Of a stretch of 64,000 nt of DNA, positions 1 to 64,000 are shown piece by piece (positions within the stretch are counted from its first letter, which is position 1; each line of letters opens with the position of its first letter). A program made the translations under genes and the position numbers. The stretch comes from Paenibacillus algicola (GTDB taxonomy: Bacteria; Bacillota; Bacilli; Paenibacillales; Paenibacillaceae): assembly GCF_005577435.1 (NCBI RefSeq), contig NZ_CP040396.1, positions 3,916,001 through 3,980,000 of the forward strand. The letters are read 5' to 3'. The notes beneath the pieces are model-generated. The model was not told where the DNA came from and made no database searches. It saw only the letters and a program-made list of their open reading frames with translations.

Positions 1-334
1 AGGCCAGATCATAATCCCCTTCTCGCGTTAAGATCACCAAGGCTCCTGCCTGCTGAAGATAATCCCGCAAATACAGCGTGACCGCCAGATTAATATCCTT
101 CTCAATCACGCCCTGGCGGCTGACAGCTCCCCCATCCGGGCCACCGTGACCCGCATCCAATGCGATTACCTTTCCTGCCAGCGGCAGGCTCCAATATTGA
201 ACGGTTTTGTTCGTTGGAATTTCGTAGGTCACTACGGCAAGCAGTAAAAGCAGCAGTCCAAGCCCTATCAGGCTTTGCTTTATCTTTTTCCAGGAGATCC
301 ATATGGTTACCTTATCGCGTTCCGGCCTGGACAT
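1..334 (-). CDS. cwlD: N-acetylmuramoyl-L-alanine amidase CwlD, 5' part
   Basis: Partial gene: it starts at ATG 332-334 and runs off the window edge, leaving about 111 codons. Seen: a short basic N-terminus, one hydrophobic segment at about residues 20-36 (signal anchor), then the Amidase_3 signature DAGHGGPDGGA at about 60-70, whose His is a zinc ligand, and a later Glu-Lys-Asp segment. A GAGGTGGA ribosome site precedes the ATG. Known for the family: with PdaA, CwlD makes muramic delta-lactam in spore cortex, which is needed for germination. The downstream half with the remaining zinc ligands lies outside the window, so catalytic integrity cannot be judged. CwlD is the best fit because of length, the anchor and the spore-former context; another Amidase_3 paralogue is possible. 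Confidence 0.82.
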   Translation of the reverse strand, partial: MSRPERDKVTIWISWKKIKQSLIGLGLLLLLLAVVTYEIPTNKTVQYWSLPLAGKVIALDAGHGGPDGGAVSRQGVIEKDINLAVTLYLRDYLQQAGALVILTREGDYDLA

Positions 335-408
335 AAAAAATCCACCTCGTCCCTATAAGTGTTGTACTTATATGTATGGGACAAGATGGATAAATATGTT
401 GCGGCGTT

Positions 409-1578
409 CTAGACGCTGACCTGCTCTTTCATGCCTTCAATGAGGATCGCTGCAACCTCAGGCCGTGTGAACTCCGGCGGCGGGCACTTGCCCTCTCTCA
501 GCAGTCCGCGCACTTTCGTGCCGGATAAGGTCAGGTGCTGCTCCTTATCGTGCGGGCAAGTCTTGCTGGATGCCATATTGCCGCATTGGATACAGAAGAA
601 GCTGTGCTCAAAGAACAGCGGGGTAATGCCAAGCTCTTCTGCTGAAAAGTGGCGGAAAATTTCCTGGGCTTCATATGTACCGTAGTAATCGCCCACCCCC
701 GCATGGTCCCGGCCGACGATGAAATGGGTGCAGCCGTAATTTTTGCGGACCATCGCATGGAAAATGGCTTCCCTTGGTCCTGCATACCTCATTGCCGCCG
801 GGAATACGCCCAGAAATGTGCGGTCCTGTGGGTAATAGTGCTCCAGCAAAGCGAGATAGCTTCTCATACGTACATCAGCCGGCACATCATCCGACTTGGT
901 TTCACCGACGAGCGGGTTCAGAAACAGCGCATCCACAATTTCCATAGCACTCTTCTGAATGTATTCATGAGCCCGATGCACCGGGTTGCGGGTCTGAAAG
1001 CCCACTACGGTCTTCCACCCACGCTCTTCGAATAAAGCACGTGTCTGCGCCGGATCGAAGTAAAACTCCTGGAAACGGGCAGGCTGAGGCCGATTGAGAA
1101 TCTCTACAGAGCCTCCCACATATACATTAGGGCGCTCAAACAGCTTCTTGACCCCTGGATGCTCCGGGTCCTCGGTTTTGAACACCTTTAGCGCTTCTTC
1201 GCGCTGATCTACGCTATAGACGTCTTCAACGGTCAGAATGGCGTAGATCACGCCATCCTCTTCTCCTATCAATGCGGCCTGCTCACCGGCACTCAAAGTA
1301 ACGGCTGTAGCATCAGGCACGGCTAGTGTCACGGGAATGCTCCAAACGGTTCCGTCTGCCAAACGCATCGTGTCCAGGACAGCACGATAATCTTTTTTAC
1401 TCATAAAGCCTTGTAGAGGTGAAAACGCACCGACTCCGATCAGATCCAGATCTGAAATGGCCCATGTATTGATAGGGATGGCAGGCAGGTTGCCTGCAGA
1501 CTCCAATAAAGCCTGACGTCGTTCCGGTTCTGCAATACGGTTAATAAGCGCACCACCGTGCGGCTGCATGGTTGTCAT
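409..1578 (-). CDS. sat: Sulfate adenylyltransferase (ATP sulfurylase)
   Basis: 389 residues, full family length (B. subtilis Sat is about 380). It activates sulfate with ATP to adenosine 5'-phosphosulfate in the cytosol, the first step of assimilatory sulfate reduction. Seen: the nucleotide-binding motif [12 protein letters not shown] near residues 195-206 and [12 protein letters not shown] near 290-301, both diagnostic of the monofunctional enzyme. A Cys-rich stretch (FFCIQCGN, then TCPHDK) near 331-345 resembles the zinc-binding site of bacterial Sat. A strong GGAGG site lies 8 nt before the ATG. It follows cysH by 51 nt and is presumably cotranscribed from the cysH promoter. No APS kinase (cysC) is present, consistent with direct reduction of APS by the neighbouring CysH. 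Confidence 0.95.
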
Positions 1579-1629
1579 GAAGTGAGCCTCCTGTTCTTTG
1601 TTCTTGTACTTCTTCAGGTATGAATTGAT

Positions 1630-2322
1630 TTATTTATGAAGTCCGCACTCCGTTTTCTCATTCCCGGACCAGCGTCCAGCACGCGGATCCTCACCCGGCA
1701 TCACCTGACGAGTGCAATAGTGGCAGCCGATACTCGGATAATTCTGATCATGAAGCGGATTATAAATAACGTCATGCTCCCGGATATATGCCCATACCTC
1801 ATCCTGAGTCCAATCTGCGATCGGATTAAACTTCACCAGGCCAAACTTATGGTCATACTCGATCTTTTTGGCATTGGCGCGTGTGGGCGCCTGATCGCGT
1901 CGGATCCCTGTAATCCAGGCATCATACTGAGACAAAATTCGTGTGAGCGGCTCTACCTTGCGGATATTGCAGCATTGGTTCGGGTTCACCTGCCATAACG
2001 TATCTCCATGCTGTGCCGCCTGCTCTTCCGGCGAGAGGACTGGTGCAACGCGTACAAATTCCATATTATATTTCGCTACTAACCGATCCCGGGTATGGTA
2101 CGTCTCTTCAAAGTGAAAGTCGGTATCCAAATAAAAGATATCCGTTCCCGGGCTGATCTTCTGAACCATATCCACCAGCACTACATCCTCTGCACCAAAG
2201 CTGCAGGCAAACGTAATGTTGGGAAAGGTTTGAACAGCGTATCGAATGATTTCTTCAGCAGAAGCCGTCTCTAATGCAATAGCCTGCTCTTGGATTAACT
2301 GCTCTTTCTCTAATAAGTTCAT
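1630..2322 (-). CDS. cysH: APS/PAPS reductase (thioredoxin-dependent)
   Basis: 230 residues. It reduces adenylyl sulfate (or PAPS) to sulfite using thioredoxin. Seen: an N-terminal PP-loop-type fold with the CSFGAED segment near residue 40; a CC pair (NQCCNIRK) near 117 and CHYC near 201, together the four cysteines of the [4Fe-4S] cluster typical of APS reductases; and the C-terminal catalytic ECGLH motif at the very end. The cluster cysteines argue for APS as a substrate, as in Bacillus CysH, which accepts both. ATG 2320-2322 has GGAGG 8 nt upstream. It is first gene of cysH-sat, read from a clear sigma-A promoter at 2381-2408. Confidence 0.93.
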   Translation of the reverse strand: MNLLEKEQLIQEQAIALETASAEEIIRYAVQTFPNITFACSFGAEDVVLVDMVQKISPGTDIFYLDTDFHFEETYHTRDRLVAKYNMEFVRVAPVLSPEEQAAQHGDTLWQVNPNQCCNIRKVEPLTRILSQYDAWITGIRRDQAPTRANAKKIEYDHKFGLVKFNPIADWTQDEVWAYIREHDVIYNPLHDQNYPSIGCHYCTRQVMPGEDPRAGRWSGNEKTECGLHK

Positions 2323-2380
2323 GTCTTTGACCTCCAGTGCTTATTAATCCCACATAATCCTACGTAATTAGTATGAATTA

Positions 2381-2408
2381 AGTATAGACCATTCCTATAT
2401 ATTGTCAA
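2381..2408 (-). promoter_or_regulatory. sigma-A promoter of cysH-sat
   Basis: On the minus strand TTGACA (2403-2408) and TATACT (2381-2386) are separated by 16 bp. The start of transcription would fall near 2374, giving a leader of about 50 nt, too short for an S-box riboswitch. The left end of the insertion sequence lies at 2418, only 9 bp beyond the -35 box. Confidence 0.75.
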
Positions 2409-2417
2409 CACCTTAAA

Positions 2418-4196
2418 TAGGCTTGCTGAACGATTCTTTATCCAGCCTTCAGAGCTAGGCGTCCACGAGACTGCATCGTGAAAATGAGGAAAAAAAGAAC
2501 GCGGAGCCTACGTTCCAAGTTCATCACCAGAAGCTGTAGCGTAATCACCGATTCACTTGTCTTTGCAAGGCGTGCGCGAATACAGCCAAGCCCATACTTG
2601 CGCTTGCCTTCTCCAAACTTGCCTTCAATCGCGTTTCGTTCGCCGGTGTCCTGTTTGAGAACTTGCTTTTCTTCGCTTGTCGGTCCATTTTTCGGCTTGC
2701 GCCCCAATGCTGGTCCACTTAGTCGGATTCCATGTTGCTTGCAGAAGCTCCGGTTTTCGCGCGTGCGATAGATTTGATCGGCTTGGACGACAGCCGGATA
2801 GAATCCCATACGCTTGCGTTACTTCTCGATCACGTCAATAAGCGTCGTGCTCTCGTTGAAGTTATCCCAGGACAGCCGATCCAGGAACGCATAGCCTTTG
2901 GTCATGCTTACTGCGATCTTGGCTCCGAACTCGACGCGTGCCTTGGCTTTCCCTCGTACAATCGGCCGGATATGCGGCTGATGAATGCTGACGATCCGAT
3001 CTTCCATCTGGTGAGAACGTGCATTGTACATGTGTAACTGCTGACGGTAAAGTTCATGAATGACCAGCAAGTCTCGGTAGGCTTTGCGGCTAAGCAGCGT
3101 GAGCTCCTGCACCTCGGCTTGTTCGGCGATGATGGCAAGGTTCCGTCCAACGTAACCGAGCTGAAGTCTGATGGCTTTGCGAATCACTTTGGGTCCCGGC
3201 CTGCGTTCCTTGGAGACGGCAAGAAATGGTTTGCGCGCCTTTTCCCGGTACGTACGTGGTTTCACCGTTTGTCCGATGAACGGTTCATGCAACGTATCGA
3301 TGATCGCTTCGAGCTTCTCCCGCGCTTCATTCAGCAGGTTCAGATCTGTGGGATATGATACATCCGCTGGCGCGCAAGTGGCATCTACCAGCATGGTCCC
3401 TTGATTTTGCAAAGCTGTCGCTTCTGATACTGTCGATACCAGATGCGCTTCAGAAACAGACGTTGTCGCTTCAGGACTCTCTGGCATTGCGGCCGTCTGG
3501 GGTGGTCCTGCTTTTGACGATTCATCCGACGCCTCCACAAACATCGTTTGCTGTTCGGCTTGAACGGCAGGGACTTCCTTCTTCGAGCGCTTTACTTTTC
3601 CTTGACCACCGCCGCTTGCGTCATTGCTGTCATCATCGTCTTTTGTTTCCTTCGCGCCCGTGGAGGCGACGAGCTCGTTCAGTTCAGCCAGCACTTCCGT
3701 CAAGCGCTTTCGGAAATGCGTCATCATGGAATGATGGAACGGCTGCTTCATCGCGAATCCGGGCAGACCGATGAAGTATTGCATATAGGGATTTTCACGA
3801 ATCGATTCCATGGTTTCTCTGTCCGTCAACTGCATACGCTCTTGAATGATTAATGCACCAAGCCCCATCCGCAAACGGATCGTTTGTTGACCGCGGAGCG
3901 TGTCTTTGAAAAACTGTCCGTACTTTTTCTCGGCTTCCACCCAAGGCACCAACCGCGCCAACTGAACCCAGCGATTTTCTTCGTTCAGTTTCCCTCCGAA
4001 AGGGAGAAAGAAATCGCCTGGCATGATCCATTGATTTTCGAGATACGCGGTCGGTTTGAACACTTCCATCATTCCATCTGCAAAGTTTTTGCTGTACTTT
4101 CGATGCATTCCTTTGCATATGAATTCGACACAAAGCACCAAAAGCCCTTGTTGTTATGCGGTTTTTAGCGATTTTATGAGCGTTCAGCAAGCCCTA
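2418..4196 (-). mobile_element. IS1182-type insertion sequence, decayed
   Basis: About 1.78 kb bounded by imperfect inverted repeats: TAGGCTTGCTGAACG at 2418-2432 and its complement at 4181-4196 (TAGGGCTTGCTGAACG when reversed, one extra G). Inside is a single transposase frame of IS1182-family type interrupted by one stop. I found no convincing target-site duplication in the flanks (left flank ends in TTAAA, right flank begins CATAAG). The element separates the cysH promoter from the ASRT-like gene. Confidence 0.85.
2438..4072 (-). pseudogene. IS1182 family transposase, interrupted by in-frame TAA
   Basis: A transposase starting at MEVFKPTAYLENQ (first ATG at 4070-4072; a weaker upstream TTG at 4141 is also open). 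The frame stays open to TAA at 2819-2821 and then continues in exactly the same frame to 2438. The disrupted product is therefore a full-length protein of about 544 residues with one nonsense codon, not a frameshift. Flanking residues are VIEK-stop-RKRMGFYPAVV; family members usually carry an aromatic or other sense residue here, so TAT/TAC to TAA is the simplest origin. The upstream part holds the first catalytic Asp (LVDATCAP). The probable second Asp (VQADQIYRTREN) and the Glu (GERNAIEGKFGEGK) lie after the stop, so the truncated product should be inactive. A low-complexity acidic/Ser-rich linker of about 90 residues precedes the first Asp. Confidence 0.88.
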
Positions 4197-4214
4197 CATA
4201 AGACTCTTGTATTA

Positions 4215-4589
4215 TCAGTCTTTATCTACGGAATATGCCATAACACTCATTAGTGCATTTTCTGCTTGTGTAGAGTCAAGTCGGCTATACTGCACAAACG
4301 CAGGTTTACTAGCAATGACCTCCATAGCATATGGCACTCCAGCAGGAATTGAAACACCACTACTTGACTCGATGTGCGCAGTTCGGATATGTCTGGTGCG
4401 CTGCCCAGGCACTTGAGTATTCATCCCCAAAATCGGTTCCCGATCCTCAAAATATGCATTAATCGTAACGGTAATCTCATCCGCATTTAAATTTAGAACA
4501 CATACGGATTCATGACTTACCAGTTCCCCTGAGCTAGTTGGGGGAATATACCCGTCCGGAATAATCCAATGAGTCTTGCCTTTACACAT
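4215..4589 (-). CDS. Sensory rhodopsin transducer-like (ASRT family) protein
   Basis: 124 residues from ATG 4587-4589, chosen because AAGGAGGA lies 7 nt upstream; a longer frame to 4619 has no such site. The sequence matches my knowledge of the ASRT family (Anabaena sensory rhodopsin transducer): an N-terminal WIIPDGYIPP, then SHESVCVLN, a beta-rich middle with EITVTINAYFEDREPI, VPGQRTRHIR, and a C-terminal SRLDSTQAENALMS close to the Anabaena ending. The family forms small soluble beta-sandwich tetramers; the Anabaena member binds the rhodopsin cytoplasmic side and has been reported to bind DNA. No rhodopsin or sugar-metabolism gene is nearby, so its job here is unknown. It lies 19 bp from the IS right end. 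Confidence 0.8.
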   Translation of the reverse strand: MCKGKTHWIIPDGYIPPTSSGELVSHESVCVLNLNADEITVTINAYFEDREPILGMNTQVPGQRTRHIRTAHIESSSGVSIPAGVPYAMEVIASKPAFVQYSRLDSTQAENALMSVMAYSVDKD

Positions 4590-4619
4590 TTTTAAGTCCT
4601 CCTTATGATGAATTTCCAA

Positions 4620-4960
4620 TATAATTCAAGTTTAAGTTTATCATAAAGTGATCTGTAAAATGACTACTTACATAGAAGGGTTCCGCAATAAAATCTCGGT
4701 CTCTATATGATTTATTGTGCAAGTTAAAAAATGATAAAGCTGCAGGTATTAATAGAAAAAAAATTTACCCTTACAGATTTAATAAGAAGTTGGATGAACG
4801 TTAACACGTTGTTCAAACTGGTGGCTCCTATTCGCTTAGTGAAGCCCTTGATTGAGTTCACGTAATACTTCGCATTTGACTACACATAATCCTTCTACAT
4901 ATGACAGATTGTAATAGAAGTGCGACACCCAGAAAAACAAAAGACCCATGCTGGGCGTAC
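4620..4960. other. AT-rich intergenic stretch, no gene recognised
   Basis: About 340 bp between the ASRT-like gene and the rpsI terminator. On the minus strand one frame is open for about 50 codons (roughly 4730-4880) but has no start codon or ribosome site, and I do not recognise its product. It may be a worn gene remnant. A weak stem CCCAGCATGGG followed by a T-rich run near 4930-4955 could back up the rpsI terminator. The promoter of the ASRT-like gene should lie here, but I see no good match to a sigma-A consensus. Confidence 0.4.
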
Positions 4961-4963
4961 CAC

Positions 4964-4995
4964 AAAAAAAGCCCTTGGCCGGATGGCCAAGAGCT
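4964..4995 (-). terminator. Terminator of rplM-rpsI
   Basis: On the minus strand an 11-bp stem (AGCTCTTGGCC paired with GGCCAAGGGCT, one G-U pair), loop ATCC, followed by seven T. It lies 21 bp after the rpsI stop. Confidence 0.92.
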
Positions 4996-5016
4996 TTCGT
5001 AAGAACAAAAATAATA

Positions 5017-5409
5017 TTAACGCTTGGAGAACTGAGGAGCGCGACGAGCCGCTTTAAGACCGTATTTCTTACGTTCTTTCATACGAGGGTCACGAGTCAG
5101 GAATCCAGCTTTCTTCAGGGAACCACGGAATTCAGGGTCAGCCTTCAGCAATGCACGGGAAATACCGTGACGGATTGCGCCAGCTTGACCGGAAATGCCG
5201 CCGCCATGAGCAATGACAAGAACATCGTATTTGCCCAATGTTTCAGTCAGTGTCAGAGGTTGCTTAACGATCAGCTTGAGAGTTTCCAAACCGAAATATT
5301 CGTTGATATCGCGTTTATTGATGACAATTCGTCCTTCACCCGGTACAAGGCGAACACGTGCTACCGAATGCTTACGACGACCTGTCCCATAGTATTGTAC
5401 TTGTGCCAT
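5017..5409 (-). CDS. rpsI: 30S ribosomal protein S9 (uS9)
   Basis: 130 residues, normal length. It binds the 3' major domain of 16S rRNA in the small-subunit head. Seen: the N-terminal [16 protein letters not shown], the central [15 protein letters not shown], and the conserved C-terminal tail ending in Ser-Lys-Arg, which reaches the P-site tRNA in solved ribosomes. It follows rplM by 19 nt and ends the truA-rplM-rpsI group with a strong terminator. The pairing with rplM is universal in bacteria. Confidence 0.98.
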
Positions 5410-5428
5410 GAAACTGTCCTCCTTTTAA

Positions 5429-5866
5429 TTAACCTTGAAGTTCGTAAACTTCTGGTTTTTGAGCTTCGTGTGGATGTGCTGTGCCTGCATATGCTTTCAG
5501 TCTCAGCTTCATTTTCTCGCCCATGCGAGTTTTAGGAAGCATGCCGTGAACGGCGCTTTCGATCACGCGCTCAGGGAATTTCTTGATCAGGTCTTCAGCA
5601 ACAGTCACTTTCAATCCACCTGGATGCATGGAGTGACGGTAGTATTTCTTGTTGGACATCTTCTTCCCGGTCAGTACAATCTTCTCCGAGTTGATTACGA
5701 CTACGAAGTCGCCAGTATCCACATGTGGAGTAAATTGTGGCTTGTGCTTGCCGCGGATCAGAGCCGCAACTTCACTTGCCAAACGGCCAAGCGTTTTGCC
5801 TTCGGCATCAACGATGTACCAGTTACGCTCAACTTCATTTGGCTTCGCCATATAGGTGGTACGCAT
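5429..5866 (-). CDS. rplM: 50S ribosomal protein L13 (uL13)
   Basis: 145 residues from the ATG at 5866, preferred over an upstream ATG at 5905 because GGAGGAAAC lies just before it and the family begins at MRTTYMAKP. Seen: [17 protein letters not shown] and the conserved [10 protein letters not shown] segment. L13 binds 23S rRNA early in 50S assembly. It is read from its own promoter at 6021-6049 through a hairpin-bearing leader, which fits the L13 autoregulatory leader known in Bacillales. rpsI is cotranscribed. Confidence 0.97.
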
Positions 5867-5972
5867 GTTAAGTTTCCTCCTTGTATTCATCCGAAAAAGT
5901 TTCAAATGTTCATCATTTATCTTCGTTCATGTGTGAAGCAAATTTAAGTGTTAAATGGATCGTATTACGGCA

Positions 5973-6010
5973 TTTTCTCAACCGGGGCTGTGGGAGAGCC
6001 GTTAAGAAAA
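5973..6010 (-). ncRNA. L13 leader hairpin (rplM 5' UTR)
   Basis: In the rplM leader, TTTTCTTAAC (6001-6010) pairs with GGTTGAGAAAA (5973-5983), and the inner GGCT pairs with AGCC around a CTCCCAC loop. The hairpin sits right at the expected transcript 5' end. Position and form match the L13 leader described by comparative genomics in Bacillales (Rfam L13_leader), where L13 is thought to bind its own mRNA. The Rfam match is recalled, not searched. Confidence 0.65.
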
Positions 6011-6020
6011 CACAACTTAT

Positions 6021-6049
6021 ATAATACAGGATACACGCATAAACTGCAA
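6021..6049 (-). promoter_or_regulatory. sigma-A promoter of rplM-rpsI
   Basis: Minus strand TTGCAG (6044-6049), 17-bp spacer, TATTAT (6021-6026). The start would fall near 6014, at the foot of the leader hairpin. No terminator was seen between truA and this promoter, so read-through from truA may add transcripts. Confidence 0.75.
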
Positions 6050-6144
6050 GTGTTTTTTAAGGTAATGACCTTGAAAACAGCGCTGCTGCCAGGACGTTTA
6101 CACCGTCTCCAAAAACAGCGATCTCAGCATTAGCCCAGTGCCTG

Positions 6145-6936
6145 TTAAGTCCTGATTATATAAGAGGCTGCATCCAGCTCAACGTCCCACAGCATCAAGC
6201 CATGGCTGACCGCTGTTGGCCCTGCCGCTGCACGATTCTGCGCGATTAACGCAGTCCTAACGCTTTCAGGCGTACGTTTGCCCTCACCGACCTCAATCAG
6301 CGTACCCATAATAATCCGCACCATATGCTGTAAAAATCCACTGCCCGTGATATAGGTGTGTACGACACCCTGATCTCGTGGGTGATCCCGGCTCATGCTG
6401 GTGTCAACCTCCATCCATGCATCATAAATCGTCCGAACATGAGATGGCTTGGTGGAGCGGCGGGAAGCAAAGCTGGTGTAATCGTGCGTGCCCAGTAAAT
6501 GCTTCAAGCCTTCCTCCATTGCGCTCACATTCAGCCGTCCATAATGGTGAAATTGATAACGGAGATGAAAAGGATCCGGAAACTGGTTGGCGTTGATCGT
6601 ATATCGGTAGGTTTTGCGCTTCGCCTCCCGGCGGGAATGAAAATCAAGCGAAACCTCCTGTGCATCAGTTACGACAATGTCCGAAGGCAGCCTGGAGTTC
6701 AGAGCCGAACACCACCGCTCCGGAGGAATCATGGCAACGGAGCAGAAATTAAAAATCTGTCCCCGAGCATGAACGCCGGCATCGGTTCGGCCTGAGGCCG
6801 TGATTTTCAACGATTCCCCCGTCAAGCCGTAGATGGCCTGCTCAATCACATCCTGAACGGTGTTGCCGTCCGGCTGTGTCTGAAAGCCATTATAGTTCGT
6901 ACCGTCGTAGCTTACTCTCATCAGAAGATTGCGCAT
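6145..6936 (-). CDS. truA: tRNA pseudouridine(38-40) synthase TruA
   Basis: 263 residues from ATG 6934-6936, chosen because AGGAGGGAAATT precedes it; the frame is open upstream to 7044 but that part is the terminator region. It isomerises uridines 38-40 in the tRNA anticodon arm. Seen: MRVSYDGTNYNGFQ at the N-terminus and the catalytic Asp in SGRTDAGVHARGQ near residue 53, then YRYTINANQFPDPF and the C-terminal GSGFLQHMVRIIMG. In B. subtilis the ecfA1-ecfA2-ecfT genes lie between rplQ and truA; here that space is only about 380 bp and holds a structured RNA and terminator. Confidence 0.96.
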   Translation of the reverse strand: MRNLLMRVSYDGTNYNGFQTQPDGNTVQDVIEQAIYGLTGESLKITASGRTDAGVHARGQIFNFCSVAMIPPERWCSALNSRLPSDIVVTDAQEVSLDFHSRREAKRKTYRYTINANQFPDPFHLRYQFHHYGRLNVSAMEEGLKHLLGTHDYTSFASRRSTKPSHVRTIYDAWMEVDTSMSRDHPRDQGVVHTYITGSGFLQHMVRIIMGTLIEVGEGKRTPESVRTALIAQNRAAAGPTAVSHGLMLWDVELDAASYIIRT

Positions 6937-7008
6937 AATTTCCCTCCTGCCTGGTGCCTGATGTCGTTCTCCCCGGTTAGGTGAGTGCAGCCTGGTCCAA
7001 AAACACCT

Positions 7009-7038
7009 AAAAAAAGAGCCCACCAAGGAGCTCCTTTT
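7009..7038 (-). terminator. Terminator after the rplQ-downstream RNA
   Basis: Minus strand AAAAGGAGC pairs with GCTCTTTTT (one G-U pair) around a loop of about 9 nt, running into seven T. It lies 280 bp after rplQ and 72 bp before the truA start, so it either ends the alpha operon or acts as an attenuator of truA. Confidence 0.8.
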
Positions 7039-7310
7039 CATCATGCCAGCCGATCCTTCACAGTCAGCTGCATGACTAGAAGGCCTACCTTACGATGCCA
7101 CAGGTGTAGCCGAGAGGAGCCGAACAAGTACGGCATGTTCCATCTCGAACCACGTCCCTGATCTAGGCTCTGAACGATTATCACAGGGGATAAATCGGTA
7201 ACGAGCCGGGCATACATAACTACAGTCACTTCGGATGCAAAGCTCACTGTCGTTATTGAAACCTTTCGGCTGCAGCCACAAGATTTCAATAGTGATCTAA
7301 CAGGTTAGAT
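7010..7310 (-). ncRNA. Candidate structured RNA between rplQ and truA
   Basis: About 300 nt with no credible protein but a series of hairpins in order of transcription: ATCTAA/TTAGAT (7295-7310); ATTGAAA/TTTCAAT (7255-7290) enclosing GGC-TGCA-GCC; ATAAC-ACAGT/ACTGT-GTTAT (7216-7256, one mismatch); GGCTC/GAGCC (7166-7207) enclosing CGATTTATC/GATAATCG; a possible branched part closed by ATGCC/GGCAT near 7096-7128; AGTCA/TGACT near 7061-7076; then the intrinsic terminator. No T-box sequence, RNase P, tmRNA, SRP or 6S signature was recognised. It could be a stable small RNA processed from the alpha operon transcript or a cis-regulator of truA. Folding was done by eye only. Confidence 0.5.
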
Positions 7311-7318
7311 TGTAATGA

Positions 7319-7684
7319 TTAAGCGCGGTCTACCAGTTCCAGATAGACCATAGGAGCTGCGTCACCACGACGAGGTCCCAGCTTCAGGATACGAGTGTAT
7401 CCGCCGGCACGCTCGGAGTAACGAGGTGCAATCTCAGCAAACAGCTTTTGAATTGCATCCTGCTCACCATCAACCGTTTCACGACGAACAAATGCAGCTA
7501 CCTGACGACGTGCATGCAGGTCATTGCGCTTTGCCTTGGTGATCAGCTTTTCAGCGATGGAACGCACTTCCTTGGCTTTCGCCTCGGTTGTTTGAATACG
7601 CTCGTACAAGAACAGATCAGTTACCAGGTCACGAAACAACGCTTTACGCGCGCTGGAATCGCGGCCCAACTTTTGGTATGCCAT
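7319..7684 (-). CDS. rplQ: 50S ribosomal protein L17 (bL17)
   Basis: 121 residues, the short Bacillales form. Seen: the N-terminal [20 protein letters not shown] and the C-terminal [14 protein letters not shown]17 binds 23S rRNA near the tunnel exit. It is last gene of the alpha operon, 34 nt after rpoA, and is followed by the structured non-coding stretch ending at a terminator near 7010. Confidence 0.97.
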
Positions 7685-7718
7685 GTGTTTTCCCTCCTTT
7701 GCTAAAGCAATCGCGAGA

Positions 7719-8663
7719 CTATTCTTCCGAACGGAGTCCCAAACCTAGCTCTTCAAGCTTCTCTTGAACTTCCTCCAAGGATTTGCGGCCCAGGTTACGG
7801 ACCTTCATCATATCCTCTTCAGTTTTCGTCGTCAGCTCTTGTACCGTATTGATGCCGGCACGTTTGAGGCAGTTATAGGAACGTACGGAGAGATCCAGCT
7901 CTTCGATCGTCATTTCAAGCACTTTTTCTTTCTTGTCTTCTTCTTTTTCGACCATGATCTCGGCATCCTTCGCTTCGTCGGTCAGACCGACGAACAGGAA
8001 GAGGTGCTCGGTCAGGATTTTGGCGCCAAGGCTGACGGCTTCCTCCGGGCGAATGCTGCCATCCGTCCAGATTTCCATAGTCAGCTTGTCATAGTTGGTC
8101 ACTTGACCTACGCGGGTGTTTTCAACGCTGTAGTTGACACGGCTGATCGGCGTATAGATCGAATCGACGGGAATGACGCCGATAGGCTGGTCATCGTGCT
8201 TGTTCCGATCCGCCTGGACATAGCCACGACCGCGATTGGCGAAAACACGCATATGAAGTCTTGCACCCGGGCCAAGCGTCGCAATATGCAGATCCGGATT
8301 AAGAATCTCCACATCGCTGTCTGCACGGATGTCTCCGGCAGTCACGACACCTTCGCCTTCCGCATCAATTTCGAACACTTTCTCTTCGTCGGAATGAATC
8401 TTCAGCGACAAAGCCTTCAGGTTCAAAATGATTTCAGTCACGTCTTCCATGACACCCGGAACCGTAGAGAACTCATGCAGAACGCCGTCAATCTGAATAG
8501 ATGTGACAGCTGCACCAGGCAGCGAGGACAGCAAAATGCGGCGGAGAGAATTCCCCAGCGTTGTGCCGTAGCCACGCTCCAGCGGTTCAACTATGAATTT
8601 TCCATAGGTTCCTTCCTCATTGACATCAACGGTCTCAATTTTCGGCTTTTCGATTTCAATCAC
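7719..8663 (-). CDS. rpoA: RNA polymerase alpha subunit
   Basis: 314 residues, GTG start at 8661-8663 with AAGGAGGGG upstream. The N-terminal domain (about 1-230) dimerises and nucleates polymerase assembly; the segment [18 protein letters not shown] is the conserved assembly core. A Glu/Lys-rich linker near 235-250 leads to the C-terminal domain (about 250-310) with [16 protein letters not shown] and a helix-hairpin-helix [15 protein letters not shown] segment (here [16 protein letters not shown]) that binds UP elements and regulators. It sits between rpsK and rplQ as in all Bacillales. The 131-bp gap before it could hold an internal promoter, but no clear one was found. Confidence 0.98.
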
Positions 8664-8794
8664 GCAAGTACCCCTCCTTCAAACGTCGCTCCTATATGAA
8701 ACTGTCATCTTATCCAGTAATCCATGTAGTATGCCTAAACAACCATTCTTAGCAGATTGCACCGGATTTATACCACATTAACAGGATGACTTCA

Positions 8795-9190
8795 TTATAC
8801 GCGACGACGTTTTGGCGGACGGCATCCGTTATGCGGAATTGGTGTTACGTCCTTGATCAGGTTAACTTCAAGACCTGCAGCCTGGAGGGAACGGATAGCT
8901 GCCTCACGGCCAGCGCCCGGACCTTTAACCATAACCTCTACAGCCTTCATGCCATGTTCCATTGCTGCTTTAGCCGCTGTTTCAGCAGCCATCTGTGCAG
9001 CAAACGGAGTGGACTTACGGGAACCTTTGAAACCCATGCCGCCGGAGCTCGCCCAAGAAATAGCATTTCCGTGGGGATCCGTAATGGTAACAATCGTATT
9101 GTTGAACGTGGAACGGATGTGAGCCACGCCAGATTCAATATTTTTGCGGTCACGACGTTTAGTACGTACGACTTTTTTTGGTTTAGCCAT
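8795..9190 (-). CDS. rpsK: 30S ribosomal protein S11 (uS11)
   Basis: 131 residues. It forms the small-subunit platform and lines the mRNA exit channel near the Shine-Dalgarno helix. Seen: the basic N-terminus, [37 protein letters not shown] and the C-terminal [18 protein letters not shown], all strongly conserved. It lies 19 nt after rpsM. The 131-bp gap to rpoA is longer than most in the operon. Confidence 0.98.
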
Positions 9191-9209
9191 TGTCTGTTAT
9201 CCCCCTTTC

Positions 9210-9578
9210 TTATTTCTTTTTGTTCGCTACCGTACGACGAGGACCTTTACGTGTACGAGCATTGGTTTTAGTACGTTGACCACGGACAGGCAGACCACGA
9301 CGGTGACGAATACCGCGGTAGCAGCCAATCTCCGAGAGACGTTTAATATTCAAAGAAATTTCACGACGCAGGTCACCTTCAACCTTCACATTACCGTCGA
9401 TCGTTTCGCGCAATTTGTTTACTTCGTCTTCTGTCAGATCACGGACACGAGTGTCCGGATTGATGCCTGCTTCATTGATAATTTTCTGGGAAGTCGTTTT
9501 GCCGACTCCGAAAATGTAAGTCAAGGCGATCTCAACGCGTTTGTCACGTGGCAAATCCACACCAGCTATACGAGCCAT
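9210..9578 (-). CDS. rpsM: 30S ribosomal protein S13 (uS13)
   Basis: 122 residues. It sits in the head of the small subunit, forms bridges to the large subunit and touches P-site tRNA through its basic tail. Seen: [25 protein letters not shown] start (helix-two-turns-helix), [19 protein letters not shown] and the lysine-rich end. It lies 18 nt after rpmJ. Confidence 0.98.
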
Positions 9579-9596
9579 TACGCTACACCCCCTTCT

Positions 9597-9731
<135 letters not shown>

Positions 9732-9785
9732 TTACATCAGTAAAACCGCTTCGCAGCTTTTGTTGTTTCCAGACGGAAACGACAT

Positions 9786-10007
9786 CTATTTACGGTAAGT
9801 GATACGACCTTTAGTTAAATCGTATGGTGAAAGTTGGACAACCACTTTGTCACCTGTAAGGATACGGATAAAGTGCATCCGCAGCTTCCCGGAGACGTGA
9901 GCTAAAATCTGATGACCATTTTCCAGCTCGACCTTGAATGTTGCATTCGGCAACGGCTCGATGACCGTGCCTTCGACTTCAATGACATCTTCTTTGGCCA
10001 CAATCAT
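9786..10007 (-). CDS. infA: Translation initiation factor IF-1
   Basis: 73 residues, an S1-like OB fold that blocks the A site during initiation. Seen: [21 protein letters not shown] and the conserved end [16 protein letters not shown]. Its ATG overlaps the stop of the preceding KOW-protein gene by ATGA, indicating translational coupling in the adk-map-KOW-infA stretch. Confidence 0.97.
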
Positions 10008-10309
10008 TCTCCTTTCTGATCAGCATTCGGATTCTCGGATAAAAATCGGCTGACGGCGAACCGCAGCTTTCCATTTGTTACCCGACCGCTTTCTTGCAAA
10101 CTGTTTACAACTTCGCTGCTAATAAAGGATTGAGGCATCAGATGAAGAATGTTCTTTTTCTTCGCCTGATCGAATTTAATGCTGTGCCCATCCGCTATCT
10201 TAACATACTTGCTGTCCTCAATAGAAACGATAACGGCATGCTGATCGGCACCTTTGCCTCTCAAGATCCTAACGACCTGACCCAAGCTCAATGTGACTGG
10301 TTTATTCAA
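10004..10309 (-). CDS. KOW-domain RNA-binding protein
   Basis: 101 residues if read from TTG at 10307-10309, which follows the GGAGTAGGTGA at the end of map and yields [13 protein letters not shown]. The frame is open to 10390, but that part duplicates map sequence. Seen: [25 protein letters not shown] near residues 7-30, a KOW motif like those of L14e/L27e and L24 proteins, and a Lys-rich C-terminal half. B. subtilis has a small KOW gene in the same place between map and infA. Its molecular role is not established; it may bind rRNA. It overlaps infA by 4 nt. Confidence 0.8.
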
Positions 10310-10317
10310 CGTATCAC

Positions 10318-11744
<1,427 letters not shown>

Positions 11745-11756
11745 TTAGAACAGCAT

Positions 11757-11798
11757 AATAGGTGCCGGAAGGGGACAAGCCACTACCCGGAACCTATT
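11757..11798 (-). promoter_or_regulatory. Stem-loop between secY and adk
   Basis: AATAGGTGCCGG (11757-11768) and CCGGAACCTATT (11787-11798) form a 12-bp stem with one mismatch and an 18-nt loop. It starts two bases after the secY stop. There is no T-run on either strand, so it is not a standard terminator; an mRNA-stability or processing element is more likely. Confidence 0.55.
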
Positions 11799-11800
11799 AC

Positions 11801-13099
11801 TTATTTATTGATAAATCCTTTATAGTGACGCTTGATCAGCTGGCTCTCAATCTGCTTCATCGTATCGAGCGCAACGCCCACCACGATCAGCAAGGATGTA
11901 CCACCGATTTGGACGGTACGAGGCAAGTCGGCCAAAGCGCCAAAGAAGACAGGAAGTACAGAAATTACGGCCAGGAACAGCGCTCCTGTCATCGTCAACC
12001 GTGTCATAACACGGGTCAAGTACTTCTCGGTAGCTTTACCAGGACGGATGCCCGGAATGTAGCCGCCGTTTTTCTTCATATTATCAGCCATCTGGTTCGG
12101 ATTCATCTGCACGAAGGTGTAGAAGAACGTGAAACCGATGATCATCAATACATAAAGGACCATGCCCAGCGGCGCGTCATAAGCCAGATAAGCGGTAATC
12201 CACTTCGCCCAGTCCGTTGTGGACCAGAAGCTGGCCAGAATGACGGGGAATTGAAGCAGCGACATCGCGAAGATGACCGGAATGACGCCAGCGCCATTGA
12301 CCTTCAGCGGGATGTGCGTGTTCTGTCCGCCAAACATTTTGTTGCCTACAACACGCTTCGCGTATTGTACTGGAATCTTGCGGATCCCCTGCTGGATAAA
12401 CACAACGCCCGTTACAATCAAAATCAGGATCAGTACGATCACAATTGCCTTCAGACTGTTCAGGAAAATCTGATTGTCTTGAATGAAATTGGATTCGATT
12501 GTAGAGCGGATATGCATTGGAATACCAGCTGCGATACCTGCGAAGATAATAATCGAAATACCGTTGCCGATACCCTTTTCTGTAATCTGCTCACCGAGCC
12601 ACATCAAGAAGGATGTACCTGCGGTCAACACGATCGCAATGACCAGATAATCGACAAAGCCTGCATTAGGAATCATCTCGGTGCCGTATAGACGGTTAAA
12701 GCCGATCGACATCCCGAATGCTTGGATCAGACCCAGTATTACCGTACCATAACGAGTAATCTGAGCCAACTGCTTTTTACCGTGTTCCCCTTGTTTGGCC
12801 CATTCCGCAAACTTCGGAATGACGTCCATCGACAGAAGCTGTACGATAATGGACGATGTAATATATGGAAAGATCGAGAGAGCGAAGATCGAAAACTGCG
12901 ATAACGCGCCCCCCGAAAACGTGTTAAGGAGACCAAACAGCTCATTGCCCGCCTCGTTGCTTTGCGTAAAGACATCCTTGTTCACACCGGGAACCGGTAC
13001 GAAGGAGCCGATACGAAACACAATGAGGACTAACAGGGTAAATATGATCCGATTGCGAAGATCCTCGACACGCCATATATTTTGCAGGGTCTTAAACAT
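11801..13099 (-). CDS. secY: Protein translocase subunit SecY
   Basis: 432 residues with ten membrane-spanning segments, the channel of the Sec translocon. Seen: [20 protein letters not shown] start, the plug-region FSGGALSQFSIFALSIFPYI near 63-82, cytosolic loop residues around RYAKRVVGNKMFGGQNTH-like sequence near 240-260 (here QYAKRVVGNKMFGGQNTHIP) and PGIRPGKATEKYL near 350. Its ATG overlaps the rplO stop by one base. The partner secE lies at 39230-39421. Confidence 0.98.
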   Translation of the reverse strand: MFKTLQNIWRVEDLRNRIIFTLLVLIVFRIGSFVPVPGVNKDVFTQSNEAGNELFGLLNTFSGGALSQFSIFALSIFPYITSSIIVQLLSMDVIPKFAEWAKQGEHGKKQLAQITRYGTVILGLIQAFGMSIGFNRLYGTEMIPNAGFVDYLVIAIVLTAGTSFLMWLGEQITEKGIGNGISIIIFAGIAAGIPMHIRSTIESNFIQDNQIFLNSLKAIVIVLILILIVTGVVFIQQGIRKIPVQYAKRVVGNKMFGGQNTHIPLKVNGAGVIPVIFAMSLLQFPVILASFWSTTDWAKWITAYLAYDAPLGMVLYVLMIIGFTFFYTFVQMNPNQMADNMKKNGGYIPGIRPGKATEKYLTRVMTRLTMTGALFLAVISVLPVFFGALADLPRTVQIGGTSLLIVVGVALDTMKQIESQLIKRHYKGFINK

Positions 13100-13539
13100 T
13101 AGATCACCTCGGTTTTACCGCCGGCAGCCTCGATCTTTTCTACCGCAGTTTGAGAGAACTTATTCGCTTTTACAGTCAGCTTTACGGACACTTCGCCGTT
13201 ACCAAGAATTTTGATGCCGCTCTTCGTATTTTTTACGATGCCGCTCTCAACCAAAACTTCTGGAGTCACTTCAGTACCCTCTGCAAAGCTGTTCAGTTCT
13301 TCGATGTTCACAACCGCGTATTCTTTCCGGGTCGGGTTCACGAAACCACGTTTCGGAAGACGACGATACAGCGGATTTTGACCGCCCTCGAAGCCTGGAC
13401 GCACGCCACCGCCGGAGCGGGAGTTTTGTCCTTTGTGACCTCGACCTGATGTTTTACCCGTACCACTGCTTGTTCCGCGTCCAACGCGCTTACGCTCTTT
13501 GCGGGATCCTGCAGCTGGGCTCAGCTCATGTAACTTCAT
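13099..13539 (-). CDS. rplO: 50S ribosomal protein L15 (uL15)
   Basis: 146 residues from the ATG at 13537-13539 ([12 protein letters not shown]), preferred because AAGGAGGTG lies 10 nt upstream. Seen: the Gly/Arg-rich N-terminal extension [20 protein letters not shown] that snakes into 23S rRNA, and the globular C-terminal half. It is a late assembly protein linking 23S domains. Stop and secY start overlap. Confidence 0.97.
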
Positions 13540-13583
13540 CTGTCGTTGCACCTCCTTAATGTATCCGGGTTGAGTACCCGGGA

Positions 13584-13769
13584 TTAACCTTCGATTTCTT
13601 TAACAGAAACCAGGTGATTAACCTTCTTGACCATACCGCGAATAGCTGGATTGTCGTTATGAACCACGGAGTGGTTGATTTTACGCAAGCCCAGTGTTTT
13701 CACAGTCACACGCTGATCTTCCGGACGGCCGATCACGCTGCGCACGAGGGTGATTTCAAGTTTACTCAT
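13584..13769 (-). CDS. rpmD: 50S ribosomal protein L30 (uL30)
   Basis: 61 residues, usual bacterial size. Seen: [20 protein letters not shown] and the helix [20 protein letters not shown]. It is a small alpha/beta protein on the 50S surface. It lies 12 nt after rpsE and 44 nt before rplO. Confidence 0.97.
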
Positions 13770-13781
13770 GAGATTCCCTCC

Positions 13782-14279
13782 TTAACCCATTAGCTCTTCG
13801 ACAGATTTGCCGCGAAGCTTCGCAACTTCTTCAATACGCTTCAGGCGGGACAAGCCTTCCAAAGCTGCATTGACCATGTTCATGGAGTTCGAAGAACCTA
13901 ATGATTTTGTCAAAATGTCGCCTACGCCAGCCAGTTCCAATACAGCACGAACCGGTCCGCCAGCGATTACTCCAGTACCTTCAGATGCAGGCTTCATGAA
14001 TACGCGGCCAGCACCGAAGTGACCTGTTACTTGGTGAGGAATTGTGGTTCCCACGAGTGGAATGTGGATCAGGTTTTTCTTCGCATCTTCAATAGCTTTG
14101 CGAATGGCATCTGGAACCTCGCCAGCTTTACCGATACCTGCTCCAACCCAACCCTTGCCATCACCGACAACAACGAGAGCGCTAAAGCTGAAACGGCGAC
14201 CGCCTTTTACAACCTTAGCAACGCGGTTAATATTTACAACTCTTTCAGTCAGTTCTAAAGTGTTAGGATCTACACGCAA
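13782..14279 (-). CDS. rpsE: 30S ribosomal protein S5 (uS5)
   Basis: 165 residues with a TTG start (14277-14279) preceded by GGAGGTAAACGAC. S5 shapes the mRNA entry channel and decoding fidelity. Seen: the double-stranded-RNA-binding loop [20 protein letters not shown] near 23-42, [15 protein letters not shown] near 107-121 and [13 protein letters not shown]. The loop Lys/Gly residues where spectinomycin resistance arises look wild type. Confidence 0.97.
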
Positions 14280-14306
14280 GTCGTTTACCTCCTTTTGAAA
14301 ATTTTC

Positions 14307-14675
14307 TTAAAATTCAAGGCCTGCTTCGCGAGCTGCTTCAGCCAGCGCTTGAATACGTCCGTGATACAGATATCCGCCGCGGTCGAACACGACTGCTTTG
14401 TAGCCTTTATCTGCTGCACGCTTTGCAACCAGCTCACCGACTTTACGCGCGGATTCCACGCTGCCGCCGTTGGAGATGTCGCTGCTCAATTCTTTATCCA
14501 ATGTAGAAGCCGAAGCCAGTGTTACGCCAGCTACGTCATCGATCAGTTGAGCATAGATATGTTTTGAAGAACGGAACACGTTCAAACGTGGACGCTCTGC
14601 AGTTCCTTGAATTTTCTTCCGAACACGCAGATGTCTTTTCAAACGAGCCTTGTTCTTATCCTGTTTGGTGATCAT
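14307..14675 (-). CDS. rplR: 50S ribosomal protein L18 (uL18)
   Basis: 122 residues. With L5 it carries 5S rRNA into the central protuberance. Seen: the basic N-terminus [20 protein letters not shown] and the C-terminal [21 protein letters not shown] 113-bp gap separates it from rplF; that gap holds a small GCGGG-TCAG-CCCGC stem (14763-14776) but no promoter I would defend. Confidence 0.97.
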
Positions 14676-14788
14676 GCTTCCCTTTCACTCCTTTCAGTTA
14701 TGCCTTTACAGCTTCACTTTAAGACGCAAGGGGTAAGTAAAAGCTAACACTAGACCAAGCCAGCGGGCTGACCCGCAGGTGATCAGTC

Positions 14789-15331
14789 TTACTTCTTCTT
14801 ACCAGCCTTACCTTCTTTACGGATGATGCGCTCACCTTCGTACTTGATACCTTTGCCTTTATACGGCTCAGGTTCACGAACGGAACGGATCTTAGCAGCG
14901 TAAGCACCTACGCGCTCTTTATCGATACCACGAACCGTAATCTTGGTGTTGGATGGAACCTCAAACTCGATTCCTGGCTCCGGTGTAATTTCAACCGGAT
15001 GGGAGTAACCCACGTTCAGAACGATTTTGTCACCGGACTTTGTTGCACGGTAACCGACACCCACGAGCTCAAGGTTCTTAGAGAAGCCTTCAGTAACACC
15101 GCTGACCATATTTGAGACAACGCTGCGGGTTGTGCCGTGTAAAGAACGATGAGTCTTTTGATCGGAAGGACGAACGACGTTGATCTCGTTGTTCTCTACC
15201 GAAACCTGCATATCTTTATGCAATGCACGAGTCAGGGTACCTTTAGGTCCTTTAACTGTGATTACAGAGTTATCGAGTGTGACTTCCACACCGCCTGGGA
15301 TTGCAATTGGTTTACGACCAATACGGGACAT
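14789..15331 (-). CDS. rplF: 50S ribosomal protein L6 (uL6)
   Basis: 180 residues made of two repeated alpha/beta domains. It sits near the sarcin-ricin loop and the factor-binding site. Seen: [20 protein letters not shown] start, [13 protein letters not shown], and the C-terminal [24 protein letters not shown] motif ([14 protein letters not shown]). GGAGGTG precedes the ATG. Confidence 0.98.
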
Positions 15332-15360
15332 TCATTGCACCTCCTATCTTGTGACGTTAA

Positions 15361-15759
15361 TTACCAAACGTAGCAGAGAACTTCTCCGCCGGCTTTGCTT
15401 TGACGAGCTTCTTTGTCGGTCATTACTCCCTTGGAAGTAGAGATGATCGCGATACCGAGACCGCCGAGTACACGAGGAACTTCGTTGCTCTTCGTATAAA
15501 CACGCAGACCAGGCTTACTGATTCTCTTCAGACCTGTAATAACACGTTCGTTATTGGAACCGTATTTCAGGAATACGCGGATGATCCCTTGTTTGTTATC
15601 TTCCACGAATTCTGCATCACGGATGAAACCTTCACGCTTCAGAATGTCAGCGATTTGCTTCTTAATGGTCGATGCAGGCATTTCTACTGTCTCGTGACGC
15701 ACAGTGTTGGCGTTACGGATACGAGTAAGCATATCTGCAATTGGATCGGACATAGTCAT
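15361..15759 (-). CDS. rpsH: 30S ribosomal protein S8 (uS8)
   Basis: 132 residues. It binds helix 21 of 16S rRNA and, in E. coli, represses the spc operon. Seen: [17 protein letters not shown] start, [17 protein letters not shown] and the C-terminal [21 protein letters not shown] second in-frame ATG two codons downstream (15753) is an alternative start. Confidence 0.98.
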
Positions 15760-15792
15760 GTAGGGTGTACCTCCTTCCCGGTTATAAACTTC

Positions 15793-15978
15793 TTACCAGC
15801 TTGCTTTTTTCACGCCAGGAATCTGGCCTTTATAAGCTAATTCACGGAAACAAATTCTGCAAATTTTAAACTTCTGCAGTACCGAATGTGGACGACCGCA
15901 ACGCTCACAGCGGGTATAAGCCCGCACTTTGAACTTTGGTGTGCGTTGTTGTTTAACTTTCATCGAAGTTTTTGCCAC
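15793..15978 (-). CDS. rpsN: 30S ribosomal protein S14 type Z (uS14)
   Basis: 61 residues, the short zinc-binding S14. CERC and CRIC (about residues 24-27 and 40-43) are the zinc ligands. Bacillales also carry a longer zinc-free paralogue elsewhere, switched on under zinc starvation; this operon copy is the primary form. Confidence 0.97.
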
Positions 15979-16023
15979 TTAGCCTGACACCTCCTAAATA
16001 GTTTCGGAGAAAGAACGACGGTG

Positions 16024-16566
16024 TTACTTCGCGAAAGGCATGCCCAGTTGAGCCAGCAGTTCACGGGACTCTTCGTCCGACTTAGCCGTCGTAACGATAA
16101 CGATATCCATACCACGAACCTTATCTACTTGATCATACTCAACCTCTGGGAAGATGAGCTGCTCTTTCAAGCCAAGCGTGTAGTTGCCACGGCCATCAAA
16201 AGCTTTAGTGGATACGCCGCGGAAGTCACGTACGCGTGGAAGCGTAACGTTGAACAGCTTGTCGAGGAAGTAGTACATGCGCTCGCCGCGCAGAGTAACC
16301 TTCACACCGATTGGCATGTTCTCACGCAGTTTGAATCCGGCGATGGATTTCTTAGCGCGAGTGATAACCGGCTTCTGGCCAGCGATCAGCTGCATGTCGT
16401 TCACCGCGGAATCCAGCACCTTCGAGTTAGCAACAGCGTCACCTACACCCATGTTGATGACTACCTTCTCGATTTTCGGAACCTGCATAACTGTTTTGTA
16501 GCTGAACTTCTGCATCAGAGCAGGAGTTACTTCATTCAGAAAACGTTCTTTCATTCTTGCTGCCAT
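16024..16566 (-). CDS. rplE: 50S ribosomal protein L5 (uL5)
   Basis: 180 residues. It binds 5S rRNA and contacts P-site tRNA and S13 across the interface. Seen: [19 protein letters not shown] near 40-58, [20 protein letters not shown] and the end [14 protein letters not shown]. It follows rplX by 27 nt. Confidence 0.98.
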
Positions 16567-16593
16567 GATTCAAGGACCTCCTTTCTTAACGTC

Positions 16594-16950
16594 TTATTTA
16601 TCGATTGCTTCTCCGGATTTCTTAGCGACGCGAACCTTTTTGCCGTTGTCCAGCACTTTGTAACCGATACGGGTTACGCCTCCGCTCTTCGGATCAATAT
16701 GCATTACGTTCGAAACGTGGATTGGAGCTTCCTTCTCGATGATACCACCTTGCGGGTTTTGCTGGCTTGGCTTCTGATGCTTCTTGATCATGTTTACGCC
16801 TTCCACCAAAACGCGGTTCTCACGAGGGTAAGCTGCGATGACGCGGCCTTTTTTGCCTTTGTCCTTACCGCTGATCACAATCACGTTATCGTCTTTCTTC
16901 ACGTGAAGCTTATTGTTATGGGATTCCAGAACTTTTTTCACTCTAGGCAT
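16594..16950 (-). CDS. rplX: 50S ribosomal protein L24 (uL24)
   Basis: 118 residues with a KOW domain ([20 protein letters not shown] near 18-37) that starts 50S assembly at the 5' end of 23S rRNA. The stretch [20 protein letters not shown] is conserved in Bacillales. It lies 56 nt after rplN. Confidence 0.98.
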
Positions 16951-17006
16951 TCGTTACACCTCCTGGGGCCTGTGATTCACAAGCATTACTTAACTGATCC
17001 GTCCAA

Positions 17007-17375
17007 TTAGATAACTTCCGGAGCCAAGGAAACGATCTTCATGTAGTCTCTTTCGCGAAGTTCGCGAGCGACTGGTCCGAAAATACGAGTTCCGCGCGGG
17101 CTTCTGTCCTCTTTCACAACGACCGCTGCATTCTCATCAAAAGAGATGTAAGATCCGTCCTTCCGGCGTACAGAACGCTTAGTGCGTACGACAACCGCTT
17201 TGACTACATCACCTTTTTTGACAACGCCGCCTGGTGTTGCTTGTTTGACGGAGCACACGATCAAATCACCGATTTGAGCTGTACGGCGACCAGTACCACC
17301 CAATACGCGGATACACATCAGTTCCTTCGCACCAGAGTTGTCGGCAACAGCCAAACGTGTAAATGGTTGAATCAT
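17007..17375 (-). CDS. rplN: 50S ribosomal protein L14 (uL14)
   Basis: 122 residues, a beta-barrel that binds 23S rRNA, forms intersubunit bridges, and is the docking site of the silencing factor RsfS. Seen: [20 protein letters not shown] start, [18 protein letters not shown] and the C-terminal [18 protein letters not shown]. Confidence 0.98.
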
Positions 17376-17413
17376 TGATATTTCCTCCTTTCAACAAAAG
17401 CTGCTTGCTATAT

Positions 17414-17680
17414 TTAGATGATGACCGCTTTCTCTACAACTTCAACCAGTCTCCAGCGCTTGTCTTTGGAGAGAGGGCGAGTTTCCATGATCTTAACGGT
17501 ATCTCCGATTTGAGCTGTGTTGTTCTCATCATGCGCTTTAAATTTTTTGGTGTATTTAATGCGCTTGTGATACAGGTCATGCTTTTTATAAGTTTCAACA
17601 GCTACCACGATGGTTTTATCCATTTTGTCGCTGACTACTTTACCGATTTGCACCTTACGAGCATTGCGTTCTTCGCTCAT
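17414..17680 (-). CDS. rpsQ: 30S ribosomal protein S17 (uS17)
   Basis: 88 residues, an OB fold that binds the 5' domain of 16S rRNA early in assembly. Seen: [20 protein letters not shown] and [20 protein letters not shown]. It lies 42 nt after rpmC. Confidence 0.97.
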
Positions 17681-17722
17681 TGTTGGCCTCCTTTCTGAAT
17701 ACAGACAACAGGGTCTGTTTCA

Positions 17723-17920
17723 TTAACTAATCCCAAGTTCTCTTTCACGGATCACGGTTTTAGCACGAGCTATTTCTTTGCGTACGTCACGAATCCGGGT
17801 CGGATTGTCAAGCTGACCAGTAGCCAATTGAAAACGGAGGTTAAAGAGTTCCTCTTTAAATCCGGCGATTTTTTGCTCGATTTCTGCAGTGGTCAAGTTA
17901 CGCAGTTCATTAGCTTTCAT
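17723..17920 (-). CDS. rpmC: 50S ribosomal protein L29 (uL29)
   Basis: 65 residues from ATG 17918-17920 ([17 protein letters not shown]). An upstream GTG at 17944 is in frame, but family length and the GGTGG site 7 nt before the ATG favour the shorter form. It overlaps the rplP end by 11 nt, so the two are translationally coupled. L29 is a helical hairpin at the tunnel exit where trigger factor and SRP dock. Confidence 0.93.
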
Positions 17921-18344
17921 TTGCTTCACCACCCACTTCTTCACGTTTCACAAACTTTGTTTTTACAGGCAGCTTGTGAGCGGCAAGACGCATCGCTTCG
18001 CGGGCGATTTCCTCAGAGACGCCTCCAAGTTCAAACATGATCTTGCCTGGCTTCACAACGGCAACCCATTTCTCAACGTTACCTTTACCGCTACCCATCC
18101 GCACTTCGAGAGGCTTTTGAGTAATCGGCTTGTCAGGGAAAATCTTGATCCATACTTTACCGCCACGGCGGATATAACGAGTCATCGCAATACGCGCAGC
18201 TTCGATCTGACGGTTCGTGATCCAGCCCGGCTCCATAGCCTGCAGACCGAATTCACCGAAGTTCAGTTCAGTACCGCCTTTAGCTTGGCCTCTCATATGG
18301 CCGCGCTGTTGCTTGCGGTGTTTTACACGTTTTGGTACCAACAT
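17910..18344 (-). CDS. rplP: 50S ribosomal protein L16 (uL16)
   Basis: 144 residues. It organises the A-site tRNA-binding region of the 50S subunit. Seen: [19 protein letters not shown] start, [20 protein letters not shown] near 49-68, [18 protein letters not shown] near 91-108. It lies 2 nt after the rpsC stop and overlaps rpmC. Confidence 0.98.
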
Positions 18345-18346
18345 GA

Positions 18347-19012
18347 TTAGTTGCCTCCTTCCTGAGCAGCTTGTTTCTTAGCCGTAGGAAGAACCTCTCC
18401 ACGATAGATCCATACTTTCACGCCGATACGGCCGTAAGTCGTATGCGCTTCTGCTGTACCGTAGTCAATGTCTGCACGAAGCGTATGAAGTGGAACAGTT
18501 CCTTCACTGTAGCCTTCCGTACGAGCGATCTCGGCGCCGCCAAGACGTCCGCTGACCGATGTTTTGATCCCTTTAGCTCCGGCACGCATAGTTCTTTGGA
18601 TTGCTTGCTTCAAAGCACGACGGAACGATACACGACGCTCCAGCTGTTGTGCAATGCTCTCCGCAACAAGAATTGCGTCGATCTCAGGGTTTTTGATTTC
18701 GGAAATGTTGATGTGGACTTTTTTGCCGCCAGCGATTTTGGTCACTTGACCGCGCAGTACTTCAACTTCCGAACCACCTTTACCGATAACCATACCTGGT
18801 TTCGCAGTATGGATGGTTACGTTCACGCGATTCGCTGCTCTCTCGATCTCGATACGGGATACAGCGGAATCTTTCAGCTTGTTCTTCAGGTATTCACGGA
18901 TTTTCACGTCTTCCAGCAAAAGATCACCGAAATCTTTGCCTGCATACCATTTAGATTCCCAGTCACGGATAATTCCGATACGGAGTCCTACTGGATTTAC
19001 CTTTTGACCCAC
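18347..19012 (-). CDS. rpsC: 30S ribosomal protein S3 (uS3)
   Basis: 221 residues. It surrounds the mRNA entry site and has helicase activity with S4/S5. Seen: [20 protein letters not shown] start, a KH type II domain with the GKGGS loop near 77-81, and the C-terminal domain [18 protein letters not shown] near 156-173. The C-terminal tail is short and acidic. Confidence 0.98.
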
Positions 19013-19025
19013 ACGTTTTCCCTCC

Positions 19026-19358
19026 TTATTTTTCAGCTACCACCAAAGTAATATGGCTGGTGCGTTTGTTAATCCGGCTTGCACGTCCCATCGCGCGAGG
19101 GCGGAAACGTTTCATTGTCGGACCTTGGTTGACGTAAGCTTGAGTTACGACCAGCTTGCTAACGTCCAAAGAATAGTTATGCTCAGCGTTTGCGATCGCC
19201 GAGTTCAGCAGCTTCTCTACAACCGGTGAAGCAGCTTTCGGAGTGTGACGAAGAATTGCAATTGCTTCGCCGACCTGCTTGCCGCGGATCAAGTCAACTA
19301 CCAGTTGAGCTTTACGAGGAGCGATCCGAATCGATTTTACATGTGCTTTTGCTTCCAT
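19026..19358 (-). CDS. rplV: 50S ribosomal protein L22 (uL22)
   Basis: 110 residues. Its long beta-hairpin lines the exit tunnel; the tip here ([18 protein letters not shown] near 84-101) is intact, with no macrolide-resistance deletion or duplication visible. It follows rpsS by 36 nt. Confidence 0.98.
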
Positions 19359-19394
19359 GGGTTTAACCTCCTCTCAAACAAAGAGCTATCAAAA

Positions 19395-19670
19395 TTATCT
19401 TCTGGTTTTCTTATCGTCTTCATGACCTTTGTAGGTACGGGTTGGCGCGAACTCGCCCAACTTGTGTCCTACCATGTCTTCCGTTACGTATACTGGCACG
19501 TGCTTACGGCCATCGTATACTCCGAATGTGTGACCGATAAATTGCGGGAAAATCGTGGAGCGGCGGGACCAGGTTTTAATTACAACCTTTTTCTCCGTGC
19601 TGTTCAGCTCCTCCACTTTTTTGAGCAGATATCCGTCAATGAAAGGTCCTTTTTTCAAACTACGGCTCAT
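19395..19670 (-). CDS. rpsS: 30S ribosomal protein S19 (uS19)
   Basis: 91 residues. It is in the head of the small subunit next to S13 and bridges to the large subunit. Seen: [20 protein letters not shown] start, [20 protein letters not shown] and [16 protein letters not shown]. It lies 68 nt after rplB. Confidence 0.98.
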
Positions 19671-19738
19671 ATGGTAATCCTCCCTTCACCAAATTGTCTC
19701 GTCACTCGCACGTGACACGAAGTTATGCACAATGTGTA

Positions 19739-20569
19739 TTACTTCGTGCGGCGGCGAACGATATATTTGTCAGAAGCTTTTCCTTTTTTACGAGTCTTCG
19801 CACCCAGGGTTGGTTTACCCCATGGAGACATTGGAGACTTACGTCCGATTGGAGCGCGGCCTTCACCACCACCGTGAGGGTGATCGTTAGGGTTCATTAC
19901 AACACCGCGAACTTCTGGACGTTGACCCAGCCAGCGGCTACGGCCTGCTTTACCGATCTTGATCAGCTCATGATCGCCGTTACCAACGGAGCCGATTGTC
20001 GCGCGGCAGGTTTTCAGGATGTGACGCACTTCACCGGAAGTCAGACGAATCGTAACATACTTTTCTTCCTTACCGAGAAGCTGTGCTTCAGTACCGGCTG
20101 CACGAACCAGCTGTCCGCCTTTACCTGGTTGAAGCTCGATATTGTGGATAACGGTACCGACCGGAATGTTCTCCAGTGGAAGTGCGTTACCGATCTTGAT
20201 GTCAGCACCAGCGCCGGAAACGACCTGGTCTCCAACCTTCAAGCCTTTAGGAGCGATGATATAACGCTTCTCACCGTCTGCATAATGGATCAGAGCGATG
20301 TTGGAAGTACGGTTTGGATCGTATTCGATAGTAGCAACGCGACCTGGAATGCCGTCCTTCGTACGCTTAAAGTCGATGATACGGTATTTACGCTTGTGTC
20401 CGCCGCCATGGTGACGAACTGTAATTTTACCTTGGTTGTTGCGGCCTGCTGTTTTGCTCAGAGGCGCCAGCAACGATTTCTCCGGCTGGTTTGTTGTGAT
20501 TTCTTCAAACGTCGACACGGACATGTTGCGTCGAGCCGGGGATGTCGGTTTATACTTTTTAATAGGCAC
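19739..20569 (-). CDS. rplB: 50S ribosomal protein L2 (uL2)
   Basis: 276 residues. It is needed for subunit joining and peptidyl transfer. Seen: [20 protein letters not shown] start, an OB domain ([20 protein letters not shown] near 68-87), and the peptidyl-transferase-proximal loop [19 protein letters not shown] near 221-239, which includes the His implicated in catalysis. It lies 28 nt after rplW. Confidence 0.98.
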
Positions 20570-20597
20570 TGTGTTTCCCTCCTAACTTTACAGATTC

Positions 20598-20891
20598 TTA
20601 TTCAACTGCTTCAAAAAACTCAAGCGGCTTGCTGTCAGCAGTAAGAGTTACGATAGCTTTCTTCCATTCCGATGTGTAACCGGAGTGACGGCCATAACGC
20701 TTCGGCTTCGCAGGAACACGCATGGTGTTAACGTTCGAAACTTTTACGTTGAAAATGGATTCAACAGCTTTCTTGATCTCCGTCTTGTTCGCACGAATGT
20801 CTACTTCAAAAGCATATTTCAGCTCAGCCATGTAGTCAGCCGTACGTTCCGTGATCACTGGGCGCTTAATGATATCGCGAGGATCCTTCAT
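20598..20891 (-). CDS. rplW: 50S ribosomal protein L23 (uL23)
   Basis: 97 residues. It is the main docking site for trigger factor and SRP at the tunnel exit. Seen: [19 protein letters not shown] near the start and [20 protein letters not shown] near 54-73. Its start overlaps the rplD stop by one base. Confidence 0.97.
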
Positions 20892-21514
20892 TACGCGAGC
20901 ACCTCCTCTACCTTCTGGACTGCTTCTTTCGTAATGATCAGTTGATCGTACGTCAGTACGTCAAGAACATTAATGCCATCAGCCGCTACAAACTTCACAC
21001 CTGGGATGTTACGAGCGGACAAGGCTACATTGTCATCATAGCTAGGAGCCACGATCAGAGCTTTGCTTCCCACTTTCAGGTTGCTGAGAATGTTAGCAAA
21101 CTCTTTGGTCTTTGGAGCGTTCATTGTCAGCTGATCCAGCACGATGATGCTGTTATCCTGTACTTTCGAGGAAAGCGCGGATTTGATCGCTAGACGGCGA
21201 ACCTTCTTCGGCAATTTAAAGGAATAGCTGCGTGGAGTCGGTCCAAATACGACGCCGCCGCCTTTCCATTGCGGTGAACGGATCGAACCTTGACGGGCAC
21301 GACCAGTACCTTTCTGTTTCCACGGCTTGCGTCCGCCGCCGCGTACTTCAGAACGTCCTTTAACTTTGTGTGTACCACGGCGCAGGGAAGCACGCTGCAG
21401 CAATACTGCGCTGTGCAGAACATGAGCGTTAGGCTCGATTCCGAAGACGGAATCATTCAGTTCCACTTCACCCACTTGGCTGCCGTCGATACTAAAAAGT
21501 GCTACTTTAGGCAT
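20891..21514 (-). CDS. rplD: 50S ribosomal protein L4 (uL4)
   Basis: 207 residues. Its extended loop reaches the exit-tunnel constriction: [20 protein letters not shown] near 63-82 appears wild type, with no macrolide-resistance change visible. In E. coli L4 represses the S10 operon; in Bacillales that control is absent or different. It follows rplC by 28 nt. Confidence 0.98.
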
Positions 21515-21542
21515 TGTTTGTTCCTCCTTTCTTCAGGCGAGA

Positions 21543-22166
21543 TTACTTCTTCACCGTTTCTTTAATTTGTACATAGCCTTTCTTAGGTCCTGGAATGGAA
21601 CCTTTCACGAGCAGTACGTTGCGCTCTGTATCTACACGAACGACTTCAAGCTTCTGGATTGTTACAGTGTTATGGCCCATGTGACCTGGCAGGCGCTTGC
21701 CTTTAGGAACACGGTTCGCTTGAATGGAACCCATGGAGCCTGGACGGCGGTGATAACGGGAACCGTGGGACATAGGTCCGCGGCTTTGGCCCCAGCGCTT
21801 GATAACACCTTGGAATCCTTTACCTTTAGAAATGCCGGTTACGTCAACAAACTCGCCTTCAGCGAAGACATCAGCCTTCAGCTCTTGGCCAACCTCGACA
21901 GACGCGAGGTCAACACCGCGAATTTCGCGAACGTAGCGCTTAGGTGCAGTGTTAGCTTTTTTCGCATGTCCTGCCTCTGGCTTGTTGGCGTTCTTTTCTT
22001 TCTTGTCAGAGAATCCGACCTGAATCGCTTCGTAGCCGTCGTTCTCGAGATCTTTCTTTTGCAAAACAACACAAGGACCTGCTTCGATAACAGTAACAGG
22101 AATTACATTACCTTCAGCGGTAAATACTTGAGTCATTCCGAGCTTTCTCCCTAAGATACCTTTCAT
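21543..22166 (-). CDS. rplC: 50S ribosomal protein L3 (uL3)
   Basis: 207 residues. It nucleates the 3' end of 23S rRNA and reaches toward the peptidyl-transferase centre. Seen: [20 protein letters not shown] start, [20 protein letters not shown] near 124-143, and the loop [14 protein letters not shown], the region where pleuromutilin/linezolid resistance arises and which looks unaltered. Confidence 0.98.
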
Positions 22167-22204
22167 GTTGACACCTCTTTTCTCTTCTCAATAAATTTCG
22201 TATA

Positions 22205-22618
<414 letters not shown>

Positions 22619-22653
22619 TCACATCATCGCAACGTCGCAGAACAACATTCATT

Positions 22654-22682
22654 ATTATATAGAATAGCTAGGCTCAATGCAA
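22654..22682 (-). promoter_or_regulatory. sigma-A promoter of the S10 operon
   Basis: Minus strand TTGCAT (22677-22682), 17-bp spacer, perfect TATAAT (22654-22659). The leader to rpsJ is about 135 nt. The tuf terminator lies about 85 bp upstream, so this should be the main entry for the whole ribosomal superoperon. Confidence 0.88.
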
Positions 22683-22766
22683 GCTTTTCTTTATAATTTA
22701 TCTTTACCGTTTTATCTGGCAGGAATACCCTTCCAAACAAAGCTAAAGATCTCAGCAGATCTTCAT

Positions 22767-22799
22767 TAAAAAAGAGTCTGGCTGCTAAGCCAGACTCTT
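22767..22799 (-). terminator. Terminator of the str operon (after tuf)
   Basis: A perfect 12-bp stem AAGAGTCTGGCT/AGCCAGACTCTT, loop TAGC, then TTTTTT on the minus strand, about 70 bp after the tuf stop. It separates tuf from the S10 promoter. Confidence 0.95.
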
Positions 22800-22868
22800 C
22801 TACGGGACATCACATTGTTGCTCGTTCCAGTACACTGTTGCTTTATAATCAGACGTTAAGTCTTTATA

Positions 22869-24059
<1,191 letters not shown>

Positions 24060-24158
24060 TTGAACAATTCCTCCTTAAGGGGATATATATGTTTGGGCCG
24101 GTTGGGAGCTGCGGCAACGATGAAGTTTCCGCCCTCCGCTCCGACAGGTAAAACGTTA

Positions 24159-26237
24159 TTATTCTCCGCCTTTGTTCTTGGACACGATTTCTTCGGAGAT
24201 GTTCTTCGGAACTTCTTCATAATGAGAGAGTTCCATGGAGAACACACCGCGTCCTTGTGTACCGGAACGCAGGGTTGTGGAGTAACCGAACATTTCGGAC
24301 AGAGGCACCTTCGCACGGATAATTTGAGCGCCACCGCGAGCATCCATACCTTCGATGCGTCCACGACGGGAGTTCAGCATACCCATTACGTCGCCCATGT
24401 ATTCCTCAGGGACGGTAACTTCCACTTTCATGATTGGCTCAAGCAGGACAGGCTTACACTTGTCTTTAGCTGCTTTCAATGCCATGGAGCCGGCGATTTT
24501 AAACGCCATTTCGTTGGAATCGACATCATGGTAGGAACCGTCAACAATCGTTGCCTTAACGTCAACGAGAGGGAAGCCGGCGAGTACACCGTTCTTCATT
24601 TGCTCCTCAATCCCTTGCTGTGCAGGACCAACATATTCTCTAGGTACGGAACCGCCGACAATCTTGCTCTCGAACTGGTTGCCAGTACCTGGCTCCAGAG
24701 GTTCGAACTCAACCCAAACGTGACCGTATTGACCACGACCACCGGACTGACGAACGAATTTACCCTCAACGCGACCTGGGGTGCGGAAGGTTTCACGGTA
24801 AGCAACCTGTGGTTTACCCACATTGGTCTCTACCTTGAACTCACGACGCATACGGTCGATGATGATATCCAAGTGAAGCTCACCCATACCTGCAAGAATC
24901 GTTTGACCGGTTTCTTCATCAGTATGAGCACGGAGAGTTGGATCCTCTTCCGTCAATTTACCAAGAGCGACACCCATCTTGTCCTGGTCCGCTTTGGTCT
25001 TTGGCTCCACAGCGATCTCGATTACTGGATCCGGGAAGTTCATGGATTCCAGAATAACCGGATTCTTCTCATCACACAGTGTATCACCTGTGCCTGTATC
25101 TTTCAAACCTACAGCTGCTGCGATATCTCCGGAGTATACTTCAGAGATTTCTTGACGGCTGTTCGCGTGCATTTGAAGGATACGTCCGATCCGCTCGCGC
25201 TTGCCTTTAGTAGCATTCAATACGTATGAACCGGATTGCAGAATACCGGAGTATACGCGGAAGAATGTCAGTTTACCCACATAAGGGTCCGTCATAATCT
25301 TGAACGCCAGAGCCGAGAACGGCTGGTCGTCACCAGACTTACGGATTGCTTCTGTTCCGTCTTCCAGTGTACCTTTAATGTCTGGTACGTCAACTGGAGC
25401 CGGCAGATAGTCAATAACTGCATCCAGCATCAGCTGAACACCTTTGTTGCGGTAAGATGAGCCGCAAATCACTGGGAAGATCTTAACCTCTACTACACCT
25501 CTACGAAGAGCACCTTTCAGCTCAGCTATGGAGATTTCTTCTCCTTCGAGGTATTTCATGGTCAGCTCTTCATCCAGTTCTGCAACCTTCTCGATCAGCT
25601 CATTGCGGAGCTCTTCTACCTGATCCTTGTAGTCCGCTGGAATTTCAGCTTCTTCGATATTTTGGCCGAGGTCATCCTTATACATATAAGCTTTTTCCTC
25701 AACGATATCGATGATTCCTACAAAGTCAGACTCAGCGCCGATTGGCAACTGAATAGCTACCGCATTCGCTTGCAGACGGTCTCTCATGTCTTTCACAACA
25801 TTCAGGTAGTCCGCGCCGATGATGTCCATCTTGTTCACGTATGCGATCCGCGGAACGCCGTAGCGGTCTGCTTGTCTCCATACGGTCTCGGACTGAGGCT
25901 CTACGCCCTCTTTCGCACTGAATACACCTACTGCCCCATCCAATACACGAAGGGAACGTTCAACTTCTACTGTGAAGTCAACGTGTCCCGGGGTGTCGAT
26001 AATATTAACGCGATGACCTTTCCATTGAGCGGTAGTCGCAGCGGAAGTAATCGTGATCCCGCGCTCCTGTTCCTGCTCCATCCAGTCCATTGTAGCCGCA
26101 CCCTCGTGAACTTCACCGATTTTGTGCGTACGGCCTGTGTAGAACAAGATCCGCTCTGTGGTGGTCGTCTTACCAGCGTCAATATGCGCCATGATCCCGA
26201 TATTACGTGTATTTTTCAAGGAGAACTCTCTTGCCAT
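24159..26237 (-). CDS. fusA: Elongation factor G
   Basis: 692 residues. GTPase driving translocation and, with RRF, recycling. Seen: P-loop [14 protein letters not shown] near 17-30, switch [13 protein letters not shown] near 57-68, DTPGHVDFT near 81-89, NKMD near 135, then domains II-V with [12 protein letters not shown] in domain IV (about 495) and [17 protein letters not shown] in domain V. All family landmarks are present at normal spacing. It lies 46 nt after rpsG. Confidence 0.99.
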
Positions 26238-26283
26238 GACAATAGTCTCCCTTCAAAATTGAAGTTTTATGAACGGCTTAATC

Positions 26284-26754
26284 CTACCAACGGTAGTGAG
26301 CAAACGCTTTGTTCGCTTCAGCCATTTTGTGCGTGTCTTCGCGTTTCTTAACAGAAGCGCCTGTGTTGTTGGAAGCATCGATAATCTCAGCCGCCAAACG
26401 CTCTTCCATTGTCTTCTCGCCGCGGTTGCGGGAGTAGTTTACGAGCCAACGTAATCCCAGGGATGTACGTCTTTCAGGTTTAACTTCGATCGGCACCTGG
26501 TAGTTTGCACCGCCGACACGGCGTGCTTTAACTTCCAATACTGGCATGATGTTCTTGATGGCTGCTTCAAACACTTCCATCGGATCATTGCCGGTACGCT
26601 GCTGGATCAGGTTGAATGCGTTGTAAAGGATGCTTTGTGCTACACCTCTTTTACCATCCAGCATAATGCGGTTGATCAGACGAGTAACCAGCTTGCTGTT
26701 ATAAACCGGATCTGGCAGCACGTCTCTTTTAGTAACTGGACCTTTGCGTGGCAT
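26284..26754 (-). CDS. rpsG: 30S ribosomal protein S7 (uS7)
   Basis: 156 residues. It nucleates the head of the 30S subunit and touches E-site tRNA. Seen: [20 protein letters not shown] start, [20 protein letters not shown] near 72-91, and [19 protein letters not shown]. It follows rpsL by 50 nt. Confidence 0.98.
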
Positions 26755-26804
26755 GGATATCCCCCTTTCTTTATGTTAAGCTAGCTTGTTGATGGTTGTA
26801 TGAA

Positions 26805-27224
26805 TTAGCTCTTCGCTTTAGGACGCTTCGCGCCGTACTTGGAACGAGCCTGCATCCGGTTGTTCACACCAGCGGTATCAAGTGCGCCGCGAACGATGTG
26901 GTAACGTACACCCGGAAGGTCTTTTACTTTACCGCCACGAACCAGTACTACACTGTGCTCCTGCAGGTTATGACCGATACCCGGAATGTAAGCTGTAACC
27001 TCGATACGGTTAGTCAAGCGTACACGCGCGTATTTACGAAGCGCGGAGTTCGGCTTCTTCGGTGTCATTGTACCTACACGAGTACAAACACCGCGTTTTT
27101 GCGGAGCGCTCAAATCGGTTTCCTCACGTTTCAAAGCGTTGAAGCCTTTTTGCAGAGCCGGAGATTTCGATTTGTAAACTTTAGCTTGACGGCCTTTACG
27201 GACCAGTTGGTTAATTGTTGGCAT
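26805..27224 (-). CDS. rpsL: 30S ribosomal protein S12 (uS12)
   Basis: 139 residues. It monitors codon-anticodon pairing. Seen: [15 protein letters not shown] start, [19 protein letters not shown] with the two Lys positions and [20 protein letters not shown], all wild type at sites where streptomycin resistance arises. GGAAGGGGGTGG precedes the ATG. It lies 137 nt after the L7Ae-like gene. Confidence 0.98.
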
Positions 27225-27361
27225 GCTGCCACCCCCTTCCTCAATTTATCATTCTGTTACAAACCTGATTTAAGTCCACAGACCCAGGCGGTTCATAAAA
27301 GAACAAATGAAAAGTTTTTGCCGACAGAAGTGACCTCCTGCAACAAAAACAGTTTCTTAAC

Positions 27362-27613
27362 CTAAGATTTCAAGACTGCTGACATCGCAGCACCGACTTC
27401 GATTCCGCACGCCTCGCCGAGTTGCCTCGTTGTTGGCACATACGTTATATCCACACCATGCTTCTGACACAGGGATACAATCTTCGTTATCAAACGCTTG
27501 TCGCAATCTTCGGCTACATATACCTCAGCAGCCTGACCGTTCTCCACGGCCTTCATGGTTTGCTTCGTACCGATCTTCAGTTGAGCGTCCTGCCATTTCT
27601 TATCACCAGACAC
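27362..27613 (-). CDS. ybxF: L7Ae-family K-turn RNA-binding protein
   Basis: 83 residues from a GTG at 27611-27613 preceded by TTGGAGGGTATG; the frame is open to 27655 but without similarity. Seen: IGTKQTMKAVENGQAAEVYV near 12-31 and the C-terminal LGEACGIEVGAAMSAVL, the L7Ae/L30e core. B. subtilis YbxF binds kink-turn RNA and is not a stable part of the 70S ribosome. It is the first gene of the str operon here, between rpoC and rpsL as in B. subtilis. Confidence 0.93.
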   Translation of the reverse strand: MSGDKKWQDAQLKIGTKQTMKAVENGQAAEVYVAEDCDKRLITKIVSLCQKHGVDITYVPTTRQLGEACGIEVGAAMSAVLKS

Positions 27614-27666
27614 GAACATACCCTCCAAAAGAACAGGAATAGAGCTGATGCTCAAGCACCTTTGCT

Positions 27667-27695
27667 ATATTAGCATCTGCATATAGCGATGTCAA
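27667..27695 (-). promoter_or_regulatory. sigma-A promoter of ybxF-rpsL-rpsG-fusA-tuf
   Basis: Minus strand TTGACA (27690-27695), 17-bp spacer, TAATAT (27667-27672). Consensus -35 and good -10. It lies just after the rpoC stem-loop and about 50 nt before ybxF. Confidence 0.88.
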
Positions 27696-27722
27696 GCATT
27701 TATATAATTACAGTTAGAATTT

Positions 27723-27772
27723 AAGAGGCAGGGCTGCAGCTGCCGGATTTCGTGCCGCTGCAGCCGCCTCTT
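27723..27772 (-). terminator. Strong stem-loop after rpoC, weak T-tract
   Basis: AAGAGGCGGCTGCAGC (27757-27772 side) pairs with GCTGCAGCCCTGCCTCTT around a 13-nt loop, giving a stem of about 16 bp with a small bulge. Downstream on the minus strand only AAATTCTAAC follows, so it lacks a real U-run. It may be a weak or factor-assisted terminator, or a 3'-end protecting structure for the rpoBC mRNA. Confidence 0.6.
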
Positions 27773-27792
27773 TGGATTCTATTCAGTGCAGA

Positions 27793-30700
27793 TTACTCCG
27801 CGTTTACACTTTCCAGCTCTTGGTTGTCCGAGACTTCGTCCTGGCCTTCAAACTTCACACTGCGGTAACGGTTCATACCTGTTCCTGCAGGGATCAGCTT
27901 ACCAATGATTACATTCTCTTTCAGACCGAGCAGCTGGTCAACTTTACCCTTGATTGCGGCATCTGTCAGTACGCGGGTTGTCTCCTGGAAGGAGGCCGCG
28001 GACAGGAATGAATCTGTCTCCAGAGATGCCTTGGTAATACCGAGCAGCACCGGCTTCGCCACTGCCGGCTCTTTACCCGACAGGATCGCCACCTTGTTTG
28101 CAGACTCATATTCGTGCAGATCCACGAAGGAGCCTGGAAGCAGGCTGGTATCTCCCGCGTCAACAATGCGGAATTTACGCAGCATCTGGCGGATCATGAC
28201 TTCCACGTGCTTATCGTTAATTTCTACGCCCTGGTTCCGGTATACGCGCTGAACTTCCTGAAGGATATAGTTCTGCACGCCTCGGATTCCTTTAATGCGC
28301 AGCATTTCTTTAGGGTCAATCGAGCCCTCGGTCAATTCATCCCCGGCTTCGATTTGTTTGCCTTCGCTTACGCGCAGACGAGAACCGTAGGTGACAGAAT
28401 ACACCTTGGTCTCCGCTTCACCCTGGATCTCAATCTCGCGGCGGTCCTTGGTTTCACGGATTTCTTTCACGACACCGTCAATCTCACTGATGGTAGCCTG
28501 ACCTTTCGGATTCCGGGCCTCAAACAGCTCCTGAATACGCGGAAGACCCTGCGTGATATCATCACCCGCTACGCCCCCGGTATGGAACGTACGCATCGTG
28601 AGCTGGGTTCCCGGCTCCCCGATGGATTGGGCTGCGATAATACCGACAGCTTCGCCAATTTCCACAAATTTGCCGGTAGCCAGGTTACGGCCGTAGCATT
28701 TTTTGCAGACGCCGTGACGGGCACGACAGCTTAGAATAGACCGGATTTGAAGCTTCTCGACACCAGCTTTTACGATAGCATCTGCCTTATCGGAGTCAAT
28801 AAGCTCATTACGGTGCACGAGAATTTCTCCGGTTTCCGGATGACGAACCGTTTCAAAGGAGTAACGTCCTTCAATCCGATCATACAGATCCTCGATTACT
28901 TCCTTACCGTCCTGAATCCGGCTCACAGTGAAGCCTTTATCCGTGCTGCACTCGTCTTCACGTACAATGACATCCTGGGCCACGTCAACCAGACGACGGG
29001 TAAGGTAACCGGAATCCGCTGTACGCAGCGCCGTATCAGCAAGACCTTTACGCGCACCGTGCGTGGACAGGAAGTACTCGAGTACCGTCAGACCTTCACG
29101 GAAGTTCGATTTGATCGGCAATTCAATGATTCGTCCGGACGGGTTCGCCATCAGACCGCGCATACCGCCGAGCTGTGTGATCTGGGATTTGTTACCCCGT
29201 GCCTTGGAATCTACCATGAGCATGATGGAGTTGAAGCGGTCCATCGACTTCATGAGCACTTCGGTAATATCATCCTTCGCCTTGGACCAGATATCAATAA
29301 CGCGGTCATAGCGCTCTTCATTCGTAATCAGACCACGGCGGTACTGATTCATAACGACGCTGACCTTACCATCAGATTCCTTCAGAATCTCGTTCTTCTC
29401 ATCCGGTACAATAACGTCGGATACTGCGACAGTGACGCCTGCACGTGTGGAATACGTAAAGCCGAGCTGTTTGATTTTATCCAAAATCACAGAGGTCTCG
29501 GTTGTATGATACGTCTCGAAGCAGCGTGCAATGATTTGACCCAGGTATTCTTTGCCGACCGCCCCGCTGATTGGCAGGCTCTGAATAACCTCCTGGATGT
29601 CAGCGCCTTTTTCATATACAAAGAACTTCTCCGGAGTGCCCTGGAACAGGTTCTCACGAGTCGGTTCGTTGATATAAGGGAAGGTTGCCGGGTAAATTTC
29701 GTTAAAAATAATCTTCCCGACCGTTGTCACGAGCATAGCCTGCTGCTGCTTGTCGGTAAAGCTGGTTTTGCCCAATGCCTTCACCGGAATGGCTACGCGT
29801 GCATGCAGTCCTGCAGCACCACGCTGATAAGCGGACACTGCTTCGTTGACACTACCCAGAATCATGCCGGTGCCTTTTTCCTCTTTGTTGTCCATCGTGA
29901 GGTAGAAGGAGCCGAGAACCATATCCTGGGACGGAGTCACGACTGGCTTGCCGTCTTTCGGGTTCAAAATGTTACCGGAGGCCAGCATCAGCAAACGTGC
30001 CTCTGCTTGAGCTTCCGCCGAAAGCGGTACGTGCACCGCCATCTGGTCACCGTCAAAGTCGGCGTTGTAGGCCGTACATACGAGCGGATGCAGACGGATT
30101 GCATGACCTTCTACCAGAATCGGCTCGAACGCCTGGATTCCGAGTCTATGCAGAGTTGGGGCACGGTTCAGCAGAACCGGATGCTCCTTAATAACTTCTT
30201 CAAGAACGTCCCATACCTCAGGGCTTACGCGTTCTACCTTGCGTTTAGCACTCTTGATATTGTGGGCAAGACCCTTGTTCACGAGCTCTTTCATCACAAA
30301 AGGCTTGAACAGCTCCAGTGCCATCTTCTTCGGCAGGCCGCACTGATACATTTTGAGGTAAGGACCGACTACGATAACCGAACGGCCGGAGTAGTCTACC
30401 CGCTTACCCAGCAGGTTCTGACGGAAACGGCCCTGCTTACCCTTCAGCATATGGCTGAGAGATTTCAAAGGACGGTTGCCGGGACCAGTTACCGGACGGC
30501 CACGGCGTCCGTTGTCAATAAGGGCGTCTACCGCTTCCTGCAGCATCCGCTTCTCATTCTGAACGATAATATCCGGCGCACCCAGGTCCAAAAGACGCTT
30601 CAGACGGTTGTTCCGGTTAATGACGCGGCGATACAAATCATTCAGGTCCGATGTCGCAAAACGTCCACCGTCCAGCTGAACCATCGGGCGCAGCTCCGGC

Positions 30701-31404
30701 GGAATGACCGGAAGCACATCCATAACCATCCACTCCGGATTGTTACCGGAGTTACGGAAGGCCTCAATAACCTCCAGCCGCTTGATCGCACGGTTGCGGC
30801 GCTGCCCTTGAGCGGTACGCAGCTCTTCTTTCAAGAACTCCAGCTCTTTATCGATGTCCAAGTCCTGAAGAAGCTTCTTCACAGCCTCGGCACCCATACC
30901 AGCCTGGAATCCGTACCCGTACTTCTCACGGTAGCTGCGGTATTCCTTCTCGGACAGCAGCTGTTTTCTTTCAAGAGGTGTATCACCCGGGTCAGTCACG
31001 ACATACGAAGCGAAATAAATAATTTCCTCCAGGGATCGTGGAGACATATCCAGCGCAAGGCCCATCCGGCTCGGAATGCCTTTAAAGTACCAGATATGAG
31101 ATACAGGAGCAGCGAGCTCGATATGGCCCATGCGTTCGCGGCGAACCTTCGCGCGAGTAACCTCAACGCCGCAGCGATCGCACACAACGCCTTTATAACG
31201 GACGCGCTTATACTTGCCGCAATGACATTCCCAGTCCTTCTGAGGACCAAAAATACGTTCGCAGAACAAGCCTTCCTTCTCCGGCTTCAATGTACGGTAG
31301 TTAATCGTTTCCGGCTTCTTGACTTCACCTCGGGACCAAGAACGAATCTTCTCCGGGGAAGCCAGGCCGATTTTCATGTACTCAAAATTGTTAACATCCA
31401 ACAA
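27793..31404 (-). CDS. rpoC: RNA polymerase beta' subunit
   Basis: 1203 residues with a TTG start (31402-31404) and GAGGAGGG upstream. Seen: N-terminal zinc site with [13 protein letters not shown] and CDRC near 60-78; the active-site [16 protein letters not shown] near 448-463 with the three Mg-binding Asp; the second zinc site [15 protein letters not shown] near 890; then the trigger-loop region and a Firmicutes C-terminus rich in acidic residues. It is 88 nt after rpoB. No rifampicin or streptolydigin-related oddity was noted. Confidence 0.99.
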
Positions 31405-31492
31405 GGAGCAACCCTCCTCAACCTAGTCCTAGTTATATGGCTTTCACTCACAACACCACCGCCGGCTGTTCACCGGCGGGGTGGCATGACAA

Positions 31493-34400
31493 TTATTCTA
31501 CTCCGACTTCCGCACCTTCCAGGTTGAGGCTCAGCTTATCGTTGCCGCCCTCATCCTCGTCGTCCAGCTCTTTCATTTCGATCTCCTGCTCGTCCTCGCT
31601 CAGGATTTTGACATCCATACCGAGGGACTGAAGCTCCTTGATCAATACTTTGAACGACTCCGGAACTCCTGGCTCCGGTACATTCTCGCCCTTGACGATA
31701 GACTCGTAAGTCTTCACACGACCAACCACATCATCGGACTTGACGGTGAGGATTTCCTGAAGGGTATATGCAGCACCATAGGCTTCCAGTGCCCATACCT
31801 CCATCTCCCCGAAACGCTGACCGCCGAACTGAGCTTTACCACCCAGCGGCTGCTGTGTAACGAGAGAGTAAGGACCCGTGGAACGGGCGTGAATCTTATC
31901 GTCAACCATGTGCGCGAGCTTGATCATGTGCATGACGCCAACGGTAACCTCGCGCTCAAAGCGCTCTCCCGTACGTCCGTCATACAGCACGGTCTTACCA
32001 TTGCGCTGCATGCCTGCTTCTTCCATCGTATCAAACACGTCGTACTCGCTGGCACCGTCAAATACCGGGGTCGCGACATGGATTCCCAGCTGCAGCGCAG
32101 CCATACCCAAGTGAACCTCCAGCACCTGTCCGATGTTCATCCGGGAAGGTACCCCCAGCGGGTTAAGAACAACCTGTACCGGCGTGCCGTCTGGAAGGAA
32201 AGGCATATCCTCTTCCGGCAAAATCCGCGCCACGACACCCTTGTTACCATGGCGTCCGGCCATCTTATCGCCTTCCGAGATCTTCCGCTTCTGAGCAATA
32301 TACACGCGCACCAGCTGATTCACGCCCGGAGGCAGCTCATCGCCGTTCTCGCGAGTAAACACCTTAACATCCACGATAATCCCGTCACTACCATGCGGTA
32401 CGCGGAGCGAGGTATCACGGACTTCACGAGCCTTCTCACCAAAGATTGCGTGCAGGAGGCGTTCCTCTGCTGTCAGCTCAGTAACACCCTTAGGCGTTAC
32501 TTTACCAACGAGAATGTCGCCCGCGCTGATTTCTGCTCCGATGCGAATAATACCGCGCTCATCCAGGTTCTTCAGTGCTTCTTCCCCGACGTTCGGAATA
32601 TCCCGTGTGATCTCTTCCGGACCGAGCTTCGTATCCCGTGCTTCAGACTCATATTCTTCAATATGAATGGATGTGTAAACATCCTCTTTCACGAGTTTCT
32701 CGGAGAGCAGGATTGCATCCTCATAGTTGTAGCCTTCCCAGGTCATGAAAGCAACGACTACGTTACGTCCCAGTGCCAGTTCACCCATCTCCGTGGATGG
32801 ACCGTCCGCCAGGATGTCACCCTTCTGGATCACATCACCGCGTTGTACGATCGGGCGCTGGTTAATGCAGGTACCTTGGTTCGAACGCATAAATTTGTGT
32901 AATTTATACTTAACGATATCGCCTTTGACCTCTTGACCGTCTACCGATTCAACTCGGCGCAGCCAGATCTCGTTCGCAGACGAACGCTCAATAATTCCAT
33001 CGTATTTGGATACAATACATACACCGGAATCCTTCGCGGATTTATGTTCCATTCCCGTTCCAACCAGCGGAGCTTTAGGAATCAACAGAGGTACAGCCTG
33101 ACGCTGCATGTTCGATCCCATCAGTGCGCGGTTGGAGTCATCGTTCTCCAGGAACGGAATAAGCGCGGTCGCAACAGATACAACCTGCTTCGGTGAAACG
33201 TCCATGTAGTCTACACGTTCACTTGGCATTGGCAAAATGTTATCCGACTGCTTATTGTAACGGACAATAACCATATCGTCCCTAAACTTGCTCTCTTCTG
33301 TCAATTCCGCATTAGCCTGGGCCACCACATAGTTATCCTCTTCGTCCGCGGTCAAGTAATCAATCTGCGTGGTCACTTGTCCGGTCTTCGGATCTACCCA
33401 GCGATACGGCGCTTCAATAAAGCCGTACTCGTTAATGCGGGCAAAGGTCGAAAGGGAGTTGATCAGACCAATGTTCGGTCCCTCCGGTGTTTCAATCGGA
33501 CACATCCGGCCGTAGTGACTGTGATGGACGTCCCGCACTTCAAAGCCGGCACGTTCCCGAGTCAAACCGCCCGGTCCGAGTGCAGACAGACGACGCTTAT
33601 GCGTCAGCTCTGCCAGCGGATTCGTCTGGTCCATAAACTGTGACAGCTGAGAGCTTCCGAAGAATTCCTTAATCGATGCGATAACCGGGCGAATGTTGAT
33701 CAGCGCCTGAGGCGTAATCACACTAGCGTCCTGAATGGACATTCTCTCCCGTACTACGCGCTCCATACGGGATAAACCGATACGGAATTGATTCTGCAGC
33801 AGCTCACCCACAGAACGAAGACGACGGTTGCCCAGATGGTCAATATCATCCGTATCGCCGATGCCATGCAGCAGGTTAATGAAATAGCTGATCGAAGAAA
33901 TGATGTCCGCTTGAGTAATGTGCTTTACGGATTTGTCGATAATTCCGTTCGCAATAACCTTAACGACCTTGCCGTCCTCAAACGGAGAGAACACATCAAT
34001 AGTCTGAAGCGGAATATCATCGCTTTCCATAACGCCACCGGCAACATGATAGGTTTTGAAGCCTACATTGTTCTCCAGGTACGGAATGATTTCATCCAGC
34101 AGACGGCGATCCACGGTTTGACCCGCTTCAGCGATAATTTCACCCGTCTCTGTATCAACCAGACTTTCAGCCAAACGCTGGTTAAACAGCCGGTTCTTGA
34201 TATGGAGCTTCTTGTTAATCTTATAGCGGCCTACATTCGCCAGGTCATAACGCTTCGGATCGAAGAAACGTGCGACGAGCAGGCTCTTTGCATTCTCCAG
34301 CGTCGGCGGTTCGCCTGGACGGAGACGTTCATAGATCTCAATGAGCGCCTTCTCTGTAGAATCTGTATTATCTTTATCCAGGGTATTGCGAATGTACTCG

Positions 34401-35038
34401 TCATTGCCGAGCAGGTCCAGAATTTCGGCATCCGTGCCAAAACCCAGAGCGCGAAGCAGCACCGTCACTGGAATTTTGCGTGTACGGTCGATCCGGACAT
34501 AAACGATGTCCTTCGCATCCGTTTCAAGCTCCAGCCAGGCACCACGGTTCGGAATAACGGTAGCAGTGTATGTTTTCTTTCCGTTTTTGTCCACTTTAGT
34601 GCTGAAATAGACGCTGGGAGAGCGAACCAACTGGCTGACAATGACCCGTTCGGCACCGTTAATGATGAATGTTCCGGTTTCCGTCATCAGCGGGAAATCT
34701 CCCATGAACACTTCCTGCTCCTTGACTTCTCCTGTCTCCTTGTTGATGAGACGAACCTTTACGCGGAGCGGCGCCGCATAAGTAACGTCGCGTTCTTTCG
34801 CGTCATCGACGGTATATTTCGGTTCTCCGAGGCTGTAGTCAATAAACTCCAGCACCAAGTTTCCTGTAAAGTCCTGAATTGGCGAGATGTCCTGAAACAT
34901 TTCGCGAAGTCCTTCCTCCAAAAACCATTCGTAGGATTTTTGTTGGATCTCAATCAGGTTCGGAACTTCGAGTACCTCGTTAATACGTGCATAACTTCGC
35001 CGAGTGCGTCGACCATATTGAACAAGATGTCCTGCCAA
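31493..35038 (-). CDS. rpoB: RNA polymerase beta subunit
   Basis: 1181 residues from TTG at 35036-35038, giving [29 protein letters not shown] sits 7 nt upstream. An ATG at 35056 overlaps that ribosome site and is less likely. Seen: the rifampicin pocket [20 protein letters not shown] near 460-480 in wild-type form, [38 protein letters not shown] near 985 and the C-terminal [20 protein letters not shown]. The acidic tail is typical of Firmicutes. A promoter at 35339 and a leader of about 290 nt precede it. Confidence 0.98.
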
Positions 35039-35045
35039 CTTAAAC

Positions 35046-35338
35046 TCACCCCTCATGTCTACTCACTTTTAAAAATACATTGCGAACCTCTGTTTGTAAC
35101 ACTATAATGGAACATACAGAGGATACTCCCATAAATAGAGAAAAGCCCTTATCGAAGACGTTTCGAAAAAAGAGCAGCTTATCCATGGTTATGATAATCA
35201 TCTCATATCCAGTAGATTTGCCCAAAATGTACATATTATACGTCAACACGACTGACTTTATTCAGCCTTAGCCATGTCAAGGCTTGACATTTCAGCAAAC
35301 TACAGATAAAGAGACCATCCTAATACTGACATTTTATA
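35046..35338 (-). promoter_or_regulatory. Long structured rpoB leader
   Basis: About 290 nt between the rpoB promoter and start. It includes a 7-bp hairpin ATGTCAA-GCC-TTGACAT near 35273-35289, a CCTCTGT/ACAGAGG stem (35087-35093 with 35116-35122) and an ATGATTATCAT palindrome. A short frame (MDKLLFFRNVF..., 46 codons, 35046-35186) ends inside the rpoB ribosome site but has a poor ribosome site of its own. Which of these are functional is unknown. Confidence 0.5.
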
Positions 35339-35367
35339 ATAATACCACAATGAACAAGCCGGGTCAA
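35339..35367 (-). promoter_or_regulatory. sigma-A promoter of rpoBC
   Basis: Minus strand TTGACC (35362-35367), 17-bp spacer, TATTAT (35339-35344). It starts 17 bp after the methyltransferase stop. Confidence 0.85.
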
Positions 35368-35384
35368 TGCCCAGTTTGTTGCAT

Positions 35385-35993
35385 TTATGTTGTCGTTTTA
35401 ACGGCCTTGAGGATACGGTATCCCTTATCCTTGGTCACTTCCTCTACTTGCTGAAACAGACTTTCAAGCTTGGCTCTCGCAGATGGAGCGCCCTGCTTCT
35501 TCTGAATGACGATCCACAGCGCCCCGCCGTCCCGAAGATGGCGATACGCTTCTTCAAAAATAGTGTGCACTGTTTCTTTGCCTGCACGGATCGGCGGATT
35601 GGTCAGCACGACATCAAAGGCTTCGCCTTGAATAGACGAAAACAAATCACTCTCCAGGATGGTGACATTGCCAATCCCGTTCAGAGCAGCATTCTCCTTC
35701 GCCAGTTCAACAGCCCGGCTGTTCACATCTATCATCGTGACATGCCCGGCAGAGGCGAGCTTTGCTGCAGACAAGCCGATAGGCCCGTAGCCGCAGCCCA
35801 CATCCAGCACCTTAGCCTGTGCCGGAAATTCCATGGCTTCAATCAAGACCTTACTGCCGTAATCGATTCCCCCTTTGGAGAACACCCCCGCGTCACTGAT
35901 GAAGCTCAGCTTCGTACCGCGAAGAACAACATCCAGCTTTCGCCGATCATGACCCGACTCCGGATTGTTAGAATAGTAATGCTGATTCGGCAT
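35385..35993 (-). CDS. ybxB: RsmC-like class I SAM methyltransferase
   Basis: 202 residues. Seen: SAM motif I VLDVGCGYGPIGLSAA near 61-76, the acidic VTMIDVNSRAVELAKENA near 83-100, and the catalytic NPPI near 128-131, the N-P-P-[YFI] signature of N2-guanine methyltransferases. It resembles the C-terminal catalytic half of E. coli RsmC (16S rRNA G1207) without the N-terminal domain. The same gene (ybxB) lies between rplL and rpoB in B. subtilis. The exact rRNA target is inferred. Confidence 0.9.
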   Translation of the reverse strand: MPNQHYYSNNPESGHDRRKLDVVLRGTKLSFISDAGVFSKGGIDYGSKVLIEAMEFPAQAKVLDVGCGYGPIGLSAAKLASAGHVTMIDVNSRAVELAKENAALNGIGNVTILESDLFSSIQGEAFDVVLTNPPIRAGKETVHTIFEEAYRHLRDGGALWIVIQKKQGAPSARAKLESLFQQVEEVTKDKGYRILKAVKTTT

Positions 35994-36130
35994 AATCTCT
36001 CCTTCTCACACCTTCCGAAATCATCCTATCAACCTCTTAGCACCCTCGGGCCGAAAAATGCCTGCATAGTTTCAGTATACCCGAATGCAGCAAGCCATAT
36101 TCTAGCTGGATCAGCTTCCCGTGGCTGCCT

Positions 36131-36168
36131 ATAATAACAAACCCCTTGAACCGAAATTCAAGGGGTTT
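36131..36168 (-). terminator. Terminator after rplL
   Basis: A perfect 12-bp stem AAACCCCTTGAA/TTCAAGGGGTTT with a TTTCGG loop and a T-rich tail TTTGTTATTAT on the minus strand, about 35 bp after the rplL stop. It separates rplJL from ybxB-rpoBC, probably with some read-through. Confidence 0.88.
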
Positions 36169-36201
36169 GGTCATTTCAATCACAAGCTTTGGAGAAATGA
36201 A

Positions 36202-36564
36202 TTACTTCACTTCTACTGCAGCGCCTGCTTCTTCCAGCTTCGCTTTAACAGCTTCAGCGTCTTCTTTGGATACTTTTTCTTTCAGTGGCTTCGGTGCGTT
36301 GTCAACCAGTTCTTTCGCTTCTTTCAGGCCAAGACCTGTGATTTCGCGAACAACTTTGATTACGTTGATTTTGGACGCGCCTGCGGAGTTCAGGATTACG
36401 TCGAACTCAGTTTGCTCAGCTTCAGCTGCTGCTGCGCCGCCACCAGCTACTGCAACTGGAGCTGCAGCAGTTACGCCGAATTCTTCTTCGATTGCTTTAA
36501 CCAGATCGTTCAGTTCCAGAACGGACATACCTTTAATTGCTTCCAAGATTTGCTCTTTGCTCAT
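36202..36564 (-). CDS. rplL: 50S ribosomal protein L7/L12 (bL12)
   Basis: 120 residues. It forms the mobile stalk that recruits translational GTPases. Seen: N-terminal dimerisation helices ([20 protein letters not shown]), an Ala/Gly-rich hinge near 36-48, and the C-terminal domain with [20 protein letters not shown] near 68-87. It lies 62 nt after rplJ. Confidence 0.98.
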
Positions 36565-36626
36565 TTGGGTTGAACCTCCATTTATATTAGGTTTATTGGT
36601 TTTATACTGCTAGGTGAACAGGAAGC

Positions 36627-37130
36627 TTACGCTCCTTGCTCTTCTTTCTCGGCCACAGCTTTAACTGCAAGCGCGAAGTTGCGAACTGGCGCTTGAAGCA
36701 CGCTGAGGAGCATGGAGAGGAGACCTTCGCGAGAAGGAAGCTCTGCCAGTGCCTTGATCTCTTCCGTGCTGATCACACGGCCTTCAACAACGGCACCCTT
36801 CAATTTCAATGCGTCGTTCTTCTTGGCGAAATCATTCAGGATTTTAGCCGCAGCAACAGCATCATCTTTGCTGAATGCAATCGCGGTAGGTCCTGTCAGC
36901 GCTTCGTCCAGCTCAGTCAGCTCTGCAGCTGCTGTCGCACGACGAAGCAGTGTGTTCTTCAATACTTGAAATTCGATGCCGGCTTCACGAAGCTGCTTAC
37001 GCAGTTCAGTTACCTGGGCAACGTTCAGTCCACGATAGTCCGCTACAACGGTCGATACGCTTTCGCGCAGCTTGGAAGTAACCGCGTCCACCGCTTCCTG
37101 CTTGGATTGAATCACTTTTGCGTTTGCCAA
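36627..37130 (-). CDS. rplJ: 50S ribosomal protein L10 (uL10)
   Basis: 167 residues. It anchors L12 dimers at the stalk base. Seen: [20 protein letters not shown] near 30-49 and [13 protein letters not shown], with the C-terminal helix that carries L12. A leader of about 230 nt with a terminator-like hairpin precedes it, as in other Bacillales where L10-L12 binding to the leader controls expression. Confidence 0.98.
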
Positions 37131-37365
37131 TATTTACACCTCCTGATTGTATGGTTAGCTGGAAAGTCACACTTCCCATCCTACGGGCATCAAAAAAGCC
37201 TCCGTAGAATCACGAAGGCCTGATGAATCATCCCTATACCGAATCATCGGCATAGCTGTTGACGTTCTATCATAACACCTCGGTAGGAGATTAAGCCTGC
37301 TAACGGCACCTACTGTCTACGGTAAGCATATTCGAATGTAATAACAAGTCATCTTCATGACAACT
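37131..37365 (-). ncRNA. L10 leader with attenuator
   Basis: Untranslated leader of rplJL. Near its end GCCTTCGT pairs with ACGGAGGC (37192-37215 area) and runs into six T, a terminator-like hairpin about 60 nt before rplJ. Upstream lies the folded part expected to bind L10-(L12)4. Known: Rfam lists an L10 leader in Firmicutes; the match here is from position and architecture, not a search. Confidence 0.65.
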
Positions 37366-37370
37366 GTTAC

Positions 37371-37399
37371 AGCATATCAATGTCCATGACAAAAGTCAA
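37371..37399 (-). promoter_or_regulatory. sigma-A promoter of rplJL
   Basis: Minus strand TTGACT (37394-37399), 17-bp spacer, TATGCT (37371-37376), beginning 10 bp after the rplA stop. Confidence 0.72.
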
Positions 37400-37408
37400 T
37401 GGCAATTA

Positions 37409-38101
37409 TTATCTGTAACTAGCTGTGCTCACGCGTGCGCTAGGTCCCATCGTCGAAGAGATCGCGATGTTCTTCAGGTATACACCTTTAGCAGCCGCTG
37501 GCTTCGCGCGGTTCAGAGCGTCAACCAAAGCTTTCAGGTTGTCGTTCAGTTGAGCCGCATCAAAGGACACTTTGCCGATTGGCGCGTGGATTTGACCTGC
37601 TTTGTCCAGACGATACTCGATTTTACCGGCTTTAATTTCTTGAACAGCCTTGGCAACATCAAAAGTAACCGTTCCGGCTTTAGGGTTAGGCATCAGACCT
37701 TTACCGCCGAGCAGACGGCCCAATTTACCTACTTCACTCATCATATCAGGTGTAGCTACGCAGACGTCGAATTCGAACCAGCCCTGTTGGATTTTGTTGA
37801 TCATGTCCTGATCGCCAACAAAATCAGCGCCAGCCGCTTCGGCTTCCTTCGCTTTTTCACCTTTTGCAAATACCAGTACGCGCTGTGTTTTACCCGTGCC
37901 GTGAGGCAGGACTACAACACCGCGGACAGCCTGGTCTTGTTTACGCGGGTCAACGCCCAAACGTACAGCCGCTTCGACCGTCTCGTCGAATTTGGCAGTT
38001 GCAGCCTTCTTCACCAGTTCAACGGCTTCCAAAGGCTCGTAAGTTGCTTCGCTGTTAATCAGCTTGGCAGCTTCGGCATATTTCTTACCATGTTTAGCCA
38101 T
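37409..38101 (-). CDS. rplA: 50S ribosomal protein L1 (uL1)
   Basis: 230 residues. It forms the L1 stalk that handles E-site tRNA. Seen: [14 protein letters not shown] start, [20 protein letters not shown] near 60-79, [19 protein letters not shown] near 131-149 and the C-terminal [15 protein letters not shown]. It follows rplK by 82 nt. Confidence 0.98.
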
Positions 38102-38183
38102 GTTAAATGTTCCTCCTTTGTGGTATTAGCGGAATGTCCTCCCACATATTCCGGACCAAGTCCGGGGTAAAGATCAATAGAAC

Positions 38184-38609
38184 CTAGTCTTCAACTGTAA
38201 TACCCATACTGCGGGCAGTACCTTCAACCATCAGCATTGCAGCTTCAACAGATGCAGCGTTCAGGTCTTCCATCTTTTGCTCCGCGATTTGACGCACTGC
38301 GTCACGCTTTACCGTTGCAACCTTCTTCTTGTTCGGTTCGCCGGATCCTTTTTCGATCTTAGCAGCAACCTTCAGCAGAACAGCAGCCGGTGGAGTTTTG
38401 GTGATGAATGTAAAGGAACGATCCTCGAATACCGAGATTTCGACCGGGATAATGAGGCCAGCCTGATCAGCAGTACGAGCGTTGAATTCTTTACAGAATG
38501 CCATGATGTTGACACCCGCTTGACCCAATGCCGGACCTACTGGAGGAGCTGGATTCGCTTTACCTGCAGGAATTTGCAGTTTAACAACCTTGATTACCTT
38601 TTTAGCCAT
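38184..38609 (-). CDS. rplK: 50S ribosomal protein L11 (uL11)
   Basis: 141 residues from ATG 38607-38609, preferred over an upstream in-frame GTG because AAGGAGGTG precedes it. It binds the GTPase-associated centre and is required for the RelA stringent response. Seen: [20 protein letters not shown] near 12-31, the Pro-rich thiopeptide site in wild-type form, and the C-terminal ARSMGITV. Confidence 0.98.
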
Positions 38610-38674
38610 GTGAGACACCTCCTTGCATCAATAGTGGTACTCGGACGCCTTGTAGCGCCCTCCCACAAGAAACC

Positions 38675-39208
38675 TTATATCTTCTCCACTTGAGTATAAT
38701 CCAACTCCAGCGGGGTTTCCCGTCCAAACATGTTGACGTGCACCTTCAGCTTACTCTTCTCAACCAAGATTTCTTCCACGGAGCCCACAAAATTCGCAAA
38801 AGGACCTACCTTGATCCGAACGGATTCCTTGATGTCGAACTCGATCTTCGGCTTCGGTTCTGCCATGCCCATATGCTTCAGAATCTGTTCTACCTCTTCT
38901 GGAAGCAAAGCTGTGGGTTTGGAGCCCGAACCTGTCGATCCGACAAATCCCGTTACCCCAGGCGTGTTGCGAACAACATACCAGGAGTCATCCGTTTGAA
39001 TCATTTCGACCAAGACATATCCCGGGTAAACTTTACGCATGACGGTCTTCTTCTTACCGTCCTTGTCTACCACTTCTTCTTCCATCGGAACAAGAACGCG
39101 GAATATTTTGTCCTCCATGCCCATGGACTCGACGCGTTTTTCCAAATTGGCTTTGACCTTATTCTCATACCCAGAGTAGGTATGAACTACGTACCATCTT
39201 TTTTCCAT
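38675..39208 (-). CDS. nusG: Transcription factor NusG
   Basis: 177 residues. It binds the beta' clamp; in Bacillus it stimulates pausing. Seen: N-terminal NGN domain with RWYVVHTYSGYENKVKANLE near 4-23 and GYVLVEM near 63-69, then a C-terminal KOW domain VGPFANFVGSVEEILVEKSK near 133-152. It follows secE by 21 nt. Confidence 0.98.
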   Translation of the reverse strand: MEKRWYVVHTYSGYENKVKANLEKRVESMGMEDKIFRVLVPMEEEVVDKDGKKKTVMRKVYPGYVLVEMIQTDDSWYVVRNTPGVTGFVGSTGSGSKPTALLPEEVEQILKHMGMAEPKPKIEFDIKESVRIKVGPFANFVGSVEEILVEKSKLKVHVNMFGRETPLELDYTQVEKI

Positions 39209-39229
39209 ATCAAGCCACCTGGGACCCTT

Positions 39230-39421
39230 CTAAATTATCGCTTCGATCACAGCGGAGATGCCGATGTCTAGAACCCAAAAATAAACAGTGACAAACGCAA
39301 TGGTGCCGATAACGATCAACGTGTAGTTTGTCAATTCTTTACGATTGGGCCAGCGAACTTTTTTAAGTTCACCCCAGCTTTCAGAGAAAAAGGAAAACAG
39401 AGACTTGAAACCACGTTTCAC
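39230..39421 (-). CDS. secE: Protein translocase subunit SecE
   Basis: 63 residues with a GTG start and GGAGGTGTAG upstream. The short Bacillales form: one amphipathic helix with ESWGELKKVRWPNRKEL near 14-28 and one membrane helix near 32-55. It clamps SecY. It lies 21 nt after rpmG. Confidence 0.96.
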   Translation of the reverse strand: MKRGFKSLFSFFSESWGELKKVRWPNRKELTNYTLIVIGTIAFVTVYFWVLDIGISAVIEAII

Positions 39422-39442
39422 GCCGACTACACCTCCAAAAAA

Positions 39443-39592
39443 CTATCTGGTTTCGCGATGAGGAGTTTGCTCGTTACAGAACTTGCAAAATTTCTTCATC
39501 TCCATGCGGTCGGGGTGATTTCGCTTGTTTTTGGTGGTTGTGTAGTTTCTTTGTTTGCAGCTTGTACAAGCCAAAGTGATAATTACCCGCAT
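39443..39592 (-). CDS. rpmG: 50S ribosomal protein L33 (bL33)
   Basis: 49 codons, found by direct translation between sigH and secE. The product begins [20 protein letters not shown] and ends [14 protein letters not shown] and CKFC give four cysteines, so this is the zinc-binding form; Bacillales usually have a zinc-free paralogue elsewhere. GGAGGTGTACATC precedes the ATG. Same place as rpmGB in B. subtilis. Confidence 0.96.
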
Positions 39593-39933
39593 GATGTACA
39601 CCTCCCGAAGACGTCCTTCTTCATCAGAAGAACCGATATTAATCCTAGTAGAAATACCGGCTATCCGAATAAAGACGGATCACCAATATTCCCGCGGAAC
39701 ATAAGCCTGCACAAATAAAAAAAATCCGTACCTGCTCATATTCTGAATAAACCGCTAGAGCTTTAGGTGCTCCTGCGATCATTCATGAAAACGCGAATTT
39801 AGGCCTACCTGAAACACTTTATCACATGGAACTCGCCATTTCAAGCCTTTTTCTCTCTGATCCCAAGGATGCATTACTTTCCATTATGGTCAATCTCGCT
39901 CCAGACGAAACCTTTGCAAGAGCCCACACTAAC
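39593..39933 (-). promoter_or_regulatory. Intergenic region with rpmG-secE-nusG promoter
   Basis: About 340 bp without a gene between the sigH terminator and rpmG. A candidate sigma-A promoter is TTGAAA (39839-39844), 17-bp spacer, TAAAGT (39816-39821) on the minus strand, leaving a leader of about 215 nt. That leader carries an eight-T run near 39716-39725 but I see no stem before it. Confidence 0.5.
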
Positions 39934-39958
39934 AAAAAAAGGCCCGAATCCGAGCCTT
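39934..39958 (-). terminator. Terminator of sigH
   Basis: Minus strand AAGGCTCG/CGGGCCTT (one G-U pair) with a GATT loop and seven T, 11 bp after the sigH stop. Confidence 0.92.
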
Positions 39959-39969
39959 CCCTTCCACAA

Positions 39970-40617
39970 TCAATGATCCCGCACCTCTAAATATCGCTCC
40001 AGCTTCCGCTTTACACGCTGAAGGGCGTTATCAATCGACTTAACATGACGACTTAAATCCACGGCAATTTCCTGATAAGAGCGGCCGTCCAAATAGAGCA
40101 TGAGTACTTTGCGTTCAAGGTCGCTCAGAATTTCTGACATCTTGTCTTCCAGCCCGACAAACTCTTCCTGGTTAATAATTAACTCTTCCGGATCACACAC
40201 CGCCGTGCCGCAAATGACATCCAGCAGCGTCCGGTCCGAATCCTCATCATAAATCGGCTTGTCCAAGGATACATAGGAGTTCAGGGGAATATGCTTCTGA
40301 CGCGTAGCCGTCTTGATGGCCGTAATGATCTGCCGTGTAATGCACAGCTCCGCAAACGCTTTAAATGAGGACAGCTTGTCTCCCTTGAAATCCCGAATAG
40401 CCTTGTACAGGCCGATCATGCCTTCCTGAACGATGTCCTCCCGGTCGGCGCCGATAAGAAAGTAAGAGCGCGCCTTGGCACGAACAAAATTCCGGTACTT
40501 ATTGATCAGATATTCCAACGCCCCGATTTCACCTTCACGGACCGCCTCGACAATGTCTTCATCACTAGCAACATCATACCTCGACAATAATATGACTTCC
40601 TTGAGGTCGACACTCAA
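39970..40617 (-). CDS. sigH: Sporulation sigma factor SigH
   Basis: 215 residues from TTG 40615-40617, with GGAGGG 6 nt upstream; longer forms lack a ribosome site. Seen: region 2 KYRNFVRAKARSYFLIGADR, EDIVQEGMIGLYKAIRDFKG (2.1-2.2) and AFAELCITRQIITAIKTATR (2.4), then region 4 with SDLERKVLMLYLDGRSYQEI and HVKSIDNALQRVKRKLE, nearly identical to Bacillus SigH (Spo0H). It directs early stationary-phase and sporulation genes. It has a sigma-A promoter of its own; AbrB control, known in B. subtilis, cannot be judged from sequence. Confidence 0.97.
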   Translation of the reverse strand: MSVDLKEVILLSRYDVASDEDIVEAVREGEIGALEYLINKYRNFVRAKARSYFLIGADREDIVQEGMIGLYKAIRDFKGDKLSSFKAFAELCITRQIITAIKTATRQKHIPLNSYVSLDKPIYDEDSDRTLLDVICGTAVCDPEELIINQEEFVGLEDKMSEILSDLERKVLMLYLDGRSYQEIAVDLSRHVKSIDNALQRVKRKLERYLEVRDH

Positions 40618-40675
40618 TAGAATCCCTCCGGCCCGGAACGCACGGTAGCCCGTCACTCGCTTGAAATATATGACA

Positions 40676-40704
40676 AGTATATATGATGCCTTTCAGACCG
40701 TCAA
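40676..40704 (-). promoter_or_regulatory. sigma-A promoter of sigH
   Basis: Minus strand TTGACG (40699-40704), 17-bp spacer, TATACT (40676-40681), about 60 bp before the chosen TTG start. Confidence 0.8.
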
Positions 40705-40774
40705 CCACAGTATCCCTGTTTTAGAACATTAATAACATAACTGTAAAGTGCTGCTTGATGTCTTTAAACGGTCT

Positions 40775-41299
40775 TTATTTCTCACGCCGCCAGCGCTCCA
40801 GCTGTTGAAGAATGTTATCGGAAACCTTGCCTTCCAGGGTGTTTCGCTGTGAACGCTCCCGGTCCTCTCTGATCCGGCGCTTTACCTCCTGCTCGCTTTG
40901 CTCGATCTGGCTTAGCAGCTCCCGTGCCGGAATCCGCAGCGCGCCCAGCGCAAAAATAACATGCTGCTCCATGAGATCGCTGGTCGCGACATAGATCTTG
41001 CGGCGACGATGGCTGAACTCCACTACCAGGCGCTCGATGCACTCATCAGCGGTTTCTTTTTCCTTGGTGAAATACACCTGCACCTTCCCCTGCGTAAACG
41101 ACTTGCCGATCCCCGGCACCAGATAAGCATCAAAAATCGCAATAACGCGCAGTCCCGAAAAAGCCTGATAGTCCGCCAGCCTCTCCAACAGGCCATCCCG
41201 CGCCTCCTGCATGCTGATCTTCGCAAGCTTCGCCAGAAAGGGCCAGCCGCCGATCATATTATAGCCGTCGACCAGCAGTACATCCCGCCAATCGGCCAT
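40775..41299 (-). CDS. rae1: Ribosome-associated endoribonuclease Rae1 (NYN domain)
   Basis: 174 residues. A PIN-like NYN fold: LLVDGYNMIGGWP near 8-20 with the first acidic residue, AIFDAYLVPG near 53-62, and SDLMEQHVIF with further acidic residues near 105-116, followed by a charged helical C-terminus. B. subtilis Rae1 (YacP) enters the ribosomal A site and cuts mRNA during translation. Gene order rlmB-rae1-sigH is the same. It starts 7 nt after the rlmB stop. Confidence 0.93.
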   Translation of the reverse strand: MADWRDVLLVDGYNMIGGWPFLAKLAKISMQEARDGLLERLADYQAFSGLRVIAIFDAYLVPGIGKSFTQGKVQVYFTKEKETADECIERLVVEFSHRRRKIYVATSDLMEQHVIFALGALRIPARELLSQIEQSEQEVKRRIREDRERSQRNTLEGKVSDNILQQLERWRREK

Positions 41300-41306
41300 C
41301 TTCCCG

Positions 41307-42056
41307 TTACCCCTTGGCGCGGCGGCGGCGGAGCACCTCGTACATAATGACTCCTGCCGCTACGGAAGCGTTGAGGGAGTTGATCTGTCCGGACATTGGA
41401 AGCTTGACCAGCACGTCACATTTCTCCCGGATCAGCCGCCCCATGCCTTTGCCTTCGTTGCCAATAACAATAGCAACCGGTCCGTCGAATACCGTCGATT
41501 CAAAAAGTTCCTCCGCTGCATCCACGGCCGTGCCTACGATCCATACGCCCATTTCCTTAAGCTGCTCAATCGTCTGCGCAAGATTCGTCACGCGGGCGAC
41601 AGGAACGTACTCTACTGCTCCGGCCGAGGTTTTGGATACCGTGGCTGTCACTTGGGCAGACCGGCGCTTGGGCAGAACGACGCCATGAACGCCCGTGCAG
41701 TCTGCGGTTCTCAGGATGGAGCCCAGATTGTGAGGATCCTCGATCTCATCGAGAAGCAAAAGGAAGGGAGCTTCCCCCTTCTCTTCAGCACGCTTGAGCA
41801 GGTCGTCCAGCTCTGCGTATGCGTATGGGGCTGCCTGGGCTACAACACCCTGGTGCTGTACGCCGGGCACCATCTGGTCCAGCTTGCGCTTGTCCACATT
41901 TTGAATGACGATCCCCGCTTTTCTGGCTTCAGCAATGATGGGCTGCGTCAGATGCTTTTGTGCATTTTCAGCAATCCATATTTTATTGATGGTGCGTCCC
42001 GAACGGAGCGCCTCTGTTACCGAGTGCTTCCCGGCAATGATTTCTTCTTCCTGCAT
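41307..42056 (-). CDS. rlmB: 23S rRNA (guanosine-2'-O)-methyltransferase RlmB
   Basis: 249 residues from ATG 42054-42056, chosen for the AGGAGGAAG site and match to family N-termini; the frame is open to an ATG at 42131 that has no ribosome site. SPOUT fold: N-terminal L30e-like substrate-binding domain (IIAGKHSVTEAL), then the trefoil-knot motifs LDEIEDPHNLGSILRTAD near 112-129, AIVIGNEGKGMGRLI near 196-210, and LPMSGQINSLNASVAAGVIM near 219-238. Target in E. coli is G2251 of 23S rRNA. Confidence 0.95.
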   Translation of the reverse strand: MQEEEIIAGKHSVTEALRSGRTINKIWIAENAQKHLTQPIIAEARKAGIVIQNVDKRKLDQMVPGVQHQGVVAQAAPYAYAELDDLLKRAEEKGEAPFLLLLDEIEDPHNLGSILRTADCTGVHGVVLPKRRSAQVTATVSKTSAGAVEYVPVARVTNLAQTIEQLKEMGVWIVGTAVDAAEELFESTVFDGPVAIVIGNEGKGMGRLIREKCDVLVKLPMSGQINSLNASVAAGVIMYEVLRRRRAKG

Positions 42057-42131
42057 AACAGCTTCCTCCTGATGCCTGCCAATGCTGCGAGTGCTGCAGG
42101 TCGGCGGCTGGGTTATTTCATGATTCGACAT

Positions 42132-42575
42132 TTATGATTCGACATGATTTTCTTTGTATTCAATACCTTGGCCGATCAGCTCCCGAAGCCGGTCATGCTG
42201 ATTGGCGTAATACAGATAGCCTACCAGACATTCAAACGCCGTAGCATGCCTGTACTCCAGTACATCGGCATTCTTGGGTACGCTGCCGGACTTGGCATTC
42301 CGTCCCTGGCGGACCACATCTCTCTCCTCTTCCGTTAACCGGGACTCCAGAAAGCTTAGAATTGCGCTTTGGGCCCGGGCGGAGACCAGGCTGGTTGCAG
42401 CCCGGTGCAAATGATTCGGCCGCAAGCCCGGCTTGGAAATCAAATACTGGCGAACTGCCATCTCATATATAGCATCTCCTATATACGCCAGTACAATCGG
42501 CGGTATTAAGCGGAGAGGGCGGGAGGACGGATAAGGAAACCATCCGTCCTGTCCCTGCATAGGACCGCCGCTCAT
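42132..42575 (-). CDS. mrnC: Mini-ribonuclease III (MrnC)
   Basis: 147 residues. RNase III catalytic fold without the dsRNA-binding domain; it matures 23S rRNA ends in Bacillales. Seen: VLAYIGDAIYEMAVRQYLI near 28-46 with the catalytic Asp, and ATAFECLVGYLYYANQHDRL near 110-129 with the partner Glu. Its ATG overlaps the cysS stop (ATGA). Confidence 0.95.
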   Translation of the reverse strand: MSGGPMQGQDGWFPYPSSRPLRLIPPIVLAYIGDAIYEMAVRQYLISKPGLRPNHLHRAATSLVSARAQSAILSFLESRLTEEERDVVRQGRNAKSGSVPKNADVLEYRHATAFECLVGYLYYANQHDRLRELIGQGIEYKENHVES

Positions 42576-43978
42576 TTACGCCGCCAGCGCATCCCCTGCG
42601 CCGTATCCTCCAGCAGGATGCCCCGAGCTGCCAGCAAATCGCGAATTTCATCGGCTCTCGCCCAATTCTTGCTGCTGCGGGCCTCTACACGTTCGCGGAT
42701 GAGCTGCTCAACCTCTTCATCCAGCAGCTCTTCTGCCGGTGTGTCCACGATGCGAAGCACCCCGTTCATCTCTTCATAGGCAGCCAGCACAAGCTTCAGG
42801 TCCTCTGACGGGATGGAGGGCTGCTGCAGCAGCTGATTGGCTTCTGCTGCCCATTGGAACATCGCTGTAATGGCGTCCGGTGTATTGAAGTCATCCTGCA
42901 TTTTGTGATGGAACTCCGCCAGCACAGCGGCCATACTCTTAGTAACCGTCTCGCTGGGATGTCCATCCGGTGAAGACACAGCCAGCTCCAGACGGTGACG
43001 GATGTTGCCGGCTGCATTGCTGATCCGATCAATGCTGCTCTGTGCCTGATCCATCACCTCATCACTGAAATTCAGCGGGTTGCGGTAGTGTGTCGAGAGC
43101 ATGAAATAGCGAATCGCTTCCTTCGTATATTGATTCCGCAGCTCCCGCACCAGCACACCGTTACCGAGTGATTTCGACATTTTCTCATTGTTGATTCGAA
43201 TGTAGCCGTTATGCATCCAATAGTTCGCCAGCGGCTTGCCCGTCAAGGCTTCCGACTGAGCCACCTCGCACTCGTGGTGCGGGAACTGGAGATCCTGGCC
43301 GCCGCCGTGAATATCCAGCGTATCCCCCAAGTACCGGCGGGCCATGGCCGAGCATTCAATATGCCAGCCCGGGCGGCCGCTTCCCCATGGGCTATCCCAG
43401 GAAATTTCACCGGGCTTGGCTGCTTTCCACAGCACGAAGTCTTCCGGATTCTCCTTGCGCCGGTCCACCTCGATCCGGATGCCGAACTGCAGCTCATCCA
43501 GGTTCTGCTGAGAGAGCTTTCCATAGTCCTGAAACTTGCGCGTCCGGTAGAATACGTCTCCACCATTCTCATAAGCGAAATCCTTGTCGATCAGCTCCGA
43601 GATGAACCCGATGATCGGTTCCATGTTCTCTGTCACACGCGGGTTCAGCGTTGCCCGCGGAATGCCCAGGCCGTCCAGATCCTCGTAATAAGCAGAAATA
43701 AACTTTTCTGCCACTTCCGGCACGGTCGTTCCGGTCTGCTCCGCCTTGCGGATCATTTTGTCATCCACATCGGTAAAGTTAACGAGATAATTCACAGCAT
43801 AGCCCTGCTGCTCCAAATAACCGCGCACCACATCAAAAAAGATCATCGGGCGCGCATTGCCGATATGAATATAGTCGTATACGGTCGGGCCGCACACATA
43901 CATGCTGACCTTGCCAGGTTCATTGGACTGAAAAGCTTCCTTCTTGCGGGTTAGTGTATTATACAGGTGAAGTGCCAT
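42572..43978 (-). CDS. cysS: Cysteinyl-tRNA synthetase
   Basis: 468 residues from ATG 43976-43978 (MALHLYNTLTRKKEAF); a GTG 12 nt upstream is also open. Class Ia fold: YVCGPTVYDYIHIGNARP near 26-43 with the first zinc Cys and the HIGN form of HIGH, GRPGWHIECSAMA near 203-215 with further zinc ligands, and KMSKSLGN near 265-272. Same operon as cysE, under a cysteine T-box. Confidence 0.97.
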   Translation of the reverse strand: MALHLYNTLTRKKEAFQSNEPGKVSMYVCGPTVYDYIHIGNARPMIFFDVVRGYLEQQGYAVNYLVNFTDVDDKMIRKAEQTGTTVPEVAEKFISAYYEDLDGLGIPRATLNPRVTENMEPIIGFISELIDKDFAYENGGDVFYRTRKFQDYGKLSQQNLDELQFGIRIEVDRRKENPEDFVLWKAAKPGEISWDSPWGSGRPGWHIECSAMARRYLGDTLDIHGGGQDLQFPHHECEVAQSEALTGKPLANYWMHNGYIRINNEKMSKSLGNGVLVRELRNQYTKEAIRYFMLSTHYRNPLNFSDEVMDQAQSSIDRISNAAGNIRHRLELAVSSPDGHPSETVTKSMAAVLAEFHHKMQDDFNTPDAITAMFQWAAEANQLLQQPSIPSEDLKLVLAAYEEMNGVLRIVDTPAEELLDEEVEQLIRERVEARSSKNWARADEIRDLLAARGILLEDTAQGMRWRRK

Positions 43979-44002
43979 GGTTAGGGTCACATTCCTTTCG
44001 TC

Positions 44003-44710
44003 CTATCGCTTTTGTAAATCTTTATGCACCGCTGCCTCCAGAGGTTCACGAGCGGGATCACCGGACCCAGACCCCGTCTCCTGACGGCGGCTCAGCTCCT
44101 CGCGCAGCTCATCAATTTCCTTTTGCATCGTTCGCAGCATATCCACCACCGGATCCGGCAGCCGGGTATGATCCAGCCGATCCCGCACCCGCTCTCCGTT
44201 CTGCTTCACGACCTTGCCCGGGTTGCCCACCACCGTGCTGTTCGCCGGCACCTCCCGGAGCACGACGGCATTGGAGCCGATATTGGAATTATCCCCAATG
44301 GAGAAGGAGCCCAGTACCTTGGCGCCAGAGCCGACAACCACGTTGCTGCCGATGGTCGGATGCCGTTTCCCCTTTTCCTTGCCCGTGCCCCCCAGGGTAA
44401 CTCCCTGATAAATGACAACATCATCGCCGATCTCACAGGTCTCCCCAATCACTACACCCATTCCATGGTCGATAAACAGCCGCTGGCCGATGCGCGCACC
44501 AGGGTGAATCTCAATGCCGGTCATAAACCGGCTGATCTGTGAAATGACGCGGGCCAGCGTGTACCATCGTCTTTTGAACAACGCATGAGCCACCCGGTGC
44601 GCCCACAGGGCATGAAGTCCGGAGTACGTGAATACTACCTCAAACCACCCACGGGCGGCCGGATCGTTCTCGAACACCGTGCGAATATCCGACTTCATCT
44701 GCTTGAACAT
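44003..44710 (-). CDS. cysE: Serine O-acetyltransferase
   Basis: 235 residues. It makes O-acetylserine from serine and acetyl-CoA, the carbon skeleton for cysteine. Seen: N-terminal helical part ([20 protein letters not shown] near 16-35), the left-handed hexapeptide-repeat helix with [19 protein letters not shown] near 65-83 and [32 protein letters not shown] near 108-121. The C-terminal tail is rich in charged residues. It is the first gene behind the Cys T-box, joined to cysS by 24 nt. Sulfide for cysteine synthesis would come from the cysH-sat pathway elsewhere in the window. Confidence 0.96.
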
Positions 44711-44764
44711 GGTCCTCCCCCTCTCTCTTTACCACTACCGTCCCGCTGTCTGCAAAATATAAAA

Positions 44765-45113
44765 CAAAAAACGCCCCTGCAGCTCTCGCTGCAGAGACGT
44801 CGATTACGCGGTCCCACTCTGCTTGAATCCTGGCACGCCCTGATCAGCTGCCGTCTTGACAGCTCCAACAAGGGTAAACCCCGGATTCCACTCCAGTCCG
44901 TAACGGGGACGACCGGCATTGTCTAACGTAAAAACCGCTTCAACAATGCAGCTCCCAGGCGCATTTCCGCTCTCGGCAGTGGATCGCTTTCAGCCTGGAG
45001 GAGCCATGCCTGGCATGACCATCACTCCCGCAATCCTCTCTGTAATCCGCCTTCATTCACGCGTACTTCTCCTGATCATTGCTGTTTCATTATGACTTCG
45101 TACCTTGATACTG
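44765..45113 (-). ncRNA. Cysteine T-box riboswitch of cysE-cysS
   Basis: Leader of about 350 nt. The T-box AGAGTGGGACCGCG (44807-44820, minus strand) is followed by a terminator: ACGTCTCTGCAGC/GCTGCAGGGGCGT with a GAGA loop and six T (44765-44799). Upstream Stem I shows the AGAGAGGATTG region and, on its 3' side, GCGGAAATGCGCC whose TGC at 44961-44963 fits a specifier codon for cysteine. Known mechanism: uncharged tRNA(Cys) stabilises the antiterminator. The specifier choice rests on position by eye and on the identity of the genes. Confidence 0.88.
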
Positions 45114-45119
45114 CTCTAT

Positions 45120-45148
45120 ATTCTACTCAAAAGAAGACGCTGTGGCAA
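45120..45148 (-). promoter_or_regulatory. sigma-A promoter of the cysE-cysS leader
   Basis: Minus strand TTGCCA (45143-45148), 17-bp spacer, TAGAAT (45120-45125), 26 bp after the gltX stop. Confidence 0.72.
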
Positions 45149-45174
45149 GAGGTCTCCATGCCCAGGCTGCAAGC

Positions 45175-46635
45175 CTAGCCCTTGATCTGGGATTCAAGGC
45201 GCTCCAGCACCCGATCTCTGCCCAGCAGCCAGATGGTCTGATTCAAATCCCGGCCATGCGTCTGCCCGGTCAATGCTACCCGGATCGGCATGAACAGCTG
45301 CTTGCCCTTAAAGCCGGTCTCCTTCTGCACTTCCTTAATCAGGGCAGCGACGTGCTGAGCGGTAAATGTCTCGCTTGCCTCCAGCTTCTGGCGAAGTGCG
45401 GACAGCACAGCAGGCACCTGCTCTCCTGCCATAATCTCTGCCGCCTCTTCATCCATTTCCAGATGAGTGCGGAAAAATACGCTGGATAATTCAACAATTT
45501 CTGAAGCGGATGTCAGCTGCTCCTGATACAGGGCAACCAAAGCGCGTGCCCAAGACTCTTCCTGTGCATCCAGCTCCTGAGGAAGACGGCCGGCCTTCTG
45601 GAGGTGAGGAATCGCCAGATTCGCCACCACATCCGGGTCCGCCTGCTTGATATAAGCATTGTTCAGATGCTCCAGCTTCTTCGTATCGAATACAGCCGGG
45701 CTCTTGGACAGACGGTTTGCATCAAACATCTCGATCAGCTGCTCCCGGGAGAGGATTTCCTCCTCGCCTTCCGGGGACCAGCCCAGCAGCGCGATGAAGT
45801 TGAACAGCGCCTCCGGCAAATAGCCCAGCTGGTCATACTGCTCGATAAACTGGATGATCGACTCATCCCGCTTGCTCAGCTTCTTGTGATGCTCATTCGT
45901 AATCAAGGTCATATGACCGAACTGCGGCGGAGTCAGGCCCAGCGCTTCGTAGATCATCAGCTGACGCGGCGTATTGGAGATGTGATCCTCGCCGCGAAGC
46001 ACGTGGCTGATCTTCATCAGCGAATCATCCAGCGCTACAGCAAAGTTGTACGTAGGGATGCCGTCTTTTTTCACAATGACAAAGTCGCCGGTTTCCTTGC
46101 TGTTGAAGGAGATCGTGCCCTTCACCATGTCATCCCAGGTATAAATGCGTTCGTCCGGAACACGGAAGCGAATGCTCGGTACCCGCCCCTCGGCCTCAAA
46201 GCCTGCGCGCTGCTCTTCTGTCAGATTCCGATGCTTACCGGAGTAGCGCGGCGTTTCACCGCGGGCCATCTGCTCCTCCCGCTCCTGCTCCAGCTCTTCC
46301 TCTGTGCAGTAGCAGTAGTATGCCAGGCCGCGGTCAAGCAGGTCCTGCCAGTAGGTGCGGTACAGGTCCAGACGCTCGGTCTGGCGGTAAGGGCCGTAGG
46401 CACCGCCTACGTCCACGCTTTCATCCCATTGCACGCCGAGCCATTTCAAATATTTCAGCTGGCTCTCCTCGCCGCCGGCCACGTTGCGCTTCACGTCTGT
46501 GTCTTCGATCCGGATAATGAATTTCCCGCCATGCTTGCGGGCAAACAAATAATTAAACAGCGCCGTTCTGGCATTGCCGATATGTAGATGTCCGGTTGGA
46601 CTCGGCGCATAACGGACGCGGACTTCTTCAGTCAT
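45175..46635 (-). CDS. gltX: Glutamyl-tRNA synthetase
   Basis: 486 residues from ATG 46633-46635 ([15 protein letters not shown]), with GGAGGAATCATCC upstream. Class Ib: [18 protein letters not shown] near 8-25 with the HIGH motif, IRIEDTD near 40, and [10 protein letters not shown] (KMSKS equivalent) near 251-260, then the helical anticodon-binding half. In Bacillales it is non-discriminating and also charges tRNA(Gln), for GatCAB to amidate. It follows ispF by 58 nt. Confidence 0.97.
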
Positions 46636-46693
46636 GGATGATTCCTCCGTAGGCATATTCTTTTTTTGGTAAAATATTGAATGATTTCTTTGC

Positions 46694-47182
46694 TCAAGAT
46701 GATAGCATATCTGAAACGAGACAGACAACCGCCTGCGCGGCAATGCCTTCGCCCCGTCCCGTAAAGCCCAGCTGCTCGGTCGTCGTCGCCTTCACATTGA
46801 TCTGCTCCGGCTCGGCATTCATGGCCTTGGCCATAATTTCGGCCATCTGCGGGATGTACGGCGCCATCTTCGGCTTTTGTGCAATAATGGTACAGTCCGC
46901 ATTCCCCAGCGAATAGCCCTTCTCCTTGGCCATGCTCCACACCTCTTCCAGCAGCTTCAGACTGTCGGCATCCTTAAAAGCGGGATCAGTGTCCGGAAAA
47001 TGTCTGCCAATATCGCCCAGACCTAATGCGCCGAGAATCGCATCACTCAAAGCATGCAGCAGCACATCGGCATCGGAATGCCCCAGCAGTCCCTTCTCGT
47101 ACGGAATATGCACCCCGCCGATAATGCAGGGTCTGCCCTCCGTCAGCTGATGCACATCAAATCCCTGGCCTACGCGAATCAT
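46694..47182 (-). CDS. ispF: 2-C-methyl-D-erythritol 2,4-cyclodiphosphate synthase
   Basis: 162 residues. MEP pathway enzyme, homotrimer. Seen: [18 protein letters not shown] with the zinc ligands Asp8 and His10, [18 protein letters not shown] near 31-48 with His at about 34, and [20 protein letters not shown] near 131-150. Its ATG overlaps the ispD stop (ATGA), and both act in the same pathway. Confidence 0.97.
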
Positions 47183-47877
47183 GAATCCGACTCCTCCTTG
47201 TTTCGTGTCATCAACGCCGCCAGCACCAGATCATCCGGCGTCGTAATTTTGATATTGCTGTATTTGCCCTCTGTAATCGCCACCGGCAGCCCGAGATGCT
47301 CCAGCAGCATCGCATCATCCGTTGCCGTAAAGCCGTCCTGCTGTGCCGTCTCGTGGGCTCGCAGCAAATCAGCAAGACGAAAAGCCTGCGGCGTATGCAC
47401 AGCCCACAGACTTTGACGGGCCGGTGTGCCCGTAATCAGGCCCTGCCCGTTGACCTGCTTGATCGTATCCTTCACAGGCACGGCCAGCACAGCCGCTCCC
47501 TCCCGGATCGCGGTATCCCTGCAGGCTGCGATCTCCTCGTGCGTCACGAAGGGACGTACCCCGTCATGGATCATCACCCATTCACTGTGCAGCTGCAGGA
47601 TCCCGAGATACACGGACTCCTGACGCTCCCGGCCGCCGGGGACGACAGCCTTGACCTTGTCCAATCCGTACTCCGAGATCCAGTCCTGACAGCGCGGCAC
47701 ATCGTCTTCCCCCGTCACCAGCACGATTTCTTCCATCCATGGCAGGCGGTTAAATATATCCAGGGTCTGGACCACAATTGGCCTGCCGCCAATGTCCAGA
47801 AACTGCTTGCTTTCCCGGGTGCCCATTCTTGAACCTTTTCCTGCCGCTACAATCACGGCTCCGAAGCCCGTAAACAT
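47179..47877 (-). CDS. ispD: 2-C-methyl-D-erythritol 4-phosphate cytidylyltransferase
   Basis: 232 residues. It joins MEP to CTP. Seen: [20 protein letters not shown] near 8-27 with the nucleotide-binding Arg and Lys, [20 protein letters not shown] near 106-117, and a C-terminal [16 protein letters not shown]. It sits between yacL and ispF. Confidence 0.96.
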
Positions 47878-47973
47878 ATCAAAACCCCTGTTCCAAAATG
47901 CCCCGCTTTAGAGAAGCTTGCCTGTCATCCCTGCTGCGGCGCGCAGTATAGGTACATGTTCCATCATACCTGT

Positions 47974-49062
47974 TTACTGCGCTTTTTCCAACAGTTTCGG
48001 TTTCGCAAAAATCATCCGTCCCGCCGAGGTCTGAAGGACACTTGTGACCAGCACCTCCATCATGTTGCCGATATAATCCCGTCCGCCTTCCACGACGATC
48101 ATCGTCCCGTCATCCAGATAAGCCACGCCCTGACCGTGCTCCTTGCCATCCTTGATGATCTGCACGAGAATTTCCTCGCCTGGCAGCACGACCGGCTTCA
48201 CCGCATTCGCCAGATCATTGATGTTCAGCACCGACACGCCCTGCAGCTCACATACCTTGTTGAGATTGAAATCGTTGGTTACCACCTTGCCCTGAAGCAC
48301 CTTTGCCAGCTTGACCAGCTTGCTGTCCACCTCGGAGATGTCTTCAAAGTCTCCTTCATAGATGAGTACCTTGACGTCCAGCTCCTTCTGGATCTTGTTC
48401 AAAATATCCAGTCCCCGCCGTCCCCGATTGCGCTTCAGCAGGTCAGATGAATCCGCGATATGCTGCAGCTCCTCCAGCACAAACTCAGGAATGACAATTG
48501 TCCCCTCAATAAACCCGGTCTTGCAAATATCAGCGATCCTGCCGTCAATAATGACACTGGTATCCAGAATCTTATGCTCCTCGAACCAGCTCGGCTCCGG
48601 TTCGGCGCTCTGACTCCAGCGGCCGCTCATCCAGAAGGATGCCAGCTCGTCCTTCTTCTCCAGGCCGATCCGGTAGCCCGCATAGCCTCCCAGCAGCGTC
48701 AGGCCGACCTGAAGCAGGCGTCCTCCCTGGCCCAGCCAGGCAAGGCCTGGGGAGAGGAGCAGCGACAGCAGCAGGCCTCCCAATAGACCCGCCATACCGG
48801 CAGCCAGCTCGTTCATAGGCACTCTTGCGCAGGCAGCAATCACTCCCTGCAGCCTTCCGGCGAATCGGTCGGCCAGAAGCGTCCCGCTCATCCCGAACAG
48901 CAGCGCACCCAAGAGAGCAAACACCCCGCTTCCCCCTCCCAGCATGCCTTGACCAAATACGAGCCCCAGCTCGGGAAACGATGGCTCCAGCCACTCATAT
49001 AACGAATTTCCGCACCATGCCCCGCACAGTAAGGTGAATACTAAGATAGCTTTTTTTAACAT
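47974..49062 (-). CDS. yacL: Membrane PIN/TRAM-domain protein YacL
   Basis: 362 residues. Four membrane helices in the first 150 residues (N-terminus, about 30-60, 80-110 and 115-135), a PIN domain with [20 protein letters not shown] near 163-182, [11 protein letters not shown] near 260-270 with conserved acidic residues, then a TRAM domain ([20 protein letters not shown] near 290-309). Widely conserved in Firmicutes next to disA/radA and ispD; a membrane-bound RNase role is suspected but not established. Confidence 0.92.
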
Positions 49063-49263
49063 AGGTCCGGCGCACCTCCTTTAACAAAATAGTGTCAACT
49101 TATAGCACTCAGTATGGTCTGATTTTCCAATGGATAATCGTATAGAAATGTAAAATTTTATTGGAAGAGGAAAATGCGCGGTCATGTGGCTGACTTTCAG
49201 GGCATATCAGGGCATGACGGAGAGAATCCCCGGTTCAAGCCGATTCCCGGCAAGCTGGCCAGG
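49063..49263. other. Divergent promoter region between yacL and the MazG-like gene
   Basis: About 200 bp between the two divergent starts. On the minus strand an extended -10 candidate TGCTATAAG lies near 49100 ahead of yacL, without a good -35. I see no other gene or repeat. Confidence 0.35.
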
Positions 49264-49292
49264 TTGAATCCCTAGATGGGGTGGACTATAAT
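49264..49292 (+). promoter_or_regulatory. sigma-A promoter of the plus-strand small gene
   Basis: TTGAAT (49264-49269), 17-bp spacer, perfect TATAAT (49287-49292) on the plus strand, 40 bp before the ATG. Confidence 0.85.
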
Positions 49293-49332
49293 GAATGCAA
49301 CTATATCAACAAATCGAGGTGGATGTTAAACG

Positions 49333-49728
49333 ATGAACGCTCCTAATTTACAGGCCTTTCAGGATCAGGTCTCCGAATTGCTGCTCCGCCACCGCAGTCT
49401 GCTGGACGTCCTCTCCAAGAATGGCCAAAGCAGTGCTTCCGTTAACCGGGCTGTCACCAAAGCGATCACGGAATGCGGTTGTATTGAGCTGCATGCCACC
49501 AAACAAAGCTTTGACGCCGGGACCGATCTTGAATCGGCCAGAGCGCATGCCGGCACTCATATCGAGGGAAGCTTGTGCGAGAATTGCCGGGAGGCTGTAA
49601 GCTCTGAGCTGGGGCGCAATTTGTTTTATATGTCTGCTATGGCCAACCTGCTCGATATTCAGCTGGAGGAAGTACTCAACAAGGAATCCAAGAAATGCTC
49701 GACGCTGGGATTGTTCAATCTATCGTAA
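49333..49728 (+). CDS. MazG-like helical protein, function unknown
   Basis: 131 residues and the only clear gene on the plus strand in this window. GAGGTGGATG precedes the ATG. I do not have a firm name. Seen: an N-terminal helical part LLLRHRSLLDVLSKNGQSSA near 17-36, a CGC near 48-50, a CENC near 82-85 and a C-terminal helix pair (SSELGRNLFYMSAMANLLDI near 89-108) that resembles the E-L-G-D-x-L-F-Y helix of the MazG/all-alpha NTP pyrophosphatase fold. The classical acidic metal ligands are not all present, so it may be a non-catalytic relative. Two paired Cys groups hint at metal binding. Conserved proteins of this type exist in Firmicutes. It converges on pssA and shares a bidirectional terminator with it. 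Confidence 0.72.
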   Translation: MNAPNLQAFQDQVSELLLRHRSLLDVLSKNGQSSASVNRAVTKAITECGCIELHATKQSFDAGTDLESARAHAGTHIEGSLCENCREAVSSELGRNLFYMSAMANLLDIQLEEVLNKESKKCSTLGLFNLS

Positions 49729-49741
49729 AGATGTTCTAAGC

Positions 49742-49799
49742 AAAAAAAGCATTTATTTCTCTGCCCTTACGTTCAAGGACAGGAAATAAATGCTTTTTA
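49742..49799. terminator. Bidirectional terminator between MazG-like gene and pssA
   Basis: AAAAAGCATTTATTTC and GAAATAAATGCTTTTT form a stem of about 16 bp with a 20-nt loop; T-runs follow on both strands. It can stop the plus-strand gene and the minus-strand pssA transcript. Confidence 0.88.
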
Positions 49800-49858
49800 T
49801 TCATTCGTGGATATGTCGGTATGGATCCGAGTAACGCTATACATGGTCACAGATGGCA

Positions 49859-50587
49859 TTACCGGTCCGAAGAACGATACGCCTCTTCCTCAGAATTCCG
49901 CTTCATACGGCGGCCGCGAATGAGACGCTGCACACTCTGCTTCAGGCCAAAGCCTGCATACAGCACCAAGGGTACAAAGATCAGCATAGAGGTCTGCTCC
50001 GGAAAGAACACCGCTACAGCGACCGCAGCAATAACGACCAGCGGCGTAAACTTGATCGCCTTCTTCGGAAGGCCGATCTTCTTGAAGTTCGGGTATTTCA
50101 CACGGCTAATCATCAGATAAGAGAGCAGCAGCATGGCAATCATCATATAGGGCGCTGAAATTTCTTCGTGGAACAGAGCCAGTGTAGCCAGTACACCGCC
50201 CGCCGCCGGAATCGGCAGCCCGATGAAATATCCCGGAATACCCGGGCGGACATTGAATCGTGCCAGTCGGAGCGCTCCGCACATCGGAAAGACCGCGGTT
50301 ACAGTCCAGGCCAGCGCACTGTTCATATCCATAAAAGCTACGGAATACATAATGAGCGCCGGTGCTACGCCAAACGATACGATGTCAGACAGGGAATCCA
50401 GCTCTTTGCCAAAATCACTCTGCGCATTGAGGGCGCGAGCCACTCTGCCATCCAGTCCGTCAAGCAGCATAGCGACGATAATCATAATAGCCGCTGTGCT
50501 GGTGTTACCGTTTACCGCAAGAATTATGCCAATCATTCCGAGAAACAGATTACCTAAAGTAAACATGTTCGGAATTGATTTCGTCAT
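49859..50587 (-). CDS. pssA: CDP-diacylglycerol-serine O-phosphatidyltransferase
   Basis: 242 residues. It makes phosphatidylserine, precursor of phosphatidylethanolamine. Seen: the CDP-alcohol phosphatidyltransferase motif, with DGLDGRVAR near 43-51, then G and two Asp in SDFGKELDSLSD near 57-68 (D-x2-D-G-x2-A-R-x8-G-x3-D-x3-D), and about seven membrane helices. The tail after residue 220 is basic. It lies 51 nt after disA; the classical B. subtilis pssA is elsewhere, so this placement is a local arrangement. Another CDP-alcohol transferase specificity cannot be excluded. Confidence 0.88.
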   Translation of the reverse strand: MTKSIPNMFTLGNLFLGMIGIILAVNGNTSTAAIMIIVAMLLDGLDGRVARALNAQSDFGKELDSLSDIVSFGVAPALIMYSVAFMDMNSALAWTVTAVFPMCGALRLARFNVRPGIPGYFIGLPIPAAGGVLATLALFHEEISAPYMMIAMLLLSYLMISRVKYPNFKKIGLPKKAIKFTPLVVIAAVAVAVFFPEQTSMLIFVPLVLYAGFGLKQSVQRLIRGRRMKRNSEEEAYRSSDR

Positions 50588-50638
50588 GGGTTGTTCACCT
50601 CGTTAGATTTTACATCACGTTAATAGATTGTATGATAT

Positions 50639-51715
50639 TTACATTTGTCTGTCAATAAATACTTGATCCTGCAGACGCTTCAGACCTTCTTTAATCGTGC
50701 GCGCCCGCACCTCTCCGATGCCGTCCACTTCATCGAGCTCATCAATGCTCGCCGCCATAATGCTCGGCAAATCCTCAAATGTATCCACCAGATTACGAAT
50801 AATGACATTCGGCAGCCGCGGGATTTTATTCAGGATGCGGTAGCCCCGGGGAAGCACTTCCTCATCGGCGGTAGCTGTGGAGGAGGGATAGCCCAACAGC
50901 CGAAGAATGAGATTAATATCGAGAAGCTCCTCGTCATCCAGCCGCTTCAATGCATGAATAATCTCTCTGACGTTCTCCTCGCTGTACTCCTTGGCATAAT
51001 CGGCATACAGGAACCAGGCTTCCTCTTCAATGTTGCTGACGAGCTCTTCCATCTGCATACTGATCAAACGGCCTTCGTTACCCAACTCATTGATATACCG
51101 TTTAATCTCCTTCTTAATCCTTAACACCATTTCGACCCGTTGAATAACATTTACGACTTCGTGGATTGTAACCAGCTCTTCAAATTCCGAGGCGGACAGG
51201 TTCGTCAGCGACTGGTTCAGCACCACCCGGTAACGCTCCAGTGTCTGAATAGCCTGATTCGCTTTGGTCAGGATGACGCCAATTTCCTTCAGAGAATAAC
51301 GGATCGAGCCCTGATACAGCGTAATAATGTTCCGGCGCTGGGAGATGGACACCACCAGCTTCCCCGTCTGCTTCGCCACCCGTTCTGCAGTACGGTGCCG
51401 AATTCCGGTTTCGATGGAGGAGATCGAGGAGTCCGGAATGAGCTGGGTATTGGCATACAGTATCCGCCTTAAATCCTCACTCAGAATAATCGCACCGTCC
51501 ATCTTGGCCAGCTCATACAAGTAGTTCGGCGAGAAGTCACAATTGATGGAGAAGCCTCCGTCTACAACCTCCATCACCTCTGGACTGTAGCCGACCACGA
51601 GCAGGGCCCCGGTTTTGGCGCGCAGCACGTTCTCCAGTCCGTCACGGAAAGCTGTCCCCGGTGCCACCAGCTTCAGCAGTTCATTCATTTTGTCCAGTTG
51701 AACCGATTCTTTCAC
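50639..51715 (-). CDS. disA: Diadenylate cyclase / DNA integrity scanning protein DisA
   Basis: 358 residues. It makes c-di-AMP and scans chromosomes for damage before sporulation. Seen: DAC domain with DGA at residues 73-75 and RHR at 106-108, both intact; a central helical spine; and a C-terminal helix-hairpin-helix [20 protein letters not shown] near 321-340 that binds branched DNA. It follows radA by 13 nt; RadA is a known partner that limits DisA activity. Confidence 0.97.
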
Positions 51716-51728
51716 CTTAGTATGCCCC

Positions 51729-53096
51729 CTAATTTAACGCAACCGCTAACGCATCTGCTACCGTATTAACTCCAATAATTTCTATGCCCTTGGGATGCTT
51801 CCATCCCTTCAGGCTCTTCTCGGGCAGGATAACCCGTTTAAAGCCCAGCTTCTGCGCTTCCTTCACCCGCTGCTCCGCACGGGACACTGCCCGCACTTCA
51901 CCGGTCAGGCCGACTTCTCCGAAGATGACGTCATACGGCTTCGTCGGTACATCGCGGAAGCTGGATGCAATGCTGACTGCGATCGCAAGATCCACAGCCG
52001 GCTCATCCAGCTTCACGCCCCCGGCTACATTAAGGTAAGCGTCCTGATTCTGCAGGAACATGCCCATCCTTTTCTCCAGCACCGCAATAATGAGATTCAT
52101 CCGGTGATGATCTACCCCGGTGCCCATCCGCCTTGGAGACGGAAAATGAGTCGATGAGATCAAAGCCTGCAGCTCCACAAGTACGGGCCGTGTGCCTTCC
52201 ATGCTCGCTACCACCGTAGAGCCGGCTACCCCCAGCGGACGCTCGGAGAGAAACAGCTCGGATGGATTGCCAACCTCCCGCAGCCCCTCCTCACCCATTT
52301 CAAAAATCCCCATCTCGTTCGTGGAGCCGAAGCGGTTCTTCACGGCGCGCAGCAGCCGGTACGTATGATGGCGTTCCCCTTCAAAATAAAGCACGCAATC
52401 CACCATATGCTCCAGCATCCGCGGTCCCGCGATGGCTCCTTCCTTCGTCACGTGGCCCACGAGCACTGTAGCGATGCCCTTGACCTTCGCAATCCGCATA
52501 AACCGGGCGGTACATTCCCGCACCTGCGATACGCTTCCCGGAGCACTTGAAATATCCGGCTGATACACCGTCTGAATGGAGTCAATGACCACAAACTGCG
52601 GCTGCACGCTTTCAATCGCTTCCTCCACACTCTCCAGATTCGTCTCGCAAAGCACAAACAGCTCCGGGGATAAGGCCCCTAGGCGGTCAGCACGAAGCTT
52701 GGTCTGGCGAACCGATTCCTCTCCCGAGATATACAGCACCCGCAGCCCGCGATTAGCCAGCTGATTCGAGGTTTGGAGAAGCAGGGTTGATTTGCCGATG
52801 CCCGGATCACCGCCGACAAGCACAAGTGAACCCGGGACGAGTCCGCCGCCGAGTACTCTGTTCAGCTCTATAATGCCGGTCTCGATCCGGGGCTCCTTGC
52901 CGCTCTCCACATTCAGGATGGATACGGGCTTCTCTTTACTATGAAATACGGGCGAATTCATGCCCTGTGTCTTGATTACCGTCTCGGTTTCTTCCACCAT
53001 GGAGTTCCAGGCCTGACAGCCTGGGCATTTGCCGTACCATTTCGGCGATTCATAGCCGCAGTCGGTACAATAAAACTTGGTTTTGGATTTAGCCAT
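51729..53096 (-). CDS. radA: DNA repair protein RadA
   Basis: 455 residues. A DnaB-type/RecA-like branch-migration helicase in recombination. Seen: N-terminal zinc finger with [18 protein letters not shown] near 9-26, Walker [11 protein letters not shown] near 93-102, the RadA-specific [13 protein letters not shown] near 253-265 and a C-terminal Lon-like domain with [17 protein letters not shown] near 370-386. It follows clpC across a terminator and starts a radA-disA unit. Confidence 0.97.
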
Positions 53097-53396
53097 GTTC
53101 TCTCCTTTATGATGACCATCCTTTACAAAAAACCATAAGTCTTTTGCGAATTAGGCATTACTCAAAGTTTACCATTGATCACAAACCAACGTAAAGGCAA
53201 ATCGGGAATCCTCTCCTTGATTATCGGTCTGTTTTTCCTAAAGCCTTACTGTATATACAAAAAAAGCAGGCCTTCGCGCATCATGCATCGGCCTGCTTCT
53301 TCAATCGCGATCACAGCAGAGGAGCATGCTGCCGGCTGTCGCCGGCAACTTTTACTCTCCTGCCTGATGAGATCCTGTATCTTATTATGACTTGGG
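53097..53396. other. Gap between clpC and radA
   Basis: About 300 bp holding the clpC terminator (53259-53298). The radA promoter should be in the low part; a convincing -35/-10 pair was not found. No gene recognised. Confidence 0.4.
53259..53298 (-). terminator. Terminator of the ctsR-clpC operon
   Basis: Minus strand AAGCAGGCC/GGCCTGCTT stem around a 17-nt loop, then TTTTTTTGT. It lies about 100 bp after the clpC stop. Confidence 0.88.
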
Positions 53397-55844
53397 TTAC
53401 TCCTGCTGCGCCGGGGCAGCCTGCGTTTTGGTTACGGTCAACGCGCCTTCGCTCTCGTCGATCAGCAGCTGATCTCCTTTGGAGATATTGCCCTTCAGCA
53501 GCTCCTCGGACAAACGATCCTCTATATGCTTCTGAATCGCTCTGCGGAGCGGACGGGCACCGAATGCCGGATCATAGCCTTCCTTCGCCAGGAATGCCTT
53601 TGCTTGATCGGTCAGCTCGAACTCCACATTGAAGTCACGCAGCCGCTTCTTCAGCTCATCCGACATCAGCGTCACAATCTCGCCGATGTGCTTCTCTTCC
53701 AGGGAGTGGAACACGATGATTTCATCAATCCGGTTCAGGAATTCAGGACGGAAGCTCTTCTTCAGCTCATCCATGACCTTGCCCTTCATGTTGTTATAAT
53801 CATGGCCCGCATCCAGCGATGCCGTGAAGCCGAGGGTAGAGTTACGCTTGATCGCTTCCGCTCCAACGTTAGAGGTCAGAATGATCAGCGTGTTGCGGAA
53901 GTCAACAACCCGGCCCTTGGAATCGGTCAAGCGTCCATCCTCCAGCACTTGCAGCAGGATGTTAAACACTTCCGGATGAGCCTTCTCAATCTCATCAAGC
54001 AGGACGACGGAATAAGGCTTGCGGCGAACCTTCTCGGTCAGCTGGCCGCCCTCATCATAGCCGACATATCCTGGAGGCGCTCCAACGAGCCTCGAAGTCG
54101 AGTGCTTCTCCATGTACTCGGACATGTCGATCCGCACCACGGCGTTCTCATCGCCGAACATGGCTTCTGCCAATGCACGGGCAAGCTCAGTCTTACCTAC
54201 ACCGGTTGGACCGAGGAAGATGAAGGAGCCCATTGGGCGCTTCGGATCCTTCAGGCCAGCGCGGGAGCGGCGTACGGCACGGCTGACTGCCTTGACGGCT
54301 TCCTCCTGGCCAATGACCCGGCTGTGAAGCAGCTGCTCCATGTTCAGCAGGCGCTCGGTCTCTTCTTCCTTCAGCTTGTTCACAGGAATACCGGTCCAGA
54401 TGGCTACCACATCCGCAATATCCTCCGGAGTTACCTCGGAATCTGTACGTCCCTGCTTCTCTTTCCACTGGTTCTTCGTCACTTCCAGCTCTTCACGCAG
54501 CTTCTGCTCCGTATCACGGAGCGCCGCAGCCTTCTCAAACTCCTGGCTCTGTACAGCAGCATCCTTCTCCTTGCGGATATCCTCCAGACGAGATTCCTGA
54601 TCCTTCAGGTTCGGTGGAATGGTGTACGTATGCAGCCTTACCTTCGAGCCTGCTTCATCAATCAGATCGATCGCTTTATCTGGCAGGAAGCGGTCTGTAA
54701 TATAACGGTCGGACAAGCGTACCGCCTGTTCAATCGCTTCATCGGTAATTTTGACACGGTGATGCGCTTCATACCGGTCACGCAGACCGTACAGAATCTG
54801 GATGGCCTCTTCCGGAGACGGCTGATCCACCGTAATCGGCTGGAAGCGGCGCTCCAGTGCAGCATCCTTCTCGATGTACTTGCGGTACTCATCCAGGGTA
54901 GTTGCCCCGATGCACTGCAGCTCGCCCCGAGCCAGAGAAGGCTTCAGAATGTTGGAGGCATCAATAGCTCCTTCTGCGCCGCCCGCACCAATCAGCGTAT
55001 GCAATTCGTCGATAAACAGAACAATATTGCCTGCCTGGCGAATCTCGTCCATGATTTTCTTCAGGCGGTCCTCGAACTCACCGCGATATTTCGTACCGGC
55101 CACCACGGAGCCCATATCGAGCGTCATCACTCGCTTGTCACGCAGCGTTTCCGGAATTTCATTATTAATAATTTTCTGGGCCAGGCCTTCGGCGATTGCC
55201 GTCTTACCTACCCCTGGCTCACCAATCAGCACCGGATTGTTCTTCGTCCGGCGGCTCAGCACCTGAATAACGCGCTCAATTTCCTTGCTGCGCCCGATTA
55301 CCGGGTCCAGATTGCCTTCCTTCGCAATCGCTGTAAGATCACGCGCCAGGCTGTCCAGCGTTGGCGTATTGACATTTTGCGGCTGGCCGTGATGGCTCGA
55401 AACCGCTTCGCTGCTGCCAAGCAGCTGCAGCACCTGCTGACGCGCTTTGTTCAGGCTGATGCCCAGATTGTTCAGCACCCGTGCAGCCACACCTTCGCCT
55501 TCGCGAATGAGTCCCAGCAGAATATGCTCGGTGCCCACATACGTGTGGCCCAGCTTCCGCGCCTCATCCATCGAGAGCTCAATGACCTTCTTCGCTCTTG
55601 GGGTGTAGGCAATATTCGTCGGCTGTTCCTGACCGCGTCCGATCAAGGTCTCTACCTCATCCTGAATCTTCTCAAGACCCAGTCCAAGACCGATCAATGC
55701 TTTGGCGGCAATACCGTCGCCTTCCCGGATTAATCCGAGCAAAATATGTTCTGTACCGATATTATTATGGCCAAGCCGTACTGCTTCTTCCTGAGCCAGT
55801 GCGAGCACCTTCTGTGCACGTTCCGTAAATCTGCCAAACATCAT
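53397..55844 (-). CDS. clpC: ATP-dependent Clp protease ATP-binding subunit ClpC
   Basis: 815 residues from ATG 55842-55844, with GGAGGTGCAATACTT before it; a second ATG follows at once. AAA+ unfoldase that feeds ClpP. Seen: two N-terminal Clp-N repeats (about 1-150), first AAA+ with Walker [10 protein letters not shown] near 208-216, a middle domain (about 410-475) that binds McsB/MecA, second AAA+ with [20 protein letters not shown] near 545-564, and a C-terminal [18 protein letters not shown]. Last gene of the CtsR-controlled operon. Confidence 0.97.
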
Positions 55845-55913
55845 AAGTATTGCACCTCCATGATTGATGGTTGTATTGATTTTAAACGCAGCGCCGTCAT
55901 TTTGCAAAATGGT

Positions 55914-56993
55914 TTAGCAAGGCTCCTGCTGCTGCCCGCTTAGCGTCTGCCGAATCAGCTTCGCCCGGCAAGAGTCCCGGTCGCCCAGATGGATGCTCTC
56001 CCCGAATTTCTTTTGCAGAAATCCGGGCTGGGTCATCACGTTCAGCTCATTCATCACGGAGCTGGACGGACCGTCCAGCAGACCCAAATCCACGCCAAGA
56101 CGAACGTCGGACAGGCGCTGCGCAGCTTCCTTAGACTCCATCACAGCTGCATAGGACAAAATGCCATATGATCTCATAACCCGGTCCGTAATCCGCAGCC
56201 GGGAGTCGTTCAGCAGCTTCGCGCGCGCATTTTTCTCATGTTCGATAATTTGCAGCACGACGCTGTGCAGGTTATCTATAATTTCATGCTCGGTCTGTCC
56301 GAGCGTAATTTGATTCGATATTTGAAAAAGATTGCCGAGTGCTTCACTGCCCTCGCCATAAATTCCGCGCACCGTCAAGCCAACCTGGGATACCGCCGAC
56401 AGAATCCGATTAATCTGCTGGGTCATGACCAGCGCGGGCAGATGCATCATAACTGACGCTCGAAGGCCGGTGCCGACATTGGTAGGGCAGCTCGTCATAT
56501 AGCCGCGCTTGTCGTCAAACGCATAATCGAGCTTCTCTTCAAAAGCATCATCAAGCTCTGTGGCCTTCTCCCAAGCCTCCATGACCTGAAAGCCAGGATA
56601 CAGGCACTGGATGCGTAAATGATCCTCTTCATTAATCATAATACTGATAGATTCATCGTCGTTTAACACGACTGCCCCGTTTCTCGACTCATTGGCAAGG
56701 TTCGGGCTGATCAGATGCTTCTCGACAAGCACCTTCTTATCCAGGTCGTCCAGCTCATCCAGATGGATGATGTGAAAGGCAGGAGTCCCCTCCTCGCACA
56801 GCCCTTCCTGGATCACCCCGGTCAGGATGCTCAGCACCTCACCGGACTGCTGGTTGGTCGCTAGCAGCGGGAACGGAAGCTGACGCAGATTGCGTGCTAC
56901 CCGCACCCGGGTACTGATGACAATATCAGAATCCTGACCGCTTCCGCGCATCCACTCGCTGAGTGCGTGTTCGGTGAACCGGAGATTCGACAT
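55914..56993 (-). CDS. mcsB: Protein-arginine kinase McsB
   Basis: 359 residues from ATG 56991-56993; GGAGGAATGC precedes it, and a GTG one codon upstream is an alternative. It phosphorylates Arg in CtsR and in misfolded proteins, marking them for ClpCP. Phosphagen-kinase fold: ISTRVRVARNLRQLPFP near 26-42, the catalytic Glu region and DDKRGYMTSCPTNVGTGLRA with the conserved Cys near 160-179. The pArg pocket residues were not checked one by one. It needs McsA, encoded next to it. Confidence 0.96.
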   Translation of the reverse strand: MSNLRFTEHALSEWMRGSGQDSDIVISTRVRVARNLRQLPFPLLATNQQSGEVLSILTGVIQEGLCEEGTPAFHIIHLDELDDLDKKVLVEKHLISPNLANESRNGAVVLNDDESISIMINEEDHLRIQCLYPGFQVMEAWEKATELDDAFEEKLDYAFDDKRGYMTSCPTNVGTGLRASVMMHLPALVMTQQINRILSAVSQVGLTVRGIYGEGSEALGNLFQISNQITLGQTEHEIIDNLHSVVLQIIEHEKNARAKLLNDSRLRITDRVMRSYGILSYAAVMESKEAAQRLSDVRLGVDLGLLDGPSSSVMNELNVMTQPGFLQKKFGESIHLGDRDSCRAKLIRQTLSGQQQEPC

Positions 56994-57048
56994 CACGCAT
57001 TCCTCCTACTAAAATAAATGCAGCTTGTAAGCAAAGAGACCGACTAAA

Positions 57049-57576
57049 CTACGGGGTCAGCCCCTTCTCTAACTCCCGGATCTGGTCGCGGATTTGCGCG
57101 GCCGTTTCGAATTCTTCCTGAACAATGTGTTCATGCAGCTCTTTTTTCAGCTCGGCGATCTTCCGCTTTGTCTGAATGCGTCCACCGCTTCGCTTCGGCA
57201 CCTTGCCGACATGCGTGGTGCTGCCGTGCACCCTTTTGAACAAGGGATCCAGGCGATCCGAGAAATAGCTGTAGCAGGAGCTGCAGCCGAAGCGGCCCAG
57301 CTTGCTGAACTGGGTATAGGTCATCCCGCATTCCTCACACCTTGGAACCTGAGGTGCTTTGGCGCCGGACAGCTGCCCTTTACCCGATGGATCCAGATCC
57401 AGCAGGCCGGAGAGCAGGCTGTGGATCGAGAAGCCATTCGCCGTTCCGGGGATCATCTCCCCCTTCTCCCTCGCACAGGTCTCGCAAAAATGGAATTCCG
57501 TCTTCTCGCCATTCACAATCTTCGTAAAATGAAGCGTCGCCGGACGGATTCCGCATTCCTGGCACACCATACTCAT
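57049..57576 (-). CDS. mcsA: McsA, activator of McsB
   Basis: 175 residues. Two zinc-finger pairs, CQEC near 5-8 with CETC near 31-34, and CEEC near 80-83 with CSSC near 98-101, then a UVR domain (KKELHEHIVQEEFETAAQIRDQ-like segment near 144-165). It activates McsB and links it to ClpC. GGGGAGAG precedes the ATG. It follows ctsR by 28 nt. Confidence 0.95.
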   Translation of the reverse strand: MSMVCQECGIRPATLHFTKIVNGEKTEFHFCETCAREKGEMIPGTANGFSIHSLLSGLLDLDPSGKGQLSGAKAPQVPRCEECGMTYTQFSKLGRFGCSSCYSYFSDRLDPLFKRVHGSTTHVGKVPKRSGGRIQTKRKIAELKKELHEHIVQEEFETAAQIRDQIRELEKGLTP

Positions 57577-57604
57577 TCACTCTCCCCTCTACAATAGACC
57601 GTGT

Positions 57605-58066
57605 TTACTTGCCCAGCAGCGACAGCAGCATCGCCTTCATGACCCGGGAACGGAGCTCATCGCGATAAGGAAGCTTCAGATTCAGACACTCCCTGGATAT
57701 CGCACCCCGCATCAGACAGGCCTCCCGCTTGCTCAGAAATCCGGATTCCTCCAGCTGGTAGATCAGCCCTTCCGCTGCAGTCTGGTCTATATGGCTGCCG
57801 ATACTGTGATGTAGATGATGGTGCAGCTCCGTGTGCTGAGGCAGCTCGATCCGCTGAATGCGAATGTAGCCGCCGCCGCCTCGCTTGCTCTCCACCAAAT
57901 ACCCTTTCTCCAAGGTGAAACGGGTCTGGATGACATAATTAATCTGGGAAGGGACGCACGAAAATTGCTCGGCTAGATCATTCCGCTGAATTTCGATCGT
58001 GCCTTCCTTACTGTCCTGTAGACTGCCCTTTAAATATTGTTCGATAATATCCGAGATATTACGCAT
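57605..58066 (-). CDS. ctsR: Heat-shock repressor CtsR
   Basis: 153 residues from ATG 58064-58066, since GGAGGATG lies 8 nt upstream; an ATG at 58075 is too close to it. Seen: winged helix-turn-helix with IEIQRNDLAEQFSCVPSQIN near 25-44, then the glycine-rich wing SKRGGGGYIRIQRI near 60-73 that senses temperature and reaches the DNA minor groove, and a C-terminal four-helix domain. It represses its own operon through the operator at 58186. Confidence 0.96.
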   Translation of the reverse strand: MRNISDIIEQYLKGSLQDSKEGTIEIQRNDLAEQFSCVPSQINYVIQTRFTLEKGYLVESKRGGGGYIRIQRIELPQHTELHHHLHHSIGSHIDQTAAEGLIYQLEESGFLSKREACLMRGAISRECLNLKLPYRDELRSRVMKAMLLSLLGK

Positions 58067-58185
58067 GTTGTTCATCCTCCACTGATTGAAACGCTAAGCC
58101 GTCTTCATCTTACACGTGTCGCACAGAGTCTTGCTCCTGGTTATGTTTAACCACCTGCAAACCATTAGAATCCCTTTTCGCTGAC

Positions 58186-58202
58186 TTTGACTTTCTTTGA
58201 CT
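58186..58202 (-). promoter_or_regulatory. CtsR operator
   Basis: Minus strand AGTCAAAGAAAGTCAAA: two direct AGTCAAA heptads with a 3-bp spacer, an exact fit to the known consensus RGTCAAANANRGTCAAA. A third partial repeat follows (GTCAG). It lies just downstream of the -10 box, over the expected start of transcription. Confidence 0.93.
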
Positions 58203-58210
58203 TTGATAAT

Positions 58211-58238
58211 ATTATAGCATATTTTTATGATTTGCCAA
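58211..58238 (-). promoter_or_regulatory. sigma-A promoter of ctsR-mcsA-mcsB-clpC
   Basis: Minus strand TTGGCA (58233-58238), 16-bp spacer, TATAAT (58211-58216). The leader to ctsR is about 140 nt. Confidence 0.8.
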
Positions 58239-58332
58239 GAGCTCCGTTATCATTTTTAACCGGGCTGTTGGAGAATATTCATGCCGCTTCAAAATTCACC
58301 CTTACCAGCCTTGCCTCACCCTTTATCCTGCC

Positions 58333-58386
58333 AAAAAAGCCCCTGCCGTACAGCGGCAGCATCTGCTGCCCTTGCACGGCATAGGG
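58333..58386 (-). terminator. Terminator of the double ABC operon
   Basis: Minus strand CCCCTATGCCGTGCA pairs with TGTACGGCAGGGGC over an inner GGGCAGCAGATGCTGCC hairpin, followed by TTTTTT. It lies about 60 bp after the last permease gene. Confidence 0.85.
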
Positions 58387-58447
58387 GATAGGGAATCCGG
58401 GCGCTGCCGGAACTGTTATGATCGTATTCTCTCACATCAAGCGCGCT

Positions 58448-59194
58448 TTAGCTTACTTCTACTTTACGCTCAATCAGCTTCTTCGTGAAATACACAAGAA
58501 CGGCTACCACGATCAGCTCCAGAAGCAGCGGTCCCCAGGGGATTTCCGTGATGGGTCTAACCGGGGAGGCTGCAGACTCCTGGACACCGATTTGGAGCAC
58601 AAAGATTTTGTTCGTCCAGGCGTTCGGTTCCCCTTCAATCCGGTCACCCAGCCAGGAAACGACGCTTGGAATCGCAATGGACAGCGCAATGCCGAGCCAC
58701 AGGCCTCCTTTTGCAGAAAATACTCTTGCCACCGTTACACAGAAGAGCACCGTAACCACAAAGGAAGTAAATTGCCACAAAAGTGCAAGAATCATCAAAG
58801 TCCAATCCAGCCAGTGTAACACGCCAACCTGCATGAATGCCTGCCAATTCTCACTCCAAAGCACCAGAATATGAGCACTTATCAGCAGCACAATAAAGAA
58901 CAGCGCCATCCAGGACTGCACAACGGTAGAGATCATCCCGGAGGATACCGGGACCGGAAGCAGGCGCCGGCTGTAAGAGCGGATATTATGGTCAAATGTC
59001 TTAAACACAATGATTTGCAGGATGACCCCCGTCATGGCATAGGCCACCATGCTAAGAACCAATGTCACTTCATCCTTCCAGTACCCCAGACTATTCAGCG
59101 TAAGCATGACGCCCTGCAGAAGAACCAGCACCGTGATCAGAGCCAGCACCGCTCTTCCATTCCGTTTCCAGTCATATTTCAGTAGCCTAATCAT
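58448..59194 (-). CDS. ABC transporter permease (six-helix, ABC-2 like)
   Basis: 248 residues. About six membrane helices (near 14-34, 45-65, 95-115, 125-150, 165-185, 215-235) and a basic C-terminus. A short GntR-regulated ATPase of the YtrB type is immediately upstream with a 4-nt overlap, so the two should form one transporter. No substrate-specific feature was recognised. Last gene of the five-gene operon. Confidence 0.78.
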   Translation of the reverse strand: MIRLLKYDWKRNGRAVLALITVLVLLQGVMLTLNSLGYWKDEVTLVLSMVAYAMTGVILQIIVFKTFDHNIRSYSRRLLPVPVSSGMISTVVQSWMALFFIVLLISAHILVLWSENWQAFMQVGVLHWLDWTLMILALLWQFTSFVVTVLFCVTVARVFSAKGGLWLGIALSIAIPSVVSWLGDRIEGEPNAWTNKIFVLQIGVQESAASPVRPITEIPWGPLLLELIVVAVLVYFTKKLIERKVEVS

Positions 59195-59892
59195 TCCGCA
59201 AACACCTCTTTAAACATCTCGTCAACACTTTTGCCATGCTTTAGGCGCAGCTGCTCAACTTCCTCATGCATGACCATTTCACCGTCCCGGATAAAGACAA
59301 TCTCATCAAAAATCCGCTCAATATCCCGCACCAAATGCGTAGATATGATAATGCTGCTGTCCTCATGATAAAACTCCACAATGGCATCCAAAATCTTGCC
59401 TCGCGCTACCGGATCTACGCCGCCAATCGGCTCGTCAAGCAAGTACAGAGCAGCATTGCGGGACAGCGCAAGCGTCAGCTGAAGCCGCTCGTTCATGCCC
59501 TTTGACAGTGCACTGATCTTGTCCTCCTGCTTCAGATTCATAAACTCCAGCATATGTGTCGCTTTCTCCATATCAAAATCGACGTAGAAATCACGGTAAA
59601 ACATCAGCGCGTCCTTCACCTTCATCCATGATTCTGTCAGCGGACGGTCTGGCATGAACGAGACCATACTTTTTGTCTTCGGTCCCGCAGGAAGCCCCTG
59701 AACCTCCACACTTCCGGAGGAAGGGGAGAGCAGACCTGCGGCCATTTTCATCAGGGTGCTTTTGCCGCTTCCGTTACTCCCCAGCAGTCCGATAATTTTT
59801 CCGCTTCCGACTGTCAAGGAAATGTCTTGCAGCGCAGTCTTGCGGCCATATTGCTTGGAAGCCCCTTTGAATTGAAGCAGATGCTCTACCAT
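59191..59892 (-). CDS. ABC transporter ATP-binding protein (YtrB-like)
   Basis: 233 residues. Walker A GLLGSNGSGKST near 35-46, signature region SALSKGMNERLQLTLAL near 130-146 (a relaxed LSGGQ: LSKGM) and Walker B LYLLDEPIGGVDPVARG near 153-169, His switch in STHLV near 188. Overlaps the regulator stop by one base and the permease start by four, showing tight coupling. In the YtrA class the GntR gene is usually followed by such an ATPase. Confidence 0.9.
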   Translation of the reverse strand: MVEHLLQFKGASKQYGRKTALQDISLTVGSGKIIGLLGSNGSGKSTLMKMAAGLLSPSSGSVEVQGLPAGPKTKSMVSFMPDRPLTESWMKVKDALMFYRDFYVDFDMEKATHMLEFMNLKQEDKISALSKGMNERLQLTLALSRNAALYLLDEPIGGVDPVARGKILDAIVEFYHEDSSIIISTHLVRDIERIFDEIVFIRDGEMVMHEEVEQLRLKHGKSVDEMFKEVFAE

Positions 59893-60278
59893 TAGCTCTT
59901 CCTCCCGTTGAATTCTCCGGTTCTGAATGCGTCCGAGACGATGGACAGAATATCCTGCTCCTGAAATCCGAGCTCTTTCATTTCTGTAATAAAATGCTGA
60001 ATCAGATCTCCAGCCATTTCTTTTTTAATGCTCATGATTTTGGATTCCTCACTTGTGACATACCGGCCGAGCCCCCGCTTGGTCTCCACGATCTCTTCAC
60101 GCTCCAGTTCCTGAAAGGTACGCTGTACGGTGTTGGGATTGATTTGCAGCAAGGAGGCAAGCTCACGCACAGACGGGATTTTGTCTCCCGACTGAAGCTT
60201 GCCGGTAATGATCTCTTTTTTGATGTAATTCATAATCTGAATATATATGGGCAGGTTGTTGTCAAATTCTATACTCAC
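59892..60278 (-). CDS. GntR/YtrA-type transcriptional regulator
   Basis: 128 residues with a GTG start (60276-60278) and AAAGGAGAAG upstream. Winged helix-turn-helix of GntR type: YIQIMNYIKKEIITGKLQSG near 12-31, IPSVRELASLLQINPNTVQR near 34-53 (recognition helix), then EREEIVETKRGLGRYVTS near 58-75. It has only a short helical C-terminal part, no UTRA or FCD domain, which is the YtrA subfamily. Its genes normally sit in operons with ABC transporters and repress them. Likely binds the palindrome at 62052. Confidence 0.92.
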   Translation of the reverse strand: MSIEFDNNLPIYIQIMNYIKKEIITGKLQSGDKIPSVRELASLLQINPNTVQRTFQELEREEIVETKRGLGRYVTSEESKIMSIKKEMAGDLIQHFITEMKELGFQEQDILSIVSDAFRTGEFNGRKS

Positions 60279-60336
60279 TGGGGTCTTCTCCTTTCAGCCG
60301 CTTGGGTAAGGGCTGCACCCGTCCTGGCTTTACCGC

Positions 60337-61095
60337 TTATGCAACATCACGCTTGTGAAACGTCCAGAAGCCGACCGCCAGAAACAGCAGCAGGTATACG
60401 GCCAGCAAGGAGGCCGAGAAGGTTAGTGACATTCCCGGAAGAGGCCCTGTTCCTCCATCCCTGTATATGGACAAATCTACGTTCACGAACGGCAGATATT
60501 TATACCAATTGTATCGGGTTAATAGCTGGTTTGCCAGACCCTGTGCCACAATCAGGAACATGCCGATGCCGATGGCTGCGCCGGTGGAGCGGGTCACAAT
60601 ACTGACGACAAAGGTAATCGTTACATACAGGAGAGTGTACACCAGACTGTAGAGCGTACTCCACAGCAAATCTATGAAGGTCATATTTCCACCCGATGCT
60701 TCAAAAAAGAGCGCTCCCGCCGCCAACCCCGCTGCCAGCGTGAAAGCAGCCAGCGTCACAAGATACATCAAAATTGCTGTATACTTGGAGGCCAGGATCT
60801 TGCTGCGACTTTGTGCACGGACAAGCAGCAGCTTAATGGTTCCGAAGCTGAATTCCATCGACACCAGACCCGCTGTAGATACGATCGCCAGCAAAGTCAT
60901 CATCTGCCCCATTCCTTGGGTGCTTACGGCCAGTTGGGCAAATTCCAATGTCGTACTAGAGCCGGAGGCAAATGAATCGATCAGGTATGCGATGCCAAAA
61001 GCCATGGCTGCCAGCAGAGCATACGGGAGAACAAAGCTTTTCTTTTTAAACATCTTCAGCCATTCGTTGATGGTCAGCTTTACAAAGCTACGCAA
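60337..61095 (-). CDS. ABC transporter permease (BcrB-like)
   Basis: 252 residues. Six predicted membrane helices: near 19-40, 62-82 (weak), 105-130, 145-170, 175-195 and 228-248. Starts 8 nt before the stop of the upstream ATPase, i.e. overlapping and coupled. Permeases of this type often work with BcrA-like ATPases in export or resistance to peptide antibiotics; no substrate can be assigned. Confidence 0.82.
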   Translation of the reverse strand: MRSFVKLTINEWLKMFKKKSFVLPYALLAAMAFGIAYLIDSFASGSSTTLEFAQLAVSTQGMGQMMTLLAIVSTAGLVSMEFSFGTIKLLLVRAQSRSKILASKYTAILMYLVTLAAFTLAAGLAAGALFFEASGGNMTFIDLLWSTLYSLVYTLLYVTITFVVSIVTRSTGAAIGIGMFLIVAQGLANQLLTRYNWYKYLPFVNVDLSIYRDGGTGPLPGMSLTFSASLLAVYLLLFLAVGFWTFHKRDVA

Positions 61096-62029
61096 TACGG
61101 CCGCCTCCCGTCCATTTTAAAAATTCTTCTTCCAGCGTTTCCTTCACTTCGGTGATCCGGTAGAGAAGGATCTTATGCTCTACCAGCCGCTGTACCATGA
61201 CAGGGATGAAGTCGTCTTTCAGCCTCAGGATCAGCTCCGGCTGGTCTGTAGGCTGATTCAGCACCGTAACCTCCTGCATGCTCCGAATGACCTCCAGGGC
61301 AGCGTCAGCCTGATTTACACGAATGCACACTGTGACCCAGCCCTCCTGATTCTGCCCCTGGCCCATGACCCGTTCTGTCACCAGCCTGCCTTCTTGTATA
61401 ACGACCACACGGCTGCACATCAGCTCAATCTCCGATAAAAGATGGCTTGAAACGAGGACTGCTATCCCTTCTTCTTTGGCAATCTGCTTCAGATAATCTC
61501 TCATCTCGCGAATGCCTGCCGGATCAAGGCCATTCGTCGGTTCATCGAGGATCAGGATGGTCGGGTTATGCAGGAGGGCTTGAGCAATACCCAGGCGCTG
61601 CCTCATCCCGAGGGAGTAGGAACGAACCTTTTTATGGATGGCATCCTGTAAGCCTACAAGCTGCACGACCTCGTGCAGTCTGGATTCTGCAATCCCTTCA
61701 CTCATCCGCTGATACTGCCTCAGATTGTCATAGCCGCTCATATAGGGATAAAACTCCGGGTTCTCAATGATACCCCCGATATGGGAAATGGCTTGTGTAA
61801 ATTCACTGCGGATGCTGTGTCCATGCACTGTGACATCCCCTTTCGAGATCCGGATCAGCCCGACGATCATTCGAATGGTCGTCGTCTTGCCGGCTCCGTT
61901 CGGACCGAGAAGTCCTACCACCTCGCCGCGGCGGATGTCAAAAGACAGGTTATCGACAATATTGCGATTGCCGATCGTTTTGGTAATTGATTTCGCACTG
62001 AGTACCACTTCATTGCTATTTTTGGTCAT
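61088..62029 (-). CDS. ABC transporter ATP-binding protein (BcrA-like)
   Basis: 313 residues from ATG 62027-62029 (MTKNSNEVVLSAKSITKTIG), with GGGGTGGAAGT upstream; the frame is open further up only through the rrn terminator and spacer. Walker A GLLGPNGAGKTTTIRM near 45-60, signature YSLGMRQRLGIAQALLHN near 137-154, Walker B ILDEPTNGLDPAG near 158-170, then a C-terminal extension of about 100 residues typical of BcrA/CcmA-type exporters. First gene of the operon; the promoter at 62066 overlaps a GntR-type operator. Confidence 0.92.
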   Translation of the reverse strand: MTKNSNEVVLSAKSITKTIGNRNIVDNLSFDIRRGEVVGLLGPNGAGKTTTIRMIVGLIRISKGDVTVHGHSIRSEFTQAISHIGGIIENPEFYPYMSGYDNLRQYQRMSEGIAESRLHEVVQLVGLQDAIHKKVRSYSLGMRQRLGIAQALLHNPTILILDEPTNGLDPAGIREMRDYLKQIAKEEGIAVLVSSHLLSEIELMCSRVVVIQEGRLVTERVMGQGQNQEGWVTVCIRVNQADAALEVIRSMQEVTVLNQPTDQPELILRLKDDFIPVMVQRLVEHKILLYRITEVKETLEEEFLKWTGGGRIA

Positions 62030-62051
62030 ACTTCCACCCCTTGCTTGTGTT

Positions 62052-62075
62052 AGTGTTATAGTTAGATAGTACACT
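62052..62075 (-). promoter_or_regulatory. Putative YtrA-type operator
   Basis: Minus strand AGTGTA (62070-62075), 12 bp, AACACT (62052-62057): an inverted repeat overlapping the -10 box. It closely resembles the AGTGTA-N13-TACACT operators I recall for B. subtilis YtrA, and the operon encodes a YtrA-type regulator. Confidence 0.72.
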
Positions 62076-62094
62076 AGGATAGCGAGACTGTCAA
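62066..62094 (-). promoter_or_regulatory. sigma-A promoter of the double ABC operon
   Basis: Minus strand TTGACA (62089-62094), 17-bp spacer, TACTAT (62066-62071). It begins 20 bp after the rrn terminator. Confidence 0.85.
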
Positions 62095-62113
62095 TGGGCG
62101 CTTGTGATGATAA

Positions 62114-62156
62114 AGCAAAAAAAACCGTTACTGCATTAGCTGCAGTAACGGTTTCT
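62114..62156 (-). terminator. Terminator of the rrn operon
   Basis: A perfect 14-bp stem AAACCGTTACTGCA/TGCAGTAACGGTTT with a GCTAA loop and eight T on the minus strand, just after the 5S gene. Confidence 0.95.
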
Positions 62157-62161
62157 TCTTT

Positions 62162-62277
62162 GCTTGGCGGCGTCCTACTCTCCCGGGACCCTGCGGTCCA
62201 AGTACCATCGGCGCTGGAAGGCTTAACGTTCGTGTTCGGGATGGGTACGCGTGGAACCCTTCCGCCATCACCACCAA
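62162..62277 (-). rRNA. rrf: 5S ribosomal RNA
   Basis: About 116 nt. Minus strand reads TTGGTGGTGATGGCGGAAGG at the 5' side and ends AGTAGGACGCCGCCAAGC, with the internal CCCATCCCGAACACG and CCGATGGTACTTGG segments typical of Firmicutes 5S. The ends pair to close helix I. Exact ends are estimated. Confidence 0.96.
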
Positions 62278-62495
62278 ACATGATTTTTCGGAGCATAGCT
62301 CTTCAAAATCGCTGCGAGAAAATATCAAACCTTGATATTCACCCTCAGTGTGCTCAGATGTTTGATCACCTGAAAACTAGATACGAAACGAATGTGCGTT
62401 GTTAGATTGATCATTAGCGTAATGCTTTCGTAGCTAGCTTTGCTTCGCAAAGCTCTGCGGATGCTTCCGAAGCTAGCTTTGCTTCGTAAAGCTTG
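62278..62495 (-). other. 23S-5S spacer with tandem hairpin repeats
   Basis: No tRNA gene is seen. Two imperfect tandem copies of a unit of about 40 nt lie at 62421-62460 and 62460-62500; each contains AGCTAGCTTTGCTTCG with AAAGCT, a small hairpin with a TTC(G) loop. The region between 62340 and 62420 resembles the usual spacer where rRNA processing stems form. Confidence 0.7.

Positions 62496-64000
<1,505 letters not shown>

Follow-up and report, generated by a model that had tools for sequence, protein, structure and literature searches.

The interval between rplQ and truA of Paenibacillus algicola almost certainly holds a real, conserved and so far unlisted structured RNA. We propose that this RNA is a lineage-specific non-coding leader of a new family that attenuates transcription running from the alpha operon into truA, and we give this reading a probability of about 0.48. 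The structure, conservation, position and spacing of the RNA are observed features of the genomes compared here.

A structured RNA between rplQ and truA

The window analyzed was a stretch of 64,000 nucleotides of P. algicola, and all coordinates below refer to it. The gene order on the minus strand is the alpha operon rpsM-rpsK-rpoA-rplQ, then truA, and then rplM and rpsI (NCBIfam names). The rplQ gene for ribosomal protein L17 (7319..7684, minus strand) is the upstream neighbor of the RNA, and truA, which encodes tRNA pseudouridine(38-40) synthase (6145..6936, minus strand, ATG at 6936), lies downstream and is the probable target of control; both names were confirmed by NCBIfam. The minus strand from 7321 to 7006 had a minimum free energy of -111.8 kcal/mol, compared with -92.8 ± 4.9 for 100 dinucleotide shuffles (z = -3.88), none of which was as good, and the plus strand of the interval gave a z of -2.35, with 2 of 100 shuffles as good.

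An earlier note on this DNA had described here a maintained non-coding element of about 300 nt, consisting of a row of hairpins and an intrinsic terminator. The hairpins were found at the positions it gave: those at 7255-7290 and 7216-7256 are in the minimum free energy structure and that at 7295-7310 in the centroid only, the one at 7166-7207 is the 42-nt helix P3 with its nested stem, and the one at 7061-7076 is the 5' part of a longer hairpin, P5 (7040-7076). The terminator also held, by consensus and by position, at 7039-7010 with its U-run 72 nt from the truA ATG. Stop codons occurred in two of the three frames in all 17 related cores and in the third frame in 15 of 17, in agreement with the non-coding claim, and we rejected a protein-coding reading on these grounds. 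The proposed extent was only partly right: a conserved structured RNA is present, but its common part covers only 7010-7232. Counted from the beginning of the rplQ stop codon, the core starts after 15-89 nt in the 17 sequences and after only 15-21 nt in 11 of them, which shows that the hairpins near rplQ are lineage-specific.

The common core, which we call type A, extends over 223 nt on the minus strand (7010..7232); it starts with GAAGTGACTGTAG, closes with the U-run of the terminator, and is defined by the 17-genome alignment and by matches of R1, a covariance model of this core. Helix P1 closes P2, which encloses P3 and a P4 made of three helices; farther downstream lie an independent hairpin, P5, and then the terminator. 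P1 (7079..7232, minus strand) is the closing helix GAAG/CTTC, in which 7229-7232 pairs with 7079-7082, and was invariant in 17 of 17 sequences. Within it, the long helix P2 (7090..7220, minus strand; TTATG/CGTAA and TGCCC/GGCA) surrounds P3 and P4 and varies little. P3 (7166..7207, minus strand) is the variable hairpin GGCTC...GAGCC with its nested stem, and P4 (7103..7158, minus strand) is a stack of P4a, P4b and P4c. P5 (7040..7076, minus strand) consists of GTCATGC/GCATGAT and AGCTGA/TCGGCT. The predicted terminator, AAAAGGAGCTCC..GGGCTC with a U-run, occupies 7010..7039 on the minus strand. Two hairpins lie wholly or partly ahead of the core on the same strand, namely P0 (7216..7256, TAACGACAGT...ACTGTAGTTA), which, in the window and its near relatives, competes with P1 and P2 for their 5' strands, and a long lineage-specific hairpin outside the common core (7255..7290, ATTGAAATC...GGTTTCAAT). 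P1 was unfavored in the full-length fold of the window's interval because of the competition by P0.

Conservation and covariation

We collected the interval from the genus Paenibacillus. rplQ was found in 99 of 100 genomes, and with 80 named records added the sample came to 187 loci with 157 distinct rplQ-truA intervals, at every one of which truA was present; it lay downstream of rplQ in the same direction in 118 of the 118 loci listed. An initial BLAST of 60 genomes matched seven relatives and the window's own genome. Seventeen distinct intervals had a core of 208-233 nt that starts with GAAGTGACTG and ends with the terminator, and the named carriers were Paenibacillus dakarensis, Paenibacillus sp. 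EZ-K15 and P. solani. One record in the sample, titled Neobacillus mesonae MER 107, has an rplQ 92% and a truA 68% identical to those of the window's Paenibacillus and is probably a misnamed assembly.

The 17 aligned cores were invariant at 110 of 200 ungapped columns and shared a long, nearly invariant stretch, GAAGTGACTGTAGTTATGTATGCCC. A comparison of identity between spacer and core was uninformative, because identity is overestimated when spacers of unequal length are aligned with gaps. P1, P2, P4a and P4b hardly vary, and so covariation cannot test these helices. In the others, a recount of each helix from fixed anchors showed pairs changed on both sides in three helices, two in P3 (L012 left out of the count), two in P4c and one in P5a, the last a C-G to U-A switch in the outer helix. 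The observed pairing was reached by 4, 5 and 0 of 500 partner shuffles for P3, P4c and P5a, respectively; P5b showed no excess over its shuffles, 402 of 500 of which reached it. RNAalifold on a plain MAFFT alignment gave only one doubly changed pair, a low count that we attribute to misalignment of the variable helices P3, P4c and P5. The claim of a maintained structured RNA is thus borne out by conservation beyond the species and by some compensatory changes.

Different RNAs at the same site

Model R1, which was built with P3 unpaired, matched 17 of the 100 genus genomes at 152-208 bits with one clear copy each, and these are also the genomes with type A at the rplQ-truA site. The same 17 were the only matches among 394 genomes of the family (1 of 19 genera), and 296 genomes drawn evenly from the order gave no further ones, although scans of more than 40 genomes were run with stricter filters and may lose weak matches. 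Most other species of the genus have a different RNA at this site, either type B, of 212-282 nt, or type C, with 104-144 nt before the terminator (22 examples). Among 99 genus genomes, sorted by custom text patterns and, for ten rows, by eye, we counted 52 with type C, 18 with simple terminators, 17 with type A, 11 with type B and one unclear (L161), so that 80 of 99 have one of the three RNAs. The presence of other RNAs at this spot in sister species was beyond the reach of the earlier note, which had a single sequence to work from.

Types B and C are homologous and found each other by nhmmer (E down to 1.5e-9), whereas type A matched B or C no better than shuffled controls did. By eye only, A and B/C look alike in having a GUUAU/AUAAC stem and a CCUU ahead of the terminator. 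A type C model run on 388 family genomes matched 50 genus genomes strongly and four type B genomes weakly, and gave two weak matches in other genera (E 0.03 and 0.07). In the type C structure 97.8% of cells were paired, compared with 35-54% when the columns were slid, and the covariation score was reached by 0 of 500 shuffles. Three type C pairs were changed on both sides, a number matched by 7 of 500 shuffles and also obtained on sliding by -2 or -3 columns. We rejected a dispersed element, because types A and C each occur in one clear copy per genome; the second matches were weak, one to R1 in G078 (17 bits, E 0.07) and one to type C in G090, where it is antisense and overlies the first.

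In a tree of rplQ and truA DNA (a single FastTree run, 105 loci), type A formed one clade (support 0.996), and A, B, C and L161 together formed another (1.0), with the simple-terminator species outside. The structured RNA may have arisen once and then diverged or been replaced, or it may have arisen twice side by side, and the sequences favor neither course. L161, from genome G003, has lost the RNA and kept the terminator and truA in an interval of 79 nt; its terminator loop is ATCA, as against the loops CGCC, CGCA, TGCC and CACA of type C. The locus offers, in close relatives, a series (simple terminator, the three RNA types, secondary loss) in which the origin, divergence and loss of a structured regulatory RNA can be studied.

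Other intervals in the sample had features of their own. P. fonticola and P. ihumii (L062 and L063) share a further hairpin-rich rplQ-truA interval of about 300 nt that is unlike A, B or C. Inserts with inverted repeats, often with arms like AAACG...CGTTTCT, lie between the terminator and truA in L002, L003, L028, L141 and L169 and between truA and rplM in L044; by eye they resemble small dispersed repeats.

Terminator spacing and promoter-like sequences

The spacer from the U-run to the truA ATG measured 28-238 nt in type A, 14-135 nt in type B and 15-153 nt in type C, and 72 nt in the window. It was shorter than 30 nt in 1 of 17 type A, 6 of 11 type B and 10 of 50 type C intervals (17 of 78 in total, the shortest 14 nt). 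A strict consensus promoter scan reported sites in 3 of 78 intervals, compared with about 14 expected from mononucleotide shuffles; only one site was wholly behind the terminator, and there was none in the window's interval. This silence is weak evidence, because the strict scan also misses what we take to be the promoter of rplM, a promoter-like sequence recognized by eye (TTGCAG, 17 nt, TATTAT; 6020..6049, minus strand) that passes a relaxed scan and fails the strict one, which near rplM reported another site close to the end of truA. The relaxed scan found sites in 14 of 78 intervals (about 28 expected), two of them behind the terminator. Type A was not depleted in it (9 of 17, 7.3 expected). 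In the window's interval it found one weak site, within the core and upstream of the terminator, and none behind the terminator.

The short spacers and the rarity of promoter-like sites behind the terminator suggest that truA is probably transcribed through the type A, B and C RNAs; transcripts started within rplQ or the core would have to pass the terminator all the same. With a truA promoter located past the terminator, by contrast, the RNA would amount to no more than the tail of the alpha operon. A similar promoter-like sequence precedes rplM behind truA in eight relatives listed, and because rplM has one of its own, control would mainly be expected of truA. Of the two roles that the earlier note had left side by side, a stable small RNA and an attenuator of truA, these spacings and promoter counts favor the second.

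A candidate terminator/antiterminator switch

We infer the following mechanism, including transcription across the element, the existence and direction of a switch and the identity of the gene under control. RNA polymerase leaving rplQ would transcribe the RNA and reach its terminator, and truA would be served by read-through only. With P1 formed, the terminator would form and truA expression would be low. With P1 unmade or not stabilized, the strand on its 3' side, which is CCUUC in type A and GCGGGAAUCACCUUG in type C, could pair with the terminator 5' arm, and the polymerase would continue. The signal that stabilizes P1 could be a ribosomal protein, another protein or a metabolite. In the window, the candidate antiterminator strand is the P1 3' strand with its adjoining bases (AGGCCTTC; 7079..7086, minus strand).

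We computed the pairing of the P1 3' strand with the terminator 5' arm and loop and obtained 7-9 pairs in 17 of 17 type A, 8-9 in 11 of 11 type B and 7-11 in 50 of 50 type C sequences. In a nascent RNA without the terminator 3' arm, the antiterminator outweighed P1 in 17 of 17 type A and 34 of 50 type C sequences, and in only 1 of 11 of type B; with the complete terminator present, the terminator won in 16 of 17, 50 of 50 and 11 of 11, respectively. The type C terminator loops are largely still complementary to the P1 strand, and in L124 a change of the loop from CGCA to CACA turns a U-G pair into U-A opposite GUGGGA of P1. Terminators of species without the RNA served as a control. They paired with the upstream 90 nt by a median of 6.9 pairs (13 intervals; 4.6 in five unclassified intervals), and the same measure gave medians of 7.8 for type A, 6.75 for B and 10.3 for C. 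The antiterminators of types A and B are therefore not special, since terminators without the RNA pair upstream nearly as well. Shuffled P1 strands reached the observed number of pairs in a median of 8% (A), 15% (B) and 7% (C) of trials, and by eye no antiterminator pair was doubly changed in the 17-sequence type A alignment.

These data suggest that an antiterminator switch is a plausible hypothesis for type C, and a weak one for type A, the type of the window. In the window and its near relatives, the predicted competition of P0 with P1 would favor read-through. We rejected the masking of P1 by ribosomes at the rplQ stop codon as a general device, because the distance from the stop codon to the core is too variable (15-89 nt).

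Comparison with known RNA families

The element matched none of the 4227 families of Rfam 15, either at the gathering score or at E≤5, in keeping with the earlier note, which had recognized no family, and 20 loci of named relatives (3 type A, 3 type B, 2 type C and 12 others) gave no match at the gathering score. A search of four loci at E≤3 gave a single match, at chance level (E 2.7); it lay between rplQ and truA in L092, a species with a simple terminator.

L17DE (RF01708), which the earlier note had set apart from this element, indeed had no match in the genome of the window at E≤10 and was rejected; as a positive control, the model matched 4 of 14 control genomes, one above the cut-off. 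The L17DE of Lactobacillales and Listeria is similar in being structured and just downstream of rplQ (here the gene ends at 7319 and the core is at 7010-7232). It differs in having a 78-position Rfam model and in being described, in the text of PMC2864571, as a 3'-UTR element that often has no annotated gene close behind, whereas here a terminator and truA follow. L17DE and ribosomal leaders are the subject of passages of PMC2864571 and PMC7247131, in the main texts of which the word Paenibacillus is absent.

Ribosomal-protein leaders bind the ribosomal protein and often mimic its rRNA site. Leaders such as those of L10 (RF00557) and L13 (RF00555) resemble the present RNA in being structured, ahead of a translation-machinery gene, and restricted to a lineage, as ribosomal leaders are described in passages of PMC7247131. 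They differ in that the first downstream gene here is truA and not a ribosomal protein gene, and in that no likeness to rRNA was found. Eight comparisons with the genome's own 16S and 23S rRNA gave nothing above shuffled queries (the best was reached by 22 of 100 shuffles), and imitation of rRNA appears improbable for this reason. We also rejected the L13 leader itself, with no match in the genome at E≤10 and none in 6900-7420 or 5850-6250 at E≤5. A known ribosomal leader, that of L10, does occur elsewhere in the window (37183-37340, minus strand; RF00557, 79 bits). Riboswitch-type attenuators are similar in that a closing P1 competes with an antiterminator for one strand, as predicted here; they differ in that no Rfam riboswitch matched and that the type A antiterminator is hardly above background.

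Passages of PMC5343137 list staphylococcal sRNA candidates adjoining rplQ and in the truA-rplM gap; transcripts near these genes are therefore known elsewhere. We found no report in the open-access literature of a truA leader, attenuator, riboswitch or read-through, or of an rplQ-truA element.

Alternative explanations and significance

Several results count against the attenuator. The antiterminators of types A and B are near background and that of type B rarely beats P1, P1 itself is unfavored in the full-length fold of the window's interval, and most spacers (61 of 78 A, B and C intervals) are at least 30 nt long. L161 lacks the RNA and yet keeps its terminator and truA, and of the promoter scans the strict one misses the presumed rplM promoter and the relaxed one shows no depletion in type A. 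The RNA could instead be a stable small RNA from the end of the alpha-operon transcript, with the terminator as its 3' end and a processed 5' end, acting in trans on an RNA or a protein. Its nearly invariant stretch, compact fold, 3' terminator and single clear copy would fit, but where the spacer is shorter than 30 nt the RNA is inseparable from a truA leader, and two forms at one site that have no detectable common sequence would be odd if trans targets were conserved; we regard this as unlikely. Much the same standing belongs to an element of the alpha-operon 3'-UTR that would bind a ribosomal protein, for example L17, or shield the mRNA end, with feedback on the upstream genes and not on truA. 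It would account for a position directly after rplQ, and passages of PMC2864571 and PMC7247131 put forward the same idea for L17DE, which follows L17 genes. The search for rRNA likeness speaks against it, though rRNA mimicry is not obligatory, and the short truA spacers would make a downstream effect hard to avoid.

The RNA might also be an elaborate operon end with no regulation, that is, a terminator with fast-evolving hairpins. Simple terminators suffice in 18 of 99 genus genomes, L161 lost the RNA, the forms differ between sister clades, and terminators generically pair upstream, all of which agree with such an end. Filler, however, would not be expected to keep more than half of its ungapped columns (110 of 200) invariant in 17 non-coding cores, or to show compensatory changes and R1 scores of 152-208 bits, and we consider this explanation the least probable of those set out here. 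A bolder form of the attenuator appears doubtful to us. It would be a novel class of leader, sensing a ligand or a protein, that ties truA transcription to the state or products of the alpha operon and occurs within one genus, at a single site, in two or more widely different forms (A and B/C). A conserved attenuator at this position would link the production of ribosomes to tRNA modification.

The region upstream of rplM

Between truA and rplM (about 5968-6049, minus strand), we noticed a conserved hairpin, CTTAAC GGCTCTCCCACAGCC CCGGTTGAG, behind the rplM promoter-like sequence. By eye, its arms change together in relatives (CTTAAT/ATTAAG, CTTGAT/ATCAAG), and it is likely to be an rplM leader that RF00555 does not detect.
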